From: an uncultured Latescibacterota bacterium
Lineage (GTDB): Bacteria; Latescibacterota; UBA2968
NCBI GenBank assembly: GCA_958295785.1
Contig: OY282377.1
Location: 3,454,385-3,518,384, forward strand
Direction: 5' to 3'
Length of the DNA: 64,000 nucleotides
Of this stretch, positions 1 through 64,000 are shown piece after piece. Within the stretch, counting starts at the first letter, position 1. Each line of letters starts with the position of its first letter. The notes beneath the pieces were generated by a model. The model saw only the letters and a list, made by a program, of their open reading frames with translations, made no database searches and had not been told where the DNA came from. Position numbers and translations under genes: made by a program.

Positions 1-372
1 AATCCACCCGTCGTCCTGCATGGCCAATGCCACGCGCCAGGGCATGCCCATCAGGTTCTTATTGTGATATTTATCTCCGAGGTTTAACCAAACCGAACCA
101 TCGTTTTTTAGTACTCGCTTGATCTTGTGAAAAATCGAAGTTAGTTTTTCCACGTATTCTCCAGGCTCTTTTTCTCTGCCGATCAACAGATCCAAATATT
201 CCTCCTTGACGTGATACGCTCTCATCTTCCAATATGGAGGAGAAGTGACGACACAATCAATGCTTTCATTGGGAATTTCGTCTAAAATTTCGCTGCAATT
301 GCCCCGCAATAGAACAAAAGGTGCAATCCCATGAGTAAGTGCTTCGATCTGTTTTTTATAGAGAAATGCCAA
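1..372 (-). CDS. DNA methyltransferase, beta-class (N4-cytosine or N6-adenine), partial
   Basis: The gene runs off the left edge; 124 N-terminal codons are visible. Residues about 26-49 read RGNCSEILDEIP...VVTSPPYW, which carries the amino-methyltransferase catalytic motif IV (SPPYW) and the usual lead-in of a target-DNA methylase. This is followed by KRVLKNDGSVWLNLGDKY and MGMPWRVALAMQ, a standard continuation in this family. Motif IV near the N-terminus, with the SAM motif presumably beyond the window, fits the beta arrangement. The start is a TTG at 372 with AGGAG seven bases upstream; it begins 14 bases after the antitoxin gene stops, so the two are probably co-transcribed. Base specificity and any cognate nuclease cannot be seen. 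The region is AT-richer than the catabolic genes to the right, which suggests acquired DNA. Confidence 0.82.
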   Translation of the reverse strand, partial: MAFLYKKQIEALTHGIAPFVLLRGNCSEILDEIPNESIDCVVTSPPYWKMRAYHVKEEYLDLLIGREKEPGEYVEKLTSIFHKIKRVLKNDGSVWLNLGDKYHNKNLMGMPWRVALAMQDDGWI

Positions 373-386
373 CTTAAAACTCCTTT

Positions 387-635
387 TTATTTTTTCGGCG
401 TATTGATGGTCTCTCCCAAATTGTACACAGGCGTTAATTCTCGAATGACAGTGCTGATTTTCTTTCTTTCAGTTGCATCCGAAAGCAATTGCTCAAAATC
501 TTCTAAACTCATGATGATCGCTTGAGATACATTGCGCCGCTTCACGATGTAGCGCGTTTGCCCGTGAACCACGGCATCGATGATTTGTCCGAAATTGTTC
601 TGAACTTCCGTCGAATTGATTGTTCGTATTTTCAT
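387..635 (-). CDS. Phd/YefM-family antitoxin-like repressor
   Basis: This is an 82-residue protein. The N-terminal MKIRTINSTEVQNNFGQIID pattern, followed by RYIVKRRNVSQAIIMSLEDFEQLL, is typical of Phd/YefM proteins, which bind palindromic DNA through the N-terminal half and neutralise a toxin with the C-terminal tail. A GGAGG precedes the ATG by five bases. No toxin gene lies beside it. Instead it is followed 14 bases later by a DNA methyltransferase gene on the same strand, so it may act as the transcriptional controller of a modification or restriction cassette rather than as half of a toxin pair. The promoter in front carries a perfect inverted repeat (see 654-699), consistent with autoregulation. 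Confidence 0.8.
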   Translation of the reverse strand: MKIRTINSTEVQNNFGQIIDAVVHGQTRYIVKRRNVSQAIIMSLEDFEQLLSDATERKKISTVIRELTPVYNLGETINTPKK

Positions 636-653
636 ATCGCCTCCTATATTCCC

Positions 654-699
654 ATAATAGCTAACATAGCTATTATAGCCAGATTTGCACCTTCGTCAA
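654..699 (-). promoter_or_regulatory. Promoter with overlapping palindromic operator for the Phd-methyltransferase operon
   Basis: On the minus strand TTGACG (699-694) is followed after 16 bases by a perfect TATAAT (677-672). A perfect 10-bp inverted repeat with a 3-bp spacer, ATAATAGCTA-aca-TAGCTATTAT at 654-676, covers the -10 box and the bases just downstream. Protein bound here would block RNA polymerase. Phd-type proteins bind such palindromes, so autorepression is the simple reading; binding itself is inferred. Confidence 0.72.
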
Positions 700-710
700 G
701 GAAAATTTCG

Positions 711-1586
711 ATGATTATTGACGCGCACAACCACGTTTATTATCACGGCCTGAACGCAGAGGGCGTGTTGGCTGAGATGGATCAATTTGGCTATGATGTG
801 GCGTGGTTGCTCACATGGTATTTGCCGCCGAGTGAGCATATCGCGAGCAGCCATCGCGTGTTTAATCCCGCCAATGCGCGGCCCGATGGCACGCACGCGG
901 GCGCGACATTGCCCGATCTTTCGCGGGCGTGTGAGAAATATCCCGACCGGTTTGTCGCGGGGTATTGCCCATGTCCCGCAGAGGGCGATGCCGCAGCACT
1001 TTTTGAAGCCGCGTATCACACGCACGGGGTTCGGGTGTGCGGCGAGTGGAGCTATCGGATGTTGTTGAATGATCCCCGTGCGATTCTGTTGTTCCGCAAA
1101 GCGGGTGAATTGGGCGCGCCGGTGGTTTTGCATATCGACACGCCGTTTTTGAATGGGGTGTATCAAGCGGATTGGTATGGCGGTGAAATCGGCGCGTTGG
1201 CGCAGACCTTAGAGGCGTGTGCCGAGACGACATTTATCGGCCATGCCCCCGGGTTTTGGCGGCATGTGAGTGGGGATGAAGCGACCGATCCAAAAAAATA
1301 TCCTGCGAGTCCCATTGCGCCGGGGGGCCGTTTGTTCGATCTGTTTGCCCAATACCCGAATCTCTGCGCCGACCTGTCGGCGGGTTCTGGCCTGAACGCC
1401 CTGAAGCGGATGGCAGATGGGGGATCGAATTTTTTGATCGCATATCAGGACCGGTTGTTGTTCGGCCGCGATGCCCCGGGAAATGCGTTGCAGGTCCATC
1501 TGGATGGGTTGGCTTTGCCCGCGGATATCAGAAAAAAAATTTATGGCGAGAATGCGTTGCGCTTGGTACCTTTGGACAGTTCGTGA
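711..1586 (+). CDS. Amidohydrolase family protein (amidohydrolase_2, TIM-barrel metal hydrolase)
   Basis: This 291-residue protein has the metal-binding HxH near the N-terminus (DAHNH, His6 and His8), further histidines in VVLHIDTP and FIGHAPG, and the closing Asp in LFGRDAPG, followed by the family's C-terminal IYGENALRL. Such enzymes are cytoplasmic TIM-barrel hydrolases or decarboxylases acting on lactones, amides or aromatic acids; the substrate cannot be read from sequence. The ATG at 711 has AAGGA eight bases upstream and directly precedes the HxH motif. In-frame upstream codons run into the divergent antitoxin promoter and are not used. Nothing next to it points to a specific pathway. 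Confidence 0.85.
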   Translation: MIIDAHNHVYYHGLNAEGVLAEMDQFGYDVAWLLTWYLPPSEHIASSHRVFNPANARPDGTHAGATLPDLSRACEKYPDRFVAGYCPCPAEGDAAALFEAAYHTHGVRVCGEWSYRMLLNDPRAILLFRKAGELGAPVVLHIDTPFLNGVYQADWYGGEIGALAQTLEACAETTFIGHAPGFWRHVSGDEATDPKKYPASPIAPGGRLFDLFAQYPNLCADLSAGSGLNALKRMADGGSNFLIAYQDRLLFGRDAPGNALQVHLDGLALPADIRKKIYGENALRLVPLDSS

Positions 1587-1684
1587 CGTCAGGCGGTATC
1601 AAGGCCAAGGGAATGGGTATCAAACCTATTGGTTTCAGGCATTCAAATTCAGTACCACCTTAACCAGGTTAGAAAGAAGGACGT

Positions 1685-2275
1685 ATGGTTGCAATTAATC
1701 CTAGACAAATTCTCGGTGCGTGGCGTCAGGGTTACGTACTAGACAATCACACACTGCGAAGTGAATTTTTAGGCTACGATCAGTTTGGAAACCCGAGATT
1801 CGACACCCAAAGGACTGAAGTAGGTGAACTCCTCTACAGGCTAAAGTATAGAGGAAAGTCGGAAGCCCTAGCCCCATTGGTCGAGACTACCCTCGCGTTT
1901 GTAAGGAACTGGCAGGTTGCTTTCGATGCTATTATTCCCGTTCCTCCGACCCGAACTCGTCGCTTTCAACCAGTCTTCGAAATTGCGACCCGTCTTGCTA
2001 AGCCCCTGGGTTTACCGCTGCTCAAAGACTTTGTTCAGAAAGTCAAGAATAATAGGGAACTCAAGAACGTGTTTGATTACGCCGAACGGCTCCAGTTACT
2101 CGAGAATGCTCATAGAGTTCACGATCAATCCTGCCGCGGCAAGGCCGTTCTGCTATTCGATGATCTATACCGGTCTGGTGCAACCCTGAATGCAGTCACT
2201 CGGGCACTTTATGAGCAGGCACGATGCTCGGAGGTGTACGTGCTGGCTCTCACCCGTACAAAGGCAATATCATGA
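1685..2275 (+). CDS. ComF-like phosphoribosyltransferase
   Basis: This 196-residue protein has a PRTase type I fold. VGELLYRLKYRG and AIIPVPPTRTRRFQPVFEIATRLA resemble ComF, and the PRPP-binding loop is VLLFDDLYRSGATLNAVTRAL at about 151-171. ComF's N-terminal zinc-finger cysteines are absent, so it is a trimmed relative. An AAGAAGG precedes the ATG. Its stop overlaps the start of the SLOG gene (ATGA at 2272-2275), so the two proteins are made together. Codon use and base composition are AT-richer than in the sulfatase block downstream, suggesting horizontal transfer. Two small palindromes lie just upstream (1622-1635 and 1661-1671, both built on AACC/GGTT) and could be operator sites, though this is speculative. 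Confidence 0.78.
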   Translation: MVAINPRQILGAWRQGYVLDNHTLRSEFLGYDQFGNPRFDTQRTEVGELLYRLKYRGKSEALAPLVETTLAFVRNWQVAFDAIIPVPPTRTRRFQPVFEIATRLAKPLGLPLLKDFVQKVKNNRELKNVFDYAERLQLLENAHRVHDQSCRGKAVLLFDDLYRSGATLNAVTRALYEQARCSEVYVLALTRTKAIS

Positions 2276-2841
2276 CGACGGTTTTCATTGGCGGCTCTCG
2301 TAGAATCACGCGCTTGAACGACACTATTCGTTCCAGAGCGGATAACATTATGCGTCAGCGTTTCGCTGTCGTCATCGGCGATGCAAATGGGGCTGATAAG
2401 GCCATACAGACCTATTTAGCATCTAAAGGATATCGGAATGTTGTCGTCTATTTTATGGACAATCACTGTCGGAATAATGTGGGAAGTTGGCCTGTAGAAC
2501 AGGTATCTGCAAATCATCAGCGAAAAAACTTTGCATACTACGCAACTAAGGATAAGAAGATGGCTCAGGTAGCCTCCTATGGATTCATGATTTGGGATGG
2601 AAAAAGTAAGGGGACCCTGAATAATATTCTCAACCTGTTGCAACAACAGAAGAATATCTCGGTTTACTTTTCTCCCGATAAGTCTTGTTATAAGCTCAAA
2701 TCACTCAAAAATCTTACGACACTGTTACACAAGTGTGGTGGCGATATAAAAAGAAAGTTCGAAAAGGAGTTCACACTACAGGTCCCAGCGCGTTCAGAAG
2801 TGTCAAATTTTGAGCTTTTCGCAGTTGATAAAGGCGGTTGA
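2272..2841 (+). CDS. SLOG-superfamily (DprA/YspA-like Rossmann) nucleotide-binding protein
   Basis: This is a 189-residue protein. MTTVFIGGSRRITRLNDTIRSR, then FAVVIGDANGADKAIQTYLASKGY and VASYGFMIWDGKSKGTLNNI, gives the pattern of YspA/DprA-like SLOG domains: GGSR at the first strand, GDANGAD after the second and WDGKSKGT near the nucleotide site. These domains bind or cleave nucleotide ligands. About 65 C-terminal residues are basic and unassigned. Translation is coupled to the ComF-like phosphoribosyltransferase by a 4-base overlap. A PRTase that could make a ribosylated nucleotide joined to a SLOG protein that could sense or cut one suggests a small signalling or defence pair; that role is inferred. 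Confidence 0.72.
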   Translation: MTTVFIGGSRRITRLNDTIRSRADNIMRQRFAVVIGDANGADKAIQTYLASKGYRNVVVYFMDNHCRNNVGSWPVEQVSANHQRKNFAYYATKDKKMAQVASYGFMIWDGKSKGTLNNILNLLQQQKNISVYFSPDKSCYKLKSLKNLTTLLHKCGGDIKRKFEKEFTLQVPARSEVSNFELFAVDKGG

Positions 2842-2860
2842 TGGTAATGACCGAAGTTAA

Positions 2861-2898
2861 TTACTCGCTTCCCGCGTTGTAGGTTGCGCTCGTGCGCC
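2861..2898 (+). repeat. Dispersed 35-bp intergenic repeat (ACTCGCT..TTGTAGGTTGCGC type), copy 1
   Basis: This stretch reads TTACTCGCTTCCCGCGTTGT followed by AGGTTGCGCTCGTGCGCC. Near copies lie at 7972-8005 (inverted), 54800-54838 and 60331-60366, all intergenic. No function is evident. Confidence 0.6.
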
Positions 2899-2920
2899 AA
2901 GTCCTAGAGGAATTTTCACA

Positions 2921-3700
2921 ATGGCACTATCCGACCACATGCACTGGTCGTTTCAATACGACGGGAGAAGCCAGAGGCCGCATTTTTGCAGACAGTTGAT
3001 GGATGTTTTGCGCCAACAGGATCGATCTCAAGATGGCGATAGGTACGCGATTTTGCCGAATTATTGGAAGGGATACAAACGCGCAGACGAAATGGCGGAG
3101 GGGGTTGATCTGGCTATCGGCGAGGCCGCGATAGACAAAAGGCGCGAGGCGTCGGGGAACTGGCGTTACGACGTTCGGGTTTTGAATACGACGAGCGGTG
3201 AAAATTTGCACTTTGACTTCTGTTGTGCAGACGATGACTTTCGCACCTTGTTGGACACCTGGCGCGTAAGGGCGATCAATGGCGCGGGGGATGGATATCG
3301 CACCTTCACCTGCGAGGGGCGTATTGCAGATCGACAACAGGTCGCGCTCGTGGTCAATGGCGTCACATTGCCAGTCGGGCGTTTTGATCAATCGCCCGAC
3401 GCGACCTGTAACTGGGCGCTGTTCGACGTGATCCCCCGTCTGGCCCCTCGCCTAAAAGCGTCTGGCGAACGGGTTTCTCTGGGGATTTTGGAAGATTTGG
3501 AAAAAGTGCGTGCGCCCGCGTGCATCGGCTTTTTGGAAGACTGGGTTATGCCACTCGATGGCGGGGCGTTGGAACTCTCTGGATTTTTCGTCTATGGCGC
3601 GGGCATGCCGCCTTCGTATTGGTGGTTGGATCAACGCCCGCGGGTGGTGATCGCATCCACGACATTCCAAACCTTTGTGCTGGAAGGAGGCGCGGCATGA
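2921..3700 (+). CDS. Protein of unknown function, translationally coupled to a sulfatase
   Basis: This is a 259-residue soluble protein that I do not recognise. There is no signal peptide or membrane segment. The C-terminal half has a repeated hydrophobic pattern ending in FVYGAGMPPSYWWLDQRPRVVIASTTFQTFVLEGG, suggesting a beta-rich fold. AGAGGA lies nine bases before the ATG. Its stop codon overlaps the start of the sulfatase gene (ATGA at 3697-3700), so it probably works in the same process, perhaps binding or processing a sulfated substrate. That is inferred only from the coupling. GC-rich codon use matches the sulfatase and not the preceding ComF/SLOG pair. Confidence 0.7.
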   Translation: MALSDHMHWSFQYDGRSQRPHFCRQLMDVLRQQDRSQDGDRYAILPNYWKGYKRADEMAEGVDLAIGEAAIDKRREASGNWRYDVRVLNTTSGENLHFDFCCADDDFRTLLDTWRVRAINGAGDGYRTFTCEGRIADRQQVALVVNGVTLPVGRFDQSPDATCNWALFDVIPRLAPRLKASGERVSLGILEDLEKVRAPACIGFLEDWVMPLDGGALELSGFFVYGAGMPPSYWWLDQRPRVVIASTTFQTFVLEGGAA

Positions 3701-5145
3701 GTGGTCGCCCGAACATCCTGTTTATCAACACCGACCAACACACATGGGACGCGATATCGGCTTATGGCAACGCGCATGTGCAAACGCCAAATATCGACCG
3801 CCTGCACGCCAATGGCATGTCCTTTATGCGATCTTATTGCAGCGATCCGGTCTGCGCGCCGGCCCGTGCGAGTTGGATGACGGGGCGTTTTACGTCAGAA
3901 GCGGGCACGCCGTTCAACGGGGGCTATTTGCACGAAGACATGCCCGATTTGGGACCCATTTTGACGGCCGGCGGGTATCGGGCGATTCACTGCGGCAAAT
4001 GGCATGTGGATGGCCGCGATGTACACAGCAGCTTTGACGTGCTGTATTGCGGCCAAAGGCGCATCGGCGCGGGGGGTGGCGAATATTACGATGCGGCGAT
4101 GACCCACGCCGTGGTGGATTTTTTGACCAGCCGTGAAGACGCCGATCCGTTTTACCTGCAAGTCGGGTATGTCAATCCCCACGATATCTGCGAGTATGGG
4201 CACAACTTTGAAACAAAAGTGATGCCCGATGCCATCCGCAGGGGGATGCTCAGGGAAGCGGATTTGCCGCCCCTGCCCAAAAATTTTGAGTACGATGAAC
4301 GCGAGACGGTTTTGCACCAGGTGTGCAGGCGCGTGGATGAGTGCTTGATCCACTGGCCCATTTTGCGCGCGACGAGAACGTGGTCCGAGCGCCAATGGCG
4401 AACCTTTATTTGGCATCACCACCGGTTTGTGGAAAAGGTGGATGGCGAGATCGGCCTGATTTTGACCGCGCTTGAACAGAGTGGGCACGCAGATAATACG
4501 CTGATTATTTTCAGCGTGGATCACGGCGAAGCCTTTGGGCAACATCGTACATTCCAAAAATTTTCCCTGTACGAAGCCAGCATTCGCGTGCCGTTTATCG
4601 TATCCACACTCGGGCGCGGGTTGAATATTCCAAAAGGCGCGTTTGATCAAACGCATTTCGTGTCCGGGGTCGATCTGCTACCCACGGTTTGCGACTATGC
4701 TGGAATCGATCCGCCCGATCAGGTGCGGGGGATGAGCGTGCGACCGCTCGTCGAAGGACGCAATGTGGCATGGCGCGATTTTGCCTTTGTCGAGAGCAAT
4801 TACTGGGGCCGCGCCCTGATTTTTGATCGGTATAAATACGTTGGTGAGTATATTCCGCATGGAAACGAAAAAGACCTGTTGCCGCCTGGCCCGGATCCCC
4901 AACGTATCGGCCTTGAACAACTTTTCGATTTGCAGGCAGACCCCGCCGAGACGCGCAATCTCGCTTATGACAAACCGGATGTGTTGATGCAATGCCGCCA
5001 GACCTTGCTGAATTTTGAAGCGGAGTTGGAACGGCGGCGCGTCACCCAGGCGCGGCCCGCGCAACGAATTGGCGAATGGGCACAGCGGATTCGGGCGCAC
5101 TGGGACGCACATCCCGCATTGGACGCGATGCGGATTCGGAGTTGA
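3697..5145 (+). CDS. Cys-type sulfatase (alkaline phosphatase superfamily)
   Basis: This 482-residue protein begins SGRPNILFINTDQHTWDAI, with the metal-binding Asp of the family. The maturation motif CAPARASWMTG places the formylglycine precursor at Cys53 (C-x-P-x-R). Later landmarks are IHCGKWH, IFSVDHGEAFGQH with the second metal site, and RDFAFVESNYWGRALIFDRYKYV near the C-terminus. It would cleave sulfate esters after a formylglycine-generating enzyme converts Cys53; no such enzyme is in the window. No signal peptide is seen, so it appears cytoplasmic. The start at 3697 has GGAAGGAGG upstream and overlaps the stop of the preceding gene. It is followed 50 bases later by a GH32-like gene on the same strand. 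Confidence 0.92.
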   Translation: MSGRPNILFINTDQHTWDAISAYGNAHVQTPNIDRLHANGMSFMRSYCSDPVCAPARASWMTGRFTSEAGTPFNGGYLHEDMPDLGPILTAGGYRAIHCGKWHVDGRDVHSSFDVLYCGQRRIGAGGGEYYDAAMTHAVVDFLTSREDADPFYLQVGYVNPHDICEYGHNFETKVMPDAIRRGMLREADLPPLPKNFEYDERETVLHQVCRRVDECLIHWPILRATRTWSERQWRTFIWHHHRFVEKVDGEIGLILTALEQSGHADNTLIIFSVDHGEAFGQHRTFQKFSLYEASIRVPFIVSTLGRGLNIPKGAFDQTHFVSGVDLLPTVCDYAGIDPPDQVRGMSVRPLVEGRNVAWRDFAFVESNYWGRALIFDRYKYVGEYIPHGNEKDLLPPGPDPQRIGLEQLFDLQADPAETRNLAYDKPDVLMQCRQTLLNFEAELERRRVTQARPAQRIGEWAQRIRAHWDAHPALDAMRIRS

Positions 5146-5195
5146 GAAGGGAAACAGAGCAATTTCACACGTATTCTTTTTCAAAGGACAACGCA

Positions 5196-6749
5196 ATGGA
5201 CACACCGGACTACACGTCACTCGTGCCGCACTACACATTTCCAACCGCGCTGGAGGAACAGCGCGAGGCACTGGCGACCAATCCGCTGTTGCAGCGGATG
5301 AAGGATGCGCGGAAGGGATATGCGGGCGATCCGCACAGGCCGATCTATCACTACGTGAACCCGGAACACACGCTCAACGATCCCAATGGGCTTTGTTTTT
5401 GGCAGGGGCGATGGCATTTGTTTTATCAGGCGTATCCCCCAGAAGACCCGCGCCAGCACTGGGGCCATGCGGTCAGCCGCGATTTGATCCACTGGGAAGA
5501 TTTGCCCTACGCGATTTATCCCCATCCCGAACGCTGCTGTTTTTCGGGAGCAACGCTCGTGGAAGAAGATCGCGTCATCGCCATGTATCACGGCACAGAA
5601 GTCGGCAATATGGTGGCTATATCGCGCGACCCCCTCTTGTTGAATTGGGAGAAAGTGACCGGACGCGCCGTGATTCCGATGAAGAATCCCGATGGCTCTG
5701 TGCCGCCCTATCGGGTATTTGATCCGTGTATATGGAAAAAAGGCGATTTTTATTATTCGCTTTCGGGCGGCACTCTGCCCGGGCCGGGTGGCAAACGCAC
5801 GCGCGCAAATTTTTTGCTCCGCTCGCCCGATTTGGCAAATTGGACGTATTTGCATCCGTTTGTGGAAGATGACCGCTTTACACTGGTCGGCGACGATGGC
5901 GCGTGTCCCTATTTCTGGCCCATTGGCGACCGCCATATCTTGCTCTTTTACAGCCACATGAGCGGCGGGCAATATCTGTTGGGCGATTGCGATACCGAGC
6001 GCGACAAGTTTGTCGTGACCGCGCATGACAAATGCAATTTTGGCCCCTCCGGGCCATGCGGGGTCCACGCGCCTTCGGCAACGCCCGACGGCGAGGGCAA
6101 TATCATCGTGATTTTCAATATGAATCCGGGAAAGCCGACAGAGAATTGGAATCAGATTATGACCTTGCCCCGCAAGTTGACGCTTGTGGGCGAAGAGGAG
6201 TTGCGGGTCGAGCCGGCAGGGGATGTGGCGTCGCTGAGACGCGATCGCCAGCATGTGGAGGGCATGACGCTTGCGGCCAATCGAGAGGTGGTGCTCGACA
6301 ATATTCGGGGCAATGCGATGGAGATCGCGGCCGAGATCGATCCCAAAAACGCGCAGATGGTCGAGATGGATGTGTTGCGGTCGCCAAATGCAGAGGAGGT
6401 GACGCGCATCGTATTTTTCAAAGACCGCGGGTTTAGAAATCGGGAGTTGAACACGCAGAAGAGTTTGATCACCATCGATTCCTCGCGTTCTTCCATTTTG
6501 CCCGATGTGCGTACCCGCGCACCCGAGACCGCGTCTGTTTATATCGCGCCGGATGAGACCCTGAAGTTGCGCGTGTTTGTCGATAAGAGCGTGGTGGAAG
6601 TGTTTGTCAATGGCAAACAGTGCGTGGCCTTGCGCGTGTATCCCGGGCGCGAAGATAGCGTCGGCGTTTCCCTGCGGTCACAAGGCCAAGACTGCGAACT
6701 CATTTCGCTCGATGCGTGGCAGATGGCGGATATTTACGCGAGTCAGTGA
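5196..6749 (+). CDS. GH32-like protein (five-bladed propeller plus GH32 C-terminal domain) with altered active site
   Basis: This is a 517-residue protein. The GH32 nucleophile motif NDPNG is intact (HTLNDPNGLCFW, about residues 64-75), and the C-terminal beta-sandwich is clear (RVFVDKSVVEVFVNGK). GH32 enzymes hydrolyse fructosides such as sucrose, inulin and levan. Two catalytic motifs differ: RDP reads VFDP in PYRVFDPCIW, and ECP, which carries the acid/base Glu, reads ACP in GDDGACPYFW. The protein may therefore have changed chemistry or be a binding protein. There is no signal peptide. The ATG at 5196 has AAAGGA upstream. It follows a sulfatase gene and ends directly against the convergent PhyH gene. 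Confidence 0.82.
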   Translation: MDTPDYTSLVPHYTFPTALEEQREALATNPLLQRMKDARKGYAGDPHRPIYHYVNPEHTLNDPNGLCFWQGRWHLFYQAYPPEDPRQHWGHAVSRDLIHWEDLPYAIYPHPERCCFSGATLVEEDRVIAMYHGTEVGNMVAISRDPLLLNWEKVTGRAVIPMKNPDGSVPPYRVFDPCIWKKGDFYYSLSGGTLPGPGGKRTRANFLLRSPDLANWTYLHPFVEDDRFTLVGDDGACPYFWPIGDRHILLFYSHMSGGQYLLGDCDTERDKFVVTAHDKCNFGPSGPCGVHAPSATPDGEGNIIVIFNMNPGKPTENWNQIMTLPRKLTLVGEEELRVEPAGDVASLRRDRQHVEGMTLAANREVVLDNIRGNAMEIAAEIDPKNAQMVEMDVLRSPNAEEVTRIVFFKDRGFRNRELNTQKSLITIDSSRSSILPDVRTRAPETASVYIAPDETLKLRVFVDKSVVEVFVNGKQCVALRVYPGREDSVGVSLRSQGQDCELISLDAWQMADIYASQ

Positions 6750-7916
6750 TCAGTGGTCACCGGCCACCGGTGCCTCGCCTGCTGCTCGGCGTTCCAATTC
6801 GCCGCGCCAACCGATAACTTTTCCGGCTTTGATGTGCCGGATGTCAAACCCCGGGTAGCGGTCTTCGAGCGCGTCCCCCAACTTTTGCGTTTCGGCCCAG
6901 CGGTCCCATGCGGTCTGCATCCACTCGTGTGGCAAAGCATCGCGCACGGCGGGATCGAGTTGCCACGCATGGCGCACGTCTGCCACGGACGGTTCTCCGG
7001 TGAACGGGCCTGACCACTTTGACCAACCGATAGACAAGGTGTTGCGCTCGCGGTCGGGGACCGTGTGTCCCGTGTGGATGGTGGTCCCATTGCGGATGAG
7101 GGCTTCCCCGGCTTTGAGGCGGATTGCAACTTGGTTTGGCAAGGGGTCTTCCCCGTTCCAACTGGGGGTATGCGGCACCCCTTGTTCTTTCATCGCTTTT
7201 GGCAAGAGCACGTCGTGCTCATAAGGTGTGCGCCATCGGTTGTGGCTGCCGGGGATGAGCTCGTGGCATTCGTCATCGGTCAATGCCAAGAACATGCTCA
7301 CGCCGTTCCGCTGTGTGAGGGCCTTCGCGTTGTTTGCGCGGATTTCTTGCCAGCGGCGTTTTTCCACCTCCTCGGAATAAGCCTCTGGGCCTTCCCCGCG
7401 CACTTCCCGCTGTGCAAAGTAGGGTTTTCCCGTGCCCCACCACGTCACGTCCCTGTGCCAACTGAGTTTGTTCTCGCGCTGCCGGGGGTTGCACCACAGC
7501 AACAGGCCACTCAACGTCATATCCTCTGGCTGAAGCCCGTGACACCACGAGGAGACGAAGGTGAGAAAATCGGGCGAGCCGTGGAACTCGGCAAAGCAAG
7601 GCTCTCCAAAAGCGGGATGGATGAGGCCCCGGATCGCCCAGGGCTCGTCGTTGCCCGTGCGATGCACATAGCCTTTCGAGCAGTCGATGGTGTCGTAGCC
7701 ACTTTCGGGCGCGCACGCCTCGGTCACGCGGCGACCCGCCTCTCTGAGAACGGGGATCCACGGATTATCGACAAAGTCGGTGATGATGACAAACCCGTGT
7801 TCCTTCAAGTGGGCCAACCGCTCTGGCGTGGCCCCATGCGCCGCGAGTTCCGGCTTGGCGTCTGCAAAGGCCGTGGCGCGGTAAGACTCAGACGTAGGTG
7901 CTTGAACCTTGTCCAT
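6750..7916 (-). CDS. Phytanoyl-CoA dioxygenase (PhyH) family Fe(II)/2-oxoglutarate oxygenase
   Basis: This is a 388-residue protein. The first two iron ligands are in SWHRDVTWWGTG (H-x-D), the distal His in RNGTTIHTGHTVPDR, and a 2-oxoglutarate-binding Arg follows in RERNTLSIGW. The N-terminal HLKEHGFVIITDFVD is a common PhyH opening. Such enzymes hydroxylate lipids, amino acids or small natural products in the cytoplasm. The ATG at 7916 has AAGGAG six bases upstream; the earlier in-frame ATG at 7958 lacks one. A strong promoter lies about 170 bases upstream (8088-8115), leaving a long untranslated leader. Its stop abuts the stop of the GH32-like gene on the other strand. Confidence 0.88.
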   Translation of the reverse strand: MDKVQAPTSESYRATAFADAKPELAAHGATPERLAHLKEHGFVIITDFVDNPWIPVLREAGRRVTEACAPESGYDTIDCSKGYVHRTGNDEPWAIRGLIHPAFGEPCFAEFHGSPDFLTFVSSWCHGLQPEDMTLSGLLLWCNPRQRENKLSWHRDVTWWGTGKPYFAQREVRGEGPEAYSEEVEKRRWQEIRANNAKALTQRNGVSMFLALTDDECHELIPGSHNRWRTPYEHDVLLPKAMKEQGVPHTPSWNGEDPLPNQVAIRLKAGEALIRNGTTIHTGHTVPDRERNTLSIGWSKWSGPFTGEPSVADVRHAWQLDPAVRDALPHEWMQTAWDRWAETQKLGDALEDRYPGFDIRHIKAGKVIGWRGELERRAAGEAPVAGDH

Positions 7917-7971
7917 TGTGACTCCTTTCGCCCCATGCACTGCGGGGCCAAAATACACGACAAAAATGCGA

Positions 7972-8005
7972 ATAGGCGTAGCCTACAACGCAGCTCAGCG
8001 AGTCA
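7972..8005 (-). repeat. Dispersed 35-bp intergenic repeat, inverted copy
   Basis: On the minus strand it reads ATGACTCGCTGAGCTGCGTT then GTAGGCTACGCCTATT. It matches the copies at 2861, 54800 and 60331. It lies in the leader of the PhyH gene. Confidence 0.6.
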
Positions 8006-8087
8006 TCCCCCCCCACCTAACACATTGTAGCCCCTGTGCCCGACCAACCCCAAAACCCCACGCACTTCGTAGGCTGTGTCTGTCCGT

Positions 8088-8115
8088 AGTGTAATAGGTC
8101 TTATTTTTTTGTCAA
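8088..8115 (-). promoter_or_regulatory. Promoter for the minus-strand PhyH gene
   Basis: On the minus strand TTGACA (8115-8110) is followed after 16 bases by TACACT (8093-8088). A perfect -35 with an acceptable -10 places transcription start near 8081, about 165 bases before the ATG. Confidence 0.6.
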
Positions 8116-8164
8116 TGATTTACGGACCCCATCGTTGTTGCGCGTCATGCCTCTATCGGAGAGA

Positions 8165-8192
8165 TTGACAAAATATGACAATCCGCTATGTT
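8165..8192 (+). promoter_or_regulatory. Promoter for the HTH antitoxin-like gene
   Basis: TTGACA at 8165-8170 is followed after 16 bases by TATGTT at 8187-8192, 20 bases before the ATG at 8213. It diverges from the PhyH promoter at 8088-8115, about 50 bases away. Confidence 0.6.
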
Positions 8193-8212
8193 ATTGTAAT
8201 GGAGACAGACTG

Positions 8213-8497
8213 ATGATGAAACACAAAGAGTTGATCGCAACAATGCGGTCACAACCCGGCTACAAAGAAAAGTATGATGCCGTAGCATCTGAGTTTGAAT
8301 TGCTGCGTAAGATGCTTGAAGCGCGCAAACGCGCTGGCCTGACGCAAGAGCAGGTCGCCGAGAAAATGGGTACAAAGGCAACGGCGATTACCCGCTTAGA
8401 ATCTGCCAATAGCCAACACTCCCCGAAAATCGAGACCCTGCGAAAATATGCAGAGGCTGTCGGATGTCGGCTCAATATTGAGTTGATTCCCGATTGA
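8213..8497 (+). CDS. XRE-family HTH protein, HigA-like antitoxin
   Basis: This is a 94-residue protein. The helix-turn-helix is in RKRAGLTQEQVAEKMGTKATAITRLES, followed by KIETLRKYAEAVGCRLNIEL, which is the ending of HigA-type antitoxins and related repressors. The start at 8213 has GGAG eight bases upstream and a promoter at 8165-8192. HigB toxins normally sit just before such genes. None is found here: the upstream sequence is a divergent promoter region. It may therefore be a solitary repressor or the survivor of a toxin pair. The gene after it (8553) has its own ribosome-binding site. Confidence 0.8.
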   Translation: MMKHKELIATMRSQPGYKEKYDAVASEFELLRKMLEARKRAGLTQEQVAEKMGTKATAITRLESANSQHSPKIETLRKYAEAVGCRLNIELIPD

Positions 8498-8552
8498 CCG
8501 AGGGCTATCATTTTGACTCGGGAAATTGTCCAATTACAACATGGAGGTCATC

Positions 8553-9329
8553 GTGGAATTAAGCGAGCGTCAGAAGCGATTTTTTTACAAAGAGGGCTAT
8601 CTCAAAGTTGCGGGCGCGGTGCCTCGCGTGATGGTGGATGCGGCGCGGCAAGTGATCAACGCCGAAATGGGCAAGGGGAATACCAATCCGTTCTCCGAGA
8701 TTAACACCGCGCCGGTCATTGCGGATTTGTTCAACGAAACGCCCGTGTTTTCCCTGCTCGAATCCGCATTGGGAAAAGGCAATTTGCAGCGTTGTCAAGC
8801 GGGCGGCATTAAGCTCAATTTTCCGCGCGCGCCCGGCAGTTCGGCAGATGCGTTGACAAAGAAAATTGGATGGGGCAGAAGCGGTGGGCATCTCGATGGG
8901 ATCAAGGCCGTGGGCGACCGCCTGCGCGGGTTGCGCGAAGACGGGACGTATAACCGCAATTTTACGTCGTTTGCCACGGTGTATTTGGACGACGTGCCCG
9001 TGCCCAATGGCGGCAATTTTACCGTGTGGCCCAAGTCGCATCACTTTTTTGAGAATTATTTCAGAAAACACGGGCACCAAATTTTGGACGACCACATGCC
9101 CCATGTCACATTGCCCGAAGATCCGGTATTTGTGACTGCCAAAGCGGGTGACGTGATTTTTGCCCATCATGCAATGGTGCATACGGGAGGCCCCAACACC
9201 TCGCCAAATATCCGGTACGCGGTGATTTTCAGGGCCAAACACGCACGGATCAACGACATTGGATTCGATGCGTTCACGGATATATGGCGCGAGTGGGATG
9301 GCGTGCGCGAAGCCGTGGGCATTGCGTGA
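8553..9329 (+). CDS. Phytanoyl-CoA dioxygenase (PhyH) family oxygenase
   Basis: This 258-residue protein has iron ligands in GGHLDGIKAVG (H-x-D) and HHAMVHTGGPNTSPNIRYAVIFR, which holds the distal His and the co-substrate Arg. The N-terminal LSERQKRFFYKEGYLKVAGAV is the standard PhyH opening. I chose the GTG at 8553 because GGAGG ends five bases before it; an ATG at 8541 overlaps that Shine-Dalgarno and the earlier TTG at 8526 has none. It shares only the family fold with the PhyH protein at 6750-7916, so the two probably act on different substrates. The next gene follows 54 bases downstream. Confidence 0.87.
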   Translation: MELSERQKRFFYKEGYLKVAGAVPRVMVDAARQVINAEMGKGNTNPFSEINTAPVIADLFNETPVFSLLESALGKGNLQRCQAGGIKLNFPRAPGSSADALTKKIGWGRSGGHLDGIKAVGDRLRGLREDGTYNRNFTSFATVYLDDVPVPNGGNFTVWPKSHHFFENYFRKHGHQILDDHMPHVTLPEDPVFVTAKAGDVIFAHHAMVHTGGPNTSPNIRYAVIFRAKHARINDIGFDAFTDIWREWDGVREAVGIA

Positions 9330-9383
9330 AAGATCACAAGTGTGGACTTGTGTTTTGAGGGTCAATTAAAGGACAGATCGAAA

Positions 9384-9620
9384 ATGACTGGAAGTGCTCA
9401 GTACATCAAAATCGTCGAATGGTCGGACGAAGACCAATGTTTCATTGGTTATTGTCCGGGCATTATCGGTCCGTGTTGCCACGGAGATAATGAAATCGAA
9501 GTCTATCGGGCGTTATGCCAGATTGTCGATGAATGGTTGGAAATCGCCCGTCGGGAAAACACGGCATTGCCGCCCCCAACGATTGGTAGAAACGTCGCCA
9601 AATTGTTGATGCCTACCTAA
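9384..9620 (+). CDS. HicB-like small protein
   Basis: This is a 78-residue protein. The core reads [20 protein letters not shown] then [23 protein letters not shown], matching the partial RNase H-like fold of HicB antitoxins (strand-GxxPG-strand-helix). No C-terminal DNA-binding domain is present and no HicA toxin gene is adjacent, so it is either a solitary HicB relative or a small binding protein. AAAGGA lies ten bases before the ATG. Its position between two catabolic enzyme genes gives no further clue. Confidence 0.68.
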
Positions 9621-9690
9621 CCCCAAAGCCGTTGGGATTGATGGCGCGAGTGGGCATGGGATGAGACGAACCACAACAAAGGAGATCGAT

Positions 9691-10578
9691 ATGAAATCGG
9701 CGTCTAAATACGATCGGGAACTCCTCGATCTTTACGACGAGTATGTACACGGGCAAACGGATCGGCGTGGCTTTTTGAATCGCGCTGCGAAATTTGCCGT
9801 TGGCGGCGCGACAGCGGCCTCGCTTTTGGACAGCCTGAAACCCAATTACGCGCTCGCACAGCAAATCGCCACAGATGATGCGCGTATCAGTGCTGCGTAT
9901 CAAACCTATCCATCGCCCGAAGGCCACGATACCACGCGCGGTTATCTCGTCGCGCCGGCAGGGGCCGAGGGAAAAGTGCCCGGCGTGGTCGTCCTGCACG
10001 AAAATCGGGGCTTGAACCCCTATATCGAAGATGTTGCGCGCCGCGTGGCAACGGCCGGTTTTTTGGCCTTTGCCCCGGACGCGCTGGCACCGTTGGGCGG
10101 GTATCCCGGCACGGATGACGAGGGGCGGCTCATGCAGCGGCAAGTGGATCGCGATAAGATGATGGCAGATTTTATCGCTGCTGCGCGTTTTGTGCATTCG
10201 CATCCCCAATGCACGGGCAAAGTCGGCGCGGTGGGGTTCTGCTTTGGCGGCGGCGTGTCCAACGCGCTCGCGGTGAGTATCCCGGATATTATTTCCGCTG
10301 CGGTCCCCTTTTACGGGCGGCAACCCGCAACTGAGGATGTGCCGAAAATCAAAGCCGCTTTGCTCATTCACTATGCGGAATTGGATAGGCGCATCAACCG
10401 GGGCTGGCCCGCGTATGAGGCCGCCCTCAAAGAAGCGGGCGTGAATTATACGGCACACATCTACGAAGGCGTCAACCACGGATTTCACAACAATACAACG
10501 CCGCGCTATGACGAGGCGGCAGCAAAATTGGCGTGGCAACGCACGATTGATTTTTTTGACGCGACACTGCGGGAATAG
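9691..10578 (+). CDS. Dienelactone hydrolase family protein with Tat-type leader
   Basis: This is a 295-residue alpha/beta-hydrolase. A twin-arginine motif, [20 protein letters not shown], at about 23-42 follows a hydrophilic N-terminus, as in YghX-type DLH proteins, and predicts folded export. The catalytic triad is visible: Cys in [10 protein letters not shown], Asp in YAELDRRIN and His in [10 protein letters not shown]. The family hydrolyses dienelactones in aromatic catabolism, but many members act on other esters. AAAGGAG precedes the ATG. It is followed by a REP element and the tRNA-Val gene, with no clear terminator of its own. Confidence 0.87.
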
Positions 10579-10603
10579 GGAAAAAAAGATGCGAGGATAG
10601 AAA

Positions 10604-10634
10604 CGTAGGGGCGGTGCCCCCGTGCCCGCCCGAA
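10604..10634 (+). repeat. REP-like element (GTAGGGGCGGTGCCCCCGTG core), copy 1
   Basis: The core GTAGGGGCGGTGCCCCCGTG is followed by a CCCGCCCGAAAAGG tail. It contains a GGGGC-ggt-GCCCC hairpin. Nine copies occur in the window, all intergenic (this one, 35230, 40179, 46762, 47651, 49824, 60469, 63807, 63924). Confidence 0.75.
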
Positions 10635-10672
10635 AAGGATAGATACAAGAGGCAATGGATCTGAAAATCCGC

Positions 10673-10700
10673 TTGACAACATCCTTGGATTCGCATAGCT
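10673..10700 (+). promoter_or_regulatory. Probable promoter of tRNA-Val
   Basis: TTGACA at 10673-10678 is followed 15-16 bases later by a weak -10 (CATAGCT at 10694-10700), about 27 bases before the tRNA. The -35 is perfect; the -10 is poor. Confidence 0.45.
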
Positions 10701-10726
10701 TGTCCGCTCAAACACAGCGCGAGGGT

Positions 10727-10803
10727 GGGCGATTAGCTCAGGTGGTTAGAGTGCTTGCTTGACATGCAAGAGGTCACTGGTTCAAGTCCAGTATCGCCCA
10801 CCA
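10727..10803 (+). tRNA. tRNA-Val (anticodon GAC)
   Basis: A full cloverleaf is visible: acceptor GGGCGAT/ATCGCCC, D-arm GCTC/GAGT, anticodon stem CTTGC/GCAAG with loop TTGACAT (anticodon GAC), T-arm ACTGG/CCAGT with loop TTCAAGT, discriminator A and encoded CCA. It decodes GUC and GUU valine codons. It stands alone, followed directly by a terminator and then a MITE. Confidence 0.97.
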
Positions 10804-10814
10804 TTCAAAACGAC

Positions 10815-10852
10815 AAAATGGGTTACGCTAATTTCAGCGTGACCCATTTTTT
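10815..10852 (+). terminator. Rho-independent terminator after tRNA-Val
   Basis: A 15-bp stem, AAAATGGGTTACGCT with AGCGTGACCCATTTT (one mismatch), closes a 6-base loop and is followed by T residues. It begins 12 bases after the tRNA ends. Confidence 0.88.
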
Positions 10853-10872
10853 GATTGCGGATTGGTATAATA

Positions 10873-11360
10873 CTAAATTGATTTTCTGTTGCCCTGATGC
10901 GATATGTCACCCGCAAATGATCCCTTTGACGTTACCCAATCATTCAGAGAAGCCATGGCAACAAGCCCATCCCAAAAGACCATCAGACAAAACCATCACG
11001 CACAGCGCGCAAGGCCGCTCGCAACCCACAGCCATGATGCAACCCACCTTGCAGGCCAGCGCATGTCGTAGTGCGACAAAAGCGATTTGCGCTGTGCCAG
11101 CCTCTCGGCGCATGAGAGCGGCATTTTTGAACTGCTAAGGCAGTTGTACCCCGCTCGCCTACTTTTTTTTGCTGTTGAAAAAAAGTAGGGCGCCGCACGC
11201 CGTAGGCACAGGCGTAGCCAACGCATCACAGGCAACAAACGATGCTGTAGGGCCAAACGCTTTAGACAAGCAACGCCTGAGTGCTACGGAGCGTCTGTTC
11301 CCCATTTCTCATTCATCCCTGATGGGAGGCAGGATACGGACAAATAAAAGTCAAATTGGT
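10873..11360 (+). mobile_element. MITE, copy 1 (non-coding, terminal inverted repeats, TA flanks)
   Basis: This is the longest of three related non-coding elements (others at 35391 and 37448), all in the same orientation. The left end reads CTAAATTGATTTTCTGTTG; the right end read inward is CCAATTTGACTTTTATTTGT. It is bordered by TA on both sides, as for IS630/Tc1-mariner-type insertion. A shared internal block (TCACGCACAGCGCGCAAGGC) and a central T-run/A-run hairpin (CTACTTTTTTT..AAAAAAAGTAG) identify the family. This copy has about 28 extra bases near 11129-11156 containing the palindrome AACTGCTAAGGCAGTT. Reading frames are not conserved between copies. No transposase is encoded, so movement would depend on one elsewhere. 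Confidence 0.82.
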
Positions 11361-11367
11361 TAAGATG

Positions 11368-12378
11368 CTATTCCCACGGGTGAAGCACGATCTTTGCGGC
11401 TTTGCCGGCGGCCAAAAGACCGAATGCTTCTTGGATGTTGCTCATCGGCATGACGTGGCTGATCAATTTGTCGATGAGGGGGGATTCGGCGATCACTTGC
11501 ATCACGCCTTCGTAGTCGCGGATGTTGTAGAGCCATGTTCCGCACACTTGCAACCCCTTGCGGATCAGGTCGTTGCTCACTGTGATCGGCAGTTCATGGG
11601 CACACTCGCCGACGAACGCCACGCGGCCGCGTCGCCGCACCGCGTCTATGCACAGCCGCTCGCCGGGCACAGAGCCAGAGCAATCGACCGCGCAATCAAC
11701 GCCGCGACCGCCGGTCAGTTCGCGGATGTGCGCGAGCGGATCATCTGACGGATGTAGCACCACTTCTGCACCCAATTCGCGCCCGAGCGCGGCGCGCCAC
11801 GGCGCCGGTTCCACGGCCAGCACGCGCGCGCCTCGGAACCGGGCGTTGATGATGCCGCCGAGGCCCACCGGCCCAAGCCCTGTGATCAGCACCGTATCAA
11901 AAGCCCCTATGCCTATCGCCTGCATGCCGCCAAAGGACGCGCCGATGCCGTCAATTGCCATCGTCGCCTGTTCGTAGGTGACGCGCTCTGGAATCGGCAA
12001 CAACAGCCATGAGGGTTTGACGACGTAGTGGGCAAACGCGCCGCTGCCCTCGCGGGTGCCGGTAAACGCGGCGAAGTCATAACTGTTTTCGCAGTAGATA
12101 TAGTCGCCCGCGCGGCACAGGGCGCAAGTCCCGCACGAGTATTGGGGCATCACCGTGACCCGGTCGCCCACCTTCACGCGCCCCGGTTGCGCCATTGCCA
12201 CCACTTCGCCGGCGCCCTCGTGCCCGATCACGTTTCGGCGGTCACCAGCCAGCCACGCCTTGTATTCGGTACACATCGCCGAGGCGTGTACCTTCACCAC
12301 GGCCCAGTCCTCTTTTGGCTCTGGCACGGGCGCAGGCACCACATCTGCCTGCCGCTTGCCAATGATCCTCGCTTTCAT
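11368..12378 (-). CDS. Zinc-dependent medium-chain alcohol dehydrogenase
   Basis: This 336-residue MDR-superfamily enzyme has catalytic zinc ligands Cys in HASAMCTEY and His in NVIGHEGAGEVV, a complete structural-zinc loop CGTCALCRAGDYIYC, and the Rossmann NAD(P) motif TGLGPVGLGG. It probably oxidises a sugar alcohol or other polyol in the cytoplasm, judging from similarity to the threonine/sorbitol dehydrogenase branch; the substrate is unproven. The start at 12378 has GGAAG upstream. It is the last gene of the long minus-strand run that includes the restriction island, 29 bases after the DUF45 peptidase gene. MITE copy 1 ends eight bases beyond its stop codon. Confidence 0.88.
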   Translation of the reverse strand: MKARIIGKRQADVVPAPVPEPKEDWAVVKVHASAMCTEYKAWLAGDRRNVIGHEGAGEVVAMAQPGRVKVGDRVTVMPQYSCGTCALCRAGDYIYCENSYDFAAFTGTREGSGAFAHYVVKPSWLLLPIPERVTYEQATMAIDGIGASFGGMQAIGIGAFDTVLITGLGPVGLGGIINARFRGARVLAVEPAPWRAALGRELGAEVVLHPSDDPLAHIRELTGGRGVDCAVDCSGSVPGERLCIDAVRRRGRVAFVGECAHELPITVSNDLIRKGLQVCGTWLYNIRDYEGVMQVIAESPLIDKLISHVMPMSNIQEAFGLLAAGKAAKIVLHPWE

Positions 12379-12407
12379 ACCTTTCTTCCTCGGGCGCAAT
12401 GGGTGAC

Positions 12408-13136
12408 TCAATATCGCCAATTTTCATGGGCGAGCGGCGCGCGATTGAGTTCGTCTCTGTATAAATGCCATTGGGGCATCAGGGCATCCATCAGCGCACG
12501 GAAACGCGCATTGTGGTGTCGTTCCAAGAAATGGACCATCTCGTGGACGAGAATGTACGCCAAGCACGAGGGCGGCTTCTTGACCAGTTCGAGATTCAGC
12601 CAAACGCGCCCGGCACGCGCGTTGCAGGATCCCCAGCGGGTCTTCATCCTTTTGATACGCACGTCATTGACAATCACGCCAACCCTCGCTTCCCACTTGG
12701 CGACGAGTGCGGGCAACGCGCCGCGGAGTTGGCCGCGATACCAGCCATACAGTACGGCCTCTCGCGTATCTCGGTCGTTGCCCCGGCGAACGCGCAATTC
12801 CATGGTGGCGTTATTGGGCAAACGCACCGCCGGCGGGCCATTGTGTTCAATAATGTCGATCCGATAGCGTCGGCCCCAAAAATAATGGCTTTCGCCGGTT
12901 ATGAACTCCCGTTGAGACTGGCGATCCTGTTGCGCGAACTCGGCCTGCTGCCGGCGAATCCACCCCAAGCGCGAAATGATGGCCAGGCGCACGGCGTCAT
13001 CGTCGAGGCGCAGCGGCGAGGCCACCCGCACGCGACCGGTTGGCGGATAAACGCCCACATGCAAATTCTTAATGTCTTTGCGAACGATCTCCACAGAGAT
13101 GCCACGCACATCGATATATCGCCGATCAGTAGTCAT
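12408..13136 (-). CDS. DUF45/YgjP-type metallopeptidase
   Basis: This is a 242-residue protein. The zinc-protease motif HEMVHFLERHHNARF (HExxH with a downstream His) and the preceding MKTRWGSCNARAGRVWLNLELVKKPP are diagnostic of the YgjP/WLM-like DUF45 family. Genes of this family are often found beside type I restriction subunits. Here the ATG at 13136 lies 11 bases inside the hsdR 3' end, so translation is coupled to HsdR. Its role in restriction systems is unknown; turnover of the restriction subunit, as ClpXP does in enteric bacteria, is a reasonable guess but only a guess. Confidence 0.88.
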   Translation of the reverse strand: MTTDRRYIDVRGISVEIVRKDIKNLHVGVYPPTGRVRVASPLRLDDDAVRLAIISRLGWIRRQQAEFAQQDRQSQREFITGESHYFWGRRYRIDIIEHNGPPAVRLPNNATMELRVRRGNDRDTREAVLYGWYRGQLRGALPALVAKWEARVGVIVNDVRIKRMKTRWGSCNARAGRVWLNLELVKKPPSCLAYILVHEMVHFLERHHNARFRALMDALMPQWHLYRDELNRAPLAHENWRY

Positions 13137-16100
13137 CTCGCGCCTTTACAATCTTGAATATCGCCTTTGCGAGACACTCGTCTCCCCCGAGCTCCGACTT
13201 GATGGCTTTGCAGATGCGCCGTTCCTTGAACGTGTTTCCCCTCCAGTCCGCCATCATGGTGCCACGAACCGCAATGTCGATAGCCAAGGCCGTTGTTTCG
13301 GCCGTACTGGCGGCGGTATCGGCGACCCGCTCTCGGCGCACGAGTTGGTCTAAGCCCTCGACGTCCTTCAAGTTGTCGTACAGGGCGCGATGGGCGCGGG
13401 TCCGCAGGGCAATCGGGTATGCCCCGTGCTCCGGCTGGCTCACCTGTTTCGCCAACGCGACGATCCGCGCCAGATAGGCTTTGTAATCTATGGCCGCCTG
13501 CTTGCGTTGACAGATCAGGGCGTCGAGCAAGGCCGACATTTTCTCGTAGTACTTTGGGTTGACGGCCGTCTCGTCGATGATGATTCGCCGCACATTGTTC
13601 TCGATAGTCTCGGCCATTGCTTCTCGATTCTCGCGAATGCCCGCGGGCAAGGACGCCAGCGCGTTCTCCCCGCGCTTGGCGATCAGTTGCACGAGCGTCT
13701 GATTGTCGAATGTGGAGATCTGCGCGGTCTCCTCGGCCCGGATGTACATGTCGAGCAAATCCCTCATCGCCGGTTCGTACATCTTCAGGTCGATATAGTC
13801 GCCGCTGGCGAGCTTGACCTCTGCACGCACCTTTTCGCAGTGGGCCACCTCGTCTTTGATCGCCCGCGCCTCGGCGTCGGCATAGCCTGCCTCTCGCATC
13901 TCGTTGGCCAAATTGGCGTAGGCGCGCAGGAACGATCCGACGAGTTTGTAGAGCGTCACGCGCTTGCGCTCGTTGTCCTTGCGTTGCTCGCCACTTTCCG
14001 CAACGCAGAAGAAGCGCAGATAGGCCGCCGTATCGCGCGGGGGCGCGACCGGCTCGCACAGCGCCGCGATCTCCTCGCGGACTTCCTCGAGTCGCTCCCG
14101 CCCCTTTTGCAATCGATCCTCGAGCAATCCCCTGACGTCTTCCGCGTCATAGCCATCAAACGCCTCGCCGGTATAATCGCCGATAGCCTGCTCGAGCGAC
14201 CGGAACAGATCCTTGTAGTCGATGACGTAGCCGTATTCCTTGTCTTCGCCATGCAGGCGGTTGACCCGGCAGATCGCTTGGAACAAGCCGTGGTCGCGCA
14301 TTTGCTTGTCGATGTAGAGATAGGTCGCGGGCGGGGCGTCAAAGCCGGTCAGCAACTTATCCACCACGATCAGGAGTTTCATCAGCCTCGGCTCTTCGAC
14401 GAATCGCTTTTTCACCTCCCGCTCGAATTGCTCCACCCTGTACATCGCCGCGTCTTCCGACGCGTTGAAGTGCGCCGCGAGCATCTTCCGGTAGATGTCG
14501 TATTGGCGCAATTTCTCGGTGAGGCCCTCGCCGGACTCTTCGCCCTTGATGTCCGACACTGCCGGTTTGTAAGACGTAACGATGGCGCACTTGCCCGCCA
14601 AGTCGGTTTGCTGAAACAACTCGAAGAGGCGACAGGCCGAATAGATGCTGTTTGAGACGAGCAGGGCGTTGCCGCGACCGCTCTTGAGCCGATCTCGCGT
14701 TTCCATGTCGAACAGGATGTCGGCGACGATCTTCTCCAGTCGCCCCCGCGAACTCATCACCTTTTGCATCGTGCCCCAGCGTTGCTTGAGTTGGGCCTTT
14801 GCGATATCGGTCAATCCTCGGGTCTTGCTCTCGAACCACTGATCGATCTTGGCCTGCGACGCGATGTTCTGATCGATGTCGCGCGCCTCGTAGCGCAGGT
14901 CGAGGACGACGCGATCATGCACGGCCTCGTCGTATTTGTAGGTGTGGATGTACGGCCCGAAGGTCTCGATGCTGCGCTGCTTGTCGTCCTTGAGCAACGG
15001 CGTCCCGGTGAAGCCGATCAGCGTCGCCGCAGGCAACAGTTCTTTCATCGCCGCGTGGAGCTTGCCCGACTGGGTGCGATGGCATTCATCCACAAAGACG
15101 AACAACTCGCCTTTGGCGCGAAATCCCGCCGGCAAATTGTTGCGAATTTCTTTGAGGAATGCGTCGAGGTCGCCATCTTCCGACGCGCCAAACTTGTGGA
15201 TCAACGAGCAGATCAGCCATTCGTCGCCCACGTTGAGCACGCGCGCCAGATCGGCACCGCTCGTCGTGCGATAGATGTTCTCGCTGACGCCCTTGAAGAC
15301 CCTTTCGATCTGCTCGTCCAGTTCAGTGCGGTCCGTGACGATCAGCACCCTGCCATCGGTTACGCGCTCGCGGATCCACTTTGCCAGCCAGACCATCGTC
15401 AGGCTTTTGCCGCTGCCTTGGGTGTGCCAGATGATGCCGCCCTCGCGATGCTGAACGCGCTGTTGTGCGGCCCACACCCCGAAATACTGATTGTGGCGGC
15501 AGGTCTTTTTGCCGCCTGAATCAAAGACCGTGAAGTCGTGCGCGATCTCCAGCAACCGCTCCTTGCTGCAAAGTTGACTCAGTTCCCGCAACAACGGGTT
15601 GTCGCCTGCGTCTAAGTGGGCGTCTGTTTCTTTCCAGCGCAGATAGTATTTCTCCTGTGTCTTGATCACGCCATAGCGCAACCCTTCGGTTTCGTTGCCG
15701 GCCAGCACGAGTTGAACCGTGGTGTAGAACGGGCGGATGAATTCTTTTTTCTGGCTGTCGAGGTGTTGCCGAATGCCCTCGGCCACCGATACTGTGGACC
15801 GCTTCAACTCCAGCACGCCCAAGGCGATGCCGTTGACGTAGAGCACGAGGTCGGGCCGTCTGGCGTTCTCTCCGGCAATGGTAACCTCCTCGGCGATAGC
15901 AAAGGCGTTGTTGCCCGGGTTTGACCAGTCGATCAGATAGACGGTCTGGGTTTGCCCGCCGACGTTTGGACGCACCTTGACGCCGTATCGGAGCAGGCCA
16001 TACACCTCGCGGTTGGCGTCGTAGAGCGTTTTGTTGATGCCGAGTGCCGCGTCCAATTTGTGCAATGCCTTGTCAATGGCTTTGTCGCCATGCCCTTGGC

Positions 16101-16251
16101 GCTTCAGCCAGTCGGTGAGCAACGCCTTCTCGACATTGGCGTTGTCGCGCCGACCCTTCCAGTTGCCGAGGTAGGCATAGCCGAGCGCGTCTTGAAAGAA
16201 CGCGACCACGCGCCGTTGTGTAAAAATTTCTTTTTGACCAACTGTGCTCAT
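13126..16251 (-). CDS. hsdR: Type I restriction enzyme, R (endonuclease/translocase) subunit
   Basis: This is a 1041-residue protein of normal length. The N-terminal nuclease is seen as Asp134 with Glu148-Leu-Lys150 (PDLVLYVNG..VLELK). The SF2 translocase follows: Walker A TQGSGKS at 277-283, DECH at 388-391, and TGTPL as motif III. The C-terminal helical part binds HsdM. HsdR cuts unmethylated DNA only within a complex with HsdM and HsdS. Its ATG overlaps the stop of the DUF4062 gene (ATGA at 16248-16251). No inactivating change is visible, but the partner hsdM gene at 21720-24139 is frameshifted, so the complex probably cannot form. Confidence 0.95.
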   Translation of the reverse strand: MSTVGQKEIFTQRRVVAFFQDALGYAYLGNWKGRRDNANVEKALLTDWLKRQGHGDKAIDKALHKLDAALGINKTLYDANREVYGLLRYGVKVRPNVGGQTQTVYLIDWSNPGNNAFAIAEEVTIAGENARRPDLVLYVNGIALGVLELKRSTVSVAEGIRQHLDSQKKEFIRPFYTTVQLVLAGNETEGLRYGVIKTQEKYYLRWKETDAHLDAGDNPLLRELSQLCSKERLLEIAHDFTVFDSGGKKTCRHNQYFGVWAAQQRVQHREGGIIWHTQGSGKSLTMVWLAKWIRERVTDGRVLIVTDRTELDEQIERVFKGVSENIYRTTSGADLARVLNVGDEWLICSLIHKFGASEDGDLDAFLKEIRNNLPAGFRAKGELFVFVDECHRTQSGKLHAAMKELLPAATLIGFTGTPLLKDDKQRSIETFGPYIHTYKYDEAVHDRVVLDLRYEARDIDQNIASQAKIDQWFESKTRGLTDIAKAQLKQRWGTMQKVMSSRGRLEKIVADILFDMETRDRLKSGRGNALLVSNSIYSACRLFELFQQTDLAGKCAIVTSYKPAVSDIKGEESGEGLTEKLRQYDIYRKMLAAHFNASEDAAMYRVEQFEREVKKRFVEEPRLMKLLIVVDKLLTGFDAPPATYLYIDKQMRDHGLFQAICRVNRLHGEDKEYGYVIDYKDLFRSLEQAIGDYTGEAFDGYDAEDVRGLLEDRLQKGRERLEEVREEIAALCEPVAPPRDTAAYLRFFCVAESGEQRKDNERKRVTLYKLVGSFLRAYANLANEMREAGYADAEARAIKDEVAHCEKVRAEVKLASGDYIDLKMYEPAMRDLLDMYIRAEETAQISTFDNQTLVQLIAKRGENALASLPAGIRENREAMAETIENNVRRIIIDETAVNPKYYEKMSALLDALICQRKQAAIDYKAYLARIVALAKQVSQPEHGAYPIALRTRAHRALYDNLKDVEGLDQLVRRERVADTAASTAETTALAIDIAVRGTMMADWRGNTFKERRICKAIKSELGGDECLAKAIFKIVKARDDY

Positions 16252-17930
16252 TGCTCTGCCTTTCCCATTTTCAAGGTCGCCAACGCGGCCTTTCCCCCGT
16301 CCGTCAGGCGGTACTTCTGCAAGGGGCTTCTCGGCTTGTCGGGGATTGTCTTTTCCAGTAATCCTTCATGTAGGAGGCGTGCAAGCCGCTGTTCGAAAGT
16401 ACGCGTTCGGCCAGAATAGCCCGCGGCGACTTGCAACTCCTTGCTCGTAGCCGGTGTTTCAATACACGCTTGTAACATGGCTGAATCTCTAGGTTCCAAT
16501 TCAGCTTGCACCCCTGCTTGCACCCTATCTTGACCTTCTTGCACCCCTGCTTGCACCCTATCTTGACCTTCTTGCACCCCTGCTTGGCCCCTGCTTGGCC
16601 CATTGGCCCCTGCTTGGCCTCTATCTTGACCAGCTTGCCCTTCAGCTTGCCCCCCAACTTGCCCCCCATCTTGCACCCTCGCATGTCCCGAATTCGGCTC
16701 CTCCATAACCCGCCCTGCGAGTGCCTTTCGCCGAATCGTTGTGACGAACCCATCGGTAACGGCAAATTCAGGTTCTGATAAACCGGCCCCGACACAGCGG
16801 CGGATCATGTCCAGCGTTCCGGTTCCCATTCCTTCAATGTATTCGGCGAGATACAGAGACTCGGCCAGCAAGGGGTTGCCCGGTAAAGAATTGTGCGGCT
16901 CGCGTAGCTTTTCGAGGGTCAACGGGGGCGACAGCCTGCCGGGGTTGCGGACCTCTAAGCGGTCGGCGAACAGCATCACCTGTACGCTGCCGTTGCTCGT
17001 GTAGTCGCGGTGCGCCACCGCGTTGACAATGGCCTCGGTCACAACTTCCTTGGGCATCTCGTAGGTTACGGGTGCGCGGACGCTCTCGGCACGGGTGCCG
17101 ACGTGCAACGCGATCTTGCTCAACACGAAATCCACCGCGTGATCGACCAACTCGAACGCCGTGCCCTTATAGACTTGGTAGGACGGAATCGGCTTGGCGA
17201 CCTCGGTTCCATGGAAGTGGGCGCATTTGACCTCGGAGGAGATCAAAAACCGCTGCGGCGATTTTCCGAACAACAACACCGCAGCATGGGTCAGCCGCCC
17301 GTCGTTCAGCAGGTTCAGATGGGCCAGCAACTCCTCGGGCGATGCTTCTTCGGCCAAGGGGAACTGCCGGACACTACGCGCTCGGCGAATGAACCAACGC
17401 ATTCGCTCACTATCGAGATCGTCCAGTGTCGCTCTCGGGCAGGCAACCGCGTCGAATGGCCCCCTGCGGATCAATTCCGCGTTCTCCAGATACTCCACCA
17501 ACGCGGCGTAGAGTTCGGTTTTCAGGTCTTCGGGGGTGTTGAACCGCTTTCGTATCAGCCCGGCTTGGGCCTTGCCGATCAGTGCCCGCATTTTGGGATG
17601 CCGGGCGCCGTCATCCGCCCCCTTGACGAAGATCAAGCGGTGGATGCCGAGGGCACTCGCATGGTCGAACTCCCGTTCTGTCGGCGCAACGCCGGCTTCA
17701 TCCTCGCCGCCATAGCCCCAGCCGAACAATCCCACATAGACATCGCACCGCTCGACTTCGTCCAGATAAAGCGCGTCGGGCCGTTGGTTAGAGGCCGGGG
17801 CGTCCTCGAACAGGAACACGTCGAAAAATCGCCGCAAAAGCGCATCGCCGCGAACATAGTCGCGCAACGCCGCTCGCTCTTGGGCGAACTCGCTCTGTAC
17901 GCTGCTGATGAATAGACGGAGGGGGGGCAT
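16248..17930 (-). CDS. DUF4062 plus AlbA_2/Schlafen-type ATP-binding protein with repeat linker and winged-helix tail
   Basis: This is a 560-residue protein with several domains. Residues 1-120 are DUF4062-like (LRLFISSVQSEFAQERAALRDYV; LYLDEVERCDVYVGLFGWGYG). Residues 165-410 resemble the RecG-related ATP-binding family (AVLLFGKSPQRF; EVVTEAIVNAVAHRDYTSNGSVQVMLFADRLEVRNPGRL; YIEGMGTGTLDMIRRC). Then comes a Gln/Gly-rich linker with 11-residue repeats QAGVQEGQDRV, and last a winged-helix DNA-binding region (ATSKELQVAAGYSGRTRTFEQRLARLLHEGLLEK). The N-terminal domain resembles TIR/SLOG-type effector folds. It sits between the DUF1828-like gene and hsdR with overlapping stop and start, so it is an integral part of the restriction operon, as regulator or accessory defence protein. 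Confidence 0.8.
   Translation of the reverse strand: MPPLRLFISSVQSEFAQERAALRDYVRGDALLRRFFDVFLFEDAPASNQRPDALYLDEVERCDVYVGLFGWGYGGEDEAGVAPTEREFDHASALGIHRLIFVKGADDGARHPKMRALIGKAQAGLIRKRFNTPEDLKTELYAALVEYLENAELIRRGPFDAVACPRATLDDLDSERMRWFIRRARSVRQFPLAEEASPEELLAHLNLLNDGRLTHAAVLLFGKSPQRFLISSEVKCAHFHGTEVAKPIPSYQVYKGTAFELVDHAVDFVLSKIALHVGTRAESVRAPVTYEMPKEVVTEAIVNAVAHRDYTSNGSVQVMLFADRLEVRNPGRLSPPLTLEKLREPHNSLPGNPLLAESLYLAEYIEGMGTGTLDMIRRCVGAGLSEPEFAVTDGFVTTIRRKALAGRVMEEPNSGHARVQDGGQVGGQAEGQAGQDRGQAGANGPSRGQAGVQEGQDRVQAGVQEGQDRVQAGVQAELEPRDSAMLQACIETPATSKELQVAAGYSGRTRTFEQRLARLLHEGLLEKTIPDKPRSPLQKYRLTDGGKAALATLKMGKAEQ
16505..16586 (-). repeat. 33-bp in-frame tandem repeat in the DUF4062 gene linker
   Basis: Two identical 33-bp units (16505-16537 and 16538-16570) and half of a third encode QAGVQEGQDRV repeats. 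Units are a multiple of three, so copy number can change linker length without loss of frame. Shorter G-Q-x-G variants extend on either side. Confidence 0.85.
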
Positions 17931-17942
17931 GCTTTGAGCCTT

Positions 17943-18719
17943 TCATTCGGCAATGCTCTCTCGCAGAAATTGCGCGATTCTGTCTTGGTTCGCGGTTATG
18001 CTGGAAAACTGCTTTTCGCCTAAGTTGCTGAAGCGTGCCAGCACTTTTCGACTGATGGACTCCTGATCCTCAAAAATGGCTAGGGAGCGGAACGGGATGC
18101 CCCACTTCTCGAACTGAAGTAGCGCAATCGTGGCATCGCGGGTCCTGCCGTCGCCCGTAAGGGCATGGACGAAAAGGGGTCGGGGCATACCATTGATTCG
18201 GCAATCCACCGTGTACATCTTTTGGGGGTCGCGTTTGGGATCGTTCCAGTCAAAAACCCTGCGCTTTTCCGGGATGACTTCACACAACAGTGCCCGAAAG
18301 TCATCCATGAAAGTGGATCGAACCCGTTCTCTCGACAGATACGACACGTCGGAGACCTTGAGAAGTGCTTGCACAAAAGAATACAGCGCGTCGCCGTAAC
18401 GCCCGTCCGGCACATCGAGCAACAACTCTCCGTCTCGGTCCTCGACCTGAAACGTGGACAGCGCATTGGAGATGATCTTCTGACGTGTGCCGCTGTGAAG
18501 ATCTCTCTCGTCAATGTCGTAGGTGAGGTGCATGTAGGTGTGCGCCTCGTCGGACAGCACCCATCGCATCCCTTTCTTCTTCAAGACGATAGACAGGTGG
18601 TCGCCATCTTCAAACAGGAAGGGCGTGAACACGCGAAAGCGTTCCATTCCCTCGCCTGCGAGCCGAATCTTTGCCGAAATTTTTTTGCGAAATTCTCGCT
18701 CTATGGTCTCGATAGACAT
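17943..18719 (-). CDS. DUF1828-like protein of the restriction operon, function unknown
   Basis: This is a 258-residue protein. The N-terminal stretch (FRVFTPFLFEDGDHLSIVLKKKGMRWVLSDEAHTYMHLTYD) resembles the DUF1828 family. The C-terminal half carries VDCRINGMPRPLFVHALTGDGRTRDATIALLQFEKWG, a pattern that could be a degenerate nuclease-type core, but no catalytic set is clear. AAGGAG precedes the ATG by nine bases, and it follows the 160-residue gene by three bases, so the two are co-translated. It ends 12 bases before the DUF4062 gene. Position inside a type I restriction operon suggests an accessory defence role; I cannot name a biochemical activity. Confidence 0.7.
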   Translation of the reverse strand: MSIETIEREFRKKISAKIRLAGEGMERFRVFTPFLFEDGDHLSIVLKKKGMRWVLSDEAHTYMHLTYDIDERDLHSGTRQKIISNALSTFQVEDRDGELLLDVPDGRYGDALYSFVQALLKVSDVSYLSRERVRSTFMDDFRALLCEVIPEKRRVFDWNDPKRDPQKMYTVDCRINGMPRPLFVHALTGDGRTRDATIALLQFEKWGIPFRSLAIFEDQESISRKVLARFSNLGEKQFSSITANQDRIAQFLRESIAE

Positions 18720-18722
18720 AAC

Positions 18723-19205
18723 CTACCACTCCTTAAAAAGATTGCCTTGCGATTCGGGCGGCACCTCAAAATTCGCGTCGTCAATCAGACAGTCAAGGGC
18801 ACCGTTATAGTCGGCGTAGCGGTCAGTTGATTTAGCGTAGGTATCTTCCCGCGCTCCTCTTTGCTGATACCGTTCCGTTGCAAAGTGTATGTGAAAATCA
18901 TAGAACGTCTCATTTTCGATACGGTTGGTATGCTCGTGGCTCTTGCCATTGTAGCGGCGAAGGCGAAATAGTTGGTTGGATTGGGGAACTTGAACAGCCA
19001 AGATGACGGAAAAGTCAAGTTGATTGATGCTGTTTTGCCTGAGAATGAGGCGAAATTCGTTCCCTGTCGCACCAACCAGATCTAGGTGTCTTTCCTTGTG
19101 GCCGCGCTTAGTTCTTAGAGATATCCGGTTGCGCCAGTCGGTCGGCAAAGGCTTGCGTTCCTGTAACAACGACGCAATGTCTCGGTCTGAGTACGTAACT
19201 GCCAT
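18723..19205 (-). CDS. Unknown 160-residue protein, partner of the DUF1828-like gene
   Basis: I do not recognise a named family with certainty. The protein is soluble and mixed alpha/beta. Its middle (GNEFRLILRQNSINQLDFSVILAV) looks like a compact beta-sheet domain, and DFHIHFATERYQQRG carries two His residues. It starts three bases after hsdS ends, with GGAG six bases before the ATG, and is followed three bases later by the DUF1828-like gene. The tight spacing suggests a two-protein unit inserted between hsdS and hsdR. A toxin-antitoxin or defence pair is possible but unproven. Confidence 0.66.
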   Translation of the reverse strand: MAVTYSDRDIASLLQERKPLPTDWRNRISLRTKRGHKERHLDLVGATGNEFRLILRQNSINQLDFSVILAVQVPQSNQLFRLRRYNGKSHEHTNRIENETFYDFHIHFATERYQQRGAREDTYAKSTDRYADYNGALDCLIDDANFEVPPESQGNLFKEW

Positions 19206-19208
19206 GGG

Positions 19209-20477
19209 TTACTCCGATTTGACCAGCCGAATCCGTCCCGTGAGAAGTTGTTGCATCATCCCCTGCTTGACAGCGCGGGTCTTATCTCGGCGTCGCTCCA
19301 GCGCGGCGATCTCGGCGTCCATGTCGGAGAGGATGGCGGCGATGGCGGCCTGCTCATTTTCGTCGCTAGGAACACGGAGACGGAACTGTTCTACTTGTTC
19401 CGAGTTCGCTGCAGTAAATGTACTACCCTGCTCGAGAATCTGCCAACGCCCCTCGGCATGGACCAGAGCATGGAATAGAAACGCACAGTCCCCGACCGGC
19501 TTCAATCCACAAACTCCACGTCCAAGACATGCTTCCTTTTTCGCAATCGCAATAGTTCCGACAGGAGCCCGAACCGTAAGAATCAGGTCGTCCGCATCAC
19601 AGTGCTTGCTTGCCTGTGTTGTCCACACGCGGTCAATCGTCTTTCTGTCCTCAATGTCTGCATTTCCTTGAATCAATGGAAGACCCAAGCCTCGTAGGTT
19701 GTAGAACTTAGAAGGCGGTGATTGTCCCATAGTAAGAGCCGCAAGATCAACGAGCGGCTTCTCAGCCCACGCCCCACTGAACCCCGGCAGGCGCGTCTTG
19801 CCGGTGAGAAGTTGCTGCATGGCGGCCTGCTTAATGGCCTGCTTCTTGGCGATCAGTGCCTCCAATGACCGGAGCAGGCCGTCCACATCCGACAACGCCT
19901 CGGCGATGGCGCGTTGTTCTCTGATAGGCGGCAGTGGTATGCAAACATCCCTAAGTGCTCGCTTCGATATGCCAAAGACTTTTAGACCGGTGGCAAGCCG
20001 ACGCAACTGCATCTTCACGGGTGCTTTTTCGAGAAGATAGCCGCGATAGCCGTCACGAGTTTTCTTGTTCTTTGCCCTCAAAAGGAGCGTGTGCAGTCCT
20101 GAAACTGCTTCAGTCGCTCCAAGATTGCGAACTTCCACGCTTTTTCCGACACCGGCCTCGTCTTCGGAAGCATCCGCGACAATTAGATCGCCATCACGAA
20201 GGCGAGTAGCTGTGACACTTTTGTTAGCCAAAAGATGCGGCACTTCGTCACGAAAAAAATCTATGAAGTGATGAAAGCGGGTATGAATGTCACCGTAATG
20301 CACATACAACACAGTGCCAGTATGGCCTAGGTCGGCTCTTGAATTGGAGGCGGTATGCAGATAGTCGAAAAGCTCGCCAATGGAAAACACAGACCAATCA
20401 TTGGGGATTACGCCTACTGTTGTCTGTTTGTAGCCCACTGGCGGCCTTTGCTGAACAGAAAATTCTTTCATTTTCAT
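19209..20477 (-). CDS. hsdS: Type I restriction-modification specificity subunit
   Basis: This 422-residue protein has two target-recognition domains, each ended by the helical spacer typical of HsdS: PPIREQRAIAEALSDVDG..MQQLLTGKTRL in the middle and ENEQAAIAAILSDMDAEI..MMQQLLTGRIRL at the C-terminus. The N-terminal half reads as TRD1 (PNDWSVFSIGELFDYL) and the second as TRD2 (MGQSPPSKFYN), so a bipartite target is expected. The frame is intact. It is separated from hsdM by a PIN/Phd pair and a truncated DUF1016 gene. Just before its start lies a 22-bp sequence matching the hsdM 3' end (20478-20499), suggesting hsdS once followed hsdM directly. Confidence 0.94.
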   Translation of the reverse strand: MKMKEFSVQQRPPVGYKQTTVGVIPNDWSVFSIGELFDYLHTASNSRADLGHTGTVLYVHYGDIHTRFHHFIDFFRDEVPHLLANKSVTATRLRDGDLIVADASEDEAGVGKSVEVRNLGATEAVSGLHTLLLRAKNKKTRDGYRGYLLEKAPVKMQLRRLATGLKVFGISKRALRDVCIPLPPIREQRAIAEALSDVDGLLRSLEALIAKKQAIKQAAMQQLLTGKTRLPGFSGAWAEKPLVDLAALTMGQSPPSKFYNLRGLGLPLIQGNADIEDRKTIDRVWTTQASKHCDADDLILTVRAPVGTIAIAKKEACLGRGVCGLKPVGDCAFLFHALVHAEGRWQILEQGSTFTAANSEQVEQFRLRVPSDENEQAAIAAILSDMDAEIAALERRRDKTRAVKQGMMQQLLTGRIRLVKSE

Positions 20478-20499
20478 GTCACCCCATCTTCTCTAAGTG
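20478..20499 (-). repeat. Third partial copy of the hsdM 3' end, directly before hsdS
   Basis: On the minus strand it reads CACTTAGAGAAGATGGGGTG then AC. It matches the hsdM terminus (CACTTGGAGAAGATGGGGGT) with one substitution and one gap. See the longer copies at 21229-21283 and 21719-21772. Confidence 0.6.
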
Positions 20500-20558
20500 C
20501 CGGTATATCACATTTATAGCTTCCAGCAGATTGATACCGCGTCCACTTTCACCCAGTA

Positions 20559-20780
20559 TCAATCTCTTTCCCGCGACGCGCTGACGGCATCCAGAATGTC
20601 CCCCGTGGTGGCCCGTGTGTTGACACCCGGTACGTCAAACGGCGATTCGGTTGCACTTTCCTTGGCCTTGACAGAAAAAACGCTCCCGTCTTTAGTGCGA
20701 ATTTCCACTTCTTCTTTCTGTGCAAGAGTGAGCAGACGGGCCAGATTTTGGCGTGCTTCCAAATAGGTAAATGTCTTCAT
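20559..20780 (-). CDS. Phd/YefM-like antitoxin paired with the PIN toxin
   Basis: This is a 73-residue protein. MKTFTYLEARQNLARLLTLA, then EVEIRTKDGSVFSVKAKES, is the Phd N-terminal DNA-binding pattern. It begins six bases after the PIN-domain gene ends, so in this pair the toxin gene comes first, the reverse of most phd-doc and vapBC operons. The C-terminal tail (RATTGDILDAVSASRERD) would be the toxin-binding part. With its partner it lies between hsdM remnants and hsdS inside the restriction operon, a position where it could penalise loss of the locus. Confidence 0.78.
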   Translation of the reverse strand: MKTFTYLEARQNLARLLTLAQKEEVEIRTKDGSVFSVKAKESATESPFDVPGVNTRATTGDILDAVSASRERD

Positions 20781-20786
20781 GGGCGA

Positions 20787-21176
20787 TCACTCCACTATGT
20801 TAATCCCCAAATCACGAGCGATTTGTTTCATTCTTTTGTCAAGTGACATGAGGGGTTGGGCCAAGGATTTGGCACAGATCAGAAAATACGCATCGTAGGC
20901 GTAAATGTTGTGTTCAATAGCCAACTCGAGTGCCTTTTGGATGTCGATGCTGACCAGCCTGACCGGAATTAGGTTTGCGGCCTTTTCAGCAACCAAGGCT
21001 TCGGCCTTGGAAATTTGTCTGCGCTTGATCATCGCGGAGAGCGCGTTGCCAATTTCATAAGGCAATATTTCTGGAGCAATCAACACAGCATCCGATGTGA
21101 CTTCTATGATGTGTGCTCTTTCCGGCTCGTTCAATACGACCGCGAGGAAGATGTTTGTGTCAGCGACCAAATTCAT
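20787..21176 (-). CDS. PIN-domain ribonuclease toxin (VapC-like)
   Basis: This 129-residue protein has all four conserved PIN acidic residues: Asp6 (VADTNIF), Glu41 (LPYEIGNAL), Asp95 (AYDAYFL) and Asp113 (SLDKRM). VapC-like PIN proteins are magnesium-dependent RNases that cut tRNA or rRNA when freed from their antitoxin. The start has no strong Shine-Dalgarno. It begins 53 bases past the duplicated hsdM tail at 21229-21283, suggesting the toxin pair entered the operon as one block. Confidence 0.85.
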   Translation of the reverse strand: MNLVADTNIFLAVVLNEPERAHIIEVTSDAVLIAPEILPYEIGNALSAMIKRRQISKAEALVAEKAANLIPVRLVSIDIQKALELAIEHNIYAYDAYFLICAKSLAQPLMSLDKRMKQIARDLGINIVE

Positions 21177-21228
21177 ATAAATATACGATCAAAAAGTGGC
21201 ATAAATAAGACCGGATACAGACGCCAAG

Positions 21229-21283
21229 CTCACAGCGTCACCCCCCATTTTCTCCAAGTGTCCCGCGACCTTGTCGCCAAACG
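21229..21283 (-). repeat. Duplicated hsdM 3' end, second copy (55 bp)
   Basis: It is identical to 21719-21772 except for one extra C and two substitutions, and encodes the relic FGDKVAGHLEKMG. It lies between the truncated DUF1016 gene and the PIN toxin gene. Confidence 0.88.
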
Positions 21284-21363
21284 CCGGTCAGTACACTTGG
21301 GCGGCAGTTTCACGATGGATTCAACAGACAGCGTCTGCACAATTCCCGACATTTCCGGATCTG

Positions 21364-21723
21364 CTAGCTGGGGGGCGGAGGCTCCCTGATGTTACTCAAT
21401 GTCTCTTCTTGAGGGGCCGTCATCAATTTTGCAGACACCGTCTGCAAAATCTCCGAGTAGCACCTATAGAACTTGCACGATAACGCCAAGCTCCGGCTGG
21501 AGCAACCTCGTATCGCCAGTTTGGCCGCCAGTCTTTTGATCAGTGCCACGCCATATTCCGCCCTATCCGCGCCATGCTGTTCATACTCGACGATATACCA
21601 GCCGAACAGCCAGTTCCGCACAACGAGTGAGCGATCAATAGCGCGTACCGCCGAGTGTCGTGTTTCCTCGTGGGTTCGCCGACACAACTCCACGAGATCC
21701 TCGAAATCGAATGCTTGACTCAC
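21364..21723 (-). pseudogene. DUF1016 (YhcG-like) gene, N-terminal domain only
   Basis: This 119-residue product starts at a GTG (21723) overlapping the hsdM stop. HEETRHSAVRAIDRSLVVRNWLFGWYIVEYEQHGADRAEYGVALIKRLAAKL, then GCSSRSLALSCKFYRCYSEILQTVSAKL, matches the DUF1016 N-terminal domain, which in full-length YhcG proteins (about 350 residues) precedes a PD-(D/E)XK nuclease domain. The nuclease part is absent: after about 115 residues the frame enters unrelated sequence and stops at 21364. YhcG-type nucleases commonly accompany type I restriction genes. This one is probably a relic, although a stand-alone N-terminal domain with a protein-binding role cannot be excluded. Confidence 0.72.
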
Positions 21724-21772
21724 AGCGTCACCCCCATCTTCTCCAAGTGTCCCGCGACCTTCTCGCCAAACG
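21719..21772 (-). repeat. hsdM 3' end, original copy of the duplicated 54-bp segment
   Basis: It encodes FGEKVAGHLEKMGVTL and the hsdM stop, plus the start of the DUF1016 gene. Copies lie at 21229-21283 (about 95 percent identical) and, shorter, at 20478-20499. Confidence 0.85.
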
Positions 21773-24139
21773 TTGCCACCTCTTGCTCCAACGCCGGCAG
21801 CGTTTGCGCGTATCGCTCCTCCAATTCCTTCACCCGCCCGGCGAGTTGTTGCGTCAGCCGCTGCACCTCGCTGTCGATCATGTCCTGGATATTGGCGAAC
21901 CATTTGTCCTCGATGACCAGCGTCTTGATCTCGTCCTGAGAGAGCGCGGCATAGTGTGCCAACACCTGCGCGTCCAACTCGGCTTGGGCGTCCCTCACGG
22001 CCTTGTCGGATTTGGACTTGGCTTGGAAAAGGGCGAGGCAGTGCTTGAGGGCGGCATGTTCTCGGTCGCCCTCTAACTCGTCCCGCATGGCCTTGAGCCG
22101 GTTGACCACGCCGATTTTGGTGACCGTCCCTTTGTCATTGGCGGCGTCTTCTAACAGACCGCCCTCGCCGATGTGTTCTTCGATAAATTCCTCCAACGCG
22201 CGAGCGGCGTCCTCCTGCTCCATCCGCAACCCCTCGAGGGCGACCTGTTCAGCGGCGAAGTAGCGCGTCGCGATCAACGCCGGCGGAATCAGATCCATCT
22301 TGTACTTCCCGCGCTTGATGGTCAAGTCCGGCGTTTCCTTGATCTTCTTTGCCTTATCCTCGATGATCCCGCGAGGCTTGGCCGCCTCGACCCAGCCATC
22401 CGCCGCGATGAGATACACATCGTCCTGCATCGTCTCATCCCAATAATTTATCAGACATTGGTACACGTCGTAGCGGTTGAGCAAGGGGAGATCGGCGAAG
22501 CGCGTCAGCAGATCCTCGGACAATTCGTCGATGACCGCCGCGGGACGGGCATTGACCCCAAGTGCCCAAAGGCGCGGCTCGTGGGCCTCGCGCCAAGCCG
22601 TGAAAACAGCCGCAACGCGCGCGCGATAGAACGCGATAGAACTCGAACTCCTCGTGACCGAGAATGACGGCCTTCACCCGTGCGGTCTCGACGCGGGCCT
22701 CGCTGTAGCCCGCGCAACGCGGGGAAGACCGCCCAGTAATCGCGCAGGGCGTCGAGATCGCGGTCGGGAATGCCGCCGTTCAAATGCGCGTGGAGATCGT
22801 GCCAATCCTCTAACTCGCTGGCGTCGATGTAGCGCGGGATGTTCAAGTTGTAGTCGTTGGCCGGGCTGGCGACCTCGGCGGCGGACACTATGCGCGCATA
22901 GCCCGGCTCCTCGACCTGCCGGTTAAACACATCCACAATCCGGTGAATGTCCTGCGCCCGCAGGCGATTCTTGTTGCCATCCTTGAGAAAGCCCCGGCTC
23001 GCGTCGATCATAAAAATGCCTTTGCGGGCGTGGGCGTGTTCTTTGTCGATGACCAAAATGCACGCGGGAATGCCCGTGCCGTAGAACAGATTGGCCGGTA
23101 GGCCGATGATGCCCTTGATGAACCCTTGCCCGATGAGATTTTTGCGAATCTCCGCCTCCTTGTTGCCGCGAAACAACACCCCGTGCGGCAGGATGATCGC
23201 CCCCTTGCCCCGGCGCTTGAGCGACTTGACGAGGTGCAGCAGGAAGGCGTAGTCGCCGTTCTTGGCCGGTGGGATGCCGTACTCAAACCGCCCAAATTCG
23301 TCATTTGCCGGATCGAATCCATTGGCCCATGCCTTGGTCGAAAATGGCGGATTGGCGATGGCGAAGTCAAAGGTCTTGAGGCCGTTGTCCGAGTTCTTGT
23401 AATAGGGCGCGGCCAGCGTGTTGCCGCGCCACAACTCGGCGGTCTCGTGCCCGTGCAAGATCATGTTCATCTGCGCCAAGGCCCAAGTGGCATTGTCCAT
23501 CTCCTGCCCGTAGATGCTGAGGCCGCGCGGCGCGAGGTCCGCGGCTTTGAGCAACAGGGAGCCGGAACCGCACGCGAGGTCGTAAATGGTCTCGTCTTGG
23601 CGGGTGTGCGGGCCGATGCCGATCACCTGCGCCATAACGCGCGAGACCTCGGCCGGCGTGTAGAACTGCCCTTTGGCCTTGCCGGATTCGGTGGCAAAGT
23701 GCCGCATCAGGTACTCGTAGGCGTCGCCCAACAGGTCGTCGCCCTCGGCGCGGTTGGCGCGAAAGTCGAGGCCCTCAAAGATGGCGACCAACTTGGAGAG
23801 GCGGTCTTGCATCTCTTTGCCCGCGCCGAGTTTGCTCTCGTCGTTGAAATCGGCCTGATCGATGACGCCCTTGAGGTCGTTGGCCTCGGCGAGGTGGCCG
23901 ATGATCTTGTTGATCCGGTCGCCGATCTCCTTGTCGCCCTTGAGCGCGGCCATGTCGGCAAAGCCGCCGCCAGTGGGCACTTCGATGAGCGAGTCCGGCT
24001 TGTCGGCTTTGTCCGAGACGTACTTCATAAACAACAAGGTCAGCACATAGTCCTTGTACTGAGAGGCGTCCATGCCGCCGCGCAACTCGTCGCAACTTTG
24101 CCACAGCGATGCGTAGATTTGGGATTTCTTCAGTGCCAT
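21720..24139 (-). pseudogene. hsdM: Type I DNA methyltransferase subunit, frameshifted twice
   Basis: The N-terminal two thirds are intact: helical domain (LKKSQIYASLWQSCDELRGG), SAM motif I DLACGSGSLLL at about 188-198 and catalytic NPPF at 263-266. The frame then shifts near 22705-22715, after YWAVFPALRG. It shifts again at 22622-22641, where TTCTATCGCG is present twice in tandem. Reading continues in the third frame (RVAAVFTAWREAHEPRLWALGVNARPAAVIDELSEDLL) to the stop at 21720. Removing one G and one 10-bp copy restores an 802-residue protein. As sequenced, the product lacks the C-terminal part needed for HsdS/HsdR assembly, so modification and restriction should both be off. A gene 12 bases upstream encodes an RNase II/R. 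Confidence 0.9.
22622..22641 (-). repeat. Perfect 10-bp tandem duplication inside hsdM
   Basis: CGCGATAGAA occurs twice head-to-tail on the plus strand (22622-22631, 22632-22641). The extra 10 bases cause the second hsdM frameshift. Slipped-strand loss of one copy would remove that shift. Confidence 0.92.
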
Positions 24140-24151
24140 TCGCGTCTCACT

Positions 24152-26101
24152 TTATTTTAGCACAAAGTTAATGTCATCTGCCCATGGATCGATCCGCGTC
24201 AGGCGTGCGCTTATGCGATCGCCGGCGCGAACAGGCGATAGCAGGCGCACGTCAATTTGCAGGGCGTAGTCCAAGACCTCAACCCGAGCGCGTTGATCCC
24301 AAACATCTAAAACGAGCCCGTCAAACACTTGTCCTTTGTGTCGTGAGAGATGGTGAAAAATCCAATAGCGTTCGCGCCGGCGTTCCAAGTTGCCGATCAG
24401 GCGGAGCCGCTCTTCGATTTCGGGACACAGTGCGGTCAATGCTTCAAAAGAATAGGGCGGGGCCTCGTTGCCAATGATCGCGACGAGTTGCCGCTGTGAG
24501 ACCAGATCGATAAATCGCCGCAGGGGGGAGGTGATCTGGCAATAGGGTTCTACGCCCAACCCGCCGTGTAAGCCCGGTTTTAATGAAAGGGCCGCAGCGC
24601 GCATGCGCGTCAAGACCCGATAGCGGTGCAACAACTCGTTATCCGTGGGTGCTAAATCGGAGAGGTCAGGCGCGTCTTGGATGCGAAAAATCGCCGGGAC
24701 ATTTTGATCGGCACACAATTTTGCGGCCTCGACATTGGCCTTGATCATCAACTCGCTGACCAGCACATCGGCCCTGGAATCGCGCGTTTTGACCGCGATA
24801 TCCACGCTGCTATCGGGCAAAACCTTCACGCGGCGGGCAACTTGATCAACCGCTATGGCCCCTGATTCCACGCGCTGGATCAAAAGCGATTCTGCCGCGT
24901 CAAACAGGGCGGACAACATCGCGTGCCGCGGGTGTGCCACATCGTCGAGAATCGCGTCTGCATCCTCATAACTCAACTTCTCGCAACACCGGATCGCGGA
25001 AAGCGTCCATGTTGGGGATTTGACGACGCCATCGCGCCCCACATCCCACAACAGGCTGACGGCCAACCGATTTTCATTCGGCAACAGACTGCCCAAATTT
25101 CCCGACACCTCCGGCGGCAACATCGGAAAGGTCTTCTCCGGCAAGTACAGACTTGCCCCGCGGCTTCGGGCGGCTTCGTCCAAGGCAGAACGCGCGGGGA
25201 TCAGCGCGGCAACATCGGTAATATGCACACCCACTTGAAAGCTGCCATCTTCCCGAAAGCGCGCCGATACCGCATCGTCCATATCGGTTGTCGAGGCATC
25301 GTCGATGGTCACGGCATCCAAATATGTGAGGTCCGTGCGGCGTGCCAAAAGCGATTCGAGTTGAAGCGCGCCCGCTTCTTTGATCACCACATCGGGAAAA
25401 TTGAGATCGAAGTCTTCGCGCATCAACTCGACAAATGCGTGCTGATCCCACACGCCTTCGGCGACGATGCGCTCATAAGCCCGCCGCGCAGAGATCGGTT
25501 CGCCAGCCATGCGTTCAAGCGTGCGCGCGTACTTGCTCTGTGCGCCGTACAGGGCCACATCCCTCACGCGATCAATCCACTCGACCTCTGCACATCCGCC
25601 CCGATTGTGAAACCACTTCAAAAACCTCTCGCGCTCGGCCTCTCGCTCTTCGGCGCGGGCAACCATTTCCAACCTGAGGTCCGCCTCTGCCCGATCAACG
25701 GCGCGAAACCCTCGGTCTTCGGCATCGAAATAAACACTTGTTTCCAAAGCGATCAAAAATGCCGACATGTGTGCCGATGCGGGCGCGTGGTTGTAATACA
25801 ATTCGGCCAATTCACTCAAGTGCCAGACCTCATCTTCCTCTGCGACCAGTTCCCAAATTTCACAGAGGTCGATATCCGCACTCGCGGCCTCGGCGCGAGT
25901 GAACCACGCCATGCCGGCGGATTTATCCCGTCCGATATGTCCAGTCGTTTGCAGGATGTTCTCGATGGGCACATTGAGCGATGTCCGCGCCGATACCGCA
26001 AATCTGGCTCGGGTATGCGAGACATTGACACACACGCCCGCTGTCAGTCGATTTCGATAGCGGAACAAGACAATTTCGTTTTCTTTTGGCACTGTGTTCA
26101 T
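24152..26101 (-). CDS. RNase II/R family exoribonuclease
   Basis: This is a 649-residue protein. The RNB catalytic block DDASTTDMDDA at 267-277 carries the acidic metal-binding residues, and CQITSPLRRFIDLVSQRQL holds the conserved TSPLRR motif. The C-terminal 70 residues look like an S1 RNA-binding domain (GQVFDGLVLDVWDQRARVEVLDYALQIDVRLL). It would degrade RNA 3' to 5' in the cytoplasm. It is shorter than RNase R and lacks a clear pair of N-terminal cold-shock domains; residues 90-230 are an unusual charged insert. I chose the ATG at 26101 (preceded by GGATGA); in-frame codons further upstream overlap the peroxiredoxin gene. Confidence 0.88.
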   Translation of the reverse strand: MNTVPKENEIVLFRYRNRLTAGVCVNVSHTRARFAVSARTSLNVPIENILQTTGHIGRDKSAGMAWFTRAEAASADIDLCEIWELVAEEDEVWHLSELAELYYNHAPASAHMSAFLIALETSVYFDAEDRGFRAVDRAEADLRLEMVARAEEREAERERFLKWFHNRGGCAEVEWIDRVRDVALYGAQSKYARTLERMAGEPISARRAYERIVAEGVWDQHAFVELMREDFDLNFPDVVIKEAGALQLESLLARRTDLTYLDAVTIDDASTTDMDDAVSARFREDGSFQVGVHITDVAALIPARSALDEAARSRGASLYLPEKTFPMLPPEVSGNLGSLLPNENRLAVSLLWDVGRDGVVKSPTWTLSAIRCCEKLSYEDADAILDDVAHPRHAMLSALFDAAESLLIQRVESGAIAVDQVARRVKVLPDSSVDIAVKTRDSRADVLVSELMIKANVEAAKLCADQNVPAIFRIQDAPDLSDLAPTDNELLHRYRVLTRMRAAALSLKPGLHGGLGVEPYCQITSPLRRFIDLVSQRQLVAIIGNEAPPYSFEALTALCPEIEERLRLIGNLERRRERYWIFHHLSRHKGQVFDGLVLDVWDQRARVEVLDYALQIDVRLLSPVRAGDRISARLTRIDPWADDINFVLK

Positions 26102-26169
26102 AAGATCATCCGAAAAAACAAAACGGCAGACGAAGTGCAATCCGCCTGCCGCCATGTCGATAGCCACCT

Positions 26170-26607
26170 CTAAAGGGTGGATAACAACGCCTCTGGATGC
26201 GTGCGGGCATTCACATTGGCGTGTACTCCTGCGATGATACCATCGGGGGCAATGACATAAGTCATGCGTTTGGCAGCGCGGTCCAATGCCGATTGACACG
26301 CGCCATAAGCGAGGCAGATTTCGCGTTCTGTATCGCACAACAGAGGGTAATCAAAATTTTGTGCGTTGGCAAATTTGGCATTGGCAGCAACACCGTCTGT
26401 GCTCACGCCCAGAATTTGCACATTCTCGGCCGCATAGTCGTGGATTCGCGCCTGGAATCCCGCTCCCTCAGCCGTTCAGCCCCCCGTGCTTGCCCTCGGA
26501 TAAAACCAGAGCACGACGGTCTTGCCGCGATAATGACTGAGCCTCACCTCATTGCCTGCGTGATCTTTGACCGAAAAATCAGGCGCAACATCGCCAACAG
26601 CGAGCAT
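26170..26607 (-). CDS. Selenocysteine-containing peroxiredoxin (BCP/PrxQ-like), UGA at the catalytic position
   Basis: This is a 145-residue thioredoxin-fold protein. It starts at 26607 with GAGGAGG five bases upstream (MLAVGDVAPDFSVKDHAGNEV). At codon 44 (26478-26476) the frame has TGA where BCP/PrxQ proteins have the peroxidatic Cys: YPRASTGG-U-TAEGAGFQ against the usual YPKxxTPGCTxEA. Downstream the frame stays open for 101 codons with normal family features (ILGVSTDG; FDYPLLCDTEREICLAYGA; TYVIAPDGIIAGVH). A bacterial-type SECIS hairpin follows (26439-26462). It would reduce peroxides using a selenol. A simple nonsense mutation of TGC is the alternative, but the position and hairpin favour selenocysteine. 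It ends 68 bases before the RNase gene. Confidence 0.82.
26439..26462 (-). promoter_or_regulatory. Putative bacterial SECIS element
   Basis: Starting 14 bases after the UGA, the mRNA folds as CG-GGATTC / GAATCC-a-CG with one bulged A, closing the 7-base loop CAGGCGC. Two G residues lie early in the loop, 24-25 bases after the UGA. Spacing and loop size fit SelB-binding hairpins of bacterial selenoprotein genes. Confidence 0.65.
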
Positions 26608-26721
26608 AATGCCTCCTCAAAAAAATTGACCTTTCTGCAAACGTTGCCAATATAGGCAAACGGGATGTGCAAAACCAGTATGAAATCAGCGGTCAGCGGT
26701 CAGTCCACCCCGCCAACCCAT

Positions 26722-26764
26722 AAACAATCGCCCTGCCTGCGCTTTCCGGTAGGGCGATTGTTTT
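26722..26764. terminator. Hairpin terminator between the sulfatase and the peroxiredoxin
   Basis: A 13-bp perfect stem AAACAATCGCCCT / AGGGCGATTGTTT has a 16-base loop and T residues on both strands. It lies 50 bases past the end of the minus-strand sulfatase gene and upstream of the peroxiredoxin promoter, so it separates the two transcripts. Confidence 0.75.
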
Positions 26765-26813
26765 GACAGACGAAAAGGCGAGCCACCCGTGCGACTGGGG
26801 CGTTTTCCGAGAT

Positions 26814-28097
26814 TTAATCCCGAAGGTCCGCGGGGTCGTTGATGCGGGAACCGTTGGGCGCGGGAACCCAACCAGATAGGAGGGGATCGTCGGTCGTTTC
26901 CATCCATGTTTTGAGGCGATGGCGCATGGCGTTTCGGGCGTGTTGATGGGCCGGGTCAAGGGCGAGGTTATGCGTTTCAAACGGGTCAAAAATCAGGTCG
27001 TAGAGTTGCTCGCGGGGTTGGGTTTTTCGCCGCCATCCCCGTTCGAGAAAATAGGATTTGCTCGGGCTGCCATCGCAGTTGATGTCGCCCGGGCGCGCTG
27101 TGGGGTACCAGTGGCGGATGTATTTCCACTTTTTTGTGCGAACTGCGCGTTGTGGGTCGCAATAGCTGTGGTAGTTGATTTCCGCAAAAATTTCTTCGTG
27201 GATCTCATCCGCTTCGCCGCGCACGAGTGGCAAAATGGATTTGCCTTGCAGCCAGTCGGGATGGTCGATGCCTATCGCGTCGCACAAGGTGGGAAAAAGG
27301 TCGATTTGCGAAACCATGCCGTCGATCACTTTGCCGCCCGAAAAACCCGGCCCGCGCATAATGAGCAACACCCCGATGCCGTGATCCGTGAGATTGCACT
27401 TCATCATGGGAAACGCAATGCCGTGATCCGTGGTGCTGATGACGAGGGTATTGTCCGCAAGCCCGGCCCGGTCTATGGCGTTGAGCACGCGCCCTATTTC
27501 GGTATCGAGGATGCGAACGCAGGTCTTGTATGCCGCGGTATCGAAGCGCGTTTCCGGCGTATCGGGCAACGGCGCGGGGGGCATGCAATAGCGCGGGTCG
27601 TCTTCGGGACGCGGTTCGGGAAAACTGCGATGGGTAACGGTGTATCCAACATCGAGAAAAAAGGGCTTGTCGCGCGCGCGATTGAGAAATGCAATGGCCG
27701 CATCCGAAGTTGCCCGTTGATTTTTGCCCGTGTCGAAAATTTCGTCATAACCGATTTCAGACGGATCGGCGGCCGGCAACCGGGCGACGTGCTGAAAGCC
27801 CGAAAGCGCGGTTGTGTAACCCGCGTTTTTGAGGGTTTGCACCAAGTGATGGCTGTAATCGTCGAGCCGAAATCCGCGGTGTGCCAGCCCCAACATACCG
27901 CAACTGTGCGGCCATTGCCCGGTCAAGAGCGCGGCGCGACTCGGCGAACACGTTGGGTTGGCGCAAAACGCCTGGCGAAAGAGCACCCCCTGTTCGGCGA
28001 GGGCTTGAAAATGGGGCGTCGGCATGGCGTGCCCATAAGGCCGAATGTAGCGACCCGTGTCGTGCGAGTGGATGTAGAGAATATTTGGACGGGACAT
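26814..28097 (-). CDS. Cys-type sulfatase
   Basis: This 427-residue protein begins SRPNILYIHSHDTGRYIRPYG with the first metal-site Asp. The maturation motif CSPSRAALLTG puts the formylglycine precursor at Cys50. ISTTDHGIAFPMMKCNLTDHG carries the second metal site, and RTKKWKYIRHWYP is the usual C-terminal strand. It is shorter than many sulfatases and has no signal peptide. The start at 28097 has AAAGGAG seven bases upstream. It lies 17 bases after the TrpD-like gene, so the two form an operon. The protein differs clearly in sequence from the sulfatases at 3697 and 62260. Confidence 0.92.
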   Translation of the reverse strand: MSRPNILYIHSHDTGRYIRPYGHAMPTPHFQALAEQGVLFRQAFCANPTCSPSRAALLTGQWPHSCGMLGLAHRGFRLDDYSHHLVQTLKNAGYTTALSGFQHVARLPAADPSEIGYDEIFDTGKNQRATSDAAIAFLNRARDKPFFLDVGYTVTHRSFPEPRPEDDPRYCMPPAPLPDTPETRFDTAAYKTCVRILDTEIGRVLNAIDRAGLADNTLVISTTDHGIAFPMMKCNLTDHGIGVLLIMRGPGFSGGKVIDGMVSQIDLFPTLCDAIGIDHPDWLQGKSILPLVRGEADEIHEEIFAEINYHSYCDPQRAVRTKKWKYIRHWYPTARPGDINCDGSPSKSYFLERGWRRKTQPREQLYDLIFDPFETHNLALDPAHQHARNAMRHRLKTWMETTDDPLLSGWVPAPNGSRINDPADLRD

Positions 28098-28114
28098 AAA
28101 ATGCTCCTTTGGGC

Positions 28115-29527
28115 TTAGGATTCGAGATATGCGCGGAGGTGTTTGAGGGCGCGACCCGTGTCGATAGCCGACTGAGCCTGTTGAATCGCGTCTCGGGGGT
28201 CGGGGTTGAACCCGAGCAGGTGATCCGTCAGGGCTGCGTTGAGTACAATGCGGTCGTACACATGGCCTCTTTTGCCGGAAAGCGCGGCGAGGCCGAGTTT
28301 GGCAAAAACATGGGCGCCGACCGCTTTGGGGCGCGGGTTTTGCGCGTAGTGAAAGCCGTAAGCGGCTGGATCGATGTCGCGGGCAAATGTTTGATCTGCG
28401 CGAAAACCCTGTGAAAAATTGATGGCATTGCGCCTTTTGTCCGTGGGTTTGCCCAAGCGGAGGGAAAAGTGGCTGCTGCCTTCTTCCCCCTTGATCGCCA
28501 CCGCAGATGTGAACCCGGTCTCGCGCGCGATTTTTAGCAAGGGGATTTCGTATCCCGAATGATAATACCCGATGACGAGGTGATTGTTGCCGGGGCAGGT
28601 GAAAAGTTGCTGCGCCTTTTCCGTGGCAGACCACGGAGGGCGTTTGCCAATGTGGGTGCGAAGGTCGCGGGCCGCGTACGCTTTGGGGGCGTATTCGCGC
28701 TGGCTGATGTACGCAAAGCCGATTTCGGGATTTTCGAGCCGCTCTGCCGCTTCTGACAGCGACAGCTTGGCGCGGGCGTGGAGGGCATTGAGAATTTGCT
28801 CGTCTGTCACGCCCCATTTGGGGGGCATGGCATCGACCCCGTGAAGCACGGAGGGACGACCGAGAGCCGCGCGGAGGGCCGCGACAAACAGGGTGGGTTT
28901 GAAATATCGGGTCGAGCCGTTGTAGGGCTGACCGAAGTGGGTGAGATCGTCGACCTTCACTGTGCGGATGGATTCGGGCGAGAACGCCGCGTGGAGATAG
29001 CCGCGCACCTCGTCGTGGGATTCGAGGTTCATGCGCTGACCGATCAGAGCTGCGCCTTTGAGGCTGCCGCGCACCCGATCCGTGAGAATGGCCTCGCACA
29101 TCAGGCGCGTGTGGCGATACGCGAGATGGCCGCCGCAGAGGATGGTTTTCAGCGCGGAAATGACGGTCTGCTCTTCGGGGGATTCTGGCGGGCAGTGATC
29201 TGCAAAGCCAAAAATGTACTGCACGTCGGGCGGCAGGTGGGTTTGCAGAAGGGCGCGATAGCGTTGAAACGCCTGGACTTCCGCCGCGCTCCAAGCTGTT
29301 TTGGTCGGGTATGCGCGCCGCAAACGCATCGCGGCAAAGAACGCCCCCATCTGAATATCCGAGACCGGGTGGCGCGCCGCGTCTTGCAGGGTATCGAGGA
29401 TGGCTTCCAAGACGGGTTGCGGCTGGGGATCGCCCGTTTTCACGCCCAAAGGCCGGGATTGCGTGGGGCCTGTACACACGCGCGCTTGGGCTTCGAGGAC
29501 GAGGGGATTGGGATCAAATTGGGGCAT
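28115..29527 (-). CDS. TrpD-like phosphoribosyltransferase/glycosyltransferase family 3 protein
   Basis: This is a 470-residue protein. The C-terminal half resembles anthranilate phosphoribosyltransferase and nucleoside phosphorylase II folds (THFGQPYNGSTRYFKPTLFVAALRAALG; VLHGVDAMPPKWGVTDEQIL; AVAIKGEEGSSHFSLRLGK). The N-terminal 130 residues include an all-helical domain (VLEAILDTLQDAARHPVSDIQMGAFFAAMRLRRAY) typical of the family. It is longer than TrpD (about 340), and no other tryptophan gene is nearby, so biosynthesis of tryptophan is unlikely. It is co-transcribed with a sulfatase. A role in handling a ribosylated or nucleotide-like breakdown product is possible but unproven. Confidence 0.75.
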   Translation of the reverse strand: MPQFDPNPLVLEAQARVCTGPTQSRPLGVKTGDPQPQPVLEAILDTLQDAARHPVSDIQMGAFFAAMRLRRAYPTKTAWSAAEVQAFQRYRALLQTHLPPDVQYIFGFADHCPPESPEEQTVISALKTILCGGHLAYRHTRLMCEAILTDRVRGSLKGAALIGQRMNLESHDEVRGYLHAAFSPESIRTVKVDDLTHFGQPYNGSTRYFKPTLFVAALRAALGRPSVLHGVDAMPPKWGVTDEQILNALHARAKLSLSEAAERLENPEIGFAYISQREYAPKAYAARDLRTHIGKRPPWSATEKAQQLFTCPGNNHLVIGYYHSGYEIPLLKIARETGFTSAVAIKGEEGSSHFSLRLGKPTDKRRNAINFSQGFRADQTFARDIDPAAYGFHYAQNPRPKAVGAHVFAKLGLAALSGKRGHVYDRIVLNAALTDHLLGFNPDPRDAIQQAQSAIDTGRALKHLRAYLES

Positions 29528-29657
29528 AAAAAAACTTATCGCCGAGACGCGATGTTGTCAAGCGGTCAAACGGGAGCGGCGAGATGCAATCGGCAATCAG
29601 TTCCCGCCGTTCCACCCGGGGGGCTTGTTTTTCTGACCGCTGACCGCAAAAAAAAAA

Positions 29658-29687
29658 TTGACTTTCAAGCGGAAATTGTAATATATT
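29658..29687 (+). promoter_or_regulatory. Promoter of the STAS/RsbU-like operon
   Basis: TTGACT at 29658-29663 and TATATT at 29682-29687 are separated by 18 bases, 51 bases before the STAS start codon. The sequence just upstream is an A-run (29647-29657), which resembles an UP element. Confidence 0.55.
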
Positions 29688-29738
29688 GGCGAGCAAACCG
29701 ATCAGATGTTTCACACCACATATAAGGATATGGTACTT

Positions 29739-30068
29739 ATGGAGATTAAAACCGAACGACAAAACGGAACCTTAATCGCAAAGGTGGAAGGCCGGGTTGA
29801 CAGCGCCAATGCCCGCGAGTTCGAGAATGCCCTCAGCTCTGCGATCAGCGATGACGACACATACGTGATCGCAGATTTTGAAGGGCTTTCCTACATCAGC
29901 AGTTCGGGCCTTCGGGTCATTTTGCTGATCGCCAAGACCCTTCGGAGTCGCAACGCGAAATTCGCGCTCTGCTCGCTCTCTGGCCCGATTGGCGAGGTCT
30001 TCAAAATCAGCGGCTTTGACAAGATCATTTCGATCTACGGCTCACAGGCTGAGGCACTCGCCGGATAG
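29739..30068 (+). CDS. STAS-domain anti-sigma factor antagonist (RsbV/SpoIIAA-like)
   Basis: This is a 109-residue single-domain protein. GRVDSANAREFENAL, then YVIADFEGLSYISSSGLRVILLIAK, is the canonical STAS core; the phosphorylatable Ser lies in SSSGLR. In partner-switching systems the unphosphorylated form captures an RsbW kinase and so frees its client. AAGGA is placed correctly for the ATG at 29739; two ATGs just upstream sit too close to it or before it. It is the first gene of a co-directional run whose later members are the RsbU-like phosphatase and RsbW-like ATPase expected to act on it. A 225-base gap with a GC hairpin (30184-30200) separates it from the rest. Confidence 0.9.
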   Translation: MEIKTERQNGTLIAKVEGRVDSANAREFENALSSAISDDDTYVIADFEGLSYISSSGLRVILLIAKTLRSRNAKFALCSLSGPIGEVFKISGFDKIISIYGSQAEALAG

Positions 30069-30293
30069 ATTTTGCATCGCACGCCTGTCGCTGGCGAAAG
30101 TCGGGGGTGGTTTTTCAACCTTCCGCGTACCGCTGATGTGCAGGCGGAGGAAACTCGCAAACGCCTTCCCGTTCTCGCCCCGTGCCCCTCGTGAAGGGGC
30201 CGGGGCCTCCCGTCTCTTACAATACGCCCCGCATCCAAACCTTCCGAAAAATACCGCCCTCCTTTTTTCATCCGATAGATCATTGAGGAATAT

Positions 30294-31463
30294 ATGGCGC
30301 AAGCGCAATTCAAGATCCTAGTGGTTGACGACGAACCCGACCTCGAACACTTGGTGAGGCAACGCATGCGCCGCGATGTGCGCGCCGGACGCTACTTGTT
30401 CGCCTTTGCCCACAACGGCATTGAGGCCCTCGAGATACTAAATGAGGACCCCGACATCGACATGGTGCTCACAGACATCAACATGCCTCAGATGGACGGC
30501 CTCACCCTGCTCGAACAAATTCCCAAAGTCGATCCCAACATCCGCTCTGTCATCGTCTCGGCTTATGGCGACATGAAAAACATCCGCACGGCCATGAACC
30601 GGGGGGCGTTTGACTTTGTTACCAAACCCATCGACTTTCAAGACCTGCGGATCACCATCGATCGCACCTTGCACCACATGGCCTTGTGGCGCGATGCCCT
30701 CGCTTCGCGGGACAAACTGGTGGCGTTGCAAAACGAACTGCACGTCGCCAGCGAAATGCAACAGTCGATTTTGCCGACCCAATTCCCGGATCTGCCCGGC
30801 TGTCAGGTGTTTGGCAACATGGCGCCCGCGCGCGCAGTGGGCGGCGACTTTTTCGACATTGTGAACTTGGAAAAGGGGCGCATCGGCCTGGCGATTGCCG
30901 ATGTTTCTGACAAGGGCGTGCCGGCCGCGTTGTTCATGATGTCCAGCCGCACCTTGTTAAAAGGCACCGCCATTGGCGACCCAAACCCGGGCAGGGTGTT
31001 GACCGAAGTCAACGACCTTCTGGAGCAAGACAACGAGGCGGCGATGTTCGTCACCATGTTTTACGCCGTGTTCGACCCGGCCACAGGCAAACTCGTGTAC
31101 GCCAATGGGGGGCACAACCCCCCGATCATCGTCCGCCCAGATGGCAGTTCGACCGTGCCTCCGCAGACCGACGGGATCGCCCTGGGCATTATGCCAGACG
31201 TCGACTTCACGCAGAACGAGATCACCCTGTCGCCCGGCGATATCCTCGTGCTCTACACAGATGGCGTTACCGAAGCCATGAACAGCCGCGGCGAGGAATT
31301 CGAAATGGATCGCCTGCGCGCCGTTTTTGCCGCCGCGCAATGGGACGATGCCCGCCGCGCAAACCAAGCGGTTTTCGATGCCGTGCATGCGTTTGCGGGC
31401 GAAACGCCGCAGTTTGACGACATCACCTGCCTGACGCTTCTGTACCGCGGGAGAGAGCCATGA
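30294..31463 (+). CDS. Receiver domain-SpoIIE/RsbU-type PP2C phosphatase
   Basis: This is a 389-residue protein. Residues 1-130 form a CheY-like receiver: acidic pair DDE at 12-14, phospho-acceptor Asp61 in VLTDINMPQMDG, and switch Lys in FDFVTKPID. A helical linker (LHVASEMQQSILPTQFPDLPGCQVFG) leads to the SpoIIE phosphatase with metal-binding Asp in AVGGDFFDIV and DVSDKGVPAALFM, TLLYR marking its end. It should dephosphorylate the STAS protein when the receiver is phosphorylated, presumably by the histidine kinase three genes on. TGAGGA precedes the ATG. Its stop overlaps the RsbW-like start (ATGA at 31460-31463). Confidence 0.92.
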   Translation: MAQAQFKILVVDDEPDLEHLVRQRMRRDVRAGRYLFAFAHNGIEALEILNEDPDIDMVLTDINMPQMDGLTLLEQIPKVDPNIRSVIVSAYGDMKNIRTAMNRGAFDFVTKPIDFQDLRITIDRTLHHMALWRDALASRDKLVALQNELHVASEMQQSILPTQFPDLPGCQVFGNMAPARAVGGDFFDIVNLEKGRIGLAIADVSDKGVPAALFMMSSRTLLKGTAIGDPNPGRVLTEVNDLLEQDNEAAMFVTMFYAVFDPATGKLVYANGGHNPPIIVRPDGSSTVPPQTDGIALGIMPDVDFTQNEITLSPGDILVLYTDGVTEAMNSRGEEFEMDRLRAVFAAAQWDDARRANQAVFDAVHAFAGETPQFDDITCLTLLYRGREP

Positions 31464-31882
31464 GCGCGAAACGATTGCTGCGTTTTGCGACGCGCCTCGA
31501 CGAGTTGGCGCGACTCAGCGCAGCCATTGAGGAACTCGGGGAGGCGGAGGATTGGCCGCTCGACCTCGTCTTTCAAATCAATCTCGTTCTCGAGGAATTG
31601 GTCGTCAATATCGTAAACCACGGGCACGGCGGCGACCCAAACCACGAGATCGAGATCGCATTCACCTCAGAGGCAGACGCCCTGACTATCGAATTGATAG
31701 ACGACGGTCGCGCCTTCAATCCACTAGACGACGCCCCCACCCCCGATCTGGATTCGGAAATTGAGGATCGCCCCATCGGCGGGCTTGGCGTCCATCTGGT
31801 GCGTACGGTCATAGACGCGATGATCTACAAGCGCGAGAACGACAAGAACCACCTGACCATGATCAAGCGGAGGGATGGATGA
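31460..31882 (+). CDS. RsbW-like serine kinase/anti-sigma ATPase (HATPase_c_2)
   Basis: This is a 140-residue protein. FQINLVLEELVVNIVNHGHG is the N-box of GHKL ATPases, followed by IELIDDGRAFNPLDD (G1) and DRPIGGLGVHLVRTVIDAMIYKRENDKNHLTMIK (G2 and closing strand). Proteins of this type bind a sigma factor or other target and phosphorylate their STAS partner. It is encoded between the phosphatase and the binding-protein gene with 4-base overlaps at both ends, which indicates a fixed ratio of products. No sigma factor gene is present in the window, so the client is unknown. Confidence 0.9.
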   Translation: MSAKRLLRFATRLDELARLSAAIEELGEAEDWPLDLVFQINLVLEELVVNIVNHGHGGDPNHEIEIAFTSEADALTIELIDDGRAFNPLDDAPTPDLDSEIEDRPIGGLGVHLVRTVIDAMIYKRENDKNHLTMIKRRDG

Positions 31883-33045
31883 GACGCTCCTTGTGCGCCA
31901 TCGCGCTGATCGCCATGGCGATAGCGGACCTCCGCGCAGAAGAATCCGGCATTTTCGGCCAGCGCATCCTGTTCGGCCAGTCCGCCGCCTTTAGCGGCCC
32001 GGCCAGCGAACTGGGCAAAAACATGCGACTCGGCATCAAAGCGGCCTTTCAAGAGGTCAACGATCAGGGGGGCGTACACGGCCGGCGCCTAGAGTTGTTG
32101 TCCCTCGACGATGCTTACGAACCCGAAGCCGCCATCGCCAACACCAGCGAGTTGATCGAGCGAGAAGGGGTTTTCGCGCTGATCGGCGCGGTCGGCACGC
32201 CCACCTCGCTCTCTGCCACGCCCGTCGCCGCTGCCGCGCGCGTTCCCTATATCGCGCCCTTTACCGGCGCGGCTTTTTTGCGCGAATCCAAGTGGCAAAA
32301 CGTGATCAATCTGCGCGCTTCCTACGACCAAGAGACCGAGGCCATGGTCGCGCGCTTGACCGCGGACTTGGGCATTTCGCGCATCGCCGTGATGTACCAA
32401 GACGATTCTTTTGGTCGAGCCGGCTATCGGGGCGTGCGGCAAGCGCTCGAGCGGCGCGACATGGCACCTGTGGCCGTGGGGGTGTACCCGCGCAATACCA
32501 CGGCTGTGAAAACCGGCTTGCTCGACATACGCAACGCACATCCCGGCGCCGTGATCCTCATCGGCGCGTACCAGCCCGTGGCAACGCTGATCCTTTGGGC
32601 GCGGCACACGGGCTTAAAGCCCGTGTTTATGACCATCTCCTTTGTGGGCAGCAACGCGCTGAGCAAAGCACTCGGGCGCGCGGGCGCGGGCGTTTTCGTC
32701 ACCCAAGTCGTGCCCTTTCCAACGGGCAACACGCCCCGCGTTGTCGCGACCTACCGCCGCGCATTGGCGGCCCACGCGCCCAAAGCCGCGCCCGGGTTCG
32801 TTTCTTTTGAAGGCTATCTGGCGGGGCGGTTGGCAATTGCCGCCCTCCAACGCTGTGGCAGAGATGTCACCCGCGCCCGGTTCCTCGACAACTTGTGCGG
32901 GGCAGATACCATTGACCTCGACGGCTTTCAACTTCGCTATGGCGAGCGCGACAATCAGGGTTCAGACGCCGTCTTTCTCACCGTGATCGACAGCGATGGT
33001 CGCTATCGCGCCATCGACACACTTCGGGATGTCATGCAGCCATGA
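31879..33045 (+). CDS. Periplasmic ligand-binding protein (branched-chain amino acid type, Peripla_BP_6)
   Basis: This is a 388-residue protein with a signal peptide (RRSLCAIALIAMAIADLRA, cleavage near residue 20). The mature part has the type I binding-protein fold: ILFGQSAAFSGPASELGKNMRLGIKAAFQEVNDQGGVHGRRLEL, a typical LivJ-like opening, and RIAVMYQDDSFGRAGYRGVRQAL in the second lobe. No permease or ATPase genes of a Liv transporter adjoin it. It overlaps the RsbW-like gene before it and the histidine kinase gene after it by 4 bases each, so it probably acts as the sensing partner of the kinase rather than in uptake. Confidence 0.9.
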   Translation: MRRSLCAIALIAMAIADLRAEESGIFGQRILFGQSAAFSGPASELGKNMRLGIKAAFQEVNDQGGVHGRRLELLSLDDAYEPEAAIANTSELIEREGVFALIGAVGTPTSLSATPVAAAARVPYIAPFTGAAFLRESKWQNVINLRASYDQETEAMVARLTADLGISRIAVMYQDDSFGRAGYRGVRQALERRDMAPVAVGVYPRNTTAVKTGLLDIRNAHPGAVILIGAYQPVATLILWARHTGLKPVFMTISFVGSNALSKALGRAGAGVFVTQVVPFPTGNTPRVVATYRRALAAHAPKAAPGFVSFEGYLAGRLAIAALQRCGRDVTRARFLDNLCGADTIDLDGFQLRYGERDNQGSDAVFLTVIDSDGRYRAIDTLRDVMQP

Positions 33046-35165
33046 CCGACTTATTAAAACGCCTCCTCGAAGGTCGCTTCCGCATCTCCTCGCAACTCTA
33101 TTTGGGCATTGGCAGCGCAGTCATGCTCACGATGGTCGCGAGTCTGGTCGGTTGGTTTTCCTTCAACCGAGTGGGCGACGCCCAAAGCCGCGTGAACGAG
33201 GGTAGCGTGCCCGGTATGGCAGCCGCTTTCGGGGTCGCGCAACAAAGCAGTGCTCTGGTGGCCGCCGCGCCGCGCGTGGCCTCTGCGGCCTCGCCCGAGG
33301 CATTTGCCCTCGTAACCGCTGAAATCGCCAAAGAGCGCCGCACCTTTGAAGCGCAATTGGCCGCCCTGACGCAACAAGGCGGCGAAGAAGAACGCTTCAG
33401 GCGCATTCGCGCCCATGCCAACACCTTGATATCCAACATCGCGGCCATCGAACAATCGGTGGCCGAGCGTTTTGTGCTGATCGAGCGCAGCGAAGCCCTG
33501 CGTGCAGAACTCGCCGAAGTCCGCGATGTGTTGGTCGGCGCTTTGGTGCCGGTCATTGACGATCAGTTGTTCTACGCCATGACGGGCTACCGCAACTTGG
33601 GCGAAGCACCTGCGCCACGCGAGAAACACTTCTCAGAGGCGGAGTTTGACCGCTATCGCCATTTGTCCGAGTTGCAATCCGATGTCACCATCGCCATCCA
33701 ACTTCTCGCAAGCGCGTTCAACCTGTCGGACGCGCCCCTGATCTCGCCCCTGCGCGAGCGATTTGAAGCCGCCAAGGGCAGAATTGAGCGGAGCTTGTCC
33801 GCACTCGAAACCGTTTCCTCGCGCGATCAAGTCGCCCAAATTTGCGCGCAGTTGTTCAAACTGGGCCTGGGAGAACAGAGTGGCTTTGACCTGCGCGCCC
33901 GAGAACTCGAGTTGGTCTCGCACCAGCGGGAGTTGCTCGCCATGAACAACCGCCTCGCCATCGACTTGATCGCAGAAATCGAGGGTCTCGTCAGCGAGGC
34001 CCGCGTGAGCGTGCAGGAAGCCACGCACGCCTCCACGCAAACCATAAGCACGGGGCGTCGTTTCCTCCTCGCTTTGAATATCATCAGCATCGCCGGGGCC
34101 GTGCTGATCGCCTATTTGTTTGTGGGGCGGGTGTTGTTGCGCCGCCTCGAGCGACTCTCGGATCGCATGCGCCGCATGGCCGATGGCGATTTGGAGGCAA
34201 AAGTCGATATCGACGGGCGAGACGAAGTGGCAGACATGGCCGCGGCCCTCGAGATTTTCCGCCGTCACGCCCTCGAGGTGCAACGCTTAAATTTGGTGGA
34301 AAAGTTGGCGGAAGAGTTGCAAGACAAAAACTCAGAACTCGAAAAAGTTCTAGACGACTTGCACCGCGCACAAGATCAGATCGTCATGCGCGAAAAATTA
34401 GCGGCACTCGGCGAACTCACCGCGGGCGTGGCCCACGAGATCAAAAACCCGCTGAATTTTGTGAAAAACTTCGCGGAGGTCTCTGGGGAACTGATCGAGG
34501 AATTGGAAGAGGTGCTCGACGAGAGCAGCGACTCAATCAGCGAGGATCAGCGCGAGTTGATCGACGAAATCTGCCAAGACCTCACCGACAACTTGGGGCG
34601 CATCCGCGAACACGGCAACCGCGCCGACAGCATTGTTCACGGCATGCTCATGATGGGCCGCGGATCCGGCGAACGCCAATCCACCGATATCAACAAGTTG
34701 CTCGACGAACACGCCCGCCTCGCGTATCACAGCGTGCGCGCGGCAGACCCGAATTTCAACCTGACCATTGAAATGGACCTCGACCCAACCGCGGGGGAGC
34801 TCGATATCGTCTCGCAAGACATGGGCCGCGTTTTTCTCAACATGGTGAGCAATTCCTGCCACGCCACAGACGAGAAACGCCGCGCATCAGACGGGTCGGG
34901 CTATTTTCCGACCTTGTCGCTTGCGACACAGCGCATGGATGATCGGGTCGAAGTCCGCATCCGAGACAACGGCAGCGGGATGCCGCCCGAGGTGATTGAA
35001 AAAATTTTCAACCCATTTTTCACCACCAAACCCACGGGCCAGGGCACTGGACTCGGTTTGGCCCTGTCCAACGACATTGTGCGCGAACACGGCGGCGCCA
35101 TCCGAGTCGCGTCCGAACCCGGCGAGTTCACCGAGATGACGGTCGAACTGCCCCTGAACCAATAG
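33042..35165 (+). CDS. Membrane histidine kinase with large periplasmic domain and HAMP
   Basis: This is a 707-residue protein. It has TM1 at about 20-42, a helical periplasmic region of about 290 residues, TM2 near 342-365 (LLALNIISIAGAVLIAYLFVG), HAMP (LERLSDRMRRMADGDLEAKVDIDGRDEVADMAAALEIF), a coiled coil, a HisKA box with His465 (TAGVAHEIKNPLNFVKNF), and an ATPase domain with N-box VFLNMVSNSCHA and DNGSGMPPEVIEKIFNPFFTTK. The kinase type matches NtrB/ZraS-like enzymes. Its gene follows the periplasmic binding protein with a 4-base overlap. The likely path is ligand, binding protein, kinase, then receiver-phosphatase (30294). No DNA-binding response regulator is encoded nearby. Confidence 0.92.
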   Translation: MTDLLKRLLEGRFRISSQLYLGIGSAVMLTMVASLVGWFSFNRVGDAQSRVNEGSVPGMAAAFGVAQQSSALVAAAPRVASAASPEAFALVTAEIAKERRTFEAQLAALTQQGGEEERFRRIRAHANTLISNIAAIEQSVAERFVLIERSEALRAELAEVRDVLVGALVPVIDDQLFYAMTGYRNLGEAPAPREKHFSEAEFDRYRHLSELQSDVTIAIQLLASAFNLSDAPLISPLRERFEAAKGRIERSLSALETVSSRDQVAQICAQLFKLGLGEQSGFDLRARELELVSHQRELLAMNNRLAIDLIAEIEGLVSEARVSVQEATHASTQTISTGRRFLLALNIISIAGAVLIAYLFVGRVLLRRLERLSDRMRRMADGDLEAKVDIDGRDEVADMAAALEIFRRHALEVQRLNLVEKLAEELQDKNSELEKVLDDLHRAQDQIVMREKLAALGELTAGVAHEIKNPLNFVKNFAEVSGELIEELEEVLDESSDSISEDQRELIDEICQDLTDNLGRIREHGNRADSIVHGMLMMGRGSGERQSTDINKLLDEHARLAYHSVRAADPNFNLTIEMDLDPTAGELDIVSQDMGRVFLNMVSNSCHATDEKRRASDGSGYFPTLSLATQRMDDRVEVRIRDNGSGMPPEVIEKIFNPFFTTKPTGQGTGLGLALSNDIVREHGGAIRVASEPGEFTEMTVELPLNQ

Positions 35166-35229
35166 AGACAGAAGCGAAGGCAAGATCCACGAAGGACACA
35201 AAGGAGCACGAAGAAAGCGCGGATAGAAA

Positions 35230-35260
35230 CGTAGGGGCGGTGCCCCCGTGCCCGCCCGAA
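35230..35260 (+). repeat. REP-like element, copy 2
   Basis: The core GTAGGGGCGGTGCCCCCGTG is identical to copy 1. A separate hairpin, GGCGAAA..TTTCGCC, lies at 35275-35293 in the same gap after the kinase gene. Confidence 0.75.
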
Positions 35261-35390
35261 AATGCAAGATACAAGGCGAAAGGGGGTTTCGCCACAAAAG
35301 CATGCCCTTTGATGATTCTACACAGGGGCAGAAAAAAAACAGGCGAGAAGCGAAGCGCGAGAAGGCGGCAACCATACCGTATATGTCATA

Positions 35391-35855
35391 CCAAATTGAA
35401 TAGCTGTTGTCCTCATGTGATGCGATATGTTGCCAGCAAATGATTCCCTTGACGTTACCCAGGCATTCAGAGAAGCCATTGCAAAATGCCATCCCAAAAG
35501 ACCATCAGACAAAACCATCACGCACAGCGCGCAAGGCCGTCTCGCAACCAACCTCTATTTTGCAACTTCCTTTGCAGGCCAGCGCATGTCGTGCTCCTAC
35601 AAAAGCGTTTTGCGCTGTGCCAGCCCCTCGGCGCATGAGAGCAGCATTTTTTGCCTACTTTTTTTTTCTGTTGAAAAAAAGTCGGTCACCGCACGCCGTA
35701 GGCACAGGCGTAGCCAACGCATCAAAGGCAACCCACAAGGAGGCAGAACCAAACGCTTGAGACGAGCAACGCATGATCTCTACGAAACGTCTGTTCCTCA
35801 TTCCTCATTCCTCCCTGATGGGAGGTAGGATACGGACAACTTAAAAGCAAATTGG
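35391..35855 (+). mobile_element. MITE, copy 2, upstream of amt
   Basis: It is 465 bp, bordered by TA at 35389-35390 and 35856-35857. The left end is CCAAATTGAATAGCTGTTGT and the right end read inward is CCAATTTGCTTTTAAGTTGT. The inner block and central T/A hairpin match copies 1 and 3. It ends 60 bases before the amt start codon, so amt transcription must begin in or just after it. Confidence 0.85.
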
Positions 35856-35915
35856 TATCAATCGCAGGATAAAAAATGAATCCCACCCTTACCAACCCAA
35901 AATAGGAGAACACCT

Positions 35916-37301
35916 ATGAGCAAATTTGCAACCATCCTTTTGCCCCGCCGCCTGGGAGGAAAGACACTCGCAGCCCTCGGTGTCTTGGCGTGTGGCGCGA
36001 CCGCTGTACACGCCTCGGTTGAGGCCGAGACCGCCTTTGTCTTCAACACCTTTTCATTTCTCATCTGGGGCGCGCTGGTGATGTGGATGTGCGCGGGCTT
36101 TACCATGCTCGAATCCGGTTCCGTGCGTACCAAAAACGCTTCGGTGATCTGCTTGAAGAACATCGGCCTCTACTCCATCGCCGGGCTGGCCTACTACTTC
36201 ATCGGCTACAACCTCATGTACGTGGATGTCGGCAGTTGGATCGGCTCGTTCAAATTCCTGTACGGGCCTTCTGCCGGCGACCTCGCTATGGTGGGGGGCG
36301 ATGAGGCCGCCAAGACCGCGGCCAAGACCGCCATACTCGAGAACGGCTATTCCACCATGTCGGACTGGTTCTTCCAGATGGTTTTCGTAGCAACCGCGGC
36401 CTCTATCGTGTCTGGCACCTTGGCCGAGCGGGTCAAGCTGTGGTCGTTCTTCCTCTTTACCTTATTGCTGGCCTCGTTCATCTATCCCATTGTCGGCGCG
36501 TGGACATGGGGCGGCGGATGGCTCGCTCAAATGGGCTTCAAAGACTTCGCCGGTTCGACCATTGTACACGGCACTGGCGGTTGGGCCGCGCTGGCGGGTG
36601 CGCTGGTCGTTGGGCCTCGGCTGGGCAAATTCCGCCGCGACGGCACGATCAAAACCACGCCGCCCTCCAACATCTTGGTAGTGACGCTGGGCGTCTTCAT
36701 CTTGTGGTTCGGTTGGTTCGGCTTCAACGGCGGGTCACAACTGGCAATGGGTAGCGCGGTCGATGTGATCGCAATGAGCCATGTGCTGGTCAACACCAAC
36801 TTGGCGGCGGCAGCAGGCGTTATGGCTGCCCTGGTTTTTTCTCGGCCCATTCTCGGGCGCATGGATTTGTTCGCCGCCCTAAACGGCGCCATCGCCGGCT
36901 TGGTCTCGATTACCGCAGGGCCGGATATCGTGGAGCACTACTGGGCCGTCATCATCGGCGCCATTGGTGCCATTATATGCACCGCCGGGATCAGGCTTCT
37001 CGAAAAGCTCAAGCTGGACGATGTCGTCGGCGCAGTGCCCGCCCACTTGTTCGCAGGTATCTGGGGCACCTTGGCGGTCTGCATTGCCGGTGGGGGCAAC
37101 TTCGGCGTGCAATTGCTCGGCGTCGTGGCTATCGGCGCGTTCGTGTTCGTCACCTCTTGGCTGGTGTGGCGCGTGCTGGAAATGACGATCAAAGTGCGGG
37201 TGTCGCGCAAAGTTGAACAACTCGGTCAAGATGTCGCAGAACTCGGCATCGACGCGTACCCCGAATTTGTGCTCATGCCGGAAGAAGACGAAGATGACTA
37301 A
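35916..37301 (+). CDS. amt: Ammonium transporter (Amt/MEP/Rh family)
   Basis: This 461-residue membrane protein has an N-terminal signal-like segment and about 11 membrane helices. Landmarks are MWMCAGFTMLESGSVRTKNA (the AGF..E/SG signature of helix 1), STIVHGTGGWAALAGALVVGPR with the first pore His, ILWFGWFGFNGGS and LDDVVGAVPAHLFAGIWGTLAV with the second pore His. It imports ammonium across the inner membrane. AGGAG precedes the ATG. Unusually there is no glnK/PII gene beside it. A terminator follows at 37390, and direct MITE copies lie on both sides. Confidence 0.96.
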   Translation: MSKFATILLPRRLGGKTLAALGVLACGATAVHASVEAETAFVFNTFSFLIWGALVMWMCAGFTMLESGSVRTKNASVICLKNIGLYSIAGLAYYFIGYNLMYVDVGSWIGSFKFLYGPSAGDLAMVGGDEAAKTAAKTAILENGYSTMSDWFFQMVFVATAASIVSGTLAERVKLWSFFLFTLLLASFIYPIVGAWTWGGGWLAQMGFKDFAGSTIVHGTGGWAALAGALVVGPRLGKFRRDGTIKTTPPSNILVVTLGVFILWFGWFGFNGGSQLAMGSAVDVIAMSHVLVNTNLAAAAGVMAALVFSRPILGRMDLFAALNGAIAGLVSITAGPDIVEHYWAVIIGAIGAIICTAGIRLLEKLKLDDVVGAVPAHLFAGIWGTLAVCIAGGGNFGVQLLGVVAIGAFVFVTSWLVWRVLEMTIKVRVSRKVEQLGQDVAELGIDAYPEFVLMPEEDEDD

Positions 37302-37389
37302 GTCGTTCAGTTGGACCACCACAACCGCTATTGCCGGTATCCCGATGTATTTCAAGGGATAGGTTTTCAGGCGCGTTGCGGTATCAAAT

Positions 37390-37425
37390 AAAAAGCCCTC
37401 CTGTTTTTCGCAGAAGGGCTTTTTT
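37390..37425 (+). terminator. Rho-independent terminator after amt
   Basis: Stem AAAAAGCCCT / AGGGCTTTTT with an inner CTG/CAG extension, a short loop and a T-run. It is 88 bases after the amt stop. Confidence 0.92.
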
Positions 37426-37447
37426 ATTTTTCGAAAAGCCTGTCATA

Positions 37448-37881
37448 CCAAATTGATTTTCAGTTGACCTGATATGATGCGCTATGTTGCCAGCAAGCGA
37501 TCCCCTTGACGTTCAGCAGTCATTCAGAAAAGCCATGGCAACCAGGCCATCACAAAAGCCCCTCCGATAAAGCCATCACGCACAGCGCGCAAGGCCGTCT
37601 CGCAACCCACGTTCATTTGGCAACCCACTTGGCAGGCCAACTCATGTTGTGCTGTTACAAAAGCGATTTGCGCTGTGCAAGCCCTCGGCGCATGAGAGCG
37701 GCATTTTTTGCTTCCTTTTTTTTGCGGTTGAAAAAAAGTCGGTCGCCGAAGGCATCGAAGGCAACAAACGATGCGGTAGGGCCAAACGCTTGAGACAAGC
37801 AACCCATGATTCCGTACAGAAGTCTGTTCCTCATTCCTCCCCGATGGGAGGCAGGATACGGACAATTTGAAATCAAATTGG
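37448..37881 (+). mobile_element. MITE, copy 3, downstream of amt
   Basis: It is 434 bp with TA at 37446-37447 and 37882-37883. The left end CCAAATTGATTTTCAGTTGA and the right end read inward CCAATTTGATTTCAAATTGT form the best-kept inverted repeat of the three copies. It ends directly against the stop codon of the convergent pseudouridine synthase gene. Copies 2 and 3 are direct repeats about 1.6 kb apart enclosing amt. Confidence 0.87.
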
Positions 37882-37883
37882 TA

Positions 37884-38825
37884 TCAGAGCATATCGAGCA
37901 CGCTTTGCATATCCTCGGGCGGAGGTGCTTCAAATGCCATTTCTTTTTTTTTAACCGGATGCACAAATCTCAATTGCGTGGCGTGGAGCATCTGTCGATT
38001 TGTTTGCGCGAGCAGGCGAGTTGCCCGTTGCCGAAACAGGGGGGCAATGCCATTTAGCCGCTCCTCGCGTCCGCCGTATAATGGATCGCCAAACACGGGG
38101 CGATTGAGATGCGCCAGATGCACCCTGATCTGATGTGTGCGTCCCGTCTCCAGCGCGAGAGACAAAAGAGAAAGAAAATCGCGACGCGCCCTTACGCGCC
38201 AGCGCGTTGCTGCAAATCGCCCATTAGGAGAAACAGCCATCTGCTTTCGATTTTTGGGATGGCGACCAACAGGGGCTTCCACGCGCCCCTCATCTGCTTC
38301 AAACCCTCCCCAGATCAGCGCGAGATAATGCCGCGCCATCGTGCGGGCCGCCAACTGGGCCGCCAATCCGCGATGCCCCTCATCGCTCTTGGCAACCACC
38401 ATCAACCCGGATGTGTCTTTGTCCAGCCGATGCACAATCCCCGGGCGCAAAACCCCATTGATACCCGACAAATGCGTGCAGTGCGACAGAAGGGCATTGA
38501 CGAGTGTGCCCGAAGTCACGCCCCCTGCCGGATGCACAATCACACCCGCGGGTTTGTCGAGCACCAGCAGGTGATCATCTTCAAAAAAAATATCCAGAGG
38601 AATATCCTCTGGATCGATGGCACTCTCTATTGGCGGGGGCACCTCTATGGCGACGCTATCGCCGGCCACCACCCGATAGCTCGCCCGCGGCGTCTTTCCA
38701 TTGACGCAAACAGCGCCCTCGGCAATCAGTTTTTGAATGCGCGAACGAGAAAGATCGGGGCGTTGATCGGCCAAATAGCGGTCCAAACGCACGCCTTCAT
38801 GATTGGGCAGAATTTTTAGTTTCAC
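37884..38825 (-). CDS. RluD-like 23S rRNA pseudouridine synthase
   Basis: This is a 313-residue protein. An S4 domain (EGVRLDRYLADQRPDLSRSRIQKLIAEGAVCVNGK) is followed by the RluA/RluD catalytic domain with PGIVHRLDKDTSGLMVVAK, where the Asp is the nucleophile, and ETGRTHQIRVHLAHLNRPVFGD. RluD-type enzymes modify uridines of helix 69 in 23S rRNA. The start is uncertain: GTG at 38825 is chosen because it leads directly into the S4 domain, and a TTG at 38852 is an alternative; neither has a clear Shine-Dalgarno. It overlaps the end of lspA, so translation is probably coupled. The lspA-rluD order is common in bacteria. Confidence 0.92.
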   Translation of the reverse strand: MKLKILPNHEGVRLDRYLADQRPDLSRSRIQKLIAEGAVCVNGKTPRASYRVVAGDSVAIEVPPPIESAIDPEDIPLDIFFEDDHLLVLDKPAGVIVHPAGGVTSGTLVNALLSHCTHLSGINGVLRPGIVHRLDKDTSGLMVVAKSDEGHRGLAAQLAARTMARHYLALIWGGFEADEGRVEAPVGRHPKNRKQMAVSPNGRFAATRWRVRARRDFLSLLSLALETGRTHQIRVHLAHLNRPVFGDPLYGGREERLNGIAPLFRQRATRLLAQTNRQMLHATQLRFVHPVKKKEMAFEAPPPEDMQSVLDML

Positions 38826-39273
38826 GATTTTTAGATGCGATGCCAAAAACAAAAATTAAGATGACCGTGCCCACACTGACGCAGGCATCCGAGAGGTTAA
38901 ACACCCACCACCGCGCACCCCCGACGCCAAAATCGAGAAAATCGATCACCACGCCAAACCGCACGCGGTCAATGATATTGCCTATCGCGCCGCCCAGCAC
39001 CAGCGACAACCCCATGGCGGCGCGGCGATCTTCGCTGGAAAGACGCCACAACAACCCGCCCACCACGAGCAACGCGACGAGAGCCAGGGCCAGATGCAGG
39101 GATGGATTGCCCAATCGGAGGCCGAATACCGCGCCGGGGTTGTGAATGTAGGTCAGCCGAAAAAAAGACCCCAGTACCGGTACAGATTCGCCTAGGGCCA
39201 TGCTTTGCAACACCCACCACTTTGTCAGTTGATCCAGCACCACTGCCACGCCTGTAATCCACAAAAATCTCAC
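38797..39273 (-). CDS. lspA: Lipoprotein signal peptidase
   Basis: This 158-residue, four-helix membrane protein has catalytic aspartates in GGAIGNIIDRVRFGVVIDFLDF and FNLSDACVSVG, with the conserved substrate-side motif IHNPGAVFGL. It cleaves prolipoprotein signal peptides in the inner membrane; the window itself encodes a substrate (61436-62200). The GTG start at 39273 has GAGG about six bases upstream and gives the usual length. It begins seven bases after the DksA/TraR-like gene stops. Confidence 0.95.
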   Translation of the reverse strand: MRFLWITGVAVVLDQLTKWWVLQSMALGESVPVLGSFFRLTYIHNPGAVFGLRLGNPSLHLALALVALLVVGGLLWRLSSEDRRAAMGLSLVLGGAIGNIIDRVRFGVVIDFLDFGVGGARWWVFNLSDACVSVGTVILIFVFGIASKNRETKNSAQS

Positions 39274-39280
39274 GCGCACC

Positions 39281-39658
39281 TCATCTCGTTGTGTTCTCGT
39301 TTTCGCGCTCTTTGCACGGCACGCAAATTTTCGTGGTCGGCACGGCCTCCAACCTCTCTTTGGGGATGGGGGATTGACACACGCGACACACGCCAAAAGA
39401 GCGGTTTTTAATGCGCGCCAACGCAGCGTCAATTTGATCCAGATAAGCACCGTCGCGCGAGGCAAATAAAAACGCCTTTTCGCGTTCCATCGTCGCGCTA
39501 CCCAAATCGGGCATGTGGTCCGAATACGTTAGGTCGCCCGACGATGCTGCCGCGGTGATCTGCATGGACTGACTTTGCAACGTGCCCAGGTCCTTCAAAA
39601 TGACCGTGCGTTTGGTCTCTAAAAGATGTTTGAAATGCGCCAGATCTCGTTTTGTCAT
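39281..39658 (-). CDS. DksA/TraR-type C4 zinc-finger protein
   Basis: This is a 125-residue protein. An N-terminal coiled coil (KRDLAHFKHLLETKRTVILKDL) and the zinc finger CRVCQSPIPKERLEAVPTTKICVPC (C-x2-C-x17-C-x2-C) define the DksA/TraR/YteA family, which acts in the secondary channel of RNA polymerase with or without ppGpp. The acidic tip of DksA is not obvious, so regulation may differ. The start at 39658 has GAAAGGA upstream, overlapping the end of the Nudix gene. A TraR-like gene just before lspA is a known conserved neighbourhood. Confidence 0.9.
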   Translation of the reverse strand: MTKRDLAHFKHLLETKRTVILKDLGTLQSQSMQITAAASSGDLTYSDHMPDLGSATMEREKAFLFASRDGAYLDQIDAALARIKNRSFGVCRVCQSPIPKERLEAVPTTKICVPCKERENENTTR

Positions 39659-39659
39659 T

Positions 39660-40124
39660 TTATTCCTTTCTGCGCCCTGCCTCCCAAATTCGACAGGCGT
39701 TTTCTCGGATGAGCGCGCGTTGTTCCGGCCAAAAAAAATCGGGCAGGGGATCGAGCGGCACCCACGCCATGCTCGCATGGTGTTTTGCGTCTGTTGGCAC
39801 GGCCTCAACCTGATCGGTGACATACAAAAAATAATGCGTCACCTTCCACTCTTTCTTCTCAAAATCGAGCCGTTCTTTTATCCCGAGTTTTTCCACGAGT
39901 TGCAACTTCGATATCCCCACTTCTTCTTCTACCTCTCGTCTGGCCGCGTGCTCGATATCCTCGCCCGCCTCAACGTGGCCTTTGGGCAACACATAATCGT
40001 CAAATCCCCTCTCGCGGGCGAGTGCTATCAGTGCTTGTTCGCCATCCCACCGCACGACCACACCGCCTGCGGCATAACTTTCGGGTAGCCCTTTGGGGCG
40101 TATGTACCAGCTATTGTCGATCAT
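39660..40124 (-). CDS. Nudix hydrolase
   Basis: This is a 154-residue protein. The Nudix box GHVEAGEDIEHAARREVEEEVGI matches GX5EX7REUXEEXGU completely. Such enzymes hydrolyse nucleoside diphosphates linked to another group; the LPKGHVEAGED context resembles the bis(5'-nucleosyl)-tetraphosphatase (Ap4A) type. It is the first gene of the nudix-dksA-lspA-rluD run on the minus strand. The REP-like element and an IS701-type element separate it from mtnP upstream, so it may have lost its original promoter region. Confidence 0.92.
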   Translation of the reverse strand: MIDNSWYIRPKGLPESYAAGGVVVRWDGEQALIALARERGFDDYVLPKGHVEAGEDIEHAARREVEEEVGISKLQLVEKLGIKERLDFEKKEWKVTHYFLYVTDQVEAVPTDAKHHASMAWVPLDPLPDFFWPEQRALIRENACRIWEAGRRKE

Positions 40125-40178
40125 GGGTCATAAGAGGTGAAAGGTGAAATGGAAGTTTAGCCACAAAAGGCGCGTGTG

Positions 40179-40207
40179 TGTAGGGGCGATGCCCCCGTGC
40201 TCGCCCA
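40179..40207 (+). repeat. REP-like element, copy 3
   Basis: The variant core GTAGGGGCGATGCCCCCGTG is followed by CTCGCCCAAAGATACAAAAG. The IS701-like element lies in the usual downstream tail of this repeat. Confidence 0.75.
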
Positions 40208-40219
40208 AAGATACAAAAG

Positions 40220-41311
40220 TAGGACTTACGCATGCTAAGTTAAAAAAGGGTGCAATTCCGTAAAATTTATCACTTTGAGGAGGTGTCAATGCGCCAACCG
40301 ACGCGTTTGGATTACTGTCAGTATCTGCTTAGCAGTCCCCTCAACTATACCCTGACCCATTTCGCCGACCATAGCGAAGGGTTCAGTCATGATATGATCA
40401 ACCGCTATCTCGCTGGTGATCGTATCCCGCCCCGCTTGGTGTGGGAACACGTCAAAGACCACATCGCGCTGACGCCTAAAGGCTATGTGATCTTTGATGA
40501 CACGGTTTTAGACAAGCGACACGCACGCAAGATCGCGTTAGTGCGTCGTCAATATAGCGGCAACGCCCAAGGCGTCATCAATGGCATTGGAGTGGTCACA
40601 TGTGTCTATGTCAATCCGCAACAGGATAGGTTCTGGCTGATTGACTATCGGATTTATGACCCGCAAGGCGATGGCAAAACCAAATGGGATCATCTCAAGG
40701 ACATGCTCTCTGGGTTGGTCTATCAGAAGGACCTTCCTTTTACCGGGGTCTTGATGGACAGTTGGTATGCGACCAAAACGGTCATGCGACACATAGAGCA
40801 GATGCAAAAAACCTATTATTGTCCCCTCAAGACAAACCGGCGCGTGGACGATTCGGCAGGCACAATCCCCTACCAGCGCGTAGATAGCTTAACTTGGACG
40901 AAAGCGCAACGCAAACAAGGCAAGTCAATTAAAATCAGAGGGTTCCCCAAAGACCACAAAGTGAAATTATTCCGGGTGGCGTCTGCTGCCAGACGCACGG
41001 CGTATGTCGTGACCAACGACCATGCTCAAAACGATTCTTCAGGGGTACAACAGGTGTGTCACCAAAGATGGAAAATTGAGCAATTTCACCGCGAAGTCAA
41101 ACAGGTGACCGGGCTTGAAAAGTGTCAATGCCGGTTGGCACGCATTGTACGAAATCATATTGGGTGTGCGATGTTAGTTTGGATAAGACTTGAGCAAGTG
41201 GCCTATCAAACAGGACAAACCATTTATCAAGTCAAATACCGGGGGGTGGCTGACTTCTTGAGACAACAACTCAAAGCACCTGATATTCCAATGGTGATTG
41301 CGTAAGTCCTA
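40220..41311 (+). mobile_element. IS701-like insertion sequence
   Basis: It is about 1.09 kb with perfect 13-bp terminal inverted repeats TAGGACTTACGCA (40220-40232) and TGCGTAAGTCCTA (41299-41311). One transposase gene fills it; its stop codon lies inside the right repeat. No exact target duplication can be seen. Flanks look like the tail of a REP-like element (compare 63835-63860). It separates mtnP from the nudix-dksA-lspA-rluD genes. Confidence 0.88.
40289..41305 (+). CDS. IS701-family DDE transposase
   Basis: This is a 338-residue protein. YVIFDDTVLDKRHARKIALV carries the first catalytic Asp, FTGVLMDSWYATKTVM the second, and CHQRWKIEQFHREVKQVTGLEKCQCR the Glu with the family's YREK-like region. 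The GAGGAGG before the ATG at 40289 fixes the start. The frame is intact, so the element may be active. Base composition is lower in GC than the flanking genes. Confidence 0.9.
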   Translation: MRQPTRLDYCQYLLSSPLNYTLTHFADHSEGFSHDMINRYLAGDRIPPRLVWEHVKDHIALTPKGYVIFDDTVLDKRHARKIALVRRQYSGNAQGVINGIGVVTCVYVNPQQDRFWLIDYRIYDPQGDGKTKWDHLKDMLSGLVYQKDLPFTGVLMDSWYATKTVMRHIEQMQKTYYCPLKTNRRVDDSAGTIPYQRVDSLTWTKAQRKQGKSIKIRGFPKDHKVKLFRVASAARRTAYVVTNDHAQNDSSGVQQVCHQRWKIEQFHREVKQVTGLEKCQCRLARIVRNHIGCAMLVWIRLEQVAYQTGQTIYQVKYRGVADFLRQQLKAPDIPMVIA

Positions 41312-41339
41312 AAAAGGTAAAAGGGCCACCCTTCCCGTC

Positions 41340-42227
41340 TTACGTCCCCCCTTTTTTCCAATACTTGCCGTACAAAAGATTCAGCCGTTCTTTTGCCGCT
41401 GGGGAAATCGCATCGGGGGCTGTAATCACCGCAAATTGCGCGGCATTGAGACAGTCGCAATCCGATGTTTCGGGCAAGCGCGTCGCCAAAGTGCGGACAA
41501 TTTGATTTGCCCGCTCGGCATTGGCTTGTAACACGGCGATCACACCTTCTACGGATACATCCTCTTCGGCCTCGTGCCAGCAATCGTAATCCGTGCCCAT
41601 CGCCAAGAGCGCGTAACACATCTCGGCTTCGCGGGCGAGTTTGGCTTCGGGCAAAGCCGTCATGCCAATCACAGTTGCATCAACTTCGCGGCGGTAAAAA
41701 TGGGACTCTGCGCGCGTGGAAAACTGCGGCCCTTCCATACAAATATACGTTCCTCTATCGTGTGTGGGAACGCCGGATGCCCGTGCCGCGGTCAGCAACA
41801 AGTGGCGCAAGTCATCGCAAAAGGGATCGGCAAAAGCCACATGCCCGGCAATGCCACCGCCAAAAAAGGTGCTCGCACGGACGCCTCGGGTGCGGTCAAA
41901 AATCTGATCGGGCAACACCATATCCCCCGGCGCAATCGCTTCCTGCATAATTCCCACCGCGCTGATCGCCAGCAAGTGCGTCACGCCCATCTGCTTCATC
42001 GCATACACATTGGCGCGATAGGGCACTTCAGAGGGCAGCAGCACATGCCCGCGTGCGTGGCGTGGCAAAAAGTACACAGATCGGTCGGCGATGCGCGTTT
42101 CCACAACCGCGTCTGAGGGATCGCCAAAAGGCGTGCCCAGGCGGTGTTCTGCCACAATTTCCGCGCCCTCCATGCGATAAACACCCGACCCGCCAATCAC
42201 GCCCAGTCGAACAATTTGTTCACCCAT
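41340..42227 (-). CDS. mtnP: S-methyl-5'-thioadenosine phosphorylase (MTAP) family protein
   Basis: This is a 295-residue protein. RLGVIGGSGVYRMEGAEIV opens the family; FLPRHARGHVLLPSEVPYRANVYAMKQMGVTHLLAISAVG carries the phosphate- and ribose-binding residues, and YICMEGPQFSTRAES with VIGMTALPEAKLAREAEMCYA forms the purine site. It splits methylthioadenosine to adenine and methylthioribose-1-phosphate; some relatives prefer other purine nucleosides. The ATG overlaps the end of divIVA by eight bases. It is the last gene of the yggS-yggT-divIVA-mtnP operon, 29 bases before the IS701-like element. Confidence 0.93.
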   Translation of the reverse strand: MGEQIVRLGVIGGSGVYRMEGAEIVAEHRLGTPFGDPSDAVVETRIADRSVYFLPRHARGHVLLPSEVPYRANVYAMKQMGVTHLLAISAVGIMQEAIAPGDMVLPDQIFDRTRGVRASTFFGGGIAGHVAFADPFCDDLRHLLLTAARASGVPTHDRGTYICMEGPQFSTRAESHFYRREVDATVIGMTALPEAKLAREAEMCYALLAMGTDYDCWHEAEEDVSVEGVIAVLQANAERANQIVRTLATRLPETSDCDCLNAAQFAVITAPDAISPAAKERLNLLYGKYWKKGGT

Positions 42228-42735
42228 CTCCGTCTCCCTTTGCGTCGTCTTCTGTTTCCGATATGTCTTCTTCCACCACATCGAAAGCTGTCGCTTTGAA
42301 CTGCGTCAAAAAATCCGCTTGAATCTGCACGAGAGACTGGAGTTTGGACACAAACATATCGCGCTGATCTTGCAACGTCAAAATCTCTGTCCGAATCGCA
42401 TGCACATGTGCGCGTGCTTTTTCGATAGCCCGATTGCCGCGGATCTCGGCTTCTTTCACGATCAGCCGCGCTTCCTTGCGCCCATTTTCTCTGACTTCTT
42501 CGGCGGTTTGTTGGGCAGTTCTGAGCATTTCTTGGAGGGTTTTCTCCATAGCCCGATAGCGGTCGACCTCTGATTGCAGTGTTTTTATGTGTTCTTTTTG
42601 TTCGATATTTTCGAGGTTGAGTTGCTCAAATTCTTCGGTCAGCGCGTCGAGAAAGGTCTGCACCTCTTCCCGATCATAACCGCGAAATGCCCGCTTAAAA
42701 ACCTGCGTGCGAATATCCAATGGCGTGATGTTCAC
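42220..42735 (-). CDS. divIVA: DivIVA-domain protein
   Basis: This is a 171-residue, mostly coiled-coil protein. The N-terminal MNITPLDIRTQVFKRAFRGYDREEVQTFLDALTEEFEQL is the DivIVA membrane-binding and dimer region, and heptads continue through residue 140. The tail is very acidic. DivIVA-type scaffolds sit at curved membranes and organise division or polar growth. In gram-positive genomes divIVA lies in the ylm cluster with yggS and yggT homologues, as it does here, which is notable for a genome that otherwise looks didermic. Confidence 0.92.
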   Translation of the reverse strand: MNITPLDIRTQVFKRAFRGYDREEVQTFLDALTEEFEQLNLENIEQKEHIKTLQSEVDRYRAMEKTLQEMLRTAQQTAEEVRENGRKEARLIVKEAEIRGNRAIEKARAHVHAIRTEILTLQDQRDMFVSKLQSLVQIQADFLTQFKATAFDVVEEDISETEDDAKGDGDG

Positions 42736-42750
42736 AATATCCCCCAGAGG

Positions 42751-43344
42751 CTATTGATATAACCCAAATACACTTTGAATGGCATTTTGTGCAATTTGCA
42801 GGAGCAAAATGAGCAGAATGGGCGACAAATCGAACATGCCCAGCGGCGGAACGATCTGCCGAAAAGGCCCCATAACCGGCTCGGTCAAGCTGTAAAGCGT
42901 CCACATAAACCTGCCGCCGCGCACAAAGGGCAACCACGAAAACACGATGCGCGCAATAATTAAAACCAGCAAAATGGCAACGGCCCCATAGAGCAACCAC
43001 CCGATAATTTCCAAGAGGTTGCCAGAAGCAATCCCGTGCAACAATCCGAGCAATGCGTGCAACACATCGGTGGTCAACCACTTGATAAAAAACGCCCCGA
43101 TCAATGTCGCAATCACCAAAATCAACGGCGCCGCAGAGGCGTTGCCGGGCATGTGTTGGGCAATGGGCCACACGAGCGGATCGGTTGCGCGGCGGACGTA
43201 ATACGCGACCGAGCCAAAGGGATTGACGCGCAACAAAACCGCGCGCAACACCAGCAATGCCACGATGCCGATCACCAAAGCGATGAGCAACCCGTCAATG
43301 GCCTGCTGGATCAAAATAATCACCTGAGCAACCATATCGATCAT
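42751..43344 (-). CDS. YggT family membrane protein (two YggT repeats)
   Basis: This is a 197-residue protein with about four to six membrane helices. Two YggT units are visible: residues 1-75 (ALVIGIVALLVLRAVLLRVNPFGSVAYYVRRATDPLVWP) and 100-190 (IIARIVFSWLPFVRGGRFMWTLYSLTEPVMGPFRQIVPPLGMFDLSPILLILLLQ). Homologues (YlmG) are linked to cell division, nucleoid organisation or osmotic stress. It starts two bases before yggS ends and is followed 15 bases later by divIVA. Confidence 0.9.
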   Translation of the reverse strand: MIDMVAQVIILIQQAIDGLLIALVIGIVALLVLRAVLLRVNPFGSVAYYVRRATDPLVWPIAQHMPGNASAAPLILVIATLIGAFFIKWLTTDVLHALLGLLHGIASGNLLEIIGWLLYGAVAILLVLIIARIVFSWLPFVRGGRFMWTLYSLTEPVMGPFRQIVPPLGMFDLSPILLILLLQIAQNAIQSVFGLYQ

Positions 43345-43346
43345 CG

Positions 43347-44030
43347 CTACACCGCCCGCTGACCAAAAATCGCCGTGCCCACGCGCACCATCGTCGCGCC
43401 TTCTTCTATCGCCACTTCAAAATCGCCGGTCATCCCCATGGACAGCGCGGTCACATGGGGCTTGTGAACCGCGATGCGATCCCCGATCTCTCGCAACGCG
43501 GCAAAGTTGGGACGCACGGTTTCGGGGTCGGGTTCAAACGCGCCTATCGTCATCAGCCCTGCCACCGCGACCCCCTCCAATTCATCGATCTGCCCGACCA
43601 AGTCCGGCACCTCTTCGGGCGACGCCCCAAACTTCGATGCCTCGCCCGAGGTATTGACCTGCACCAACACGCGCACTGCTGCATTTTCCCGCACAGCCCG
43701 CCGACTGATCTCGTTCGCCAGACGCAGGGTATCGACCGAGTGAATCAAATCGAATAAGGGCAACGCAACTTTGACTTTGTTGCGCTGTAAGTGCCCGACC
43801 AAATGCCATGAGACAGGGCCTGTCACCGCTTTGACCTTGTGTTGGGCCTCTTGCACGCGGCTCTCGCCCAAAACCCCTGCCCCAGCATCTACGACCTGTT
43901 GCACCACATCGGCAGACCAGGTCTTTGTCACAACGATCAGCGTCACCGCATCTGCCGACCGCCCCGACCGTTTGGCCGCATTGGCAATGCAGTCCTGAAC
44001 GCGCTTTAAATTTTCAGCAATTGCCGACAT
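43347..44030 (-). CDS. yggS: YggS/PROSC family PLP-binding protein
   Basis: This is a 227-residue protein. LIVVTKTWSADVVQQVVDAG holds the PLP-binding Lys, LGESRVQEAQHKV and WHLVGHLQRNKVK are family signatures, and ALSMGMTGDFEVAIEEGATMVRVGTAIFG closes the barrel. These proteins keep free pyridoxal phosphate in balance and have no known catalytic reaction. It is the first gene of the operon that continues with yggT, divIVA and mtnP. Confidence 0.95.
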   Translation of the reverse strand: MSAIAENLKRVQDCIANAAKRSGRSADAVTLIVVTKTWSADVVQQVVDAGAGVLGESRVQEAQHKVKAVTGPVSWHLVGHLQRNKVKVALPLFDLIHSVDTLRLANEISRRAVRENAAVRVLVQVNTSGEASKFGASPEEVPDLVGQIDELEGVAVAGLMTIGAFEPDPETVRPNFAALREIGDRIAVHKPHVTALSMGMTGDFEVAIEEGATMVRVGTAIFGQRAV

Positions 44031-44265
44031 AACTCGACCTCAAAACTCGTGGAACAGGGATTTTGTAATTTAGGTAAAAATCAGCGTGAGGGCAACGGCT
44101 TTGAAAGCCAGACAAACCGCGTGAAATTTTGGACCTCAGAGTGCCAAAAAACCATTGACGCCCTGCGGGACATATCCGTATCGTAGGCGAGAGGTTTCCG
44201 CAGATACTGACAACTTGGGGATGGGAGGCGGGGGGGGGACTCTCCATTTACCACGGGAGTTTATT

Positions 44266-46230
44266 ATGCCGCGAAACGGTTATGGACACATGGTGCTAGA
44301 TGATTATGTCGCGCAGGTGCGAGCGATCAATGCGGACCGCGCAAAACGCCTGTCATCCATCCGCACACCAAAAGAAGCATTTGCGTACCGCGATGAGGTG
44401 CGCGAGGCCATTGACAAAGCCCATGGCCCGTGGCCGCGCAAAACACCGCTCAACGCACGCGTCGGCGGCGCTGTTGAACACCGCCACTGCCGCATTGAAA
44501 AAATCCTCTTTGAGAGCCGCCCGGGGTGTTGGGTCACGGCCCATCTTTATATTCCCCACAGACTCGATGGCCCGGCCCCTGGCGTGATCGGCTCGTGCGG
44601 ACACGCTGCCGAGGGCAAAAACGCCCCGCTGTACCAGGCATTTTGCCAGCGGTTGGCGCGCAATGGCTTTGTCGTTTTGATCTACGACCCCTTCAATCAG
44701 GGCGAGCGCGATCAGTATTACGCCCTGCACAGCCGCGAAAGCGTGCGTTCATCAACGCATGCCCACAACATGATGGGCAAGCAACTCGAACTCGTGGGCG
44801 AATGGTTTGGCGCGTGGCGCGCCTGGGATGGCATCCGCGCCCTCGATTATCTGCTCACCCGTCCCGAAGTCGATCCCGCGCGCGTCGGGCTGACGGGCAA
44901 CTCGGGCGGCGGAACAATGACGAGTTGGATCTGGCCGGTGGAAGAGCGTTTTACAATGGCCGCGCCCAGTTGTTTTGTCACCACCTTTGCCGCCAACCTC
45001 GAAAATGAGTTGCCCGCAGATGCCGAACAGTATCCGCCGGGCGTTATTGGCGCGGGCCTGGACATGGCCGATTTTTTTATCGCCCGCGCGCCCGCCCCGG
45101 TTATCTTGCTCGGTCAAGCCCATTGCTTTTTTGACCGCCGCGGCCTCGAGCAAGCCCATTCTGAAATCCGCCGGTTCTACGACCTCATCGGCGCGCCCGC
45201 CAATGCGACCGATCTGTTCATCGGGCCAGAAGGCCATGGATTTTTTCATCACAACCAAGAGGCGATGGTGCAATTTTTTGCAACGCACGCCGGCATTCAA
45301 CAGGTCGTCCACTTGAAAAACGCGGAAGCCCTCGACGCCGACGCGCTCAATGTCACCCCCAAAGGCGAGGTGATACCCGAAGGCGCTATCCCCATCTACG
45401 ATCTCATCGCGCAAAAAGCCGATGCCCTGGCCGGCAAGCGCGAAAATTTGGACAAGGACCAACTCAGCCAGCGCGTGCAAACCCTGCTCAACCTGCCCGC
45501 CAACCGCGCCCTGCCACACTATCGCTGCCTGCGCGGCACCACAGAGGGCGGCGCCCGCTTGGCGCGATATGCGGTTGAAACCGAGGGCAATATCCGCGCC
45601 ATCATGCGTAAACGCCTGCCCGATCCCGCTTATTCCCATACCTTGGATGTCGAGCGCGAAATACACCTCTATCTGCCCCACATCTCTGCCGAAGTCGATT
45701 TGCTCGAAGACCCCATGGCGCGAAGTCTCAAAGAACAATATCCGCTCTATGCCCTCGACGTGCGCGGTTTAGGCGAATCGCTCGCCGATGATGAACGCGA
45801 TTTTTTTCACCCTTATGGCAATGACTACATGTGCAATGGCTATGGCCTGATGCTCGGTCAAAGTTTTCTCGGACGCAGGGTGCGCGATGTGTTATCTACC
45901 CTCGACTTGCTGGTGGATGAAGGCGCGGAAACGATCCATCTCTACGGCCGCGGGCAAGGGGCTATCCACGCTCTGTTCGCAGGCTTTCTCCATCCCGCCA
46001 TCACCGCAGTCACCCTCAAAAATTATCCTCCGTCCTACCGTGCATGGACGCAAACGCCCCTGGTCAGTTGGCCTGTTGCCAATATCCCTCGGGGCGTTCT
46101 CACATCCTTTGACCTGCCCGATCTCATGGTTGCTTTGGACAAAAAGCTCGAACTGATGCAGCCATGGGGGCCGGATATGTCAGAGATCAAAGACGAGGAT
46201 CCGCAGATGAACGCAGGCATGTCCCCTTGA
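44266..46230 (+). CDS. Large alpha/beta-hydrolase (acetyl xylan esterase-like)
   Basis: This is a 654-residue protein. Residues 60-370 form an alpha/beta-hydrolase of the acetyl xylan esterase/AB-hydrolase type: VTAHLYIPHRLDGPAPGVIGSCGHA, then YDPFNQGERDQYY, nucleophile elbow VGLTGNSGGGTMTSW and His in FIGPEGHGFFH. Residues 470-640 look like a second, weaker hydrolase-like domain (LYALDVRGLGES; IHLYGRGQGAIHALF), where Gly-Arg-Gly-Gln-Gly replaces a normal nucleophile elbow, so it is probably non-catalytic. There is no signal peptide. The ATG at 44266 has CGGGAG nine bases upstream; in-frame codons before it are not coding-like. A possible promoter (TTGACG at 44156, TATCGT at 44180) precedes it. 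Confidence 0.85.
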   Translation: MPRNGYGHMVLDDYVAQVRAINADRAKRLSSIRTPKEAFAYRDEVREAIDKAHGPWPRKTPLNARVGGAVEHRHCRIEKILFESRPGCWVTAHLYIPHRLDGPAPGVIGSCGHAAEGKNAPLYQAFCQRLARNGFVVLIYDPFNQGERDQYYALHSRESVRSSTHAHNMMGKQLELVGEWFGAWRAWDGIRALDYLLTRPEVDPARVGLTGNSGGGTMTSWIWPVEERFTMAAPSCFVTTFAANLENELPADAEQYPPGVIGAGLDMADFFIARAPAPVILLGQAHCFFDRRGLEQAHSEIRRFYDLIGAPANATDLFIGPEGHGFFHHNQEAMVQFFATHAGIQQVVHLKNAEALDADALNVTPKGEVIPEGAIPIYDLIAQKADALAGKRENLDKDQLSQRVQTLLNLPANRALPHYRCLRGTTEGGARLARYAVETEGNIRAIMRKRLPDPAYSHTLDVEREIHLYLPHISAEVDLLEDPMARSLKEQYPLYALDVRGLGESLADDERDFFHPYGNDYMCNGYGLMLGQSFLGRRVRDVLSTLDLLVDEGAETIHLYGRGQGAIHALFAGFLHPAITAVTLKNYPPSYRAWTQTPLVSWPVANIPRGVLTSFDLPDLMVALDKKLELMQPWGPDMSEIKDEDPQMNAGMSP

Positions 46231-46284
46231 TTAAACCCTCAAGGGCAGGCTCTGCGGGTATAAGCAGGTGGCGGTGGGAATGAC

Positions 46285-46701
46285 TCAAAAGCTGTGTATT
46301 TCATCCAGTTCGGGTAAGAGCCTAACGCTCTCTTGTTCATCGGGGTCCGTGCGGGCAATGACAGCCGTGCAGGTTTCGGTCTCGCTGACGTTGTAGGGCA
46401 GATGGGGTACGCCAGCGGGAATATAGACAAAGTCGCCGGTACAGGCGATCAGGTGCTCCTCTAATTGCTCGCCATACCACATGCCCGATTGGCCTTTGAT
46501 GATGTAAATAGCGGTTTCGTGGTTTTCGTGCAGATGCGCCTTGGCGCGGTCGCCCGGCGGAATGGTCAGCAGGTGCATGCAAATCCCCTGCGAGCCACTG
46601 CTTTCAGCCGAGACGCCCGCGCGATAGGTAAATGCCTGTTTGCCCTCATAGACTTCCTGTGAGCGAATCACTTTGCAGATTGGCTTGGATGCTGTCGCCA
46701 T
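46285..46701 (-). CDS. Cupin-domain protein
   Basis: This is a 138-residue protein. The first cupin motif is in PPGDRAKAHLHENHETAIYIIKG (H-x-H, Glu), and the second in DFVYIPAGVPHLPYNVSE with the last His. Such small cupins bind a metal and isomerise, oxygenate or bind small molecules. AGAGGAGAACA precedes the ATG. It lies between convergent and divergent neighbours and seems to be a single-gene transcript. Confidence 0.87.
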   Translation of the reverse strand: MATASKPICKVIRSQEVYEGKQAFTYRAGVSAESSGSQGICMHLLTIPPGDRAKAHLHENHETAIYIIKGQSGMWYGEQLEEHLIACTGDFVYIPAGVPHLPYNVSETETCTAVIARTDPDEQESVRLLPELDEIHSF

Positions 46702-46761
46702 TGTTCTCCTCTTCTGTGAAAATGTTTCATTTTACTTCTCCCGTCTTGCATCTTGTATTTT

Positions 46762-46790
46762 CGGGCGGGCACAGGGGCACCGCCCCTACG
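46762..46790 (-). repeat. REP-like element, copy 4 (inverted)
   Basis: On the plus strand it reads CGGGCGGGCACAGGGGCACC then GCCCCTACG. Just after it, 46806-46862, lies a run of near-repeats of AATCCGCG-type octamers. Confidence 0.72.
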
Positions 46791-46864
46791 TTTCTAGCCT
46801 CGCCTCTTGCCTTTGCCTTTAATCCGTGCAATCCGCGTAATCTGCTTAATCCGCGATCCGCCTT

Positions 46865-47635
46865 TCACCCTTCCAATTGTGCGCGCAAGCGGGCTTCCAT
46901 CGCCACAAATCGCGGATCGGCTCGCAACGCATTTTCGCGCGGACGCGGAAAACCAACCGCCAGATCATCTACAATGCGACCCGGTCGGGCAGACATCACC
47001 ACCACGCGGTCAGACAAAAGCAACGCTTCAGAAATGCTGTGGGTAATAAACAAAATCGCCGAACCTGTCGCCTGCCATATACGCAACAGTTCAATCTGCA
47101 TCTTTTCGCGCGTGATTTCATCCAATGCCCCAAACGGCTCGTCCATCAGCAAAACAGCGGGGCGAAAGGTCAACACTCGGGCAATGGCGACCCGCGACTG
47201 CATGCCGCCGGACAATTCGCGTGGATAGGCATGCTCAAATCCCGCCAACCCCACCATGTCGATCATCTCGGCGACCCGCCCGACAACTTCCGCGTCGCCA
47301 AACACCTCTGCGGGCAAGCGCACATTTTCTTTTACAGTGCGCCAGGCGAGCAGCGAGGGGTTCTGAAACACAAAGCCCACCAACCGCTCGCGCCGTGCGG
47401 CTTCGGGCATTTTCCCGAGCACGCGAATCGCGCCCGCACTCGGCGTTTCCAGATCGCCCACAACCCGCATCAAACTCGTTTTGCCACATCCCGATGGCCC
47501 GATCATACTGACAAATTCGCCGCGCTGAATCCGCAGAGAGATGCCCGCGAGAGCCTCCACCCGGCTGTTGTCGGTCACAAAAACCTTGTGTACATCTCGC
47601 AGTTCAATGGCCCATTGGCGTCTTGTGTCTCCCAT
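46865..47635 (-). CDS. ABC transporter ATP-binding subunit (nitrate/sulfonate/taurine type)
   Basis: This 256-residue protein has Walker A MIGPSGCGKTSLMR, Q-loop GFVFQNPSLLAW, signature LSGGMQSRVAIARVL, Walker B AVLLMDEPFGALD and the H-loop in LFITHSISEALLLSDRV. Sequence and length match SsuB/TauB/NrtD-type ATPases. The matching permease and binding protein are not adjacent on either side: an IS5-like element and REP copies lie upstream. It is either an orphan serving a transporter encoded elsewhere or separated from it by rearrangement. I chose the start at 47635, preceded by GAGACGCGG; an in-frame ATG nine codons earlier is possible. Confidence 0.9.
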   Translation of the reverse strand: MGDTRRQWAIELRDVHKVFVTDNSRVEALAGISLRIQRGEFVSMIGPSGCGKTSLMRVVGDLETPSAGAIRVLGKMPEAARRERLVGFVFQNPSLLAWRTVKENVRLPAEVFGDAEVVGRVAEMIDMVGLAGFEHAYPRELSGGMQSRVAIARVLTFRPAVLLMDEPFGALDEITREKMQIELLRIWQATGSAILFITHSISEALLLSDRVVVMSARPGRIVDDLAVGFPRPRENALRADPRFVAMEARLRAQLEG

Positions 47636-47650
47636 CCGCGTCTCGTCTTT

Positions 47651-47679
47651 TCGGGCAGGCACGGGGCACTGCCCCTACG
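47651..47679 (-). repeat. REP-like element, copy 5 (inverted)
   Basis: Plus strand TCGGGCAGGCACGGGGCACT then GCCCCTACG. It lies between the ABC ATPase gene and the IS5-like element. Confidence 0.7.
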
Positions 47680-47769
47680 ATTATTCGCATCGCTCATTGG
47701 AGGCGCGCCTGTGCGTTGCTCCTGCGATTGCCTCTCATCCTGCAAATCCCGATCCGCCTTCAATACTTA

Positions 47770-48694
47770 GAAGCCCTAACAAAAAGCGTTGACATGGATT
47801 TGTGAGAGGCCGACTTTCTTTTCAGCCCAACCCTTACAACGTCCTTGCCCGGCATCTGCAACCGGGCGAGGAGGAACAGATGACCAACCCCCTCGTGAGC
47901 GATGAACTCTGGGAAAAGGGCCCCCCCTTTTGCCGGTTCCCAAGCCTGGACGGTTCCGCTTTCCCGGCCGTAAGCGCATTGATGACCGCAAGGCGTTGAC
48001 CGGCATTCTATTCGTCCTGAAGAGCGGCATCCCGTGGGATCAGTTGCCCCAAGAGATGGGGTGGGGTTCCGGGATGACCTGCTGGCGTCGTCTGAAGGCA
48101 TGGCATGACGCCGGCGTGTGGGAGCGGCTTCATCATCTGCTGTTGTCCAAACTGCGAGCGGCCGATGGCCTGGACGGGTCTCGCGCCTGTGTGGACAGTG
48201 CCTCCCTCCGTGCGGTGGGGGACGAAAAAAAACCGGCCCCAATCCCACAGACCGCCGCAAGCCCGGGCGTAAGCATCATGGGATCACCGATGCCAACGGG
48301 CTACCTCTGGCCGCGATTGTGACCGAGGCGAACCGGCCAGATGTGACGCAATGGTTGCCCTTGGTGGACGCTGTGCCTGCGGTCAGAGGCAAACGCGGTC
48401 GTCCGCGCCGCAGACCCCAACGGCTGTATGCGGACCGTGCCTATGACTCGAAGGCATGCCGGAAGGCCCTGCGTGCGCGCCACATCTGGCCGGTGATCGC
48501 CCGGCGGGGTACAGAGCATGGCAACGGGTTGGGCGTGTACCGGTGGGTCGTTGAGCGGACGCTGGCCTGGCTCCGGCAGTTCCGCAGCCTGCGGGTGCGC
48601 GACGAACGCAGAGCGGACATCCATGCGGCGTTCCTCTCCATCGGCTGTTCACTCCTCTGTTTCAGACGCTTGATTTCTTTATGTTAGGGCTTCT
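47770..48694 (+). mobile_element. IS5-family-like insertion sequence, 925 bp
   Basis: The terminal inverted repeats are GAAGCCCTAACA (47770-47781) and TGTTAGGGCTTC (48683-48694). TA flanks both ends (47768-47769, 48695-48696), fitting a 2-bp TA duplication as in the IS427-like group. One broken transposase gene fills it. An internally deleted relative lies at 50054-50166. Confidence 0.87.
47881..48687 (+). pseudogene. IS5-family transposase, read in three frames
   Basis: Joined reading gives MTNPLVSDELWEKG, then PVPKPGRFRFPGRKRIDDRKALTGILFVLKSGIPWDQLPQEMG, then TGPNPTDRRKPGRKHHGITDANGLPL to the end at 48687. The catalytic DDE set is visible (VDSASL, LYADRAYDSKA, YRWVVERTLAWLRQFRSL). The first shift is at a GGGCCCCCCC run (47918-47927), where one base seems lost. 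The second is at a run of eight A (48225-48232), a typical programmed -1 frameshift site in this family. The first shift alone should inactivate this copy. Confidence 0.8.
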
Positions 48695-49658
48695 AAGCCT
48701 CTGCGTCCAACGCATGCTGAAAAGCATCGAGATTGTCCACTTGCACCGCCTCACGATGCAACTGCTTGAGTTGTTGCAAATCGTCAATCGCCCGAATGCG
48801 ACCGGCGAACTGACCGGGCGCGTCCGCATCAAAGCGAACCTCCAACACATCGAGAATATCTTCAATGGTGCTTTCTCTAATCCCTTCCTCCCTGCCGCGA
48901 CGCATCCCCTGTTCAATGCCCTGTTCAATGCCCTGTTCAATGCCCTGCTCGATCCCGCGGTCAATACCTTGTTGGGTAAGGTATTGGGCAAACGATGATT
49001 CACGCATAATCGCATCCATAAAACCCTCCTGAGAAATAATACGCCTAACGGTGGACAATTCGTACGATATCCCACCTAAAATAGCCATACCCGCCATCAT
49101 GTCAACCTTGGTTGAGGCATCCAAGGGCAAGGCTTCCGTCGCCTGAAGACATTGACGCAACCACGCATCCGCAGACACGCCAGACGGAGGTTTCATCAAT
49201 GGCGCAAACGGAAGCAAGCCCGGATGACCACCCTCGATAATCGCTTGACCATCGATCTCACTCAGACGAATCACCTTGTATTTCACCAGCACCTCATGGC
49301 CGGGCAGTTCTTGGATGTAGTATCCCTTATCGCGTCGTCCAGCACCGGGACGCAGGTAGATCACAAAGGAAAAGATCGGCAGGCCATAGCGTTCTATGGC
49401 GCGACCGATATAGCCGGCCATGCGATGCGACATCGGGACGTCCGTGCTGTCCGCGGTTTGAAATTCGCAATGAATCAACGCATCCTCACCCTCAATACGC
49501 ACGAGAATCAGGCTATCGGCGCGCCGGGCTTCCACAGTGGGTTGCTCGGTCTCGAGCACCTCGAGCACCTCCACGTCAGCGCGTCCAAGTGTGAAGCGGA
49601 TGAAATCGTCCGGGTAGGTTTGAATCAGGTGTTTGGATATCGTATCGTATTCGGCCAT
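48693..49658 (-). CDS. Rpn/YhgA-type PD-(D/E)XK nuclease-like protein
   Basis: This is a 321-residue protein. The nuclease-like core is ADSLILVRIEGEDALIHCEFQTADSTDVPMSHRMAGYIGRAIERYGLPIFSFVIYLRPG, with the E-x-Q of the family replacing E-x-K. It resembles the cyanobacterial-type Rpn/DUF4351 proteins. The C-terminus has tandem GIEQ repeats (48906-48954) followed by GMRRGREEGIRESTIEDILDVLEVRF. Rpn proteins promote RecA-independent recombination or act as DNA-cutting defence factors. AAGGTGG precedes the ATG at 49658. The frame stays open upstream through a 12-bp tandem repeat (49671-49764), which would add FIIL units if an earlier start were used. The IS5-like element ends at its stop codon. 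Confidence 0.8.
   Translation of the reverse strand: MAEYDTISKHLIQTYPDDFIRFTLGRADVEVLEVLETEQPTVEARRADSLILVRIEGEDALIHCEFQTADSTDVPMSHRMAGYIGRAIERYGLPIFSFVIYLRPGAGRRDKGYYIQELPGHEVLVKYKVIRLSEIDGQAIIEGGHPGLLPFAPLMKPPSGVSADAWLRQCLQATEALPLDASTKVDMMAGMAILGGISYELSTVRRIISQEGFMDAIMRESSFAQYLTQQGIDRGIEQGIEQGIEQGIEQGMRRGREEGIRESTIEDILDVLEVRFDADAPGQFAGRIRAIDDLQQLKQLHREAVQVDNLDAFQHALDAEA
48906..48954 (-). repeat. 12-bp in-frame tandem repeat in the Rpn gene
   Basis: About four units of GCCCTGTTCAAT (plus strand) encode GIEQ on the minus strand. Units are multiples of three. Confidence 0.8.
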
Positions 49659-49670
49659 AAACGCCACCTT

Positions 49671-49764
49671 GAACAAAATGATGAACAAAATGATGAACAA
49701 AATGATGAACAAAATGATGAACAAAATGATGAACAAAATGATGAACAAAATGATGAACAAAAAA
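49671..49764. repeat. 12-bp minisatellite upstream of the Rpn gene (about 7.8 units)
   Basis: The unit GAACAAAATGAT repeats perfectly seven times from 49671 and then partially. It lies 13 bases before the Rpn start codon on the minus strand, where the promoter or leader should be. Copy-number change would alter promoter spacing without affecting the gene's frame. Confidence 0.95.
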
Positions 49765-50053
49765 ATGATACAATCACGCCATTTTTGACAAGACTTTGTT
49801 GGACAAAGATGCGAAAATAACAACGTAGGGACGGTGCCCCCGTGCCTGCCCAAAAAGGCAAGACACAAGGCGAAAGGCAACCCTAGAGGGACAAATATTG
49901 GGAAGCGCAGGACAGCCAATGGAGCAGACAGAGAGGACATAGCGGAGGCAGGAGGGTGGGGGGTAATCCGCGCAATCCCCTAATCCGCGACAATCCGCAA
50001 TCCAGACAGTTGCGTTGCAGAGCCTGTGCCAAAACGCCGTAAGCCAGTGCTAA
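49765..50053. other. Intergenic region with repeats only
   Basis: No gene is seen. It holds REP copy 6 (49824-49852) and a stretch of AATCCGCG-like octamers (49962-50005). Confidence 0.6.
49824..49852 (+). repeat. REP-like element, copy 6
   Basis: Core GTAGGGACGGTGCCCCCGTG with one substitution relative to copy 1. Confidence 0.72.
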
Positions 50054-50166
50054 GAAGCCCAAAAAAAAAGAAATCAAGCGTCTGAAACAGAGGAGTGAAC
50101 ACCCGCAGGAACGCCTCAAAGGCGGCCTCTCACAAATCCATGGCAACGCTTTTTGTTAGGGACTCT
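50054..50166 (-). mobile_element. Internally deleted derivative of the IS5-like element (MITE-like, about 113 bp)
   Basis: It contains both ends of the IS at 47770-48694 in inverted orientation: the right end (AAATCAAGCGTCTGAAACAG) and the left end (CTCACAAATCCATGGCAACG, then CTTTTTGTTAGGG), joined with the transposase deleted. Its outer end supplies the CCCTAA that forms the stop of the PPK2 gene. Confidence 0.82.
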
Positions 50167-51640
50167 TAATCAAATGTTTTTCCAGCGTCCTGACCACAGT
50201 CTTCATCGTTTTAATGCGTGCGTGCAACTTGCAGTTGGATTCGACAATAGTCCAGGGCGCGTAGGGCGTGTGCGTGCGGTACAACATCTCATCTATAGCG
50301 TCTCGATACTGATCCCACTTCTCTCGGTTGCGCCAATCCTCATCCGTAATTTTCCACTGCTTGGACGCCACTTTTTCGCGGTCTCGAAAGCGGCGCAACT
50401 GTTCTTCTTTGTCGATATCGATCCAAAATTTGAACAACAGCGTGCCGTTATTTGCCAGCAGTTCTTCCATCTCATTGATCTCGCGGTACGCGCGCTGCCA
50501 CTCCTGTTGTGTGGCAAACCCCTCAACGCGCTCGACCAAAACGCGCCCGTACCACGACCGATCAAAAATGGCAAAATGACCGGCCTTGGGCATTTTGAGC
50601 CAGAACCGCCACAAATAGTGATGGGCCAGTTCAATATCATTGGGCGCGGCAATGGGGATGACTTCGTAGCCGCGCGGGTCCATCCGCCGCACCAAGCGTT
50701 TGATATTGCCCCCTTTGCCGGCAGCGTCCCACCCTTCGTACACAATGACCACGGCCTGCCTTCGCCGATAAACATCGTGCTCGAGTTCCCACAGCCGCTT
50801 TTGATACACGCGGCGCAGGTGGTCGTATCTTTTGCGCGTGAGTGCTTTGGACAAGTCGGACGTCTCGAGCATCGAATGCGAAATTGAGGGTAGGGCAACC
50901 GCTCTGGCCCGCGTCTTTTTGGTCAAAGCCAATAGTTGTTTTTCAACAACTTCAATCACTGTTTCAAAAACCGAAACCACCGCAAAACGCCAACTTTGCG
51001 CCGGCACGAGATGCCATGGGGCGCAGTCACTATCTGTGCGTGCGAGCATCTCTTCGATCACGTCCCGATACGATTCGTATTGCTTGTTCTTTTTCCAGTC
51101 GTAAGGGGTCACGCGCCAGGCCGTCATCGGGTTTTTCTCGAGTGCCTTAAACCGCTTTTTCTGCTCTTTCCGCGAGATATGCAGGAAAAATTTGATCACC
51201 ACATGCCCGTCATCCACGAGTTGGCGTTCAAAACCATTTACCTCCTGATATGCTTTGTCACTCGGCAACTGGCTCATAATCGGATCCATTTTCTCCACGA
51301 TGAACCGGCTGTACCAACTGCGGTTGTAAATCGCCACGCGCCCGCGCTCGGGTATCTTTGTCCAAAACCGCCACATAAAGGGGCGGCGCAGTTCTTCTTC
51401 ATTGGGGGCTTGCGTGGAATACACCTTCACGCCCCGAGGGTCGAGCACTTGCAACAACTCGTTGATCAACCGCCCCTTGCCCGAAGCCCCCCAGCCCTCA
51501 AACACAATCGTAATGGGCACATTGCGTTCCCACGCCTTCCGCTGAAGTTGCCCCATTTTGATCTCCAGCTTTTCCATCTCGGCTTGGTAATCGGATTTTT
51601 CGATCTTGGCGTCCAAATCAAGGGCGTTCAGCAGGCCCAT
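50156..51640 (-). CDS. pap: Polyphosphate kinase 2 with two PPK2 domains (polyphosphate:AMP phosphotransferase type)
   Basis: This is a 494-residue protein with tandem PPK2 domains. Domain 1 has Walker A VFEGWGASGKGRLINELL and lid PERGRVAIYNRSWYSRFIVE; domain 2 has VYEGWDAAGKGGNIKRLV and KAGHFAIFDRSWYGRVLVERVEG. Fused two-domain PPK2 proteins mainly transfer phosphate from polyphosphate to AMP, giving ADP; single-domain class I enzymes prefer ADP. GAAAGGAG precedes the ATG at 51640. The last codons and the stop come from the inserted IS derivative at 50054-50166, so the original C-terminus was probably slightly different. Confidence 0.93.
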   Translation of the reverse strand: MGLLNALDLDAKIEKSDYQAEMEKLEIKMGQLQRKAWERNVPITIVFEGWGASGKGRLINELLQVLDPRGVKVYSTQAPNEEELRRPFMWRFWTKIPERGRVAIYNRSWYSRFIVEKMDPIMSQLPSDKAYQEVNGFERQLVDDGHVVIKFFLHISRKEQKKRFKALEKNPMTAWRVTPYDWKKNKQYESYRDVIEEMLARTDSDCAPWHLVPAQSWRFAVVSVFETVIEVVEKQLLALTKKTRARAVALPSISHSMLETSDLSKALTRKRYDHLRRVYQKRLWELEHDVYRRRQAVVIVYEGWDAAGKGGNIKRLVRRMDPRGYEVIPIAAPNDIELAHHYLWRFWLKMPKAGHFAIFDRSWYGRVLVERVEGFATQQEWQRAYREINEMEELLANNGTLLFKFWIDIDKEEQLRRFRDREKVASKQWKITDEDWRNREKWDQYRDAIDEMLYRTHTPYAPWTIVESNCKLHARIKTMKTVVRTLEKHLIKSP

Positions 51641-51684
51641 ATTTACTCCTTTCGAATGTAGCGATCAGCAGTGGCGCGGCGGCA

Positions 51685-52803
51685 CTATACCCATGTCCTC
51701 GAATCCGGCACATCCAGCCAGGCGCCATCTTGCACAATGGACTGCTGGCTGATCAACCCCGGCAGGGTCATGTCCATCGCCTCGTGAATGCCTATCGGGC
51801 AGGCGATCTCGCCATTGATGCTTTGGATAAAATCCATCACCTCGAAAAAATCGCTCCCGCCGTGCCCGGATCGCAATGCGGCTTCGGGCGGGTCGCGCCA
51901 CATATCGGGCAAATAATCGGCTTCCAAATCGGTCAAATCCATCCACGCCTGCTCGTCCTCGCAGATATCCGCGAGCCACACGCGATTGACGCCGCCGCGT
52001 TCTCGCGCCGATTCGTAGCACCCCTCGGTGCCCTGCAATTGAAAATTGCCCGTCGCGTGGGGCCGTTCCGACAGCATATCCACCCGAATTTTCACCAGTC
52101 CACCGCGCGCCATCTGGCACAACATCACGCACGAATCCTGATTTTCGTACTGATCCCCGCGCGGGTCCGTGTAGTGGTGCCCGCTTCCGGCGCAACACAC
52201 CCGCGCCACGCGGTCACCCGGCATCCACTGCAACAGAGGGCCTAAACTGTGCGTGCAATACGTCACGCCGTCAATCCCGGTTTGCCACTTGCGCCGCCAT
52301 GTCGTGATTTCATTCAGGGCTTTCAATTCGTGCAAATACTCGCCTTCGCCGTAATACACCTCGCCAAACAACCCCTGTCGGACGAGTTCCTTCACCAAGA
52401 CATTGGATCGGGTATAGGTGTAATTTTCGGCCATCATATAGACCGCGTTTGACGCCGATGCCACCTGCACCAATTCGCGGCATTCCGGCACGGAAACCCC
52501 AGCCGTGACTTCGCTCAAGACGTGAATATCCCGGCGCAACGCGGCGATAGCCTGCGGGACGTGAAAATGCATGGGCGTGCCGATCACGACTGCGTCAATT
52601 TCAGAACGCGCCAGCATCGCCTCGTAATCCACGTATTTTTCAGATGCGCCCAAGCGTTCAGCCGCGGCATTGAGCGCGTCTTCGCGCACATCGCACACCG
52701 CGTGAATGCGGGCCATGTCCTGCGCTTCAAACGCCACGCGAAAACTCGCCCCGCGCCCGGCAGCCCCCACAATGCCCACATTTAATTTTTCGACAAGGCC
52801 CAT
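51685..52803 (-). CDS. Gfo/Idh/MocA family oxidoreductase
   Basis: This is a 372-residue protein. The Rossmann NAD(P) motif NVGIVGAAGRGASF, then ARIHAVCDVREDALNAAAERLG, leads to the conserved EKP-equivalent region HVLSEVTAGVSVPECRELV (here Glu-Val-Thr instead of Glu-Lys-Pro). GVTYCTHSLGPLLQWMPG lies in the C-terminal substrate domain. The missing Lys of EKP may alter catalysis. Members oxidise or reduce sugars and cyclitols. AGG before the ATG at 52803 (CCGGAGGTAAAA) fixes the start. It lies between PPK2 and recJ without functional links. Confidence 0.87.
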   Translation of the reverse strand: MGLVEKLNVGIVGAAGRGASFRVAFEAQDMARIHAVCDVREDALNAAAERLGASEKYVDYEAMLARSEIDAVVIGTPMHFHVPQAIAALRRDIHVLSEVTAGVSVPECRELVQVASASNAVYMMAENYTYTRSNVLVKELVRQGLFGEVYYGEGEYLHELKALNEITTWRRKWQTGIDGVTYCTHSLGPLLQWMPGDRVARVCCAGSGHHYTDPRGDQYENQDSCVMLCQMARGGLVKIRVDMLSERPHATGNFQLQGTEGCYESARERGGVNRVWLADICEDEQAWMDLTDLEADYLPDMWRDPPEAALRSGHGGSDFFEVMDFIQSINGEIACPIGIHEAMDMTLPGLISQQSIVQDGAWLDVPDSRTWV

Positions 52804-52846
52804 TTTTACCTCCGGACAATCGGCGATCAGCTTTGCGGTTTTCAAT

Positions 52847-54559
52847 TTATGGGGCATACCCATTGTCCGCTGACCGCATATCTTCCACCACCATTTGCAC
52901 CTTGGTACTGCCCTGCCATGTATTGGTTTCCAGCGCGAAAGCCAAATCGACCTGATCGCCCACCGACAATTCGTAAACCCGCTCGCCATTGCGAAACCAA
53001 ATTGCATCGCAAAACTGAGACCCCGTATCCACGCTCAGTTTCAAATGCGCGCCGCGACCAACGGCCCGCACATCTGCAATCCGGCAATTGCGGGCCGCAA
53101 AACGCGGCGATTCATTCCTCGCGCCAAAAGGTGCCAATTTGCCGAGGATCTCAACCGTAGCCAACGAAATCTTAGAGGGTTTGAGCACCACATCGACCTC
53201 TAATTGCGGGGTCAGCGCGTCTTCGGACAACCGCTCGGTCGCATCGGCGATCAGCCGCGTGCGAAATTCGGGATACTTTTCAGCGGGCACCGAAAACCCA
53301 GCCGCATCCGCGTGGCCGCCAAATTCGGTGAGCAAATCGGACACGCGGAAAATCGCTTCGACAATATTGTATCCCCCTGCGGTGCGCGCAGACCCCGTAT
53401 AGATGCCATCTTTGCGAAAATTGGTACACACCAGCGCGGGCCGATAAAATTTTTCGACCAACCGCCCGGCGATCAAGCCCACCACGCCCAAATGCCAATT
53501 TTCGCCGCGCACCACCAAAATGCGTTGCGCGTCCAACCCGTCCTCTTCCACCATGCGTTCTGCTTCTGCCATCCCATCGCTTTGCAATGCCTGCCGCTCG
53601 CCGTTTAAGCCATTCAGGGTTTCGGCCAAGCGCGCCGCTTGTGCGTGGTCAGCACTGAGCAACAAATCGAGTGCCAAATCCGCCGAAGACAGACGCCCCG
53701 CGCTGTTGATGCGCGGCCCAAGAAAAAAACCGATTGTGGTCGTATTGACCGGGCGATGGGTTGCCCGCGCGACGGCCTTGAGTGCCTGCAAGCCCGGGCG
53801 TTGGGTGCGCGAAAGCACCTGCATCCCCCGCCGCGTAAGCAGGCGATTTTCCGCGATCATCGGGGCCATATCCGCCACTGTGCCCAGAGCCACCAGATCC
53901 AAAAGCGCGTTCAAATACCGCCTGCGTTCCGATTCGACAATAAACTCTCTCGCCAAAGCCTGCACCACCTTAAAAGCCAACCCCACGGCTGCCAGGCCCT
54001 TAAAGGGATAATCGCAATCCGAGCGATTGGGATTGACCAGCGCGAGCGCGTCTGGCAATTTGTCCTGTTGCGGGCACTCCTGACGCGCCTGCGGATGGTG
54101 GTGGTCGATCACCACCACATCGACACCGGCGGCATTGGCAGCGTCAACCGCCTCAAAAGCCGAAACGCCATTGTCGGCTGTCACGATCAGTTGCGCCCCC
54201 ATTTTCAGCGCCCGCGCCACGCTCGGCGGCTTAATGCCATACCCATCGCGGTATCTGTCGGGCAACAAAAACGAAGCATTCGCGCCCACCGCGTCAAAAA
54301 AATCCAGCAAAACAGCCGTGCTCGTCACCCCATCCACGTCGTAATCGCCAAAAACCACGATGCGCTCCCCGCGGCGAATGGCCTTCACAATGCGTGCGAC
54401 AAGGCGATCCATGTCCACCATCAAATAGGGATCGTTCAAAATCTCGGGCGAATCGGACAAATGCTCACTCGTCAATGAGCGGTTTGCCAAAATAACATCG
54501 GAAAGAGAAGCGTAATCGCCTCTATGGCGCACATGCCAGACGGGATATTTGGGGGTCAT
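52847..54559 (-). CDS. recJ: Single-stranded-DNA-specific exonuclease RecJ
   Basis: This 570-residue protein has RecJ motifs: VVFGDYDVDGVTSTAVLL (I), QLIVTADNGVSAFEA (II), VVVIDHHHPQ (III, DHH) and, in the DHHA1 part, VVRGENWHLGVVGLIAGRLVEKFYRPALV and GGHADAAGFSV. The C-terminal OB-like domain ends with NTWQGSTKVQMVVEDMR. It degrades single-stranded DNA 5' to 3' in recombination and mismatch repair. GGAG lies eight bases before the ATG at 54559. Length and motifs are complete. Confidence 0.96.
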   Translation of the reverse strand: MTPKYPVWHVRHRGDYASLSDVILANRSLTSEHLSDSPEILNDPYLMVDMDRLVARIVKAIRRGERIVVFGDYDVDGVTSTAVLLDFFDAVGANASFLLPDRYRDGYGIKPPSVARALKMGAQLIVTADNGVSAFEAVDAANAAGVDVVVIDHHHPQARQECPQQDKLPDALALVNPNRSDCDYPFKGLAAVGLAFKVVQALAREFIVESERRRYLNALLDLVALGTVADMAPMIAENRLLTRRGMQVLSRTQRPGLQALKAVARATHRPVNTTTIGFFLGPRINSAGRLSSADLALDLLLSADHAQAARLAETLNGLNGERQALQSDGMAEAERMVEEDGLDAQRILVVRGENWHLGVVGLIAGRLVEKFYRPALVCTNFRKDGIYTGSARTAGGYNIVEAIFRVSDLLTEFGGHADAAGFSVPAEKYPEFRTRLIADATERLSEDALTPQLEVDVVLKPSKISLATVEILGKLAPFGARNESPRFAARNCRIADVRAVGRGAHLKLSVDTGSQFCDAIWFRNGERVYELSVGDQVDLAFALETNTWQGSTKVQMVVEDMRSADNGYAP

Positions 54560-55043
54560 AAAATAATCTCCAGGAGGATCGGGGGTTATGGATCATCGCA
54601 CAGCACGCGACAGAACGCACATCGACGAAACAATGGAACGGGCTTGAGAGGGAGCCCGTTGTACCCCATGCTCGGGCCCAGTTTATCAGCGGATGGGGTA
54701 ATCGTTCATTGGTAAATTGAGGTTCGTAGTCGTTGGGGGTGAGGGGGAACTGATCGCGGAGAGTGGTGGACTGACCACTGATTTTGGAGTTGGGCGGGAT
54801 TACTCACTGCGCTCTGTTGTAGGCTGCGCCTATGCGTCCATTCGGGCAGGTGCGAGGGGCTCTGCGTTTCATTTGCGTTCATCTGCGGATCGCCTTTGGG
54901 GTTGGGCGGGGACTGACCACTGACCACTGGTATTCTCTCCTTGACGCGGTACAATTTGAACAGTAACTTTTTGAAACCAATAATTCGCCTGCGAATCTCA
55001 TAGATGAACGGCAAAACGCCAACCGTTTTTTCAGGAGCCTAAA
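54560..55043. other. Repeat-rich gap between recJ and the YbjN-PspA operon
   Basis: No gene is found. It contains a hairpin with an 8-bp stem (AACGGGCT/AGCCCGTT, 54637-54660), TGACCAC-type heptamer runs (54767-54780 and 54905-54931), and a copy of the 35-bp dispersed repeat at 54800-54838. The Shine-Dalgarno of the next gene (CAGGAGCC) lies at its end. Confidence 0.6.
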
Positions 55044-55439
55044 ATGTCAGAATATTTCGATACAGTCAAATCTTATCTTCACGACCTCGACCTCGCCATC
55101 GACGAAGAAGATATTCCAGAAGCCCTAGTCGTGGTCAGCGACGAAGACCGGGGCATCAACCACCTCATCGTGGATTGCGAGGATCCCATCCTCATCATCG
55201 AACAGGCCATTCTGCCCAAGCCCAGCGCGCCGGGCGACCTGTACAAGCGGTTGCTCGAAATGAATCGCACCCTCGTTCACGGCGCGTTTGCCCTCGACGA
55301 TGAAACCGGCACTGTTGTCTTCCGCGACACCCTGCGCCTCGAAACCCTCGACCGCGCCGAACTCGAAGGCTCTATCACGGCCCTCGAACTCGCCTTGGCT
55401 GAAAACGCGGCAGAACTGCTCGCATACAGCCAGAAATAA
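55044..55439 (+). CDS. YbjN/YjfI-like protein, first gene of a PspA operon
   Basis: This is a 131-residue acidic protein. VKSYLHDLDLAIDEEDIPEALVVVSDEDRGINHLIVDCEDPILIIEQ, then LYKRLLEMNRTLVHGAFALDDETGTVVFRDTLRLETLDRAELEGSITALELALAENA, has the two-helix, sheet and helix pattern of the YbjN/type III chaperone-like fold. In enteric yjfIJKL operons a similar-sized protein (YjfI) precedes the PspA homologue YjfJ. CAGGAG precedes the ATG. PspA follows 28 bases later. It probably modulates the PspA-type protein; this is inferred from the neighbourhood. Confidence 0.78.
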   Translation: MSEYFDTVKSYLHDLDLAIDEEDIPEALVVVSDEDRGINHLIVDCEDPILIIEQAILPKPSAPGDLYKRLLEMNRTLVHGAFALDDETGTVVFRDTLRLETLDRAELEGSITALELALAENAAELLAYSQK

Positions 55440-55467
55440 CCACCCGCTTTTTGCAAAGGAGTTTTTC

Positions 55468-56172
55468 ATGAGCATCTTTCAACGTCTCTTTAACGTGGGC
55501 AAGGCCGAAGTCAATTCGGCTATCGACAAATTTGAAGACCCCATCAAAATGACCGAACAGGGCATCCGCGACCTGAAACGAGACCTCAACGGCGCGATGA
55601 CCAGCCTCGCAGAGGTCAAAGGCCAGGCCATTCGCTTGCGAAAGCAGGCCGAAGACAACAAAAAAGCCTCGGCGGATTGGGAGCGAAAAGCCATGATCTT
55701 GATCCAACAAGCCCAAAATGGGGGTCTGGATTCCGAAGAAGCCGACCGATTGGCAACCGAAGCCCTCAACCGCAAAGAAGAAGCCGAGCGACGCTTGGCG
55801 CAGTTTGAACAGGACGCCCAAGCGCAGGAAAACATGGCAACGCAACTTCAAAGCCAAGTGGATAAACTCAAATCGACCATTGCGACCCACGAAAACGAAC
55901 TCATCTCTTTGCGCGCGCGTGCAAAAACAGCCGCTGCGACCAAAAAGATCAACAAGCAACTCGCCAAGGTCGATTCGTCTGGCACCATCGCCATGCTCGA
56001 GCGCATGAAAGAGCGCGTTGAAGAAGACGAATCGCTCTCTCAAGCCTACGGCGAAATGGCAGACGAAGCCAAAAGCCTCGATGAAGAAATCGATTCGGCG
56101 CTGAGCACCGCATCGAGCGGCTCGGACCAACGCCTCGCGGCCCTCAAGGCGAAAATGGGGATGGATGCCTAA
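55468..56172 (+). CDS. pspA: PspA/IM30 family protein
   Basis: This is a 234-residue protein, almost entirely coiled coil. The N-terminal SIFQRLFNVGKAEVNSAIDKFEDPIKMTEQGIRDLKRDL is the PspA/Vipp1 signature; heptads run to about residue 170. PspA proteins polymerise on damaged inner membranes and preserve the proton gradient. AAAGGAG precedes the ATG. It is followed by a DUF4178 gene and a small membrane-protein gene, and faces a DUF350/spermidine-synthase group, a combination seen in PspA-related stress clusters of other bacteria. Confidence 0.94.
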   Translation: MSIFQRLFNVGKAEVNSAIDKFEDPIKMTEQGIRDLKRDLNGAMTSLAEVKGQAIRLRKQAEDNKKASADWERKAMILIQQAQNGGLDSEEADRLATEALNRKEEAERRLAQFEQDAQAQENMATQLQSQVDKLKSTIATHENELISLRARAKTAAATKKINKQLAKVDSSGTIAMLERMKERVEEDESLSQAYGEMADEAKSLDEEIDSALSTASSGSDQRLAALKAKMGMDA

Positions 56173-56241
56173 TCGCTACGCAAGTCGCCTGTCTGCCTTC
56201 TCTGAGGGCAGACGGGTTGACAACAAAGCATTGGAAAACAG

Positions 56242-56784
56242 ATGAATTGGAATCCCTTCAAAAAAAAAGAACCCGAACCCGAAGCCCACGATCCCCTCGG
56301 CTTGACCCTGTCCGATCTCAAACCGGGCTATGTTCTCGACTACGACCTCAAAACATGGCAGGTTGTAGCGCACCATTATTACGATTACGACGGCGACCGC
56401 GTGGATGAATGGGAAATCACCTGCGGCGACGATGTGGCCTATCTCGAGCGCGCAGAAGACGATGGCATCACTTGGGGCCTAACGCGCAAAATTCCCCTGT
56501 CCAGCATCGGGGGCAACATCCGCGATCACATGCGCCACAATGACGATCCCCCGGATGAAGTCATCTGCAACGGCGTTATATACCACGGCGAATCATCAGC
56601 CGTTGGGCAGTATCACAAAAACGGCGACCAAGCAGGACGGGAATTTATCGTCTGGCAGTACCTCGACGACTCGGAAAAACGCACCCTCTCCCTCGAGCAA
56701 TGGGACGAAGACGATTACGACGCCTCTGTGGGGGAAATCGTCGAAGAATACCAATTCACGGATATCCTACCAGTCGCATCATGA
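56242..56784 (+). CDS. DUF4178 domain protein
   Basis: This is a 180-residue acidic protein. LTLSDLKPGYVLDYDLKTWQVVAHHYYDYDGDRVDEWEITCGDDVAYLERAEDD is the DUF4178 pattern, a beta-barrel-like domain found in operons with PspA, DUF350 and spermidine-synthase-like proteins. Its molecular job is not known. An N-terminal basic stretch (NWNPFKKKEPEPEA) could touch membrane lipids. It follows pspA by 69 bases and is followed by a small membrane protein gene. Confidence 0.82.
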   Translation: MNWNPFKKKEPEPEAHDPLGLTLSDLKPGYVLDYDLKTWQVVAHHYYDYDGDRVDEWEITCGDDVAYLERAEDDGITWGLTRKIPLSSIGGNIRDHMRHNDDPPDEVICNGVIYHGESSAVGQYHKNGDQAGREFIVWQYLDDSEKRTLSLEQWDEDDYDASVGEIVEEYQFTDILPVAS

Positions 56785-56818
56785 AGCGTGGGCAAAGGCC
56801 ATACAGCGGGAGCGGCTC

Positions 56819-57214
56819 ATGTGGGAAAGCAAATATGTTCTTTCAAAGTCCAAATTTTGGCGAGCGATCATTCTCAATATCATTGCTATTTTTGGTCTTG
56901 TATTTCTGTTTTGCAAGTTTGGGCACAATCCGTTTCAAAGCATAAAAAAAATAAGTGATCTAACGAATTTCTTGGCTTTGTTGGCATTTGTTATTTTAAC
57001 ATTGGGAGATACCGCTGTGTTTGTTTATGAATCTTTGAGTATATGGCGTGAGCAAAGGCGTGAGCAAAAAATTGAAAAGGCGCGTCAAGAAGGGCTTGAA
57101 CAAGGGCGTCAAGAATTGCTTCGGCGATTTGACCAAGCGTTCGCAGGCGATCAAGACGCAATGGAAAAACGCGATCAAATTTTCAATGGCGCAACGGAAA
57201 CAGGCGAAAAATAA
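56819..57214 (+). CDS. Small two-helix membrane protein with charged coiled-coil tail
   Basis: This is a 131-residue protein. It has two membrane helices, AIILNIIAIFGLVFLFCKFG at about 13-32 and FLALLAFVILTLGDTAVFVY, then a charged coiled coil (REQRREQKIEKARQEGLEQGRQELLRRFDQAF) of the type that binds other coiled-coil proteins. The ATG at 56819 has GGGAG six bases upstream and lies just after the DUF4178 gene. It may anchor the PspA or DUF4178 protein to the membrane. I do not recognise a named family. The base composition is lower in GC than in pspA. Confidence 0.7.
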   Translation: MWESKYVLSKSKFWRAIILNIIAIFGLVFLFCKFGHNPFQSIKKISDLTNFLALLAFVILTLGDTAVFVYESLSIWREQRREQKIEKARQEGLEQGRQELLRRFDQAFAGDQDAMEKRDQIFNGATETGEK

Positions 57215-57309
57215 GCCCTATTGCGTTCAGTTATCGCGCAGCTTCACCCGAAGGCGACTTGTTTTTTTCACTGCTGACCGCTGATCCTCTCACCTCTTCC
57301 GTCTCACCT

Positions 57310-58851
57310 CTATTCCATCCCCCATTCCGATTGCCGATAATATCGATCCACCGTCGGCATCATTTCCGTGCTCACGTCGATCTCGTGCTGCGCGTCGAAC
57401 ATGCCCTTCCAAAAGTGCAACATTCCCCGCATCGCTTCCGCATTCAAAAATCGCGTTTCGACCTCTTCAAACCGAAGTTCTCGCACCCGGCGAACCAGCC
57501 CCTCTGAGTGCCTGCCTTTTGCCCGCATCCCCAATACCCACCCCCAATCGCCCATCGTTGGGATATACGTGTGATACGGAACGGTTGCAAAATTGGCGTC
57601 TGCTATCGTGCGCTCAATGCACAAAAACGCGAGCCGCGCGTGAAGCGGACTCGACGCCTGCGTCACCAGCACCCCATCGGCGGTTAAGTGACGCGCACAC
57701 AAGCGATAAAATTCCCGAGCATACAACCGCGCGAGGTCCGGCCCTTTTGGATCGGGCAAATCCACAATAATCACATTGAACAGCGAATCTGAACGCGCCA
57801 AAAACGCGCCCGCATCGCCGATCACCACCCGCACGCGCGGGTCGGTCAGCGACTTTTTGTTCGCGCCCACAAAAACCGAATGCGTGCGCGCCAGATCGAT
57901 CATCGCCGCGTCTAACTCCACCAGCGTAATCGCCTTCACATCGGCGTACTTCGCCACCTCGCGTATGGCGAGTCCATCGCCTCCACCCAAAATGAGCACA
58001 TTGTCGTGCGATTCAGCCAATTGCATGGCCGGATGCACCAGCGATTCGTGATAGCGTTCTTCGTCATACGTGCTGAATTGCACATTGCCATTTAAGTACA
58101 GCCAGTGGTAGCCTTTCCACTCCGTGATGACAATGCGCTGATACGCCGTCTGATCTTGATAGACCACGCGGTCGCGATATCGACTTTGCTCGCCATGCAT
58201 CACAATGGGGCGAATGGCAAACCCCAGCGCGAGAAGGCCCACGCCCAGAATCCAAAACGCCGCCATCAAGGGTTTGGGACGCGCCAATAAGTGCCGATAT
58301 TGCCACAACAACACCGATGCGACCGCAAAGTTCACCGCGCCCAACGCGAGCGGGGTATAGGTCAACCCCAGTTTTGGCAAGAAAAAAAAGGCGAACAAAA
58401 GCCCGCCGATCAACGCGCCAAAATAGTCCTTTTCCATCACAGAGGCGATATTGCTCCGCAAATCCTGATACGCCTCATTCATGCGCGCCACCAGCGGAAT
58501 CTCCATCCCGATCAGCACCCCAATGGCAAAGGCATAGCCATAGATAAAAGCCCCTGCCGACAACGCGAGTGCCGATCCAAAATAAGCCGCAACCGCACAG
58601 GTGGCACAAAGCGCGGACAAATAAAACTCGACCGCGACAAAGCGATCCAACAGCCGATCCGTCAACAACCGGCTCCAGCGACTGCCCAAGCCCATGGCAA
58701 ATAACATCAGCGACATGAGCACGGCCCATTGCACGGTCGTATTGCCCAACAAATAACTCGCCAGCGTTGACAGCGTAAACTCCGCCACAATGCCCGCACA
58801 CCCGGTTGCAAACACACAGGCTTTTAAGAGATAACTTTGACGCATACGCAT
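57310..58851 (-). CDS. Membrane-anchored spermidine synthase-like protein
   Basis: This is a 513-residue protein. The N-terminal 210 residues hold about seven membrane helices (from YLLKACVFATGCAGIVAEFTLSTLASYLLG). The C-terminal 280 residues match spermidine synthases: LHWLYLNGNVQFSTYDE-like entry (YHWLYLNGNVQFSTYDEERYHESLVHPAM), SAM site VLILGGGDGLAIREVAKY and VDLPDPKGPDLARLYAREFYRLC. It may use decarboxylated SAM to make a polyamine near the membrane. Such fusions occur with DUF350, DUF4178 and PspA genes. The lipoprotein and DUF350 genes lie upstream on the same strand, beyond an IS1595 insertion. Confidence 0.87.
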   Translation of the reverse strand: MRMRQSYLLKACVFATGCAGIVAEFTLSTLASYLLGNTTVQWAVLMSLMLFAMGLGSRWSRLLTDRLLDRFVAVEFYLSALCATCAVAAYFGSALALSAGAFIYGYAFAIGVLIGMEIPLVARMNEAYQDLRSNIASVMEKDYFGALIGGLLFAFFFLPKLGLTYTPLALGAVNFAVASVLLWQYRHLLARPKPLMAAFWILGVGLLALGFAIRPIVMHGEQSRYRDRVVYQDQTAYQRIVITEWKGYHWLYLNGNVQFSTYDEERYHESLVHPAMQLAESHDNVLILGGGDGLAIREVAKYADVKAITLVELDAAMIDLARTHSVFVGANKKSLTDPRVRVVIGDAGAFLARSDSLFNVIIVDLPDPKGPDLARLYAREFYRLCARHLTADGVLVTQASSPLHARLAFLCIERTIADANFATVPYHTYIPTMGDWGWVLGMRAKGRHSEGLVRRVRELRFEEVETRFLNAEAMRGMLHFWKGMFDAQHEIDVSTEMMPTVDRYYRQSEWGME

Positions 58852-59062
58852 AAAAACAACTCGGAGGTCGCAAACACCGCCGAGTTGGAGAAATTCAATC
58901 GGGTTAGAATCACAGCGCGATTTCTGCTATTCATCCGGTAATCCAATTCTACGATAAAAAAAGTAAAACCTTTGGATTAAATGCATGCAATAGAGATTGG
59001 GCAAAACAGCCAATCTCTTGATATGACTCGATCTTATACTTAAGAAGCCATCTTAAAAATTA

Positions 59063-60297
59063 TGGGAATTATATACTTTCCAACCCTAAACATTCTTGTT
59101 ATATTTATCCAAGTTACGAATGAACAAGGGGGTGTATGATGGCAAAGCCGCTTAGTTTCGTCGCGTTCACACAGAAGTTTGCCACGCCTGAAGCGTGTAT
59201 TTTGCACCTTGAAAAGATACGCTTTAAGGATGGCGCGTATTGTCCGCATTGTGGGCGTATGGGAAAAATCTATCGTCGTTCTGATTTGGCGTATAGGTGC
59301 TCGGATTGTGGGCGTAATTTTCATATTATTTACGGAACGATGTTTGGCAAGTCTAAAATCAAGATGTTGCCTAAATGGTTCGCGGCAATATGGATTGAAA
59401 CGAACCACCCAAAAGGTATTTCAAGCGTTCAGTTGGCTAAAATGATCGGTACAACGCAAAAGACCGCTTGGTTTATGCTTCAAAGAATACGAAACGCTTT
59501 TGGCAACAAAGACGGTGATGATGATGATTTTCTGTCTGGTATCGTTGAAATTGATGAAACCTACATCGGTGGCAAAGAAAAGAACAAACATAAATCCAAA
59601 AAGTTGAATGCTGGTCGCGGAACAGTAGGTAAATCAGTTGCTTTCGGAATGCGGGAAAAAGGTGAAGATGGTGAGGCAATGGCGGTTCATGTACAGGATG
59701 CAAAAGGGGCAACATGACACGAGAAGATGTTGAACCAGGTCTTGACGGGCGCAACTATTCATGCAGACGAGAACCGCGCATACGGCGCGTTGAGGGATGA
59801 TTACGAAGGGGAACAAATCAATCATTCTGCCGACGAATATGAACGCGATGGTGTCCATACGAACGCCATTGAAAGTTTGTGGGCACGGGTTAAGCGTGTC
59901 TATATGGGTATTCATCACCACGGGTCAGACAAACACATGCAAAAGGACCTGAATGCTTGCGTGTTTCGCATCAATCGAAAAAAGGGTGATACCTTAAGTC
60001 GTGTTGATGAGATGTTGAATAGGGCGATGGGCGCCCGGTTGACTTACAAGCAACTTATAGCCAGTGAGGGGGTTGCATGAACAACCTTTATGGCACAGGC
60101 GGGCGATATGGAAGTCAACGGGAAATGTTATCCACGCATGCAAATGTTATCCGTTCCTGAAAGACGCGAAGGAAAACGTTTTGAAACGTTAGATGTTAGG
60201 GGCAGGCATGCCCAAAATCAGAGGGCGCTTGCATTCAACACCAAAAACCCGTGATTACTTTAACAAGATGATTTAGGTTGTCAAGTATATAATTCCC
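59063..60297 (+). mobile_element. IS1595-family insertion sequence, 1235 bp
   Basis: It is flanked by a perfect 8-bp target duplication AAAATTAT (59055-59062 and 60298-60305). The terminal inverted repeats begin GGGAATTATATACTTTCCAA on the left and GGGAATTATATACTTGACAA on the right (read inward). The transposase has an in-frame TGA. The insertion separates the DUF350/lipoprotein genes from the spermidine synthase gene. Confidence 0.95.
59136..60080 (+). pseudogene. IS1595-type transposase interrupted by an in-frame TGA
   Basis: The reading frame starts at 59136 (AAGGGGG upstream). A zinc ribbon (CPHCGRMG and YRCSDCGRNF) is followed by the DDE domain: EIDETYIGGKEKNKHKS, then HADENRAYGAL and NAIESLWARVKRVYMGIHHH. 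At 59715-59717 the codon TGA interrupts the frame between KGAT and HEKMLNQVLTGATIHADE; the frame is otherwise open to 60080 (314 codons). The fragment after the stop could start at ATG 59727 but would lack the first catalytic Asp. I read this as a nonsense mutation; no SECIS-like hairpin is obvious and transposases are not selenoproteins. Confidence 0.85.
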
Positions 60298-60330
60298 AAA
60301 ATTATCGGGACCTAACCCCCTAACCCCCGT

Positions 60331-60366
60331 TATTCGCTCCGCTCGTTGTAGGCTTCGCCTGTGCCT
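60331..60366 (+). repeat. Dispersed 35-bp intergenic repeat, copy 4
   Basis: TATTCGCTCCGCTCGTTGTA then GGCTTCGCCTGTGCC, matching copies at 2861, 7972 and 54800. It is followed by a run of GGATTGCGC-type octamers (60406-60440). Confidence 0.6.
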
Positions 60367-60468
60367 GCGAGGAAGGGAATCAAGATCTCCCTATAAGAAA
60401 GATGGATCGCGGATTAAACGGATTGCGCGGATTGCGCGGATGAAAGGCGAAAACCAACCCCACAAAAA

Positions 60469-60497
60469 CGTAGGGGCGATGCCCCCGTGCTCGCCCG
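60469..60497 (+). repeat. REP-like element, copy 7
   Basis: Core GTAGGGGCGATGCCCCCGTG with the CTCGCCCGAAAATGC tail. Confidence 0.75.
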
Positions 60498-60527
60498 AAA
60501 ATGCAAGATACAAGGTGGAAGAACATC

Positions 60528-60560
60528 TCCCATCCCCGTTGCGGGGATGGGATTTTCTTT
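60528..60560 (+). terminator. Strong hairpin with T-run between the IS and the DUF350 gene
   Basis: A perfect 10-bp stem TCCCATCCCC/GGGGATGGGA with loop GTTGC is followed by TTTTCTTT on the plus strand. It could also stop the minus-strand DUF350 transcript, whose stop codon lies 34 bases away, though the T-run is on the other side. Confidence 0.65.
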
Positions 60561-60593
60561 GCATTTCCAAAATTACTCATTCCCGCCCTCTTC

Positions 60594-61439
60594 TTACAAA
60601 CTCCACACAATCAGGAATGACGCGCTCACATAAGACCCCGCTTCGATGAAGCCCGCGCCCAGGTTGGGGTGTTCTTGGTTTGCGATTTCATCGGTCAGCT
60701 TTTGCCCGGGCAACAAAATCACATCGGCGATGGTGCGGGCGATGGGCAACAAAATCAATCCCATAACCACCTCTATCGCAAAATCCTGCAAATTCACGGC
60801 CCATGAAATAAAATTGCCCGCGGATGCGTGGAACACAATCACGCCAATGCCGACCAATGCCCCGGCAAACGCCACGCCTGCCGCGACATTGTCCTGCTCA
60901 ATTTCATCGTGAATGCTGTACGGGGTAATCCACTCGTACACCAACCCGGCCAACACCAGCGCCACCTGCCCCAAAGCCCAGAACGCCACGGTCGTCACAA
61001 TCCCGCCGATCTCGCCCGATACCGCGCCAAAAATCACCAAGCCCGTTGCGATGTACGACGCGGCGACAACGACACCGGTCCCCGCGTTTTGATCGCGGAT
61101 CAATTCATCCCGAATTTTGAACCCGTGCAAAATCAACCCGTCGTTGACAAAGCGCGACAGGTTCATCAACACAATCGACAACAATCCGTAAACCCCGATG
61201 TCGATCAAATCGTTGTCCAGTCCCTGCGATGGACCCGACAGGGTGCCGCCAATCGCCATCACCAAGCCAAAATAGTATCCCGCCATAGCCACGCCCAAGG
61301 CGGCGTTGTCTTTTTCGACCAACTCGTCCCGCACGCGATAACCCCTTGTGGTCAAATCCTTGACCAACTTGCCGATGTAGAACAGCACAAAGGCGCAAAT
61401 CAGATAAATCCCCGTTGCCATCAAATCCTGTCCAATCAT
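60594..61439 (-). CDS. DUF350 membrane protein (two double-helix repeats)
   Basis: This is a 281-residue protein with about eight membrane helices. Four repeating units follow the DUF350/YjfL pattern, for example GYRVRDELVEKDNAALGVAMAGYYFGLVMAIGGTLSG and KIRDELIRDQNAGTGVVVAASYIATGLVIFGAVSG; the later units are weaker. DUF350 proteins are found with PspA homologues and polyamine or glutathionylspermidine synthases in stress operons. The ATG overlaps the stop of the lipoprotein gene by 4 bases (61436-61439). Confidence 0.9.
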   Translation of the reverse strand: MIGQDLMATGIYLICAFVLFYIGKLVKDLTTRGYRVRDELVEKDNAALGVAMAGYYFGLVMAIGGTLSGPSQGLDNDLIDIGVYGLLSIVLMNLSRFVNDGLILHGFKIRDELIRDQNAGTGVVVAASYIATGLVIFGAVSGEIGGIVTTVAFWALGQVALVLAGLVYEWITPYSIHDEIEQDNVAAGVAFAGALVGIGVIVFHASAGNFISWAVNLQDFAIEVVMGLILLPIARTIADVILLPGQKLTDEIANQEHPNLGAGFIEAGSYVSASFLIVWSL

Positions 61440-62200
61440 TTTCCAAACCCTCCAGAACTGCGGCTGCCAAATCCAGACCGACTGCGAGTTGTCGAACGCG
61501 AACTGCTGCCAAAAGAACTGCGGCTCGTGGAACGCGAACTGCCAAACCCACTGCGGCTCTGGCTGGTGCGGCTTTGCACCTTTTGCGCGAACGATTGCCT
61601 CTTTTGCGCCACCGCTTGTTTGCGCCGCTCAAACGTGGATGGCTTTTGTTTTTGCGTCACGGATCCCTGCGTACCGTATTCCCGATTGCGTCCGTAATAC
61701 GGCCGGCGGTCGCGGCGATGAGACCGATAATCGTCGTAATCGTAGCGATTCATGCCAAACCCGCCGCCCCAACCGAGCAAATCCCGCATCAGCGCGTACT
61801 GCCCGTAAAACTCCCAGAACGACGTGCCGCCGCGATCCACCCAACGCCCGTAGCCCGGATTGCCCACATAGTGGTACCCGGGCGGATGCGGCGTATTGTT
61901 GACCCCGTCTTTCTCGGATTTCGCCATCAGTGCCATGCCCAAAAACGGTTCGTACTTTTTGTAAATGGACTCCGACACCTCGATCCAGTCCGTCTGCACC
62001 TTCTTGTCGCCCTGCGTAATCAAATACCGGTGATAGTACTTGGTGAAAAACGAGCCCTCTTCCCGCATATCGTCCAACACGATCATATACGCCGGCGCCG
62101 AGGCCAAGGACCGCTGCATCTCGACCACGGGATCGCGCTCCCCCCCACAGCCGCACAACAACAGGCCGATCAGCAAGACCGGCAATCTTCCGTGCATCAT
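61436..62200 (-). CDS. Lipoprotein with Ser/Arg-rich C-terminal tail
   Basis: This is a 254-residue protein. The signal peptide ends in LLIGLLLCGCGG, so Cys18 (or Cys16) is the likely lipidation site for Lgt/LspA. The middle part contains SAPAYMIVLDDMREEGSFFTKYYHRYLITQGDK, then TPHPPGYHYVGNPGYGRWVDRGGTSFWEFYGQYALMRDLLG. The last 70 residues are a low-complexity tail rich in Ser, Arg, Gly and Phe (SRSGFGSSRS repeats). It is coupled to the DUF350 gene. A role in sensing envelope damage is suggested by the cluster and not by homology. Confidence 0.82.
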   Translation of the reverse strand: MMHGRLPVLLIGLLLCGCGGERDPVVEMQRSLASAPAYMIVLDDMREEGSFFTKYYHRYLITQGDKKVQTDWIEVSESIYKKYEPFLGMALMAKSEKDGVNNTPHPPGYHYVGNPGYGRWVDRGGTSFWEFYGQYALMRDLLGWGGGFGMNRYDYDDYRSHRRDRRPYYGRNREYGTQGSVTQKQKPSTFERRKQAVAQKRQSFAQKVQSRTSQSRSGFGSSRSTSRSSFGSSSRSTTRSRSGFGSRSSGGFGK

Positions 62201-62259
62201 AGCTTCCTCCTTTGAAAATGAGAATTAGCGGTTAGCGGTCAGTTCCCGCCCATCCGCGT

Positions 62260-63753
62260 TCATCCGCGTTCATCCGTGGTTGCTTTTGCCCCTCTCGGGT
62301 CTTCGGGCAACTGCGAGAAATCAAATTCATTGACCGCGTCAATATCCGGCGCAAATGGGGGAATGGCGTGCGGGATGGGGGCGTGGCCGCAACGCGAGAT
62401 GAGTGCCCGCGCTCGCGCTTGTCGCGCGGCCCGGTTCAGCATATCATCGGCAGACCAGCGTGCGAAAATTTTTTCGAGACCGGATTGGATCACGTCCCGA
62501 TACCGGGGATCATCGCGCAGGTCGCGCCGTTCATCCGGATCCTCGTCGATATTGAACAACTGGCAGGAATCGCTCTCCGCGTAATAGTTCAACTTCCATG
62601 GCCCCGTGCGGATCATACACGCGGGTCGGTCGCCGAGCAAGCCGATATATTCGGCAAAAACCTCATTCGCCCAATCCGATGCCGGCACGCCCTTGAGGAA
62701 CGGGGCAAAACTCTTGCCCGCCACATCCGGCAGGGGATCCGCGCCCGCGATCTCCAACGCCGTAGGCCCGACGTCGATCAGGCTGACGATGGCGTCCTCT
62801 ACTTGGTTCTCGCAAAAATGCCCCGGCCACGAACAGATCAGCGGGATGCCCACCGAGCCTTCGTAAAAACTGCTCTTCCACCACATGCCGTGTTCATGGG
62901 CCATATCGCCGTGGTCCGAGGTGTAAATGATCACCGTATTGTCCTCGTCCGCAGTCGCATTGACCGCATCGACAATCCGCCCAATGTGCCGGTCGAGTTC
63001 GGTCGTCAGGCCGTAATACGCGGCCAACCCGCGCCGATTCTGCTCCGGGGCGATGTCGTCCACGCCGCGCCGCGCACGCCAGTTCTTCATCGCCGGATGC
63101 AGGGCGTTTAGGTACTCGGGCGATTCCGGTTCGAGCGGCGGGATCTGCGCCATGTAATACGCAAAATCCTCCGCGCCGCAGATCAGGGGATTGTGCGGGC
63201 TGATGTACCCGATGACAAGCGCGTAAGGTCGATCATCCGCACGCCGCGCCGCGATGAATTTGCAGGCCGTTTCCGTGACGGATTTGTCGTAGTGGCGATA
63301 CCCGGTTTCCCCATACCCCGAGACTTGCACGCCGTATTTGGTCTGCCCTGTGGTGCGGTTGTATCCCGAACCCTGAATTTCTTTGGACAGGCCCCCGCAA
63401 TCCGCGTGGATGCGTTTTTCAAAGCCGTGGAATTGATCGGGATTTCTAAAATGCATGCGCCCGCACAACACGGCTTCATATCCGACCGCGCCAAATCCGT
63501 GGGCAAAAGTGGGCGTGTCAGAAGACAGTCCCCCGCTGTTGTCGTACACCCCCACGTCGCTGGGGTACTGCGCCGCCATAAAGCCCGACCGAGAAGGCGC
63601 GCAGAGCGGATAGGGACAATACGCATTGCCAAACCGAACCCCGCGCCGCGCGAGCGCGTCCAAATTTGGCGTTTGCACAATCGGATTTCCCGCACACCCC
63701 ATCGCATGGGGATTGTGCTGATCGGACATGATGAGAATGATGTTGGGAGTCAT
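62260..63753 (-). CDS. Cys-type sulfatase
   Basis: This 497-residue protein begins TPNIILIMSDQHNPHAMGCAG with the family's metal-site Asp and Gln. The motif CAPSRSGFMAAQ puts the formylglycine precursor at Cys51 (C-x-P-S-R); the following residues differ from the consensus TG. IIYTSDHGDMAHEHGMWWKSSFYEGSVGIPLI carries the second metal site, and IRTGPWKLNYYAE the C-terminal strand. No signal peptide is seen. The ATG at 63753 lacks a strong Shine-Dalgarno, so the start is less certain. The third sulfatase in the window, it is not linked to an obvious partner gene here. Confidence 0.92.
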   Translation of the reverse strand: MTPNIILIMSDQHNPHAMGCAGNPIVQTPNLDALARRGVRFGNAYCPYPLCAPSRSGFMAAQYPSDVGVYDNSGGLSSDTPTFAHGFGAVGYEAVLCGRMHFRNPDQFHGFEKRIHADCGGLSKEIQGSGYNRTTGQTKYGVQVSGYGETGYRHYDKSVTETACKFIAARRADDRPYALVIGYISPHNPLICGAEDFAYYMAQIPPLEPESPEYLNALHPAMKNWRARRGVDDIAPEQNRRGLAAYYGLTTELDRHIGRIVDAVNATADEDNTVIIYTSDHGDMAHEHGMWWKSSFYEGSVGIPLICSWPGHFCENQVEDAIVSLIDVGPTALEIAGADPLPDVAGKSFAPFLKGVPASDWANEVFAEYIGLLGDRPACMIRTGPWKLNYYAESDSCQLFNIDEDPDERRDLRDDPRYRDVIQSGLEKIFARWSADDMLNRAARQARARALISRCGHAPIPHAIPPFAPDIDAVNEFDFSQLPEDPRGAKATTDERG

Positions 63754-63806
63754 AAAAAAGGCAAGATACAAGATGTAAGTTCAGCCACAAAAGGCGCGCA
63801 ATGTGT

Positions 63807-63835
63807 GTAGGGGCGATGCCCCCGTGCTCGCCCGA
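63807..63835 (+). repeat. REP-like element, copy 8
   Basis: Core GTAGGGGCGATGCCCCCGTG, tail CTCGCCCGAAAAGGC. The following AAGATACAAAGAGGTAAAAG resembles the sequence interrupted by the IS701-like element at 40220. Confidence 0.75.
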
Positions 63836-63923
63836 AAAGGCAAGATACAAAGAGGTAAAAGGTGAGAGGGCCGCCCAAAGCGGTCAGCCCTTTGCACAAC
63901 ATCACAAAAGACGAGAAACAAAT

Positions 63924-63949
63924 CGTAGGGGCGATGCCCCGTGCCCGTT
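63924..63949 (+). repeat. REP-like element, copy 9 (short)
   Basis: GTAGGGGCGATGCCCCGTGC with one C fewer than the others. Confidence 0.68.
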
Positions 63950-64000
63950 GTGGTCAGTGATCAGCCCTCGCCCACCCGCGCCACCGCCCGTGTGCGTGCC

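Follow-up and report, generated by a model that had tools for sequence, protein, structure and literature searches.

How does a protein with a GH32 fold act, if it acts at all, once the acid/base glutamate and the RDP arginine of the family are gone? The question is raised by one gene in the window, i.e. the whole 64,000-nucleotide stretch of DNA analysed here, which comes from an uncultured Latescibacterota bacterium. A first-pass annotation made from the letters alone had read the NDPNG motif and the C-terminal sandwich as intact, ECP as changed to ACP and RDP to FDP, and had proposed a changed reaction or a binding role. Our preferred reading, to which we give about even chances, is that the protein is an active, furanoside-directed glycosidase or transglycosidase with a GH32 fold, from a sister branch of the family in which the acid/base function would have moved to a pair formed by Asp234 and His254. 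The gene and its domains, as found by the ORF listing, Pfam, AlphaFold and the fold match, are as follows:

5196..6749, plus strand: GH32-like protein (517 aa), a member of the Asp/His ('ED') clade
5349..6212, plus strand: GH32 N-terminal (propeller) domain, residues 52-339 (Pfam PF00251 Glyco_hydro_32N, E 8.7e-36)
6225..6722, plus strand: GH32 C-terminal domain, residues 344-509 (Pfam PF08244 Glyco_hydro_32C, E 6.3e-23)

The reading frame is uninterrupted from the ATG at 5196 to the stop at 6749 (a longer form, from an in-frame ATG at 5076, is also listed and overlaps the sulfatase gene), and no signal peptide was seen when the N-terminus was inspected by eye. Both Pfam domains score above cut-off, so that propeller and C-terminal sandwich are present, the sandwich in agreement with the first-pass annotation, and these two domains alone are listed in a Pfam scan of the protein taken to E 1, with no GH43 match. 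NCBIfam, also taken to E 1, gives two matches, to the ScrB model TIGR01322 (E 2.8e-43) and the BfrA model NF041092 (E 7.2e-37), both far under their curated cut-offs: 148.3 bits against 356.4 for ScrB sucrose-6-phosphate hydrolases, and 127.2 against 900 for BfrA. Neither sucrose-6-phosphate hydrolase nor beta-fructosidase is thus a name that this protein has earned. Its nearest labelled relatives are Latescibacterota MAGs (90% identity over residues 2-516), and the gene is under purifying selection, with a dN/dS of about 0.04-0.05 against two close relatives (dN 0.061 and dS 1.45 for L002, dN 0.065 and dS 1.32 for L006); four more distant relatives were also compared, with saturated synonymous sites in two of the four. 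A pseudogene or a sequencing artefact was rejected on account of the open frame, the same motif in 80 of 80 loci, and the dN/dS near 0.045.

The AlphaFold model (50 sequences) is a confident GH32 fold (mean pLDDT 92.0, pTM 0.92). In a fold comparison by VIA-align, 1uyp and 7vco come top with Z 37.0 each, over 408 and 452 aligned residues, and all 50 entries listed are GH32-type enzymes (Z 28.7-37.0); GH117 and GH43 are absent among these 50, which is evidence neither way. The best solved relatives by sequence are 7vco, 1uyp and 1w2t, i.e. GH32 beta-fructosidases of F. perrara (7vco) and T. maritima (1uyp and 1w2t), with which the protein shares the fold, the nucleophile Asp, the second Asp and both Pfam domains, but at 24-26% identity and without the ECP Glu, the RDP Arg and the Tyr at 291, having Asp234 and His254 instead. 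Sequence alignments to these relatives place Phe175 of FDP opposite the RDP Arg and Ala236 of ACP opposite the ECP Glu, which confirms both exchanges of the first-pass annotation. The positions concerned are:

5376..5390, plus strand: NDPNG, with Asp62 as the kept nucleophile
5451..5453, plus strand: Arg86; its loop is shortened, and in the majority of classical rows that loop holds a Trp (alignment with duplicates not removed)
5718..5729, plus strand: FDPC where RDP is expected, with Asp176 kept and Phe175 for Arg (alignment of 137 ED and 32 classical rows)
5892..5897, plus strand: Asp233-Asp234, of which Asp234 is fixed in the ED clade
5901..5909, plus strand: ACP for ECP, with Ala236 at the acid/base position, where predicted strand 236-243 begins
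5955..5957, plus strand: His254, invariant in the ED clade, after predicted strand 246-253; a candidate acid/base or its partner
6066..6068, plus strand: His291, at the place of a Tyr conserved in classical GH32

Is the exchange restricted to one genome? The exchanged motif occurs in all of the 80 loci retained (of 188 confirmed), at 64-90% identity, and these loci fall by label into at least nine phyla: Poribacteria (37), Chloroflexota (18), Latescibacterota (7), Planctomycetota (4), Gemmatimonadota (3), Gammaproteobacteria (3), Verrucomicrobiota (2), Armatimonadota (2), Truepera (Deinococcota, 1), Nealsonbacteria (1) and 'bacterium' (2), MAG labels being fallible, as for L007, labelled Gemmatimonadota at 89% identity. 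To the 80 were added deeper relatives, three plasmid-borne GH32 genes and 30 GH32N loci from a genome profile search, in which 94 of 386 genomes had GH32N matches; the 30 were strong-match loci, 29 of them readable, and the classical sample is small and biased to strong Pfam matches. An unrelated ORF of L165 (3015-3884) was excluded from later counts, and four ORF pieces shorter than 300 aa as well as exact duplicates were left out of the alignment. No ORF was obtained for L172 (in-frame TGA), whose GH32N match (genome G306, 0.8 Mb) holds eight in-frame TGA, as expected if TGA is read as an amino acid there. With near-copies removed, the final count set comprises 137 ED rows (the window protein included) and 32 classical rows; the class was assigned by residue 236, so that the Glu counts follow from the definition and the other columns are independent of it.

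In this set, the residues of the nucleophilic half are almost universally kept: Asp62 in 136/137 ED rows (the single exception, L147, is gapped at that column) and 32/32 classical rows, and Asp176 in 136/137 and 32/32. Arg at 175, found in 29 of the 32 classical rows (the remaining three have RDP displaced by an alignment gap), occurs in none of the 137 ED rows, and Tyr at 291, found in every classical row, is likewise absent from all ED rows, 104 of which have His there. Position 236 reads A in 117 ED rows, S in 14, M in five and G in one. Another Glu at the acid/base position, which the first-pass annotation had named as the finding that would speak against it, was not found, and a Glu there was rejected for the ED rows, the nearest carboxylates being 233 (D 103, E 33, S 1) and 234, always D. 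The exchange is not private to the window protein: the rows without Glu share the loss of Arg and Tyr.

What do the ED rows have in place of these residues? Asp234 is present in 137/137 ED rows vs 1/32 classical rows, most of which are gapped at that place (26/32 at position 233), and His254 in 137/137 vs 0/32, with 13 of those 32 gapped there and three (L153, L163, L173) having a His a few columns away. The alignment is loose around these two positions, the classical loop ahead of ECP being shortened or aligned otherwise, and in some classical proteins acidic residues closely precede ECP (DEDGPIWECP in L152, HDGVWECP in L129, GDECP in L167). In L175, from a genome outside the phylum, the single Ser at 233 goes with retained Asp234 and His254; Tyr187 is present in all 137 ED rows. 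Clustering at 60% identity, into 19 ED and 26 classical clusters, gives the same dichotomy: among the residues invariant over the 19 ED clusters, the rarest in the 26 classical clusters are His254 (0), Asp234 (1, with 21 of the 26 gapped), Tyr187 (6), Asp45 (7) and Trp508 (8). As sampled, the ED clade is one that has two invariant residues of its own and lacks two defining catalytic features of GH32. In a tree of 70 rows, from which five short rows and rows at least 82% identical to a retained one were excluded, a single branch separates 58 ED from 12 classical rows (support 100/99, and 100% of 200 bootstrap trees).

The first branch on the classical side of this tree is L152 (Natrinema plasmid, 5224-7446), a haloarchaeal GH32 with ECP kept, RDH for RDP and DED upstream of ECP. 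Within the ED clade, the deep branches have a far more variable pocket (Asn61, Gln78, FSG motif), and this variability, together with L113 lacking Asp176, means that a single mechanism for all ED proteins is not assured. One such deep branch (L122, L148, L151) has WDPCAA for NDPNG and no aligned FSG motif, with Asp234 and His254 present. Eight Poribacteria loci (L008:10746-12368, L009:10196-11881, L017, L021, L022, L023, L025 and L056) hold a second ED copy downstream of the first, 41-45% identical to the query, with GDANG or GDPNG for NDPNG.

How could these residues work together? Passages of a GH32 study give the Asp of WMNDPNG as the nucleophile, the Glu of EC as the acid/base and the Asp of RDP as the transition-state stabiliser, and place the RDP Arg and a Tyr next to the acid/base Glu, whose pKa the Arg is proposed to tune (PMC3360783). 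Because Arg and Tyr are described there as neighbours of the acid/base, the joint loss of Arg, Glu and Tyr would be coherent; that this Tyr corresponds to alignment position 291 is our own reading. With both the ECP Glu and the RDP Arg missing throughout the sampled clade, an unchanged GH32 acid/base step seems unlikely in it. In the model, predicted strands 236-243 and 246-253 are consecutive, with a two-residue turn between them, and in such an antiparallel hairpin residue 236 starts one strand and residue 253 ends the other; therefore Asp234 and His254 should flank the empty acid/base position. From this strand order we infer that the two would be in contact with one another and with the substrate. 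On this reading the active site keeps its nucleophilic half (Asp62, and Asp176, whose GH32 counterpart holds hydroxyls of the ring) and has its acid/base half exchanged, the RDP Arg, the ECP Glu and the adjacent Tyr giving way to Asp234 and His254 beside the vacancy. His254, held and tuned by Asp234, would protonate the leaving group, or else Asp234 itself would do so with His254 tuning it, and Asp62 would then attack as in GH32. The invariant Asp and His could also be structural or metal-binding.

An alternative is an ordinary beta-fructosidase, in which Asp234 stands in for Glu236 from two residues upstream and His254 has no role. It would agree with the invariance of Asp234, Asp being a normal acid catalyst, and with a main-clade pocket in which Gln78, Trp89 and Ser117 are invariant and Asn61 almost so (50-sequence alignment), but it leaves unexplained that His254 is just as invariant, in 19/19 clusters at 60% identity too. 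It also sits poorly with the rest of the pocket: Trp59 (37/42 classical rows) and the Trp of the 78-88 loop (31/42) are both missing in 97/97 main-clade rows (identity of at least 59%), the loop Trp occurring in 10 of 41 deep ED rows (duplicates included in these loop counts). We therefore regard it as very unlikely.

A His general acid paired with Asp, as proposed for the ED clade, has counterparts in other families. GH117 has a five-bladed propeller as well, and the fold of the GH3 NagZ-type N-acetylglucosaminidases is unrelated to that of the GH32-like protein. In GH117 3,6-anhydro-L-galactosidase, according to excerpts of a QM/MM study, calculations support the role of a His302/Asp320 dyad as the general acid; the retaining GH3 NagZ and GH156 are named there as likely parallels (PMC11574756). 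The likeness to NagZ, a proposed Asp-His general acid in a retaining enzyme, concerns chemistry only, and GH117 differs in that it inverts, as described in the same excerpts (PMC11574756), whereas a GH32-type Asp62 in the window protein would suggest retention. Pfam detects just GH32 domains in the window protein.

Could the fold be catalytically dead instead, binding a furanosyl end group as a regulator or as the carbohydrate-binding partner of another enzyme? The residue lost, the acid/base Glu, is the one replaced to capture substrates in crystals of GH32 enzymes (E203A, E203Q and E201Q entries), and one ED protein is built as a binding module might be: in L052:64-3777 (plus strand, labelled Verrucomicrobiia), a single ORF joins an ED domain, a 151-aa module and a GH32 domain that by eye is classical (NDPNG, RDP, ECP). 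The module is 56% identical to one before the ED domain of L046, and it recurs in L041 (before the ED domain) and in L164, within a classical GH32 protein; in L070 and L078, LamG matches under cut-off stand in front of the ED domain. Such company with classical GH32 domains, in the single chain of L052 and through the module of L041 and L046, also counts in favour of the glycosidase reading. In other phyla, the ED domain lies within longer proteins that look secreted, and for these long forms a fructan-like substrate is possible. The window protein is, by contrast with such a module, free-standing and the sole GH32N match of its genome (a single contig of 5.66 Mb), so that there is no classical GH32 partner there. 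The retention of Asp62 and Asp176 in 136 of 137 rows each, superfluous for a pure binding protein, speaks for catalysis, as do the fixed Asp234 and His254 and the low dN/dS; a binding role seems to us unlikely on balance. We infer from these sequences that the protein is probably catalytic, and 'changed machinery' seems to fit better than 'lost machinery'. Of the first-pass proposal of a changed reaction or a binding role, the absence of Glu and Arg stands and extends across the clade as sampled; the paired gain of Asp234 and His254 and the replacement of Tyr291 had been missed.

Which substrate would such an enzyme take? Arg86 is found in 97/97 main-clade rows, 13/41 deep ED rows and 2/42 classical rows (duplicates included). 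In a passage on AtcwINV1, W47 contacts fructose O6 (PMC3360783); if W47 is the loop Trp, as we think, the outer end of the ring would be read differently here, where it perhaps bears a negative group. Plain sucrose is an unlikely substrate of the window protein. The first-pass annotation had taken the two genes in front as a hint of a modified fructoside:

2921..3700, plus strand: front gene, first of an apparent three-gene run, unmatched in Pfam and NCBIfam scans taken to E 1
3697..5145, plus strand: sulfatase gene (Pfam Sulfatase, E 7.6e-35; CAPAR in the sequence), 50 bases before the GH32-like start

The ATG at 3697, which overlaps the stop of the front gene, is our choice of sulfatase start, the ORF listing having a longer form from 3520. 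Neighbours were surveyed in 81 loci, the window included, with one query per family, flanks of up to 8 kb and often shorter, and one member of each family identified by Pfam or NCBIfam. As a substrate clue the two genes in front are weak: the front gene has relatives only in L005 and L006 among the 81 loci (3/81), and its AlphaFold model is poor (pLDDT 45.2, 3 sequences); the sulfatase, with that of the window as query, recurs in 27/81 loci, immediately ahead of the GH32-like gene in the window, L005 and L006, immediately after it in L043, and elsewhere 2-7 kb off, and the window genome has 93 sulfatase match rows.

Other neighbours recur, above all sugar-acid dehydratase and fucosidase genes. 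A UxuA-like gene (Pfam-checked for L030, L044 and L047) occurs in 23/81 loci, 21 from Poribacteria and two from Caldilineaceae, a galactonate-dehydratase-like gene (NCBIfam-checked for L003) in 7/81 (L002-L006, L008, L053), a GH29-like gene upstream in 5/81 (L002-L006), a GH95-like gene in 7/81, and an SDR gene in 11/81, six of these being Chloroflexota loci in which it lies at most 100 bases away. The GH29 and galactonate-dehydratase-like genes are upstream in five of the six close loci with upstream DNA and not in the window (L007 has no upstream DNA, and the flanks of L083-L091 are too short to judge these neighbours), and the matches to that GH29 in the window genome are all distant (28-46% identity). 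Excerpts of work on reef sponges report GH95 and GH29 as enriched in sponge-associated lineages (PMC8163846).

Several further genes were noted around these loci. Two PhyH-family genes of the window (6750-7958, minus strand, and 8526-9329, plus strand) have counterparts next to the GH32-like gene in L002 and L004-L007, the first of them in L003 too. A gene of about 230 aa behind the GH32-like gene occurs in L009 (9526-10245) and 17 other Poribacteria loci, without Pfam match in the L009 and L010 members, and an ORF of L018 (10744-11385, plus strand) starts like this gene and ends like the GH32-like C-terminus, a fusion or an assembly artefact. Farther on in the window, a type I restriction R subunit gene (13126-16251, minus strand) adjoins a YgjP-like metallopeptidase gene (12408-13136, minus strand).

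These surroundings bear on a third possibility, that the reaction itself has changed: the enzyme would be a phosphorylase, the lost negative charge admitting phosphate or another anion, or would cleave an anionic (sulfated or C6-carboxylate) furanoside and feed a sugar-acid dehydratase pathway. It counts in its favour that phosphorylase activity has been reported for GH3 N-acetylglucosaminidases whose acid/base is a His. So do the frames of L002, L008, L009, L018, L044 and L060, which open no more than 10 codons ahead of the match and leave no room for a signal peptide, although the N-termini of L041, L046 and L052 look signal-like by eye, and phosphate coupling is of little use extracellularly. 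Arg86, invariant in the main clade at a loop that bears a Trp in most classical rows, would suit an anionic substrate. The UxuA-like gene is at most 400 bases away in 20 of the 81 loci (and farther in three), and the galactonate-dehydratase-like gene stands upstream in six (L002-L006, L008) and downstream in L053. The 21 Poribacteria UxuA loci, however, resemble one syntenic block rather than independent cases and count as about one observation, and UxuA-family genes are common, with 11 match rows in the window genome and none near the window gene. Such a change of reaction thus strikes us as rather improbable. A bolder version, which we likewise hold to be improbable, is that a sister branch of GH32, present in many phyla, acquired an Asp/His dyad in place of the Arg/Glu/Tyr acid-base cluster of clan GH-J and a new reaction along with it, be it phosphorolysis or anionic furanoside cleavage in sulfated, fucose-bearing glycans; we know of no earlier case of such a dyad swap in clan GH-J.

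In the titles, abstract openings and some passages covered of the openly accessible literature, passages of PMC6306507 among them, no GH32 clade with such an exchange was found. One genome study, as excerpted, takes Latescibacteria GH32, which may or may not belong to the ED clade, as sucrose-specific (PMC4454575). A Pfam GH32 label is easily read as invertase, and the ED clade, if it does work by an Asp/His pair, is a warning that the use of sucrose or fructan by sponge symbionts should not be deduced from Pfam alone; the window protein should for now best be named GH32-like rather than a GH32 fructosidase. The ED gene is also present in L078, by its label from Chthonomonas calidirosea, and in L045 and L053, labelled Litorilinea aerophila; their sources are presumably relatives of cultured bacteria and may supply an expressible protein. 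If the Asp/His pair is true, the clade would be a natural experiment in acid/base replacement within a well-studied clan.

Follow-up and report, generated by a model that had tools for sequence, protein, structure and literature searches.

Probable recent decay of hsdM through two small indels in a modular type I restriction-modification locus of a Latescibacterota bacterium

The stretch of DNA analysed here (the window, 64,000 nucleotides) lies on a single 5.66-Mb contig with a completeness of 99%, from an uncultured Latescibacterota bacterium which we take to be probably sponge-associated, as such metagenome-assembled genomes (MAGs) tend to be. The minus strand of the window encodes a type I restriction-modification locus (Table 1). 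HsdR combines an HSDR_N domain with a SWI2/SNF2 motor and HsdS contains two target recognition domains, with matches to PF01420 in two stretches, and is recognized by PADLOC as Specificity_I. Both proteins are full length according to their profile matches, and the hsdR genes of two other genomes (G034 and G042) are 71-74% identical over the full length; the earlier statement that hsdR and hsdS are intact is thereby confirmed. The PIN/Phd-like pair and a DUF1016 remnant sit between hsdM and hsdS. No second copy of the hsdM region was found elsewhere in the genome, and a plasmid search returned distant relatives only (~75%). The gene adjoining hsdR, which encodes a DUF4062 / RecG-like / Fic-like C-terminal protein, contains tandem 33-bp and 12-bp repeats at 16504-16678, encoding a GQAGVQEGQDRVQAG-like linker.

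Table 1. Features of the type I locus and of the lesions in hsdM (window coordinates).
Feature	Position	Strand	Remarks
hsdR, 1041 aa, intact	13126..16251	-	TIGR00348 1.8e-161; PADLOC REase_I over 1-1036
hsdS, 422 aa, intact	19209..20477	-	PF01420, two stretches; PADLOC Specificity_I
PIN toxin / Phd-YefM-like antitoxin pair	20559..21176	-	PF01850 4e-10; PF02604 weak, below cut-off
DUF1016 gene remnant, N-terminal domain only	21364..21723	-	PF17761 6e-13
hsdM, broken into three frames	21720..24139	-	intact homologues ~810 aa
hsdM C-terminal 300 codons, open, third frame	21720..22622	-	PADLOC MTase_I PDLC03027 positions 513-809, 1.4e-90
10-bp tandem duplication, (TTCTATCGCG)x2	22622..22641	-	single copy in homologues
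29-bp deletion junction	22709..22716	-	seen against every homologue aligned; cannot be placed to the base within GCGCGGGC
hsdM N-terminal ORF, 544 aa	22505..24139	-	HsdM_N (10-121) and N6_Mtase (134-445) intact

The hsdM gene has no full-length open frame, as two indels interrupt it and a stop follows after 544 aa. Hexamer coding potential shifts frame at ~22708-22713 and again at ~22629-22637, and the three coding frames succeed one another cleanly, the third reaching 21720. On the 810 positions of the PADLOC profile PDLC03027 the first fragment covers 1-476 and the second 513-809. The 544-aa product thus comprises ~476 native residues followed by ~67 out-of-frame residues, and the truncation removes the helical C-terminal third of the protein and scrambles the region just past the catalytic domain. 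The two domains by which the HsdM of a type I system is recognized, HsdM_N and N6_Mtase, are both found in the N-terminal fragment. The detached C-terminal 300 codons share 38-68% identity with their nearest intact homologues.

Two lesions had been proposed in the first-pass annotation, a head-to-tail 10-bp duplication and a separate one-base shift near 22705-22715. The duplication is found exactly where it was placed, and in a DNA alignment with 12 homologues the unit is single in every one of them. Perfect 10+10 tandems are rare: a 104-kb region around the window holds two, where dinucleotide-Markov random sequence would give 0.3, and another 400 kb also contains two. Longer tandems of a perfect 12-bp unit, whose length preserves the frame, are seen in one minus-strand coding region at 49670-49762 (7.8 copies of TGAACAAAATGA) and 48907-48947 (3.4 copies of CCCTGTTCAATG). 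The second shift is likewise real, but its nature is different from that proposed. All 12 aligned homologues are longer at this site, typically by 29 bases, and an extra base at 22705-22715 is ruled out in favor of a 29-bp deletion. In the absence of homologues the lesion resembled an extra G because the loss of 29 bases and the gain of one shift the frame alike; the repaired frame of 802 codons calculated from it was arithmetically correct, the 2,420-nt span minus 11 nt giving 803 codons including the stop. The segment missing from the window reads like EALFVGNGRA in the homologues (~10 residues, between VFPALR and GYSEARVET), and two of its residues, L480 and F481 in the numbering of homologue L005, are invariant in an alignment of 27 homologues. 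Since the junction sits in GCGCGGGC, the deletion may plausibly have arisen by slippage between short GC-rich matches.

In order to estimate the age of the lesions, the two parts of hsdM were compared with homologues, nearly all of which, where enough sequence is available, are open over ~780-860 aa. The N part is 83-85% identical at the protein level to the nearest homologues found. The 300 downstream codons contain no stop, and the ratio of dN in the downstream part to dN in the N part lies at 1.7-2.9 for every homologue except one; pairs of intact genes have a median of 2.3 (range 1.6-7.9). As these codons have stayed free of stops and their divergence does not exceed that seen in intact relatives, the break is recent, in agreement with what had been suggested for both shifts; judged from these divergences, the lesions are young relative to the split from the nearest homologues found. 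In four other family members (L055, L071, L114 and L107) the break in hsdM likewise falls in the C-terminal third. In one of these four, from a genome of the same genus (G004; L107/L006/L028), hsdM ends within this C-terminal region at a contig end, where the sequence resembles the start of a transposase gene, an apparent insertion-sequence junction.

Further signs of rearrangement are found next to hsdM. The PIN/Phd-like pair has 94% nucleotide identity to the corresponding segment of G046, a genome that belongs to a different family of the class, and the start of the DUF1016 gene is 92.5% identical in DNA to that of G046, whose copy is truncated too, but differently. The HsdM proteins of the two genomes, by contrast, share only 83% identity in the N part and 64% in the C part. 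Given this contrast, the cassette at 20467-21762, holding the DUF1016 remnant and the PIN/Phd-like pair, points to a recent exchange inside the locus. The 3' end of hsdM (~42 nt, at 21731-21772) is repeated with 95% identity at 21242-21283, past the DUF1016 remnant, and this repeat is likely a scar of the cassette insertion. By the identities to G046, the 42-nt repeat and the broken genes, the locus is modular, is exchanged between lineages and is decaying in more than one gene. Just upstream of hsdM, at 26170-26607 on the minus strand, lies a BCP-type peroxiredoxin gene with an in-frame TGA aligned to the peroxidatic cysteine (TGG-U-TAEGAGF). Of 19 closely matching genomes 18 retain the TGA, which rules out a frame break, and the genome encodes tRNA-Sec and selB; by this conservation the gene is identified as that of a selenocysteine peroxiredoxin. 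The RNA fold downstream of the TGA is no more stable than shuffled sequences (z = 0.42), so that folding alone gives no SECIS element here. Selenocysteine-containing peroxiredoxins are already known from marine metagenomes (PMC1088965).

The reading best in accord with these observations, and one we hold with good though not complete confidence, is a recent loss-of-function decay of hsdM in an otherwise intact, modular type I locus, rather than a phase switch. The frame of hsdM is shifted twice, by the 29-bp deletion and, ~70 bp further on, by the 10-bp tandem duplication; ordinary slippage during replication or repair through microhomology probably produced both. The truncated HsdM would then no longer build a working M2S complex, and methylation and cutting would both be lost, leaving the cell viable, as HsdR depends on M and S for its action. 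The R subunit is inactive outside the R2M2S complex (PMC12707154), which supports the earlier view that the loss of hsdM is not lethal. The type I system is thus probably shut off by the truncation of hsdM. That part of the earlier claim follows well from the two lesions, but the truncated protein retains the whole methylase core and is about as long as a canonical HsdM, which counts against regarding the loss of function as proven.

This point leads to the alternative that the 544-aa protein assembles with HsdS and methylates, only restriction, or nothing, having been lost. In a structure model of an intact homologue (mean pLDDT 84.6), the catalytic domain is directly followed by a pair of strands at 481-492 (E481-483 and E489-492) and then by ~310 mostly helical residues, among them two adjacent long helices (694-737 and 740-781). 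Foldseek aligns the model over ~500 columns with structures of canonical HsdM proteins, which are 470-500 residues long. On this model, what is lost is an extension absent from solved canonical HsdM proteins, together with its scrambled root. The lack of the extension in the canonical structures, and the completeness of both Pfam domains in the fragment, are compatible with an active truncated protein. The extension is however retained by nearly all intact homologues in many phyla, with many conserved residues, and the deletion takes part of the predicted strand pair and is followed directly by the 67 out-of-frame residues. Activity of the truncated form is therefore considered unlikely; if it were true, the long C-terminal extension of this kind of HsdM would be dispensable.

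An assembly or sequencing error in an organism whose hsdM is intact is less probable again, and we regard it as very unlikely. The species is represented by one genome, which leaves some room for such an error, but lesions of 29 and 10 bp do not resemble the usual homopolymer errors, the assembly is one long contig and nearly complete, and the in-frame TGA nearby is accounted for as selenocysteine. Neither does the assembly have a general frameshift problem: candidate switches of coding frame are few in the 504 kb scanned, with a sensitivity of ~74% for planted one-base deletions, and a 400-kb sample gave 19 candidates among ~425 coding segments, many of them probably gene junctions.

The first-pass annotation had also proposed that the tandem copies could slip back, making the switch partly reversible. 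This fails on the arithmetic of the frame: with one copy of the unit hsdM remains shifted and stops at 564 aa, with two copies (the present state) it stops at 544, with three it opens to 809 aa, and with four or five it is closed again. A return to one copy is thus ruled out as an on-state, and as 29 bp are missing at the second site, losing a repeat copy would not undo the break. A phase-variable switch, in which hsdM would be turned on or off by the number of 10-bp units, could draw on the fact that ten is not a multiple of three and that a third copy would reopen the frame. However, phase-variable simple sequence repeats have many copies whose number varies among relatives, whereas here there are two copies against one in all relatives, reversal from two to one leaves hsdM off, and known switching of hsdM relies on a 5'-terminal repeat tract that varies in copy number. 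Judged from its copy number the repeat is not a contingency tract, and such a switch is highly improbable. It is hardly credible that the gene is a slow contingency locus, in which slippage to three copies would yield a readable, slightly altered HsdM despite the irreversible deletion, the 809-aa frame still carrying the deleted and scrambled stretch in mid-protein.

Decay of hsdM would make this one more restriction-modification system that is losing its methyltransferase while the other genes stay intact, a kind of decay that is common and well understood. The hsdM3 gene of H. influenzae (the M gene of HindVIIP) is alike in that indels shift the frame of a type I hsdM, but there switching depends on a pentanucleotide CGAGA tract of variable copy number at the 5' end (PMC6646836), whereas the window has a single duplication in the last third of the gene plus an unrelated deletion. 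The HsdM proteins of EcoR124I and PacII (PDB 7bst and 7vru) share the fold of the first ~490 residues and end where the long HsdM family adds its ~310 mostly helical residues. It is this long family (~810 aa; PADLOC MTase_I PDLC03027) that the gene resembles most, with the same domain order and C-terminal extension; its closest members, from relatives of the same class and from MAGs labelled Entotheonella, Poribacteria and others, are 79-85% identical in the N part, and nearly all members of the family are open where the present hsdM is split by two indels.
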